Origin: a virus
IMG/VR virus record: IMGVR_UViG_3300030085_001116
Location: 1-20,315 of that record
Strand: one strand, 5' to 3'
Length of the DNA: 20,315 nt
A program made the translations under genes and the position numbers. Shown piece by piece: positions 1 through 20,315 of this stretch (position 1 is the stretch's first letter; each line of letters starts with the position of its first letter). The notes below the pieces were generated by a model. The model saw only the letters and a program-made list of their open reading frames with translations. It was not told where the DNA came from and made no database searches.

Positions 1-84
1 CTTACGATTAACTCTCTCACCATTCTTGTATTCACGAACTAGGATGTGGTTACCCCAAGGGGCAACATTTGTATAGAAATTCAT
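1..84 (-). CDS. 43: DNA polymerase gp43, N-terminal 28 codons (partial)
   Basis: The reading frame starts at ATG 84 and runs off the left edge. Its first residues (MNFYTNVAPWGNHILVREY) fit the beta-strand N-terminus of T4-like family B DNA polymerases, which in marine T4-like phages commonly begin MNFYTNV-WGN. Position agrees: in T4-like genomes gene 43 follows 45-44-62-regA. The product would be the replicative polymerase with 3'-5' proofreading, tethered by clamp gp45, but none of the catalytic motifs lie inside the window. A Shine-Dalgarno-like AAAGGTGG (104-97) lies 12 bases from the ATG, which is long, and part of it is in a small hairpin. A sigma70-type promoter also ends almost on the start codon. 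Identification rests on only 28 residues plus gene order. Confidence 0.8.
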   Translation of the reverse strand, partial: MNFYTNVAPWGNHILVREYKNGERVNRK

Positions 85-90
85 AATGTA

Positions 91-119
91 GTTATACCAC
101 CTTTGTGGTTAAAAGTCAA
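91..119 (-). promoter_or_regulatory. Sigma70-type promoter for gene 43
   Basis: TTGACT (119-114), a 17-base spacer and TATAAC (96-91), with TGG before the -10 giving an extended -10. Start of transcription would be expected near 84, at or beside the A of the gene 43 ATG. The TGA stop of the upstream ATP-grasp gene (118-116) lies inside the -35 box. Confidence 0.6.
96..109 (-). promoter_or_regulatory. Hairpin covering the gene 43 ribosome-binding site
   Basis: In RNA from upstream, ACCAC (109-105) can pair with GTGGT (100-96) around an AAAG loop. The Shine-Dalgarno-like AAAGGTGG falls in the loop and 3' arm. T4 and RB69 gp43 repress their own translation through a hairpin at this place, so a similar operator is possible. 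The stem has only 5 bp. Confidence 0.35.
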
Positions 120-1147
120 GTCCAATTATCACGATTCATAAATTTTACTAAAACGTCTTTGAGTATACTTCCACTGTGAACTGAGTCATATCCAACATGA
201 CCAGGCTGTGAATTTATCTCTAAAACATATGGTGGAACTTTCTCTCTGTCTTCAGATACAATTAAGTCTACACCAATCCATTTACCACCAATTGATTTAT
301 CAACTTTTAAACAAGTTTCTTTTTCTAATTCTGTTAATTGAAATTTTTCTGGTTTAGAACCTTGATGAACATTACTTCTAAAATCACCATCTGCAAGTGG
401 TCTTTTCATTGCACCCATGATTTCACCAGCAACCATCATAACACGAACATCAAAATCTATCTCAATATATTCTTGAAGTATAAGTCCTCTTTCAGAACCT
501 AACTTATTAATAATTTGTGCAGATGATAATAGTTGAGCTTCATCTTTAATTTTAAGAACACCAACTCCACCAGTTCCTAAGATTGTTTTGAGAACAACTG
601 GAAACTTACCACCAATACGTTTATGAATATCTTCTAATTTATCTAAGTCATTCACTAAAACCGTAAAGGGTTGTTTGATATAGTCTTGTTCTAATTTTAA
701 ATAAGTATGATACTTATCCCAACAAATATTATGAACTGACATAGGGTTAATAACCTTAACACCATTAATAGTAAGTTCACGATAGAAGTTTTGCCAACTT
801 GGAAAATCATTTGATTTAGACCTATTGAATATAATAGTATTATCATCTATCTCAAATTGATTATCTTCTTTATCACATATAAAAAGTTTGTTATCTTTTT
901 TTAGAATATATGTTTCTTCTATTTTCGCTTTAAATCCAGTTAATCCTAGTTCCTTACCAAATGATAACATTTTGTCAGCAAGTGGGTCAGTTTCTTCTTT
1001 TGAATCATCACCAACATTACTAGGGTCATTATAGATTACAACAAAACGATATGGTTTGTCTGGAGCCTGCTCAGCAATGTAATCCCTAAGAGAGATTACA
1101 CCACTTTCTTTATCTGAGGCAGCACTCACATACATTTGATTATCCAT
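116..1147 (-). CDS. RimK-like ATP-grasp ligase
   Basis: A 343-residue protein with ATP-grasp features: an N-terminal alpha/beta region, a central glycine-rich ATP-binding loop (KTILGTGGVGV, about residues 187-197), the DVRVMMVAGEIMGAMKR strand pattern typical of RimK and glutathione-synthetase relatives (about 233-249), and a C-terminal metal-binding VLEINSQPG segment (about 311-319). Known relatives join an amino acid or peptide carboxylate to an amine using ATP; RimK adds glutamates to ribosomal protein S6. The target here cannot be told from sequence. The start ATG overlaps the 3' end of the preceding small gene by 8 bases; an alternative ATG lies four codons in. It sits between regA and gene 43, where T4 has no such gene, and its stop codon overlaps the gene 43 promoter. 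Family call is firm; substrate unknown. Confidence 0.75.
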   Translation of the reverse strand: MDNQMYVSAASDKESGVISLRDYIAEQAPDKPYRFVVIYNDPSNVGDDSKEETDPLADKMLSFGKELGLTGFKAKIEETYILKKDNKLFICDKEDNQFEIDDNTIIFNRSKSNDFPSWQNFYRELTINGVKVINPMSVHNICWDKYHTYLKLEQDYIKQPFTVLVNDLDKLEDIHKRIGGKFPVVLKTILGTGGVGVLKIKDEAQLLSSAQIINKLGSERGLILQEYIEIDFDVRVMMVAGEIMGAMKRPLADGDFRSNVHQGSKPEKFQLTELEKETCLKVDKSIGGKWIGVDLIVSEDREKVPPYVLEINSQPGHVGYDSVHSGSILKDVLVKFMNRDNWT

Positions 1148-1361
1148 TCATTGTTTCTGGAAAATATTTGTTAATCATTTCCAATCGGTCATCTGCAGCT
1201 GCAAGTTTATCCAACTCTGCGATTACTGCTTCTGTGATGTCCGAATGTTCACCAATACCAGCAGGCATGGTTTGGTAAACTAAAATATTCGCTTTGTGTA
1301 CTGCAACTTCACCCTCTGCGTGAGCTCTTGCAGCTTCCATTAATGCAACGCCTGGTTTCAT
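1140..1361 (-). CDS. Small conserved phage protein between regA and 43
   Basis: A 73-residue protein, largely helical and alanine-rich, starting MKPGVALMEAARAHAEGEV and containing a central PAGIGEHSDI segment. I chose ATG 1361 over the more upstream in-frame start at 1406 because AAGGG lies six bases before it and the upstream start falls inside regA. Proteins of this size and pattern occur beside regA and gene 43 in marine T4-like phages as far as I recall, but I know of no function. The gene overlaps the ATP-grasp start by 8 bases and follows regA closely, so it is cotranslated within the replication operon. No signal peptide or membrane segment is visible. Confidence 0.7.
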   Translation of the reverse strand: MKPGVALMEAARAHAEGEVAVHKANILVYQTMPAGIGEHSDITEAVIAELDKLAAADDRLEMINKYFPETMNG

Positions 1362-1365
1362 GTTA

Positions 1366-1773
1366 TTACCCTTCTTTCTTTTTACCAATATTGTACTTAG
1401 TTTCAAGTGACCATTCGTTTTTCTCTTTAAACGAAATGACCTTAATTTGTGATAGTGGTGCAGCTTCCACTGTACTTTTACCTACCACATTAATCAATCC
1501 CCAATCCGATAAAAGATTAGCGATTGTATTCCGTCTTGCGATATCGTTTTCTGAAATATTTGTGTCCTTACCATCTAGAGCAAACAACTCTTTAAAATGA
1601 ACAATGTAGTATTTACCTTGTTTATGTAGGATATGGCAGGACTGAAATAGAGTTTTGTTTTTTCTTGACGCAACACCAATGCGAGAAAGTGTTTCACGAA
1701 CTTTAAGAAAGTCATCTGGTTCTTTCAAACCCACCTCAAGCATTTGGTCTGGTTTCCATAAACTATCATTCAT
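1366..1773 (-). CDS. regA: RegA translational repressor
   Basis: The 135-residue product aligns by eye with T4 RegA (122 residues). Shared blocks are EPDDFLKVRETLSRIGVA, the LFQSCHILHKQGKYYIVHFKEL core, the NTIANLLSDWGLI helix and the C-terminal VISFKEKNEW. RegA binds the initiation regions of many early phage mRNAs, including those of the clamp and clamp-loader genes, and blocks ribosome entry. ATG 1773 is preferred over the in-frame GTG at 1782 because AAAGGTGG sits five to six bases upstream of the ATG, and the ATGAATGA overlap with the end of gene 62 indicates coupled translation. The protein has about 12 extra N-terminal residues relative to T4. High confidence. Confidence 0.93.
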   Translation of the reverse strand: MNDSLWKPDQMLEVGLKEPDDFLKVRETLSRIGVASRKNKTLFQSCHILHKQGKYYIVHFKELFALDGKDTNISENDIARRNTIANLLSDWGLINVVGKSTVEAAPLSQIKVISFKEKNEWSLETKYNIGKKKEG

Positions 1774-2158
1774 TTTTTCCACCTTTATTCAATTTTTCTT
1801 TTATATAGGCGATTTGTTCATCATTTAGTATGTTCAAGGCAGACCTTGCTTTTTCATTATTATAACCAAAGTATTCTTTAACACATTCTAAATTCTTTGT
1901 TTTACTCGCCTTCATCCAAGGAGCATATCTATTTTGTCTCCTTACACTATTTAGTAAAAAATCATATTGTAGTTTGTTGTCGAGATGATGGTGGAAGTTC
2001 ATCTCGTTTACTAACATGACCGTATCATTAAATGGTGCAAGACACTTGTTAATAATAAATGATGAATACCTCTTTTCATAAAGAGGGTCATCACCATCCA
2101 TCAAGTTTTCCTTGGACTTATTGATTGAGTTTAAGTATTCTTTGAGTTCATATGCCAT
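1766..2158 (-). CDS. 62: Clamp loader small subunit gp62
   Basis: A 130-residue protein between gene 44 and regA, the T4 position of gene 62. The NEMNFHHHLDNKLQYDFLLNSVR block (about residues 51-73) is characteristic of gp62 in marine T4-like phages. T4 gp62 has 187 residues, so this is a short version. With four gp44 subunits it forms the loader that opens gp45 and places it on primer-template DNA. Start ATG shares its A with the TAA of gene 44 (TAATG), a sign of translational coupling; in T4 the two proteins are likewise coupled. Confidence 0.85.
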   Translation of the reverse strand: MAYELKEYLNSINKSKENLMDGDDPLYEKRYSSFIINKCLAPFNDTVMLVNEMNFHHHLDNKLQYDFLLNSVRRQNRYAPWMKASKTKNLECVKEYFGYNNEKARSALNILNDEQIAYIKEKLNKGGKNE

Positions 2159-3093
2159 TATTTAAACTTTACTTGAGACATAAGTTCTGTCATACACGCA
2201 AGAAGATTTATCTCTTGGTCTGCGACAAAGGCGGACTTGTAAGAATAGTCAGCAAGTATAACAACAGCATGGGGGATAGTAGAAGGCACCAAACTATCAT
2301 AAAGGGAATCGTAAATCCTACGATAAATACGGCTTGGGTCATTATCAAGATTGTTGACAATCCATCTACGAACATTGGTAAACTCTTTACCTTTAAGAAA
2401 TGTAAGAAGTTCTTTGATTGAGTCTTCAGATAAGTTAACCAGTATACCAGCATCAATTTTCCCACTTGCACTATATCGTTGCAACTCATTCAGAACCCTT
2501 CTCCAATCTGGGAAGAACTTTTGAATAAGTGATGCAACTACTTTTTTATCATAGGATATCTGTTCATTATTTAGGATTACCTCTAACCTATTCATAAAGT
2601 CCATTGCAAGTTGTGGTTTCTCTTCATTAGGAATACGAAACTCTATACTTGAACAACGACTATGCAAAGGTTCAATGATACGGTTCTTGAAGTTACAAGT
2701 CAGAATAAATCCACAGTTCTTACTGAACTCTTCTATGAACCCACGCAACGCAGGCTGTGTAGATTGTGGATTAAGATAATCTGCTTCGTCTAGGATTACA
2801 TACTTACGGTTACCATCCATAGAGACAGTACTCGCAAAGTTCTTGATTTTGTTTCTGAGAACATCAATACCAGATTCCTCAGAACCGTTAATCATCATGT
2901 AGGTACAACCAAGTTCCTCTAACATTGCCTTTGCAACAGTTGTTTTACCACAACCAGCAGAACCAGATAATAGTAGATTAGGACAATTTTGATTGTCTAC
3001 AAATTGTTGAAATGTTTGTTTCAACTCAAATGGAAGTATTGCGTCACTAATCGTTTGAGGACGATACTTCTCTACCCATAATATTTCATTCAT
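2158..3093 (-). CDS. 44: Clamp loader ATPase gp44
   Basis: A 311-residue AAA+ ATPase. It begins with WVEKYRPQTISDAILP, the usual clamp-loader start. Walker A is GSAGCGKT (residues 44-51), Walker B is VILDEAD (99-105), sensor 1 is LTCNFKNRI (131-139) and the SRC motif carrying the arginine finger is at 145-147. Length matches T4 gp44 (319). It hydrolyses ATP with gp62 to load the gp45 clamp. It lies 10 bases downstream of gene 45 and is coupled to 62. All key residues are present. Confidence 0.96.
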   Translation of the reverse strand: MNEILWVEKYRPQTISDAILPFELKQTFQQFVDNQNCPNLLLSGSAGCGKTTVAKAMLEELGCTYMMINGSEESGIDVLRNKIKNFASTVSMDGNRKYVILDEADYLNPQSTQPALRGFIEEFSKNCGFILTCNFKNRIIEPLHSRCSSIEFRIPNEEKPQLAMDFMNRLEVILNNEQISYDKKVVASLIQKFFPDWRRVLNELQRYSASGKIDAGILVNLSEDSIKELLTFLKGKEFTNVRRWIVNNLDNDPSRIYRRIYDSLYDSLVPSTIPHAVVILADYSYKSAFVADQEINLLACMTELMSQVKFK

Positions 3094-3103
3094 AAATTAA
3101 TCC

Positions 3104-3757
3104 TCAAGCAGTTTCTAGTGCAATAAAGTATTCAACATCCTTATTAACATTCTTGAAATTAGAGATACCCTTTGAGGATACTTTAACTTCGTAGTCACCA
3201 GAAAGTAACTTTAAGTTTTCAACCTTAAAGAAAAACTTTTGATTTGGTGTACCACCTTCTCCAACTTCAACACTGAAACTATTTGAAGTATCATTTTTTC
3301 GGTCTGAAACTCTAAGGTTCATTTGACCAGTTTCGTTTACATCCAGAACCATATCTGGAACACCAAGAACAGATGAAGCCTTCAATACTTGATTGAATAC
3401 ACTTTGTTTAAGTGTAAAGGTTGCATCTGGGTCAGGCATTGTGATATCAGATTTTGGTGTAGTCACAACAGTTGGGTCACTGTAAAAGTAATTCAGTGAT
3501 TGACCACCTTGTGAGATTTTTACACTACTATCACCAAAGTCTAACTCTGGGTCATCAAACAATGACATTGCAGATAGGAACTCGTTCAAATCATAGATTG
3601 CGAATTCACTTTCAAATGTATCTGGTAGAGTTGCCTTTGATACAATGTTCTTCATTTGAGACATTGTTGCAATCTGATTACCAGATGTCACCAATAGATT
3701 AGCGTTGATTGTAGAATAGTTCTTCAACACCTCTCTAGTATCATTACTAAGTTTCAT
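3104..3757 (-). CDS. 45: Sliding clamp gp45
   Basis: A 217-residue clamp subunit. The start MKLSNDTREVLKNYSTINANLLVTSG matches the T4 gp45 start (MKLSKDTTALLKNFATIN), so I use ATG 3757 with AAGGAG ten bases upstream, not the in-frame start seven codons earlier. The AIYDLNEFLSAMSLFDDP segment is another gp45 block. The trimeric ring tethers gp43 to DNA and in T4 also activates late transcription together with gp55 and gp33. That dual role fits the gp55 gene and late promoter boxes found in this window. Confidence 0.95.
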   Translation of the reverse strand: MKLSNDTREVLKNYSTINANLLVTSGNQIATMSQMKNIVSKATLPDTFESEFAIYDLNEFLSAMSLFDDPELDFGDSSVKISQGGQSLNYFYSDPTVVTTPKSDITMPDPDATFTLKQSVFNQVLKASSVLGVPDMVLDVNETGQMNLRVSDRKNDTSNSFSVEVGEGGTPNQKFFFKVENLKLLSGDYEVKVSSKGISNFKNVNKDVEYFIALETA

Positions 3758-3758
3758 A

Positions 3759-4082
3759 TCAATTTTTCTCCTTGTCATGATTATGTAATGCGATTATACC
3801 ATAGTGGATTACTTTAAGCAAGTCTTTTCTTGCGTCTTCCCTAGTACCTTTTTTACCGTAACGCTGTGCATACTTTAGGATATTACCAATAGTAAATCCA
3901 GTTCCATGACCAGAGTCTAGAATAAATTCAGTAGCTTGAAATTTGTTTTGGGAATAATGCTGATTATATGTAGCATCAATATATTCAGCAAGTTCTTTTA
4001 GGATTCTGTCTTCAGAATATTTGTAGTTAATTAACTCTTTTTCTTTAACAGTTTTTTCTTCTTCTTTTCCAAAGATTTTCAA
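3759..4082 (-). CDS. DUF3310-like small protein
   Basis: A 107-residue protein whose C-terminal half (about 50-103) has the DUF3310-like pattern: a FILDSGHGTGFTIGN segment, then ILKYAQRYGKKG and a final helix DLLKVIHYGIIALHNHD. DUF3310 proteins are frequent in phages and include the T7 gp1.7 nucleotide-kinase-like family; activity here is not shown by sequence. The start is TTG 4082 with GGAG seven bases upstream; the nearby ATG at about 4092 is in another frame and leads to only 16 codons. The N-terminal 45 residues are charged and probably poorly ordered. The gene ends one base before the gp45 start codon, so the two are likely coupled. Confidence 0.65.
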   Translation of the reverse strand: MKIFGKEEEKTVKEKELINYKYSEDRILKELAEYIDATYNQHYSQNKFQATEFILDSGHGTGFTIGNILKYAQRYGKKGTREDARKDLLKVIHYGIIALHNHDKEKN

Positions 4083-4110
4083 ATGTAAACTCCATAATAT
4101 AATATTAGGA

Positions 4111-4131
4111 AGAGGGGGAAGACCCCCCTCT
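4111..4131. terminator. GC-rich hairpin between HTH gene and DUF3310-like gene
   Basis: AGAGGGGG (4111-4118) pairs perfectly with CCCCCTCT (4124-4131) around a five-base loop. There is no U-run after the stem on either strand, so it may be an attenuator or an RNA-stabilising stem and not a full terminator. It lies just after the stop of the helix-turn-helix gene. Confidence 0.5.
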
Positions 4132-4141
4132 CCAATTCAGT

Positions 4142-4399
4142 TTAGTATGCGTATTTTGTACCAAGTACAGATTCGATACCAGCAGAAATGATTGCAGCCG
4201 AAGGCGCACCAAGTCTGTATGCAACACCTTTTGTAGTGTCGTTTGTATAGATGCAATGACCTTCACTCTTTAGAGTATCAATCATTTTTGTTGGTGATGT
4301 TAAGTCAAACCTTTTTCTCAAAGTCTTCCATGTTACATTTTCACCTTTTGATAGAAGGTTTAGTACCTTCTGTTTTTTAGACAATCTAGGTCTACTCAT
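4142..4399 (-). CDS. Small helix-turn-helix-like protein
   Basis: An 85-residue basic protein. Residues 5-60 look like a winged-helix or helix-turn-helix domain: KKQKVLNLLSKGENVTWKTL, then RKRFDLTSPTKMIDTLKSEGHCIY with the second helix suited to recognition, and a short beta wing (YTNDTTKGVAYRL). The C-terminal 20 residues are alanine- and glycine-rich. A DNA-binding regulator is the natural guess, but target and role are unknown. AAGGAG lies nine bases before the ATG. It has its own promoter (4436-4464) embedded in the hsp20 terminator, and it is the first gene of the unit that leads into 45-44-62-regA. Confidence 0.7.
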   Translation of the reverse strand: MSRPRLSKKQKVLNLLSKGENVTWKTLRKRFDLTSPTKMIDTLKSEGHCIYTNDTTKGVAYRLGAPSAAIISAGIESVLGTKYAY

Positions 4400-4435
4400 A
4401 ATATATTCTCCTTATTATCATGATTTACTGTTTAG

Positions 4436-4464
4436 ACTATAACATAAAAGAGGAGTGATGTCAA
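4436..4464 (-). promoter_or_regulatory. Sigma70-type promoter for HTH gene and replication operon
   Basis: TTGACA (4464-4459), 17-base spacer, TATAGT (4441-4436), with TGT before the -10. The -35 hexamer lies in the loop of the terminator hairpin at 4450-4474. Confidence 0.75.
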
Positions 4465-4474
4465 GTCACTCCTC
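4444..4474 (-). terminator. Rho-independent terminator after hsp20
   Basis: In minus-strand RNA, GAGGAGUGA pairs with UCACUCCUC (9 bp, positions 4474-4466 with 4458-4450) around the loop CUUGACA, followed by UUUUAU. It begins about 15 bases after the hsp20 stop codon. Confidence 0.75.
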
Positions 4475-4488
4475 AGTATTTCTATCAA

Positions 4489-4944
4489 TTACTTGATAGT
4501 AATTAGTTGAGGTTTTTTCTCCTCTGGTACAATTCTCTCTAATGAGATAGTCAACATCCCATCTTTAAGTTCTGCACCGTTTACTACGATATCATCTGCA
4601 AGTGTAAACTTTCTTGTGAAGTTCCTTCCAGAAATACCTTTGTAAAGAGTGTACTCGTCAGTTGCACCAGTGTCTTTATCCTTCACTGATTTAACTGTAA
4701 GAACTCCCTCAGCAACTTCCACTTCGATATCTTTTTTACCGAAACCAGCGACAGCCATTTCGATTTCAAATTTGTAATCTTCTGTCTTTTGGATGTTGTA
4801 AGGGGGAAAACCAGTTGACTCTGCTTGATGAGTTACATAGTCGAACAATCTATCGAATGTTCTATCGAACCCTACAGCATAGGGAGTCATGTGGTTATAA
4901 TCAAACGCCTGAAGAGCGTTTCTAAGTGTGCTTAAGTTTGTCAT
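4489..4944 (-). CDS. Hsp20 / alpha-crystallin small heat shock protein
   Basis: A 151-residue small heat shock protein of the IbpA-like class. The N-terminal region has the PYAVGFDRTFDRLFDYV pattern of class A bacterial sHSPs (about 21-37). The alpha-crystallin domain spans about residues 47-140 with DYKFEIEMAVAGFGKKDIEVEV, GISGRNFTRKFTLADDI and the conserved DGMLTISLER (128-137). The C-terminal I-x-I type tail is LITIK. It should act as an ATP-independent holdase, perhaps for phage or host proteins late in infection. Hsp20 genes occur in marine T4-like phages. AAAGGAG sits before the ATG but is enclosed in a hairpin. A perfect late promoter box and a structured leader precede it; a terminator follows, so it forms a single-gene late unit inside an early region. 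Confidence 0.93.
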   Translation of the reverse strand: MTNLSTLRNALQAFDYNHMTPYAVGFDRTFDRLFDYVTHQAESTGFPPYNIQKTEDYKFEIEMAVAGFGKKDIEVEVAEGVLTVKSVKDKDTGATDEYTLYKGISGRNFTRKFTLADDIVVNGAELKDGMLTISLERIVPEEKKPQLITIK

Positions 4945-4945
4945 T

Positions 4946-4973
4946 TTATATCTCCTTTATTAAGCAAGATTAA
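4946..4973 (-). promoter_or_regulatory. ROSE-like RNA thermometer hairpin at hsp20 RBS
   Basis: In the hsp20 leader, UUGCUU (4967-4962) can pair with AAGGAG (4957-4952) around an AAUA loop, with a G-G opposition flanked by U-A and C-G pairs. This is the U(U/C)GCU against AGGA layout known from ROSE thermometers upstream of bacterial ibpA-type genes. AU pairs with two bulges can extend the stem to 4946 and 4973. Weak pairing would hide the Shine-Dalgarno when cool and release it when warm. Family match is by my reading; no folding was run. Confidence 0.5.
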
Positions 4974-4979
4974 TATTTG

Positions 4980-5100
4980 CATACCCATAAGGCATATGCG
5001 ATAATGATAATGTCGGTGGGCCGCACCGATAAATCCTAAGATGTCTTACCATCTCTGTACCAATTAAGGTCTATTAAGGCCTCGTACTGGACATTATCAC
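4980..5100 (-). ncRNA. Structured leader RNA upstream of hsp20
   Basis: GATAATGTC (5098-5090 in the RNA) pairs perfectly with GACATTATC (5014-5006); a U-A and a G-U pair can extend the helix to 11 bp. Inside it are AGATG/CATCT (5054-5050 with 5043-5039), CGGUG/CACCG near 5028-5024 and 5018-5014 (its last pair competes with the closing helix), and a GUAC/GUAC pairing (5087-5084 with 5060-5057). After the closing helix, GCATA/TATGC (5000-4980) forms another hairpin. The predicted late transcript starts at the first base of the closing helix. There is no convincing ORF and no tRNA T-loop or CCA end. Could be a cis-regulatory leader or a separate small RNA. Confidence 0.5.
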
Positions 5101-5103
5101 TAT

Positions 5104-5111
5104 TATTTATA
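5104..5111 (-). promoter_or_regulatory. T4-type late promoter box for hsp20
   Basis: Exact TATAAATA on the minus strand (5111-5104), the T4 late consensus read by gp55-RNA polymerase. With T4 spacing the start would be G 5098. Confidence 0.75.
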
Positions 5112-5112
5112 T

Positions 5113-5140
5113 GGGGATTAATTTTCAAAAATCAACCCCC
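5113..5140 (-). terminator. Hairpin after the DUF932 gene
   Basis: A 12-bp stem with two G-U pairs: GGGGGUUGAUUU (5140-5129), loop UUGA, AAAUUAAUCCCC (5124-5113). It lies 15 bases after the DUF932 stop and one base before the late box. The following bases are AU-rich but not a U-run, so it may be a weak terminator or an insulator. Confidence 0.45.
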
Positions 5141-5154
5141 ACACAAAACTTTTT

Positions 5155-6096
5155 TTAGGCAGCTTCTGCATATTCCAGAGCTTTGTCAAGTGCTTTCAAC
5201 TTGACCCTACGATTTCGTCCATACCATGATGAAGCCATTCGTCCATCATTTGAACGTCCTTGAACATGGTCTGTCATGAAAGTGACAGTGTTAAATGCGT
5301 TCCAGAATGAACCTTGAGCAAAGTTTGCACCAGGCTGTGTATCCAAGTGTTCCATAGCGATTTTCGCATTGTTGGAAGTAAATGGAATTACGTTATCAAC
5401 CTTTTCCTTTGCAGGCGAACCAAATACTTCATTGAAGTACTGAACGATATTCTCAGAAGTGTATCGTTTTGAACCAAGGAACTCAGCCATTGTTTTGTAC
5501 TGTTCCATTTTCTCACGAGCAATACCCATCTGTTCTTTAACCTCAGCAGAGTCAAACTCTTTTCGGTGATTAACTTTAACCATTGCATTACTATCTTGTG
5601 ATAGTGAAAGTGTCAATGTGTTATGACAAACTACACGAATTGGTGTCATACGAATATCAATCGCTTTACCAAACTCATGTGGATTTGAGAACAAGAAATA
5701 GTTCTCTGTAACATCACCATTGAAAAGTTCAAATGATTCGTTGGTCTTTGCAAGAGCCCAAACCATCTTACCACCATTCAATGAACCAGCAGTGTGCATC
5801 TGCATATCACCAGCACGAACATATTCTTCAAAGAAGTTAAACGCTTCTGCGTTCTGAACTGGATTCCATCCTTTACCTACAATATCAAGAACTTCTCCAT
5901 CAGATGTACGAACAAGTGCTTGTTTGGACTTAACAGATGAACCCATCTTTGTAACTAGGTCTTGTTTTTCAACAGTCCAATCAACCCCTGCTTTTTGCAT
6001 CATCTGTTCTGGTGTCAAATCATCAATGACCTTCACTCCAAGACCATGCCATGGCAACTCACCAGCGTATGCCATTGTTTCTACCATATGTGCCAT
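5155..6096 (-). CDS. DUF932 / phage-plasmid-like protein
   Basis: A 313-residue protein of the DUF932 (TIGR03299, phage/plasmid-like) family. Typical features are the N-terminal PWHGLGVKVIDDLTPEQMM with AGVDWTVEK, then ALVRTSDGEVLDIVGKGWNPVQN (about 61-83), a central MTPIRVVCHNTLTLSL (about 151-166), and a C-terminal aromatic-rich WNAFNTVTFMTDHVQGR segment. Function is unknown; members are found in phages and plasmids, and no catalytic motif is clear. AAGGAGAG sits four bases before the ATG. Expression is from its own sigma70-type promoter at 6137-6165 and it is followed by a hairpin at 5113-5140, so it is probably a single early gene. Confidence 0.85.
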   Translation of the reverse strand: MAHMVETMAYAGELPWHGLGVKVIDDLTPEQMMQKAGVDWTVEKQDLVTKMGSSVKSKQALVRTSDGEVLDIVGKGWNPVQNAEAFNFFEEYVRAGDMQMHTAGSLNGGKMVWALAKTNESFELFNGDVTENYFLFSNPHEFGKAIDIRMTPIRVVCHNTLTLSLSQDSNAMVKVNHRKEFDSAEVKEQMGIAREKMEQYKTMAEFLGSKRYTSENIVQYFNEVFGSPAKEKVDNVIPFTSNNAKIAMEHLDTQPGANFAQGSFWNAFNTVTFMTDHVQGRSNDGRMASSWYGRNRRVKLKALDKALEYAEAA

Positions 6097-6136
6097 ATTT
6101 CTCTCCTTATGACTGTTTAATTTTGATTATGTTTAT

Positions 6137-6165
6137 ACTATACCATGTTCTAATAACAAAGTCAA
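6137..6165 (-). promoter_or_regulatory. Sigma70-type promoter for the DUF932 gene
   Basis: TTGACT (6165-6160), 17-base spacer, TATAGT (6142-6137) with extended -10 TGG. The stop codon of the upstream 57-residue gene lies inside the -35 box. From the -35 onward, 41 of 43 bases match the promoter at 6701-6743. Confidence 0.8.
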
Positions 6166-6335
6166 GTCTTTTCTGCAATTATATCATGAATTGCAATTAT
6201 TTTATCCATTTCTGAATCAGTAGGTGTTCCTACTATTTTTGCAATTTCATCTAATGTTTTTTGACCACTAGATGACATTCTATCAAATTCCCAATATAGG
6301 TCATCAACTAAATTTTTTAATGTTTCTATATCCAC
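6162..6335 (-). CDS. Small early hypothetical protein (57 aa)
   Basis: A GTG-initiated frame of 57 codons, acidic, starting VDIETLKNLVDDLYWEFDRM and ending in DKIIAIHDIIAEKT. AGAGAGG lies five bases before the GTG. I do not recognise a family. The amino acid usage (many E, D, K, I) is like the neighbouring phage proteins, and the frame fills the space between the unexplained region and the DUF932 promoter exactly, its TGA overlapping the -35 box of that promoter. The same stop/-35 overlap occurs at gene 43. Probably a real early protein, likely helical. Confidence 0.6.
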   Translation of the reverse strand: MDIETLKNLVDDLYWEFDRMSSSGQKTLDEIAKIVGTPTDSEMDKIIAIHDIIAEKT

Positions 6336-6704
6336 GAAAACCTCTCTTTAAAAATTAATAAAGTGACAGTCGAAAACTTGTATCCCCACACCATAATATC
6401 TGGAACTTTCAAAGTGGGCCAACCAACCTTAATTCCGACTGTCTCAAATTTAACCCCAAGATTTTTTGCATCACTGCGTTTGTTTGGTTTTCTCCACTTG
6501 ACACTTCAAACGACTTTCACAAATATATCCCTATATTCTGTCTTGTGTCTCCACATAGTGTCAGACTTGAGGTTTTTGTTTTGTCTGACACCTTGTTACC
6601 CTCTTTGTTTCACCATAGCTTTCATGTCTAACAAGTGACCCTACTCGCACTTTTTGTGGTGTTACATTATTGTCAATACATTTCCGAATCACTTTCTCTC
6701 TTGA
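6336..6704 (-). other. Region with inverted repeats and no convincing gene
   Basis: About 370 bases downstream of a strong early promoter. It contains a perfect 9-bp inverted repeat (GTGTCAGAC 6558-6566 and GTCTGACAC 6583-6591) and a shorter one formed by GACAGTCG- and CGACTGTC-type arms (about 6365-6372 and 6446-6453). Only small frames exist on the minus strand: a 43-codon GTG frame (6692-6561) with a weak AGAGAG before it, and fragments of about 16, 22, 24 and 31 codons. One minus frame is open from about 6554 to 6326 except for a single TGA near 6506. The longer plus-strand frames have implausible composition. It may be a long structured leader for the 57-residue gene, a decayed gene, or a set of micro-ORFs. 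Confidence 0.4.
6561..6692 (-). CDS. Possible 43-residue basic peptide
   Basis: A GTG frame of 43 codons placed 22 bases downstream of the -10 box of a strong promoter, with AGAGAG three bases before the GTG. The product is very basic (KVRVGSLVRHESYGETKRVTR in the middle) and its stop codon lies inside one arm of a 9-bp inverted repeat. No family recognised. The composition differs from the neighbouring acidic proteins, so it may be chance. Confidence 0.3.
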   Translation of the reverse strand: MIRKCIDNNVTPQKVRVGSLVRHESYGETKRVTRCQTKQKPQV

Positions 6705-6989
6705 TTATGTATATACTATACCATGTTCTGATAACAAAGTCAAGACTTTTTTCTCAAAAAGTTCTGTTATTTTTGACAAATCTCTTTCATAGGGTGATAC
6801 ATCTAACCCACAGATTTCTTCATAAGCTTTGTATGAAATAAGGTCTTCAGTAAAGTCTTCTTCCCTTACAGCTTTATAGATAGTCCAATCCCACTTAATA
6901 ACGTCACCATCATCATGTATCATACGTCCTAAACAATAGTCGTAAAAATTACCATGTGGTTCAAAATCTCTATTTGCAACAAATATCAT
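6705..6989 (-). CDS. Early hypothetical protein (94 aa)
   Basis: A 94-residue acidic protein, aromatic-rich in its first half (NFYDYCLGRMIHDDGDVIKWDWTIY, described by key residues F, Y, W) and helical at the C-terminus (LSKITELFEKKVLTLLSEHG). I recognise no family. It is the last of three overlapping genes read from the promoter at 7460-7488; its ATG overlaps the previous stop by four bases (ATGA). AAAGG lies eleven bases upstream. Oddly, its last dozen codons are also the next promoter: the -35 and -10 boxes at 6715-6743 lie inside the coding frame and the stop codon is just past the -10. Confidence 0.65.
   Translation of the reverse strand: MIFVANRDFEPHGNFYDYCLGRMIHDDGDVIKWDWTIYKAVREEDFTEDLISYKAYEEICGLDVSPYERDLSKITELFEKKVLTLLSEHGIVYT
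6715..6743 (-). promoter_or_regulatory. Sigma70-type promoter inside the 3' end of the 94-aa gene
   Basis: TTGACT (6743-6738), 17-base spacer, TATAGT (6720-6715), extended -10 TGG. It would drive the unexplained region and the 57-residue gene. Nearly identical to the promoter at 6137-6165. Confidence 0.8.
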
Positions 6990-7204
6990 GCGATTAGAAC
7001 CTTTCCTTGGTCAATCGCATCAAACAACAATTCTAATGGTTTCATGCGTTCTTCACACTTTAGTAATGCAAAACCATTTCCAGGCGTTTTCTTCTTTTTG
7101 CGATTGATTGATTCTTTTAAATCAGAAAAGAAAGAATATTCTTTCTGAGCTTGTGACAATTCATCCATTGTGATTGTCGGTACTTTTACAGTTGTGTATC
7201 CCAT
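6986..7204 (-). CDS. Early hypothetical protein (72 aa)
   Basis: A 72-residue protein with a short beta-like start (MGYTTVKVPTITMDEL), a lysine-rich centre (NRKKKKTPG) and a helical C-terminus (ERMKPLELLFDAIDQGKVLIA). No family recognised. GAGGAAG lies shortly before the ATG, which shares its A with the preceding stop (TAATG); its own stop overlaps the next ATG. Tight coupling in a three-gene early operon supports it being real. Confidence 0.65.
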   Translation of the reverse strand: MGYTTVKVPTITMDELSQAQKEYSFFSDLKESINRKKKKTPGNGFALLKCEERMKPLELLFDAIDQGKVLIA

Positions 7205-7425
7205 TACACTTCCTCTCTCAAATCAACAGTTTCTATCTCAATAATATCTTCTGCAACTCCACCTTCTGCAACAAAATCTGCAATCGCACCATCACATGAT
7301 TCTTGTGCAGTAGAACCCCATGAGTTCTGACCCATTGAACTAACAATGAACTTTGTTCCGTCATTGTAAGATTTAATGTGGGTGATTGAAGTACTGAAAT
7401 CCATATTTGAGTGGTTAGGTATCAT
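7204..7425 (-). CDS. Early hypothetical protein (73 aa)
   Basis: A 73-residue acidic protein with an N-terminal beta-like segment (ITHIKSYNDGTKFIVSS) and an acidic tail (EDIIEIETVDLREEV). No family recognised. First gene after the promoter at 7460-7488. The ribosome-binding site before ATG 7425 is weak; an internal ATG at 7404 has none that is better. Coupled by TAATG to the 72-residue gene. Confidence 0.6.
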   Translation of the reverse strand: MIPNHSNMDFSTSITHIKSYNDGTKFIVSSMGQNSWGSTAQESCDGAIADFVAEGGVAEDIIEIETVDLREEV

Positions 7426-7459
7426 TTTGATTCGCTTTCTTTTTATTAACTATACTATT

Positions 7460-7488
7460 AATATACCTTGTTTTGAGAACAAAGTCAA
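7460..7488 (-). promoter_or_regulatory. Sigma70-type promoter for the 73/72/94-aa early operon
   Basis: TTGACT (7488-7483), 17-base spacer, TATATT (7465-7460). The spacer shares TTGTT, AACA and GG with the promoters at 6.1 and 6.7 kb, showing common descent. The -10 is preceded by AGG and not TGG. Confidence 0.75.
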
Positions 7489-7500
7489 GAAAAAAATGCA

Positions 7501-7527
7501 TAAAAGAATCCTTATAATTCAAGGACT
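7501..7527 (-). terminator. Weak terminator after the methyltransferase-like gene
   Basis: AGUCCUU (7527-7521) pairs with AAGGAUU (7513-7507) with one G-U, loop of seven, followed by CUUUUA. It separates the gp47-gp46 operon from the small early operon. Confidence 0.5.
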
Positions 7528-7539
7528 TATAAAATAATT

Positions 7540-8058
7540 TTAAGTTCTACCAAAAAATCTTGTAGGATATAACGAATCTCTTTCAAACAGATACCAACAA
7601 CAATTGTCTTTTCCCACACTAGAGCTTCCCTCAATCCACTTAACTCTACCAATACTTACAACCTTACTAAGATACTTCATGTATGGGATTGATTGTTTTG
7701 TGTGCATCCAATCTGAATCGAACAATAACCATGTTGGTTTGAAGTCAATAAAATGGTCAATCATGGGATGTAATATTTTACGATTCCAAGGTGGATTCGT
7801 AATGATATAGTCACATTGGGTATATCCTTGAGATAATGCGTCACGCTCTTTGACCCAATCACTCTGTGGTTCTATGTCGTATGCATATCTTACTTCACCA
7901 CCATTTTCTACTAGATGGTTAATTAATCTACCATCACCAGCACAAGGTTCTGCAAAAGTAAATTTATCTGGTAGATGTACAAGTAAAGGTTTTACAGCCT
8001 CTATGGGTGTTGGGTAGTAATCTCTGGGTTTTCTTTCAAAGTCGCTTCTTTTTCCCAT
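7540..8058 (-). CDS. Short SAM methyltransferase-like protein (NPPW)
   Basis: A 172-residue protein with class I SAM methyltransferase motifs: an N-terminal RDYYPTP, motif I FAEPCAGDGRL (35-45), an acidic residue at the end of strand 2 (YDIEP, 60-64) and motif IV NPPW (88-91), typical of N6-adenine DNA methyltransferases. It lacks a visible target-recognition domain and is short, so it may be an orphan methyltransferase of relaxed specificity or may act on another nucleobase. GAGGAAG before the ATG. It overlaps the DUF1599-like gene by 58 bases in another frame and ends the 47-46 operon. Confidence 0.7.
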   Translation of the reverse strand: MGKRSDFERKPRDYYPTPIEAVKPLLVHLPDKFTFAEPCAGDGRLINHLVENGGEVRYAYDIEPQSDWVKERDALSQGYTQCDYIITNPPWNRKILHPMIDHFIDFKPTWLLFDSDWMHTKQSIPYMKYLSKVVSIGRVKWIEGSSSVGKDNCCWYLFERDSLYPTRFFGRT

Positions 8059-8351
8059 TTTTCTTCCTCATAAAGAATTAGTGCAATCAGAGCATAGTTT
8101 GCCATGTCAACTAAAGTATCTCTAATACTTTCGTCTTTTACTTTGAGTTTCTCTTTCTTTGCAAAACCCATGATACGACTAAATTTGTCTCCAATACGAA
8201 CACAACAACCTTTCCATGCTGGGATACCAGCCATCTCACAAGTTCTAAAGTTTGCGAATACATCCTCTGTACTTGCATAGTCATGACGTTTTGCATCATG
8301 AGTTTTTTTCATTTCTTCTAACAGTTTATAGAATTTTTCACTTTGTTTCAT
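8001..8351 (-). CDS. DUF1599-like (nucleotide-modification-associated) protein
   Basis: A 116-residue helical protein with a KRHDYASTEDVFANF motif (about 21-35), VRIGDKFSRIMGF (about 51-63) and a long C-terminal helix with DTLVDMANYALIALILYEEE (about 78-97). This pattern fits DUF1599, named nucleotide modification associated domain 1, whose helices and D/E residues recall MazG-type nucleotide hydrolases. Its exact activity is not known to me. Start ATG shares its A with the gene 46 stop (TAATG), and the gene overlaps the methyltransferase-like gene, suggesting a joint role in nucleotide or DNA modification. Confidence 0.65.
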   Translation of the reverse strand: MKQSEKFYKLLEEMKKTHDAKRHDYASTEDVFANFRTCEMAGIPAWKGCCVRIGDKFSRIMGFAKKEKLKVKDESIRDTLVDMANYALIALILYEEEKWEKEATLKENPEITTQHP

Positions 8352-10075
8352 TATACCACCTTACTGAAGTTTCTTTCTTTCTGAAACTTAATTGTATGTC
8401 TAAATTTATCAAATAACATATCTTGTTTATGAGAAATAACAAATACGTTCTCTTTATCAAAAGTACCTAAGATTTTAAGGAACGCATCTGTACCGTCTGC
8501 ATCCAGTGAACTATCAAATATCTCATCTAGGATTAACAGATTAGTATTCGTAGAGTTCTTCATCTTTGCGATAGCTCTCCAAGTGAAAAGTAATGCAAGG
8601 TCAATACGCATCTTCTCACCTTCAGAAAAGTTTGCATAGGTAAAGTCATCACGAAATCTTGACTTGATTGTTTCATTAAAGTTTTCATCAATATTAAAGT
8701 TGACAAAGAAATCCATAGATGATAGATAAGTGTTAATTAATCTATTCATGATAGGAAGATACTGTTTAATAATCTTAGTCTTGATACCAGTATCTTGTAA
8801 TAGATTTCTTGCAACATCATAATAGAATAGTTCTTCTTTTAGTTTTTGTGCAGATGTTTCATAACTATCTAACTTCTCTTGAAGTCTTGCAAGTTTTTTA
8901 ATATCCTCTTCTGCAACCTCTTTATCCACAATCTGTTTGATTTCAGCCTCTAGGGTTGCATTGAACTTTTCTAATTGAGTAATTGCACTACGATACTTCT
9001 GCATTTCAACTTGGTTCTTTTGAATTACCTTTGCAAGATTTTTAAAGTCTTTTACTTTCTCTTCAACTTTATTCATCTCTTCAGACATCTTTTGCAAACC
9101 TTCTTCTAGTTTTGCAACTGAAGTTTGGTTCTGTTTGATTTTGTCTGATTTAAAGGTTTCATCAATATGTTGTTCACAAGTCGGACATTCATTATTTTCT
9201 TCAAAGAATTTAATTAATGCACTTTCACGACTATGTTTATCTTTCAAAGAAAACTGTACATCTTTTAGTTTATCTCTTTTTGTAATGACAACATCTTCAC
9301 CATTCATCGCTTCCAAAAAGGTGTCGGTGGATTCTTGTAGTTCCATTTCTTTCTTTTTGTTTGCATGGATTTCTTCTTCATTAGTTGAAATAAGATTTGT
9401 CTTTTCAGATAAAATAGTGTCTCTATTGTTTTTAGAATCTTCAATGTACTTCTCTTGCATCTCTATCTTACTTTGAGTAAGCTCTTTTGTGTAATTCGTA
9501 TCGGTGATATTTGTATTTATTTCTCGTACCTTTGTTTTTAGAACAAGGTTCATCAAGGAGAATATTTTAATATCTAGAATATCCTCAACAACTTCCCTAC
9601 GGTTCTTAGAGTTCAACTGCATAAATGGTACGAATGTAGAACTACCAAGAATAACAACTTGTGTAAAAGAACGATAGTTGAATTTAAGAATTTGTTGTTC
9701 TAGATGTTTCTGATAATCTTTTGCATTTGCGTTCTGATTAATCATCACATCATCTACATAGATTTCAAACACATTTGGTTTGATACCACGAATAATCTTT
9801 ACGTTTTTACTCTGTGTAGAAAACTCTACCTCAACGACAGCTTCCCTTTGATTGATAGAATTCAATAGTTGAGATTTACTAATTTGTCTAAATGGTTTGT
9901 TAAACAGAACAAAACATAACGCATCTAGAATAGTAGATTTACCAGCACCATTCTCACCCACAACAAGTGTAGATGGATTCTGGTCAAGTTGAATTTCGGT
10001 GAAAGTATTTCCAGTAGACAGAAAGTTCTTCCACCTTACAGTATTAAAGGTAACCAAATTATAACTCCAAGTCAC
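8351..10075 (-). CDS. 46: Recombination nuclease subunit gp46 (Rad50-like)
   Basis: A 574-residue SMC-family ATPase, close to T4 gp46 (560). Walker A is GENGAGKS (40-47); the central part is coiled coil interrupted by a zinc hook CPTC (297-300); the ABC signature is FSEGEKMRIDLA (483-494), Walker B LLILDE (513-518), D-loop SSLD (522-525) and H-loop ISHK (547-550). With gp47 it resects DNA ends for recombination-dependent replication. The start is GTG 10075 with GAGG just upstream, overlapping the gene 47 end by 17 bases. All ATPase motifs are intact. Confidence 0.95.
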   Translation of the reverse strand: MTWSYNLVTFNTVRWKNFLSTGNTFTEIQLDQNPSTLVVGENGAGKSTILDALCFVLFNKPFRQISKSQLLNSINQREAVVEVEFSTQSKNVKIIRGIKPNVFEIYVDDVMINQNANAKDYQKHLEQQILKFNYRSFTQVVILGSSTFVPFMQLNSKNRREVVEDILDIKIFSLMNLVLKTKVREINTNITDTNYTKELTQSKIEMQEKYIEDSKNNRDTILSEKTNLISTNEEEIHANKKKEMELQESTDTFLEAMNGEDVVITKRDKLKDVQFSLKDKHSRESALIKFFEENNECPTCEQHIDETFKSDKIKQNQTSVAKLEEGLQKMSEEMNKVEEKVKDFKNLAKVIQKNQVEMQKYRSAITQLEKFNATLEAEIKQIVDKEVAEEDIKKLARLQEKLDSYETSAQKLKEELFYYDVARNLLQDTGIKTKIIKQYLPIMNRLINTYLSSMDFFVNFNIDENFNETIKSRFRDDFTYANFSEGEKMRIDLALLFTWRAIAKMKNSTNTNLLILDEIFDSSLDADGTDAFLKILGTFDKENVFVISHKQDMLFDKFRHTIKFQKERNFSKVV

Positions 10076-11120
10076 AAGCCTCTAGATATAGAGACTTCAT
10101 AGTATTTTTCAATCGTTTCTTATCCAAGTCAACATCAAGTTCATCAATGTACTTTTCCAAGAGTGTGGTTGTGTCTTGAGTATTTTCTGCAATATCATCC
10201 GATACATTCTCTGCATCTAAGTCAGAAAAGTCCTCAACAATCTTTACCTCATGAGTTTGTTCTTGCAACAACCTATCAGTAAATCTATCAAATTGGTATA
10301 AGTCCTTTTTATTAACAACTACAAGTTTTATGAACTTATCTCTATATTGTGATACATCTACCTTACTATAATCTGTAGTTGTGTCATCATAATAGATTTT
10401 TTCAAATATTGTGAAGGGATTAATAATCCTCTCCAGACTTTTATCTACTGTGTCAAAGATATGGAAACCTTTAGGACAGTTATCATCACTCCATGTCATC
10501 TGGTATGTGTTACCAAGATAATAGATATGACCATCATCTGACTTCTTATGAAAGTGTCCAGAGAATACAGTGTCAAACTTTTTAAACATTTCCTTGGGAT
10601 AACCAGTTTCAGAAAAATGGCCTTTATGCATTTCAAAACCATTAATCTCTAGATGACCCATACAAACTTCTGCGTTTGTTTCTTTGATGCCTTTCATGGT
10701 TGATGCATAGTTTTCTGCATTAATCCAAGGACAGAAAAAGATTGGAACATTACCAAAGTTTACTGTACAGTTCTCTTCATAGAACTTTATGTTATCATAT
10801 TTGTTACCAACAAGTTCTGCAAGTGAATTGACTTCATTTGTATTCTTATAATAGGTATCGTGATTACCAATCAGAATATGTGTGTCAATTTTTCTATCTA
10901 CAAGTGGCTGGATAAATCGTGTGCGAAAATCATTTGCAATCTTATATGATACAAACTTACGTCTGTCCATAGTATCACCTAAATGAATGATAGTATCAAT
11001 ACCTTTTTTATCAATTAATGGAAAAAATATCTCTTCCCAAAACTTGTAAAAGTAATCGTTAAATGGTAGACTATCATTTCTCGCACCGAAGTGGGTATCA
11101 GTTATCAGTGCTATCTTCAT
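10059..11120 (-). CDS. 47: Recombination nuclease subunit gp47 (Mre11-like)
   Basis: A 353-residue metallophosphoesterase. Metal-binding motifs are DTH (8-10), HLGDTMDRR (46-54), GNHD (85-88), GHLE (155-158) and SGHFH (187-191), the Mre11/SbcD/gp47 set; T4 gp47 has 339 residues. It forms the nuclease of the gp46-gp47 complex. The ATG lies within the last codons of gene 55 (23-base overlap), with no strong Shine-Dalgarno, so translation probably depends on ribosomes finishing gene 55. Confidence 0.95.
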   Translation of the reverse strand: MKIALITDTHFGARNDSLPFNDYFYKFWEEIFFPLIDKKGIDTIIHLGDTMDRRKFVSYKIANDFRTRFIQPLVDRKIDTHILIGNHDTYYKNTNEVNSLAELVGNKYDNIKFYEENCTVNFGNVPIFFCPWINAENYASTMKGIKETNAEVCMGHLEINGFEMHKGHFSETGYPKEMFKKFDTVFSGHFHKKSDDGHIYYLGNTYQMTWSDDNCPKGFHIFDTVDKSLERIINPFTIFEKIYYDDTTTDYSKVDVSQYRDKFIKLVVVNKKDLYQFDRFTDRLLQEQTHEVKIVEDFSDLDAENVSDDIAENTQDTTTLLEKYIDELDVDLDKKRLKNTMKSLYLEACDLEL

Positions 11121-11652
11121 TATAAAATAATTCTAATCCTTTTGGCTTCTCTTTTTTCTTCTTGGGTTTGTAAACATCTTCATCTGGAAGATAATTCTTT
11201 TGTAGATAATCTGTATATGGATTATTTGTAAGTTCACCATTCTCTTCTTGTGTTAAGAACATATCTACATTCATATTTTCAATAATCTTATTCTTTACAT
11301 GAGCTTGTTTCTTTTCCTTTTGTATTCGTCTGAGAAACGCATAGTAGATAATTTGTGTAAAATATGCAAAGGGATTATCCGATTTCTCTGGATTAAAGTT
11401 ATGTACATACTGTAGACAATTCTCAATACCATCACTAATCATTTCTTCACGATAGGTATAATTAATAAAATTTGGACGATAGGATAGATGATTTGCAATC
11501 TTTAGAAAACACTCACCAATATAATTAGTGATTGGTGGTTGTGGTTTACCATCTTTTTTCGCTTGTTTACAACGGTCATTCCATTCTATCATGGCTTGTA
11601 AAAACTCTTTGTTGTTTACATAATGTGGTTTTTTTGATTTCTGTTTTGTCAC
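11098..11652 (-). CDS. 55: Late-transcription sigma factor gp55
   Basis: A 184-residue protein matching T4 gp55 (185) in length and blocks: PHYVNNKEFLQAMIEW at the start, YREEMISDGIENCLQYVHNFNPEKSDNPFAYFTQIIYYAFLRRI in the region equivalent to sigma 2 (described here by its order: EMI-DGIE, HNF, NP-AY, FLRRI), and a charged tail ending in the hydrophobic GLELFYNEDS that in T4 contacts clamp gp45. It directs RNA polymerase to TATAAATA promoters, which are present before hsp20, 22 and 23. The start is GTG 11652, with AAGG before it. Its own promoter is host type (11682-11710). Confidence 0.93.
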   Translation of the reverse strand: MTKQKSKKPHYVNNKEFLQAMIEWNDRCKQAKKDGKPQPPITNYIGECFLKIANHLSYRPNFINYTYREEMISDGIENCLQYVHNFNPEKSDNPFAYFTQIIYYAFLRRIQKEKKQAHVKNKIIENMNVDMFLTQEENGELTNNPYTDYLQKNYLPDEDVYKPKKKKEKPKGLELFYNEDSTDN

Positions 11653-11681
11653 TTCACCTTTTCCTTGTCAAAGTTATACAT

Positions 11682-11710
11682 ACGATACCAGAATCCTATA
11701 CAAAAGTCAA
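11682..11710 (-). promoter_or_regulatory. Sigma70-type promoter for gene 55
   Basis: TTGACT (11710-11705), 17-base spacer, TATCGT (11687-11682) with extended -10 TGG. The -35 is part of a 12-bp inverted repeat. Confidence 0.7.
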
Positions 11711-11740
11711 GTCAAATTTATTTTCGTTTTTGACTTGACT
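11705..11740. repeat. 12-bp inverted repeat with two outward -35 boxes
   Basis: AGTCAAGTCAAA (11705-11716) and TTTGACTTGACT (11729-11740) are perfect inverted repeats separated by 12 AT-rich bases. Each arm carries the tandem TTGAC elements of an outward promoter. Confidence 0.85.
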
Positions 11741-11763
11741 CTGACTTGACAAACTGGTATATT
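11735..11763 (+). promoter_or_regulatory. Plus-strand sigma70-type promoter, antisense to the uvsW side
   Basis: TTGACT (11735-11740), 17-base spacer, TATATT (11758-11763), extended -10 TGG. A CCCTA-TG-TAGGG palindrome (11764-11775) covers the expected start site. No plus-strand gene follows; the transcript would be antisense to the 136-residue gene and uvsW. Confidence 0.5.
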
Positions 11764-11789
11764 CCCTATGTAGGGTTTGAAGATGATGC

Positions 11790-12200
11790 TTAGTGTATGG
11801 TTTTACTGGTATCGTAATCATCAAAGTATTCATCCATCATCTCTTCATCCATTTCTTCTTCTAAACGTCTTAACTGTTCTGGGGTAGGTTCTTGTTCTGA
11901 AAGAAGGGCATCTTTCCCTTTTTTCATTCGTAAGATACAAAATTCATAAAATTTAGCAATACCTATTGACGCAGTTGTTACTGCAACAATATTATTTTTA
12001 ATAATTTCACAACTATCATTTTCACCATAACTTACCCAACGAGATAGAGCCATAGATTCTTCTATCCCAGTTTTTGACACTCTAGGGTAACTATTAATTT
12101 TTAATGGATTGTGTGCAGTGACCACACTGGTATCTTTTACTGCACTTAATGTAGTAATAATCTCATCTCCATTTGTAAGTTTTAATATTTTAGTATCCAT
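11790..12200 (-). CDS. Conserved hypothetical protein, possibly Sm-like fold
   Basis: A 136-residue protein. The first 90 residues look like a small beta-barrel (ILKLTNGDEIITTLSAVKDTSVV, then NPLKINSY), a pattern seen in Sm/Lsm-like phage proteins; the last 40 residues are an acidic tail (EEEMDEEMMDEYFDDYD). The fold is my guess from pattern only. It sits between uvsW and gene 55, with ATG four bases after the uvsW stop, so it is expressed with uvsY-uvsW. Function unknown; RNA or DNA binding is possible if the Sm guess is right. Confidence 0.6.
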   Translation of the reverse strand: MDTKILKLTNGDEIITTLSAVKDTSVVTAHNPLKINSYPRVSKTGIEESMALSRWVSYGENDSCEIIKNNIVAVTTASIGIAKFYEFCILRMKKGKDALLSEQEPTPEQLRRLEEEMDEEMMDEYFDDYDTSKTIH

Positions 12201-12203
12201 ATG

Positions 12204-13682
12204 TTAACTTTCTATTGGTAGATTTTTGATTTCATAATCAAACTCTTCTTCATTATAGATATTTATTCGTTCCATGAAATGGCGAAGTGTAAAGTTCTGT
12301 TTTGTCTTCCAAGTTAAATCGTCTGCTATATCATAAAGAGTAGCGGTGGACTTGTCTGTGCCTTGTCGCAACCCTCTACCGATTGATTGTAACACTCTAA
12401 TGCGTGACTTGCTTGGGCTACTAAAGACCACATTATGAAGGTTACGAATATTGATACCAGTAGAAAACGTACCATAAGACGCAACGATAATTGCGTTCTT
12501 TTCTTTTTCTGTAATTTCACGAATGTTCTCCCTTGTCTGTGTATCTGTTCCACCCCATACATAAAAGACTTTTCTATCTAAATCTTTCATCATATCGTAT
12601 AGAACAGCACCATGTTTTTCTACAAACTGAAATAGTACTAATGTATTACCTTTTAGATGAGTTGTCAAGTTTACAATAAATTTGTTTCTTCTTTCATCAC
12701 GCACTAGTAAATCTACTTCATCTTGATAGTTCTGGTCTTTCATAAATTTTTTATCTGCATCTGGATATTGTAATACTATACATTTAATATTTAATTTTGC
12801 AAGTGTATTTTTATCCATTAATTCTTTTGTAGATGTAACTCTATTGACAGAACCAAACAAACCCTCTAATACTAATTGGTGTGTTTGCATACCATCAAGT
12901 GTACCAGTGAACCCATGACGATATTGGGTCTGGTGCATTTTGTTCATAATATTTGTAAGTGATTTAGCTTTGAACAAATGTACCTCATCTCCAATGATAC
13001 AACCAAACTGTTCAAAGTATTTTCTGGGCATCTTATACAAAGACTGCCATGTGGATATTGTTACTTCTTTTGTAATCTCTCTAGAATGACCTTGGTATAT
13101 CTTTTGCATTTTGCTTTCGACATAACCATAATCAAGAAAATCGGAGTACATCTGTTCCACAAGAGATGTTGTAGGAACAAGTATAAGGACTCTGTTAGAC
13201 TCATACCATCTACTCAGTAGATAAATTATAAGTGACTTGCCTGAAGCAGTAGGACTAAGAGAAAGGCTCCGATTGTTTCTGACTGCGTGAACAAAAGCGG
13301 CCATCTGGTAATCACGAATCTGTAAACTCTTTCCCTTGGATTTAGGTGACACTCTTCTAACAAATCCACCCAAGACTGCATCTCTATGTTCTCCTTCATC
13401 TTTTACTCCTTCTCCATATTCAATACTTATGTCATTGCGTTTTGCAAATTCTTCAACATAAGGTACAAGACCGAAATAAATTTCGCCTGACATTTGGTTG
13501 TACAAACGAATCTTTCCATCCCATACACGACTTTTGTAGGTAGGCATAAACCTTGCGCCTGGCACTTCAAAGGTAAAGAAGTCTACCAGTTCTCTTGCAA
13601 TATTTGGTTCTGTGTCAACCTTTACATATACGTCATTTTTCTTTGAAATTATCAAAGTGAACCTTCCATAAACCTTTTCCAA
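12204..13682 (-). CDS. uvsW: UvsW helicase
   Basis: A 492-residue superfamily 2 helicase. The N-terminal ~110 residues match the UvsW substrate-binding domain (FFTFEVPGARFMPTY, WDGKIRLYN). Motor motifs: IRDYQ (122-126), Walker A SPTASGKS (143-150), GDEVH (231-235), GFTGTL motif III (257-262) and QSIGRGLRQG motif VI (432-441). UvsW unwinds R-loops and branched DNA; in T4 its late expression helps turn off origin replication and favour recombination-dependent replication. T4 UvsW has about 500 residues. The ATG overlaps uvsY by 31 bases. Confidence 0.95.
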   Translation of the reverse strand: MEKVYGRFTLIISKKNDVYVKVDTEPNIARELVDFFTFEVPGARFMPTYKSRVWDGKIRLYNQMSGEIYFGLVPYVEEFAKRNDISIEYGEGVKDEGEHRDAVLGGFVRRVSPKSKGKSLQIRDYQMAAFVHAVRNNRSLSLSPTASGKSLIIYLLSRWYESNRVLILVPTTSLVEQMYSDFLDYGYVESKMQKIYQGHSREITKEVTISTWQSLYKMPRKYFEQFGCIIGDEVHLFKAKSLTNIMNKMHQTQYRHGFTGTLDGMQTHQLVLEGLFGSVNRVTSTKELMDKNTLAKLNIKCIVLQYPDADKKFMKDQNYQDEVDLLVRDERRNKFIVNLTTHLKGNTLVLFQFVEKHGAVLYDMMKDLDRKVFYVWGGTDTQTRENIREITEKEKNAIIVASYGTFSTGINIRNLHNVVFSSPSKSRIRVLQSIGRGLRQGTDKSTATLYDIADDLTWKTKQNFTLRHFMERINIYNEEEFDYEIKNLPIES

Positions 13683-14080
13683 TCAATCGCATTTTTGATT
13701 TGAAATCCACGATTGTTCATCATCTTGCAAACACTTTCTGCATAGTCACACATTGCATTGTGATAGTCTACTTTGTGTTTAGCTTGTATTAAGTCCTCAT
13801 CACTTTCAAGGTAGGTAGGAATGTCTTGTTTGAGAACCTTTAGGTCAAATGGTTTTTCTTGATAAACCTTTGGGTCAGATTTACCAGAGTAATATTCCCA
13901 TTTGTGTCTTAGAAGTTTTTTATATTCTGCGTCTGCTTGTTTTGATAACAAGTTCCAACGAGTAAAGATTTTTAGATACTTACCATAGAGTTCTGGTGTT
14001 TTAAGTGATTCAATATCCAGTTGTTCTCTATCTATCTTGAGGTCTTTTTCAGCCTCTTTTTGTAGTTGTTCTAAATCCAT
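13652..14080 (-). CDS. uvsY: UvsY recombination mediator
   Basis: A 142-residue helical protein similar to T4 UvsY (137): MDLEQLQKEAEKDLKIDREQLD at the start resembles MRLEDLQEELKKDVFIDSTKL, followed by the basic KLLRHKWEYYSGKSDP block and the C-terminal CKMMNNRGFQIKNAIDWKRF. UvsY loads the UvsX recombinase on gp32-covered single strands. UvsX and gp32 are not in this window. GAGG precedes the ATG by eight bases, and a large inverted repeat lies in the leader. Directly upstream of uvsW, so the two are probably cotranscribed. Confidence 0.9.
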   Translation of the reverse strand: MDLEQLQKEAEKDLKIDREQLDIESLKTPELYGKYLKIFTRWNLLSKQADAEYKKLLRHKWEYYSGKSDPKVYQEKPFDLKVLKQDIPTYLESDEDLIQAKHKVDYHNAMCDYAESVCKMMNNRGFQIKNAIDWKRFMEGSL

Positions 14081-14101
14081 TATATTATCCTCAATTCAAG
14101 C

Positions 14102-14184
14102 GGTGGTGGATTGTCTTACTTTTTCTATATTTAATGAAATCTAGTTTCAATATAAAAATCGTTGTTCAAGATATATCCACCACC
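14102..14184 (-). promoter_or_regulatory. Rod-like inverted repeat in the uvsY leader
   Basis: GGTGGTGGAT (14184-14175 in RNA sense) pairs perfectly with ATCCACCACC (14111-14102). Inside, UUUUUAUAUU can pair with AAUAUA-G-AAAAA (one bulge), and UGAAA with UUUCA at the tip. There is no U-run after the 3' arm, so it is not a standard terminator. It fills the whole gap between the tail-tube-like stop and the uvsY ribosome-binding site. Confidence 0.6.
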
Positions 14185-14189
14185 TTGTA

Positions 14190-14780
14190 TTATATAGTAA
14201 ACATCTCATACAACTTATATGTAAAAGTTGCAGTTGCAGTCAAATACGTTACATCTGTCTCTTGTTGATTAAATGAAAGACCACTTAATGCAACTGGATA
14301 CAAATCAGAAAATCTGACTTCCATCACTGGATTATTCTTTGCAGTCATGACTGTAAGTGTTGCATCTCCAAACATGGCTTGAATACCAGTTGGTGTGCCT
14401 GGGTTTGTTACATCACCTCTTACAGATTCACCAGTTGGAAATGCTTGTGCTTCATCTCTTTTGAAAGAACTAAACTGTGTTCTTGCTTTTGGAAATCCTA
14501 TACCCACTAACCATTGGTGTAATTCTCTGTAGTTTTCTAACTTCTCATCTACAAGAAATGTAATTTCAAGATTGTCAAATGTAAGGTCATCACCCATAAC
14601 TGGAACTTGTTTAAAGGGTGTTGGGAAAATAGATTCACCAAGATTGATGCCAGGCAAATTTGCAGCCGTGGTAAAGAATTCAACCTTTGGGAGTTTAGTT
14701 ATACTAAACTTAAATTTGGTAGGGTCTGCATAGTCCAACTCTGTTGGTTGTCTTGCAAGCATATTAGTAGTAGTAGCCAT
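14190..14780 (-). CDS. Tail tube (gp19-like) family structural protein
   Basis: A 196-residue protein with the myovirus tail-tube pattern: FKFSITKLPKVEFFTTAANLPGI near the start (about 23-45), PTPFKQVPVMGDDLTFDNLEITFLVDE (about 53-79, with the GD-LTFD signature), NYRELHQWL, and a C-terminal beta region (ATATFTYKLYEMF). Such proteins build the inner tail tube or cap the baseplate end. T4 gp19 has 163 residues and is encoded elsewhere in T4; a gene at this site after 23 is called gp3 in some marine relatives as I recall, so the exact ortholog is uncertain. AGGAG precedes the ATG. It lies after the gp23 terminator and so needs its own or read-through transcription. Confidence 0.7.
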   Translation of the reverse strand: MATTTNMLARQPTELDYADPTKFKFSITKLPKVEFFTTAANLPGINLGESIFPTPFKQVPVMGDDLTFDNLEITFLVDEKLENYRELHQWLVGIGFPKARTQFSSFKRDEAQAFPTGESVRGDVTNPGTPTGIQAMFGDATLTVMTAKNNPVMEVRFSDLYPVALSGLSFNQQETDVTYLTATATFTYKLYEMFTI

Positions 14781-14812
14781 GTTGTTCTCCTACTATTATT
14801 TAGTATGCAGAT

Positions 14813-14840
14813 AAAAAAAGGGGGAGTAAAAACCCCCCCT
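14813..14840 (-). terminator. Strong rho-independent terminator after gene 23
   Basis: In minus-strand RNA, a run of seven G pairs with CCCCC around UUUUUACU-type loop and is followed by seven U (14819-14813). It lies 32 bases after the gp23 stop. Confidence 0.9.
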
Positions 14841-14871
14841 AAGTTCCGATTTAAGTCGTTTCTTATTATGA

Positions 14872-16203
14872 TTACATAATGTTTGCGACTTGTACTCGTC
14901 TGTAGTAAGTGTTGTCGTTTGCGCCAGGCACAACATCTGTAGCAGATGAAGTAGCGAATGGGTTTTGAGCAACACCGTAACGAGTTTTGAAACCGATTTT
15001 CGGTTGGAAAGTATTCTCACCAACTGCACGAACCATCTGTAGTGGAACGTATGGGCAGTAGAAGATACCAGCGTCATATGGTGAAGTTCCCTTATAACCA
15101 ACAACATAGTACTGTGAAGCAGCGTTGTTAGCAGCATATGGGTCAATGTACACTTTGTATCTACCGTTAAGAACACCAGCGAAAGTGTTTCCAGTATCGT
15201 CAACTTGTAAGTTGTTGTTAAGAGCAGGAGCGTAATCTAATACACCAGCCATTTGCAATGCAGAAGCAACATCTGAAGAAGTGATAATCATGTTACCTTT
15301 TCCTCTTCTTGTTTCTTGTGCGATTACGTTAGCATCTCTTTCGATTTGGAACATAAGTCCTTTGAACTTCTCAACAGACCATCTACCGTTTGAGTCAGTA
15401 TCTAAATCGAAGACACCAGCAGTAGTTGTGTTTACAGAAGCACCTTTCTTAGCAGAGACATAGATTGTTCTAATTACTTCTCTGTTAATTTCAGCAAGGA
15501 TTTCTGAAGACAGAATGTTTGACAATTCTGTTTCTGCGTCAAGACCGTGAATTGCTTTAAGGTCTTGTGCAAGTTCCATAGTGTATTCTGCTTTAAGTGC
15601 TCTTGACTTTGCAGTCACAGTTGACTTCTCGATTGAGAATGCCATTTCTGCGAATGAGTTTGCAGCTGCATCACCCAATGCTTCACCTTCAGCAGTAGTC
15701 ATACCACCACCAGTAGTTGAACCGTAGTCTGCACCACCAGTAATGTATGTGCCAGGCGAACTGTTGTTAAGAACAGCAGGGTTAGAACCAGTCATTGCAG
15801 TTGAGTTCAAGTCGCCAGCAGCGTCATCATTAGAGAATGAAGAATCTGGTTCGTTGAACAATGCTTCTGTACCACTTGAAGAACCAAATCTTGACTTCAT
15901 TGCAAAGATAAGACCAGTTGGGCCAGTCATTGGTTGCACAGAACATACGTCATACGCAATCAAGTTAGGCATTGCTCGTCTTACTAGAGAAATCAAAATT
16001 GGGTCGTAGTTATTGACTGTTCCAGCAGTTGAGTTAGTAGGTGCGGCTTCTGATAAGAAAGCTGCATCTTCTTTCATAGCTTTTTCTTGGTTTTCCAAGA
16101 TGATTGAAGTAACGGCTTTTTTGTAGTTATCCTTAATCTCAGGCAAATCTGGATGATTGAGGACTGGCTGCCACTTCTCTTGTAAGTTTTCTGAATTATA
16201 CAT
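14872..16203 (-). CDS. 23: Major capsid protein gp23
   Basis: A 443-residue major capsid precursor of the T4 gp23 family (T4 521). Recognisable blocks: YDPILISLVRRAMPNLIAYDVCSVQPMTGPTGLIFAMKSR (about 65-104; key LVRR, DVCSVQPM, GLIFA), EMAFSIEKSTVTAKSRALKAEYT-type strand and AEYTMELAQDLKAIHGLDAE, MIITSSDVASAL, and YYVVGYKGTSPYDAGIFYCPYVPL near the C-terminus. LSE at 50-52 fits the gp21 cleavage consensus (L/I-x-E), predicting removal of a 52-residue N-terminal piece. AAGGGG precedes the ATG. A near-consensus late box lies 32 bases upstream and a strong terminator follows. Confidence 0.97.
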   Translation of the reverse strand: MYNSENLQEKWQPVLNHPDLPEIKDNYKKAVTSIILENQEKAMKEDAAFLSEAAPTNSTAGTVNNYDPILISLVRRAMPNLIAYDVCSVQPMTGPTGLIFAMKSRFGSSSGTEALFNEPDSSFSNDDAAGDLNSTAMTGSNPAVLNNSSPGTYITGGADYGSTTGGGMTTAEGEALGDAAANSFAEMAFSIEKSTVTAKSRALKAEYTMELAQDLKAIHGLDAETELSNILSSEILAEINREVIRTIYVSAKKGASVNTTTAGVFDLDTDSNGRWSVEKFKGLMFQIERDANVIAQETRRGKGNMIITSSDVASALQMAGVLDYAPALNNNLQVDDTGNTFAGVLNGRYKVYIDPYAANNAASQYYVVGYKGTSPYDAGIFYCPYVPLQMVRAVGENTFQPKIGFKTRYGVAQNPFATSSATDVVPGANDNTYYRRVQVANIM

Positions 16204-16234
16204 TTGTATTATCCCCTTTTAACTATATTAGTAT

Positions 16235-16242
16235 TATTTATC
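16235..16242 (-). promoter_or_regulatory. Late promoter box for gene 23 (one mismatch)
   Basis: GATAAATA (16242-16235), seven of eight matches to TATAAATA, in the 44-base gap between genes 22 and 23. Predicted start about 16229, ahead of the AAGGGG ribosome-binding site. Confidence 0.55.
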
Positions 16243-16247
16243 ATTAT

Positions 16248-17546
16248 TTAATTCTTGACATCCTTAAAAGGTTGTGCATTTACATCATTCATGTAAGGTG
16301 CAGACCTCTTAATTGCACTAGTATACGCAGCCATAGCGTCACTTATGTCAATCTCTTGAGTTTCCACTCCGCTCTCTTCATTAAGAGATTGGGTTGGAGT
16401 TGACTTAGGGAAGTAATTTTCCTTAAGCGTGTTAAGTTTTTCCTCAAAGGAATCCTTATCAGTGAACTCAACATCTTCAACCAAACTAGCAAATTTCTCT
16501 GTCTGAGTCTCTGCAAGGTCAGATGAAACTTCTTTGATAACAGACTCACGAACTAACGCATCTTCAGACTGTTTCTTTTCAGTAAGTTTACCGATAGTCT
16601 CGTTCAACTTACCTTCTAGTTCTTCAATCTTCTGTGCTTGTGATTCTAAGATATCATATTTTTCGTCTGGAACATCAATGTAATGTTCTTCAAACAATGC
16701 TTTTAGACCAGTGATAAAGTCTTCAGCAATCTCACCTTTGAGTCCTCTTTCAATTGCAAGTTCATTTTCTTTCATCCACTCTGCAACAACGTAGTCAAGA
16801 TAACCATCTACCTTTTCTGCGAGTTCAGTTTTGAATGTTTCCATGTCTTCTGCAATCTCTTGAGTTTTCTCAAGTTCGATTCTTTCAACTTCTGGTCGAA
16901 TTTTTGATTTAACAGCAGCTTCAAAGATAGTAGATGCTTTCTTTTTGAACTCTTCTGAAAGGTCTTCACCTTCTACGAGTGCGTCAACATCTTCTTGAAC
17001 TGTGATAGATGCAAGTCTCTTTTCAATCGCTTCTTTAGCTTTTGAAAGACCTTCTAGTTCCATCTCTTCATCAGTCATCTCTTTCTTATCACCCATCATT
17101 TCGGTGTAAGCAGCTTGGAGATTTTCCTTGTTCATTTTCTTCATAGCCATTTCCATTGCCTTCATCATTTCTGATTTAGTCATTTTGGCCATTTCTGATT
17201 TGTCCATGTCCATCTCTTTTAATTTTTTAGCTTCTGCGACAACCTCTTCCTCATCAGTTTCGATTTCCTCTTTTACTGAATCGGCTTTCTGGTCACCTTT
17301 GTTAGAACTTTTAACGGAAGCATCTTGTTTGACTTTCTTAGCAGCATCGGCTTTCTTTTCGTCACCCTTAACTACTGGAGCACCTAAATCCTCGATTTCA
17401 TCTTCTTCTGCATCAACTTTTTTCATAGGTTCGGCTGCAACAGCACCCTTACCAGCAGCGGAAGAATCTTTCTTCATTTCGGCCTCATTCAAGTCAGCAA
17501 GAACTTCTTGTTCAAGTTCCTCTATTGACTTATCAATTTCTGACAT
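16248..17546 (-). CDS. 22: Prohead scaffold (core) protein gp22
   Basis: A 432-residue, very charged, largely helical protein between genes 21 and 23, the T4 place of gene 22. The C-terminal part is coiled coil (ILESQAQKIEELEGKLNETIGKL) followed by KFASLVEDVEFTDKDSFEEKLNTLKENYF, a block typical of gp22 of marine T4-like phages. It forms the internal core on which gp23 assembles and is then degraded by gp21. T4 gp22 is only 269 residues; the extra length is an acidic, alanine/lysine-rich N-terminal half with a methionine-rich stretch (112-162). AAGGAG precedes the ATG and a perfect late box lies 40 bases upstream. Confidence 0.9.
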   Translation of the reverse strand: MSEIDKSIEELEQEVLADLNEAEMKKDSSAAGKGAVAAEPMKKVDAEEDEIEDLGAPVVKGDEKKADAAKKVKQDASVKSSNKGDQKADSVKEEIETDEEEVVAEAKKLKEMDMDKSEMAKMTKSEMMKAMEMAMKKMNKENLQAAYTEMMGDKKEMTDEEMELEGLSKAKEAIEKRLASITVQEDVDALVEGEDLSEEFKKKASTIFEAAVKSKIRPEVERIELEKTQEIAEDMETFKTELAEKVDGYLDYVVAEWMKENELAIERGLKGEIAEDFITGLKALFEEHYIDVPDEKYDILESQAQKIEELEGKLNETIGKLTEKKQSEDALVRESVIKEVSSDLAETQTEKFASLVEDVEFTDKDSFEEKLNTLKENYFPKSTPTQSLNEESGVETQEIDISDAMAAYTSAIKRSAPYMNDVNAQPFKDVKN

Positions 17547-17585
17547 TTGAGTCTCCTTATTAATATTAATAATCCTCTTATACTA

Positions 17586-17593
17586 TATTTATA
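17586..17593 (-). promoter_or_regulatory. T4-type late promoter box for gene 22
   Basis: Exact TATAAATA (17593-17586) just before the end of gene 21, 40 bases upstream of the gene 22 ATG; predicted start about 17580. Confidence 0.8.
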
Positions 17594-17595
17594 AC

Positions 17596-18246
17596 TTATA
17601 ATTTCTTGAGGAATTTAGCGAAAGCGAGTGCTTGGTAATTCGCTTTTCTAGAACGCACATTACGTTCCATTTCGTCCTTGAGAGCTGCAACTTCTTGTTC
17701 TTGTAACAATCCATTACTCCATACCCATTCTTTTCCTTCCATGATACCCTCTACGAAGGCACTTGGAGCGGAAGGGTCTGCAACAATGTCAGCCGCAGTC
17801 GCAAGGTAGAAATCGTCATTTACATAGTTTGCACCATTCTTTTTGGACAAACTACCCATACCCCTTGAGGATACAGCGAGTTTACCACCATCTTCCATAA
17901 TACTTTGTACGATTTTACCCATTGGTGTTGACATAACTTTTGCCTCACCAATAAAGTTTTTTCCGTCTGGTTGTAAAGAAGTTACCATGTGAGATACTTT
18001 ATCTAAGTTTACCGTTGGGCCATCTGGATGACCTAACTCACCGTATGCACGATTTTTTTCAATAAACTCTTCATTGTACCGTTGTACTTCTTTTTCTAAC
18101 ACTTCCATAGGGTAGACACGACCATTACGGTTTTTGATTTCGGCTTGCATGAATACACCTTTTAACTTGTAATTCTTTTTACCGTCTTCTTTCTGTTCCG
18201 TAATGTATTCTACATCATCACTAAAATGTTCTGATATTAACTTCAT
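17596..18246 (-). CDS. 21: Prohead core protease gp21
   Basis: A 216-residue serine protease (T4 212). Features: NRNGRVYPMEVL (39-50), GELGHPDGPTVNLDKVSH with the catalytic His at 73 (ELGHP), and the catalytic serine in AVSSRGMG (Ser 126/127), as in herpesvirus-like prohead proteases. It cleaves scaffold and capsid precursors at L/I-x-E sites; gp23 here has such a site. GGGAG precedes the ATG. It follows the unknown structural gene by 11 bases. Confidence 0.95.
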   Translation of the reverse strand: MKLISEHFSDDVEYITEQKEDGKKNYKLKGVFMQAEIKNRNGRVYPMEVLEKEVQRYNEEFIEKNRAYGELGHPDGPTVNLDKVSHMVTSLQPDGKNFIGEAKVMSTPMGKIVQSIMEDGGKLAVSSRGMGSLSKKNGANYVNDDFYLATAADIVADPSAPSAFVEGIMEGKEWVWSNGLLQEQEVAALKDEMERNVRSRKANYQALAFAKFLKKL

Positions 18247-18257
18247 GTCATCACTCC

Positions 18258-18641
18258 CTATTGTAGATTATCATATCCAGAAGTTTTTCTTAACTTCAAC
18301 CAGATAGTTCCTACAGATGCACTTCCGTTTGTTAACAAAATATCACCAGATACACCAGAACTTGCTGGGTTTGGAATAGATGGCATAGACTGAGAACCAG
18401 TATTATACGCACCATTTCCGTTTAGTGATAATGCAACATCATTAGAACTTGCATCAAATAAAATATTCGTTTGCGAACCAGTAGTCCATTGACAAGCAAC
18501 AATGCTTAATCTTGGGTCTGTGTCTGCACCTTGTAATGAAGATGCGTCAACAATACTGGCATTACTATTTGTACCAGTTGTCGTTACTTTAACAACTGTC
18601 TCGTAGTCCGTGTCTTTTAGGACAACTGCACTTACTGCCAT
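18258..18641 (-). CDS. Unknown beta-rich protein, probable virion component
   Basis: A 127-residue protein, rich in S, T, N, G and hydrophobic beta pattern, without cysteines other than one in IVACQWTTGS. It opens with AVSAVVLKDTDYETVVKVTTTG and ends in TIWLKLRKTSGYDNL. I know no function. Its composition and position between prohead genes (gp68-position and 21) suggest a structural protein such as a capsid decoration or neck part. AGGAG precedes the ATG, which overlaps the preceding gene by 10 bases. T4 has no gene here. Confidence 0.6.
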   Translation of the reverse strand: MAVSAVVLKDTDYETVVKVTTTGTNSNASIVDASSLQGADTDPRLSIVACQWTTGSQTNILFDASSNDVALSLNGNGAYNTGSQSMPSIPNPASSGVSGDILLTNGSASVGTIWLKLRKTSGYDNLQ

Positions 18642-18886
18642 TGATATTCTCCTAACATTTCTCTTTCAAAATACTTCATAAGTTCATTTTCACGCACTTT
18701 GAACTTGCGAGCGGCATCTTTTATAGTTTTCTCAAAACTATTTAGGAAATCTGAAGGTTTCGCATCCATAATACCAAATATATAGTCTACCGCCTTACGC
18801 ATGGCAGGCGATAGTTTCTTATACTCTTTGGTTTTCTTATGCTCATCCTTTTCAGGCAGAGCTATCTGATTGAACCTCTTCTTCAT
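18632..18886 (-). CDS. Prohead core protein, gp68 position
   Basis: An 84-residue basic, helical protein (KKLSPAMRKAVDYIFGIMD, then FEKTIKDAARKFKVRENELMKYFE). It lies between gp67 and gp21 genes, where T4 has gene 68 (prohead core, 141 residues). I see no clear residue match with T4 gp68, so this is a call by position. AGAGGTGG precedes the ATG; it overlaps gp67 by 35 bases and the following gene by 10. Confidence 0.55.
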   Translation of the reverse strand: MKKRFNQIALPEKDEHKKTKEYKKLSPAMRKAVDYIFGIMDAKPSDFLNSFEKTIKDAARKFKVRENELMKYFEREMLGEYQWQ

Positions 18887-19046
18887 CTTCCACCTCTGGA
18901 ATATGTTGCGTTACCATTGTGTTTGCAACTTCTTCCCTTTTCTTCTCTAATGCATCTCCAACCTTTGCAGAAATAGCATTTTTGAATTGTGATTCTGCAC
19001 CAAGGTTATCACCAGATGCAATTGCGTCAATTATGTCTTTACTCAT
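18852..19046 (-). CDS. 67: Prohead core protein gp67
   Basis: A 64-residue protein whose layout equals T4 gp67: IIDAIASGDNLGAESQFKNAI compares with LIEAIKSNDLVAARKLFAEAM, then a helix KKREEVANTM and a strongly acidic tail (EVEDEEEVQSD). gp67 is an internal prohead core component cut to peptides by gp21; IPE at 49-51 fits the cleavage consensus. The ATG overlaps the gene 20 stop by four bases (ATGA), so the two are coupled. Confidence 0.85.
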   Translation of the reverse strand: MSKDIIDAIASGDNLGAESQFKNAISAKVGDALEKKREEVANTMVTQHIPEVEDEEEVQSDSSA

Positions 19047-20315
19047 TTTTTAACCACCTTCATTTCAGTTATTTGTTTTTCACCTTCTGGTTTATGACTC
19101 ATCATCATGTCATCATCTTCACCACCACCTTCATCTTCAATCTCTTTAGACATTTGTTCAATCTCTTCATCTGTCTGACGAAGTACATTCTTTTGAATCC
19201 ATCTTTTTGAGAAGAAGTTTCCAAGGTATGGTTCTACTGTTCCTAACATATCTAATCTTTCTCTCAAGATTTCTGCATCACGAAGTTCTGCAAAATGACC
19301 ATCTTGCATCCAATCATATGCGATATGTTCTTTCATTGCATCCCACTCTTCTTCTGCAATCACACCAGTAAGAACTAATTGTGTACGCAGTAAATCGTGG
19401 AATAGAACTGTAAATTTCTTTCTTAGTCTTTGTACGAACTTAGTAAATTTAAGTTCATCTCTTGTAATCTCTGTAGACCTACCTAACGAGAAGTTCTGTT
19501 CAGCTTCCATTCTTGAGATAGGAACATTCAGTGACCTATACAGTTTTCTTTGGAAATAGATAATGTCATCAATTTCACCAAGATTAGAACCGCCAGGCAG
19601 TGTAGTAATCTCTGTACCTCTACCACCTTCTCTTCTAGGTAACCAAAAGTCTTCCAACATTGACATATGATTTCTATCATCTTTAATCTCACCAGTAGAT
19701 GCATCATATACCAGTTTGTTACGATAACGATTCATAACATCTTTTAGGTATTGTTCTGCTTTAATCTTTGGTAGATTACCAACATCAATGTAGAATATTC
19801 TTCTTTCTGGAGCTCTTGATATTCTGTAAATAACAAGACTATCTTCAATCATTCTCAGTTGGTTAACTGGTTTGATTGCTTTGTGTAGATAAGATAATAC
19901 TGAACCTCTATTCTGGTCAATCAAACCAGAAGGACAATATGCAATAGAATCTTTTGAAATCTTTAATCCGTTATTGACAGAACCACCAGTTGTAATCCCA
20001 TATTCGTTATAAATGTAAAAGTCAACTGCTTTTTGTTTTTCTTCTACTTGTGTAATGGGATTAGGTTTACCAGCAATTTTTTCTCTGACCTTCTTAATTT
20101 TCTGAGGGTCAATATATCTTAATTCGGTAATACCTTTTCTTGGGTCTTTTGTGTCAATAACCTTATGATAGAATAACCGACCATCAACATACCATCTTCT
20201 GAATATGTCATGACCTTTTTCTGTAAAAGATAATAACTGAAGAACTCTATCAAATTCCTCACGAATACGTCTTTTAACTTTGTCGGATTGATTTAACCCA
20301 TCTAGGGCTAACGAA
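19043..20315 (-). CDS. 20: Portal protein gp20 (C-terminal part, 5' end outside window)
   Basis: The frame is open from the right edge to TGA 19045-19043, about 423 codons; the ATG lies outside. An apparent start at 19924 is only a TTG inside the gene. Diagnostic gp20 blocks are WYVDGRLFYHKV near the window edge, KPVNQLRMIEDSLVIYRISRAPERRIFYIDVG, VYDASTGEIKDDRNHMSMLEDFWLPRREG (key residues MSMLEDFWLPRR) and EITTLPGGSNLGEIDDI. gp20 forms the dodecameric ring at the capsid vertex through which DNA is packaged and to which the neck attaches. It heads the head-assembly unit 20-67-68-21. Confidence 0.97.
   Translation of the reverse strand, partial: SLALDGLNQSDKVKRRIREEFDRVLQLLSFTEKGHDIFRRWYVDGRLFYHKVIDTKDPRKGITELRYIDPQKIKKVREKIAGKPNPITQVEEKQKAVDFYIYNEYGITTGGSVNNGLKISKDSIAYCPSGLIDQNRGSVLSYLHKAIKPVNQLRMIEDSLVIYRISRAPERRIFYIDVGNLPKIKAEQYLKDVMNRYRNKLVYDASTGEIKDDRNHMSMLEDFWLPRREGGRGTEITTLPGGSNLGEIDDIIYFQRKLYRSLNVPISRMEAEQNFSLGRSTEITRDELKFTKFVQRLRKKFTVLFHDLLRTQLVLTGVIAEEEWDAMKEHIAYDWMQDGHFAELRDAEILRERLDMLGTVEPYLGNFFSKRWIQKNVLRQTDEEIEQMSKEIEDEGGGEDDDMMMSHKPEGEKQITEMKVVKK

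Follow-up and report, generated by a model that had tools for sequence, protein, structure and literature searches.

A conserved structured RNA element with a kissing loop in hsp20 leaders, tmRNA loops and other transcripts of uncultivated viruses

Background

The manA RNA (RF01745), a structured marine and cyanophage RNA associated with chaperone leaders, was reported before ibpA (hsp20-type) chaperone genes (PMC2864571). The phages Mosig and Melnitz carry a glutamine (glnA) riboswitch (RF01739), which in Melnitz follows a permuted tmRNA at a distance of 53 nt (PMC9004378). Together, manA and the phage glutamine riboswitch show that such phages collect aptamer-like RNAs next to their tmRNAs. 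To our knowledge, few phage RNAs are both conserved and folded into a complex tertiary structure. Elsewhere, the purine riboswitch fold and the tRNA elbow are built on a three-way junction in which P1 stacks on a hairpin, and the loop of that hairpin forms a kissing contact with another loop.

We analyzed a stretch of viral DNA of 20,315 nucleotides (IMG/VR virus record IMGVR_UViG_3300030085_001116; hereafter, the window), in which a late promoter was proposed to drive a structured RNA leader upstream of a phage hsp20 gene. The original prediction suggested that this RNA was selected to fold, was neither a tRNA nor an ORF, and could be checked by folding, by an Rfam search and by a covariance model. 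We show herein that comparative sequence evidence confirms the minus-strand product of 5098-5006 as a genuine folded RNA, and that the prediction understated it. The element, carried by several kinds of marine phage, shows unusually clean covariation that extends to a kissing loop. It also reveals that phages swap structured RNA modules at two docking sites, one in the loop of permuted pre-tmRNA and the other in the late hsp20 leader, so that the cargo of phage tmRNA precursors, and its purpose, becomes a directly testable question.

The element adjoins manA in some viruses and the two occur side by side, but manA is a separate 192-position family that the element does not match. The glutamine riboswitch is, like the element, a phage-borne RNA domain, yet its 53-position model gives no match to the element and its topology is different. 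ROSE thermometers share a UUGCU anti-Shine-Dalgarno motif with the constant part of the hsp20 leader; this likeness belongs to that neighboring part, not to the element. The stacked P1 and kissing hairpin of the purine riboswitch and tRNA elbow recur in the element, but here the arm that carries the kissing loop lies past an inner four-way junction, and there is no sequence relation. Of the known systems, manA, the phage glutamine riboswitch and permuted tmRNA come closest, and direct tests showed the element to be none of the three. It is a new family of an already familiar sort, the orphan structured RNAs, and is unusual in docking inside other RNAs.

Results and discussion

The window locus

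The hsp20 gene lies at 4489-4944 on the minus strand (Pfam HSP20, E 3.4e-17). For comparison, 80 viral loci with relatives of this gene were collected, which yielded 49 distinct leaders. Upstream of the window gene, an exact T4-type late promoter TATA box, TATAAATA, is found at 5104-5111 (-), as originally predicted. By itself, TATAAATA occurs in the window at chance frequency (2 versus 1.88 expected). The box is nonetheless credible as a promoter, because it is retained in 42 of the 49 distinct leaders and because its spacing to the helix is fixed in the 13 leaders that bear the element. T4 late TATA boxes are located about one helical turn upstream of the transcription start (PMC2988020); given this spacing and the conservation of the box, G5098 is a fair prediction for the +1 of the hsp20 transcript.

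The core of the element extends over 5006-5098 (-), and is recognized by covariance models R1 (96.4 bits, E 2e-23) and R2 (99.2 bits, E 1.3e-23), scores that are partly by construction since the window is one of the 19 model-building sequences; 29 further members lie outside the 19. The covariance-model match, 5001-5101, is wider than the core, and R2 gave this one match on the window, with no second copy in the window's own 20,315-base fragment record. The range first proposed, 4980-5111, spans more than the element, since a further hairpin at 4999-4979, distinct from it, also falls inside; the functional part reaches only to about 5006. ARAGORN called no tRNA on the element in the window, and Rfam 15 gave nothing over the element at the gathering cut-off and no meaningful match at E<=10. 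The earlier view that it is neither a tRNA nor an ORF is supported.

Two arms at 5103-5090 and 5014-5001, 75 nt apart, are 93% complementary over 14 nt. The minus strand of 5100-4942 folds (ViennaRNA) with an MFE of -41.4 kcal/mol (z = -2.58), and 1 of 200 shuffles was equally stable. As this single-sequence fold is only moderately above shuffles, a chance inverted repeat, or a DNA element without RNA function, might be considered. Such an explanation is hardly credible and was discarded, being refuted by covariation over 48 distinct homologs: every one of the seven P1 pairs shows compensatory changes, as do P2, P4, P5 and P6, and G-U pairs recur on the element strand.

Fold and covariation

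Homologs were searched for on viral contigs with degenerate patterns derived from hsp20 leaders. Forty-eight distinct homologs were found, all in uncultivated viruses, with lengths of ~93-130 nt; under R1 and R2, true members score at least 64 bits and chance matches at most 21 bits. Several contigs are near-identical, so that contig counts exceed the number of independent cases.

The structure comprises six helices (P1-P6) and a kissing loop. P1 pairs GATAATG (5092-5098) with CATTATC (5006-5012), beyond which optional outer pairs occur; all seven pairs show two-sided changes, and 92.5% of the cells are paired. According to the covariation, P1, which is free in sequence, leads into a P1/P2/P6 junction, and P2 opens into P3, P4 and P5. 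P2 pairs UCC (5089-5091) with GGA (5034-5036), as indicated by RNAalifold and covariation (3/3 pairs two-sided, 99.3% paired). P3 (5072-5086) is a short hairpin, UAC...AUA, in which two of the three pairs are near invariant and the third is frequently mismatched. P4 (ACC/GGU, 5059-5070) varies in length among homologs, and its three pairs all show two-sided changes. The hairpin P5 (AGAUG-GUAAGA-CAUCU, 5039-5054) has a conserved hexaloop, with 5/5 pairs two-sided and 99.6% paired, while P6 (UCGGUG-C-GGCC-CACCGA, 5013-5029) has two-sided changes in 6/6 stem pairs.

The loops of P3 and P6 (L3 and L6) lock the fold through a four-base-pair kissing helix, with conserved unpaired bases at the junctions. 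In the window, GGCC at 5022-5019 (L6) pairs with GGCC at 5081-5078 (L3), which is of the G-C type. The L3 NGCC : L6 GGCN' pairing is Watson-Crick in 48 of 48 distinct homologs, with three pair types (C-G in 25, G-C in 14, A-U in 9); the base N was unconstrained in the search patterns, and L6 lay outside them.

Over the 48 distinct homologs, 96.4% of the base-pair cells are paired, versus 69.2±0.8 in shuffles, and 25 of 31 pairs have changes on both sides. The covariation score is 0.696, compared with 0.184±0.010 in shuffles (0/500 as high) and at most 0.109 in slid controls, in an alignment (A2) that was fitted to the covariance model and is biased towards structure. The same picture emerges from A1, a structure-blind MAFFT alignment of 19 hand-chosen homologs (0.648 versus 0.176). 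These values support the contention that the RNA was selected to fold. Recurrent G-U pairs, such as the 16 in the outer pair of P5, identify the RNA strand as that of hsp20.

P1 can be wholly exchanged between homologs, GATAATG/CATTATC in the window being replaced by GGTTACCAAG/CTTGGTAACC in L081, while the junction bases stay conserved. This implies that the fold itself is what selection acts on, and the element is a conserved tertiary RNA fold whose P1 sequence is free. The 9-bp closing helix originally described holds in part: the seven pairs of 5098-5092 with 5012-5006 covary as P1, but the two inner pairs belong to other helices, since in the comparative structure U5091 and C5090 pair with A5034 and G5035 (P2), and A5013 and G5014 close P6. 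A single-sequence MFE pairing of CAGU with AUUGG in the left part was likewise rejected in favor of the covarying P2, P3 and P4.

The element in hsp20 leaders

The hsp20 leader is built from modules. Its constant parts are an inverted repeat and the late TATA box, then a bulged hairpin and a helix that contains UUGCU and sequesters the Shine-Dalgarno sequence. The element is optional, being present in 13 and absent from 36 of the 49 distinct leaders. In the 13 element-bearing leaders, its helix starts at a constant distance from TATAAATA, and P1 occurs in two lengths. Three genomes (G040, G033 and G044) encode hsp20, yet their hsp20 leaders read without the element and the sole confident copy in each sits elsewhere; the G040 leader retains the promoter-like and Shine-Dalgarno-helix parts. 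The idea that the RNA belongs specifically to hsp20 as a cis-acting leader was dropped, as the element is absent from most leaders and present in unrelated contexts, including tmRNA loops, RNA arrays and other genes.

The site can hold other RNAs. L006 and L010 have a different folded insert where the element would be, and in L005 this second insert lies upstream, with the element downstream of a duplicated TATA box. The second insert is unrelated, ~50 nt long and folded (AGGAAGGAUUGUCCGUAUGCGAGGAGUUUUGGGACUCGCCACUUCCU); sought elsewhere, it was found only in hsp20 leaders, apart from two unrelated matches. The hsp20 leaders of L071 and L072 contain yet other inserts.

The constant part nearest the gene (4950-4999 (-)) lies outside the element, and consists of the bulged hairpin (4999-4979) and the Shine-Dalgarno-sequestering helix (4970-4950). 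Its UUGCU motif is retained in 47 of the 49 distinct leaders. The Melnitz leader matches ROSE_3 (RF02523) with 34.1 bits (E 0.0027), below the 43-bit cut-off, and the window gave no match to ROSE. A ROSE-like constant leader, with UUGCU and a bulged G, can be read in the window (4999-4950 (-)), in all compared hsp20 leaders, and at L145:1117-1179. The constant leader is thus a candidate ROSE-like thermometer, and a phage-borne heat-shock thermometer, if true, would be of interest.

Directly upstream of the late TATA box is an inverted repeat, GGGGGTTGA..TTAATCCCC, without a T-run. The repeat (5113-5140 (-)) was seen in most homologous hsp20 leaders, with compensating changes, and is a candidate for either the transcript end of the DUF932 gene or a promoter dyad.

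The element inside permuted tmRNA precursors

In 14 contigs, the intervening loop of a permuted (two-piece) pre-tmRNA (RF04321; alpha_tmRNA, RF01849) holds the element, with P1 closing on the precursor stem (L097, L100, L101, L112, L116, L164, L172, L181, L185, L189, L191, L194, L195 and L197; L101 is cut by the contig end and was placed in the loop by its similarity to L100). The permuted tmRNA family itself excludes the element, and the loops of relatives are without it or contain other inserts. L148, a relative without the element, has the same precursor stem with a small loop. In G040 (146.6 kb), the sole confident copy is inside the tmRNA loop; the corresponding region (L195:1000-1740) reads as an all-RNA operon of a late promoter, the permuted tmRNA with the element in its loop, tRNA-Gly, manA and a terminator. 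L172 has tmRNA, tRNA-Gly and manA in the same order.

In L112, the pre-tmRNA acceptor stem runs on into P1 without a break (MFE -64, z -3.4). This continuity would suit a stability or processing module, a tight fold capping a 5' end or the tip of a stem that keeps nucleases out or fixes where processing occurs and has no specific partner, as would the constant spacing of the element at the predicted +1 in hsp20 leaders, its position directly after a TTGACA/TATATA-like promoter (read from sequence) in L123 and L128, and the other, unrelated folded inserts at the same two sites. We consider such a role unlikely, since a mere barrier would need neither the conserved junction bases nor the kissing loop, and in several contexts the element is internal or 3'-terminal.

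Other inserts and ORFs were also observed in these precursors. The permuted phage tmRNA loops at L125:1328-1455 and L147:260-365 (G003) have different folded inserts, closed on the precursor stem. Small ORFs with ribosome-binding sites lie inside the intervening segment at L097:330-480, at L100 5768-6000, and in L199 (Melnitz) after 1555.

The element beside stable RNAs and before genes

Outside the loop, the element often adjoins stable RNAs. In L157, a one-piece tmRNA, the element and tRNA-Lys follow one another, a few bases apart, in an array of 12 tRNAs. The element directly precedes tRNA-Trp in L193 and tRNA-Leu in L122, lies within a few bases of manA RNA in L106, L125 and L160, and shares an array with manA in L195, L197, L172, L185 and L164. 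Intrinsic-terminator-like hairpins with T-runs follow it in L160 and L177. The element shows a free choice of position, with repeated placement beside or inside stable RNAs.

Placement between RNA genes that require separation, together with a complex pseudoknotted fold, might suggest a self-cleaving ribozyme that processes its carrier transcripts (pre-tmRNAs, tRNA arrays and late leaders). This seems quite improbable: no Rfam ribozyme family matched at E<=10, and the relative L148 has a permuted tmRNA but no element.

Protein-coding neighbors are equally mixed. The element is found upstream of exonucleases (L123, L130) and of small ORFs (L081, L090, L094 and L124-type phages), and a gp33-type late regulator is also among its downstream features. 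In many contexts the element lies 10-60 nt before a start codon, as a cis-regulator would. A riboswitch-like cis-regulator, whose junction would bind a metabolite and control the next gene, comparable to the glutamine riboswitch of these phages or to their candidate riboswitches manA and wcaG, is accordingly a minority view that we take seriously. The combination of a multi-way junction, a kissing loop and conserved bases at the junction is one that aptamers typically show, and the two precedents cited above, manA (which the element abuts) before ibpA and the riboswitch after the Melnitz tmRNA, point in the same direction. However, the downstream features are unrelated (hsp20, exonucleases, the gp33-type late regulator, tRNA-Leu, tRNA-Trp, tRNA-Lys, small ORFs and a terminator), no expression platform common to the contexts was seen, and in the pre-tmRNA there is mostly no gene directly downstream. 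Such heterogeneity of contexts, and a location in a spacer that is removed by tmRNA maturation, argue against an ordinary riboswitch.

A proposed autonomous RNA module

We give an even chance to the explanation that the element is an autonomous RNA module, for whose expression any strong transcript that happens to carry it would serve. Judging from its contexts, the element behaves as a plug-in module, present in one copy per record and in sites as varied as the beginning of the late hsp20 mRNA and the spacer loop of the permuted tmRNA precursor. Its function would lie in the RNA domain itself, which probably works as a non-coding RNA by binding a partner from the host or the phage, such as a protein, a ribosome-associated factor or a small molecule, and which may be freed or exposed through normal processing of the carrier transcript. 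In the window, the late promoter would place the element at the very start of the hsp20 mRNA, with the separate ROSE-like thermometer candidate further downstream. We infer that the fold is the functional unit and that it acts via a partner, rather than as a regulator of one downstream gene. The conserved junction bases speak against a mere nuclease barrier.

The autonomous module draws its support from covariation far above shuffles and slid controls over 48 homologs, and equally over the initial 19; from the kissing pair, complementary throughout; from the heterogeneous contexts; and from the three hsp20-encoding genomes with the element elsewhere. One confident copy was found in each long record, including the 146.6-kb G040, but most records are fragments, so that the figure of a single copy in each genome depends chiefly on a few long ones. 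Against this explanation stands the frequent position just before a start codon; in addition, the conservation of the CAGUAC..GCCUU..UAG and GUAAGA segments, including the P5 loop, was partly forced by the scan patterns.

A bolder proposal, which we put forward only tentatively, is that the element represents a new class of viral non-coding RNA. It would occur as a single copy per genome in ocean phages of several unrelated groups, act in trans on host translation or RNA processing, and spread by being grafted onto the stems of abundant transcripts. Chief among these would be the permuted tmRNA spacer loop, which would then be a phage expression dock for exchangeable RNA modules.

Distribution of the family

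When 84,980 genomes of bacteria and archaea (257 Gb) were scanned with the patterns, four matches were obtained, coding or chance, with a best score of 20.9 bits and no member among them. When seven queries, six of them variants of the element and one the window leader, were compared by blastn with 50,697 phage records, only short chance matches and no homolog of the element were obtained; the window query matched the neighboring leader of Mosig and Melnitz, not the element. Over related element loci, Rfam gave no match except the surrounding tmRNA models, and calls by ARAGORN, RF00005 and RF00023 fell beside or around the element, never on it. No prior description of the RNA was found in open-licence papers, which cannot be searched by sequence. 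At present, the family appears to be known only from uncultivated viruses.

Within one phage lineage (L124, L126, L151 and L193), the gap between the element and the gene is empty, or contains one of two accessory hairpins, or contains tRNA-Trp and a hairpin, which looks like further exchange of RNA modules. In L094, a permuted tmRNA and two tRNAs (420-719 (-)) lie ~6.6 kb away from the element on the same contig.
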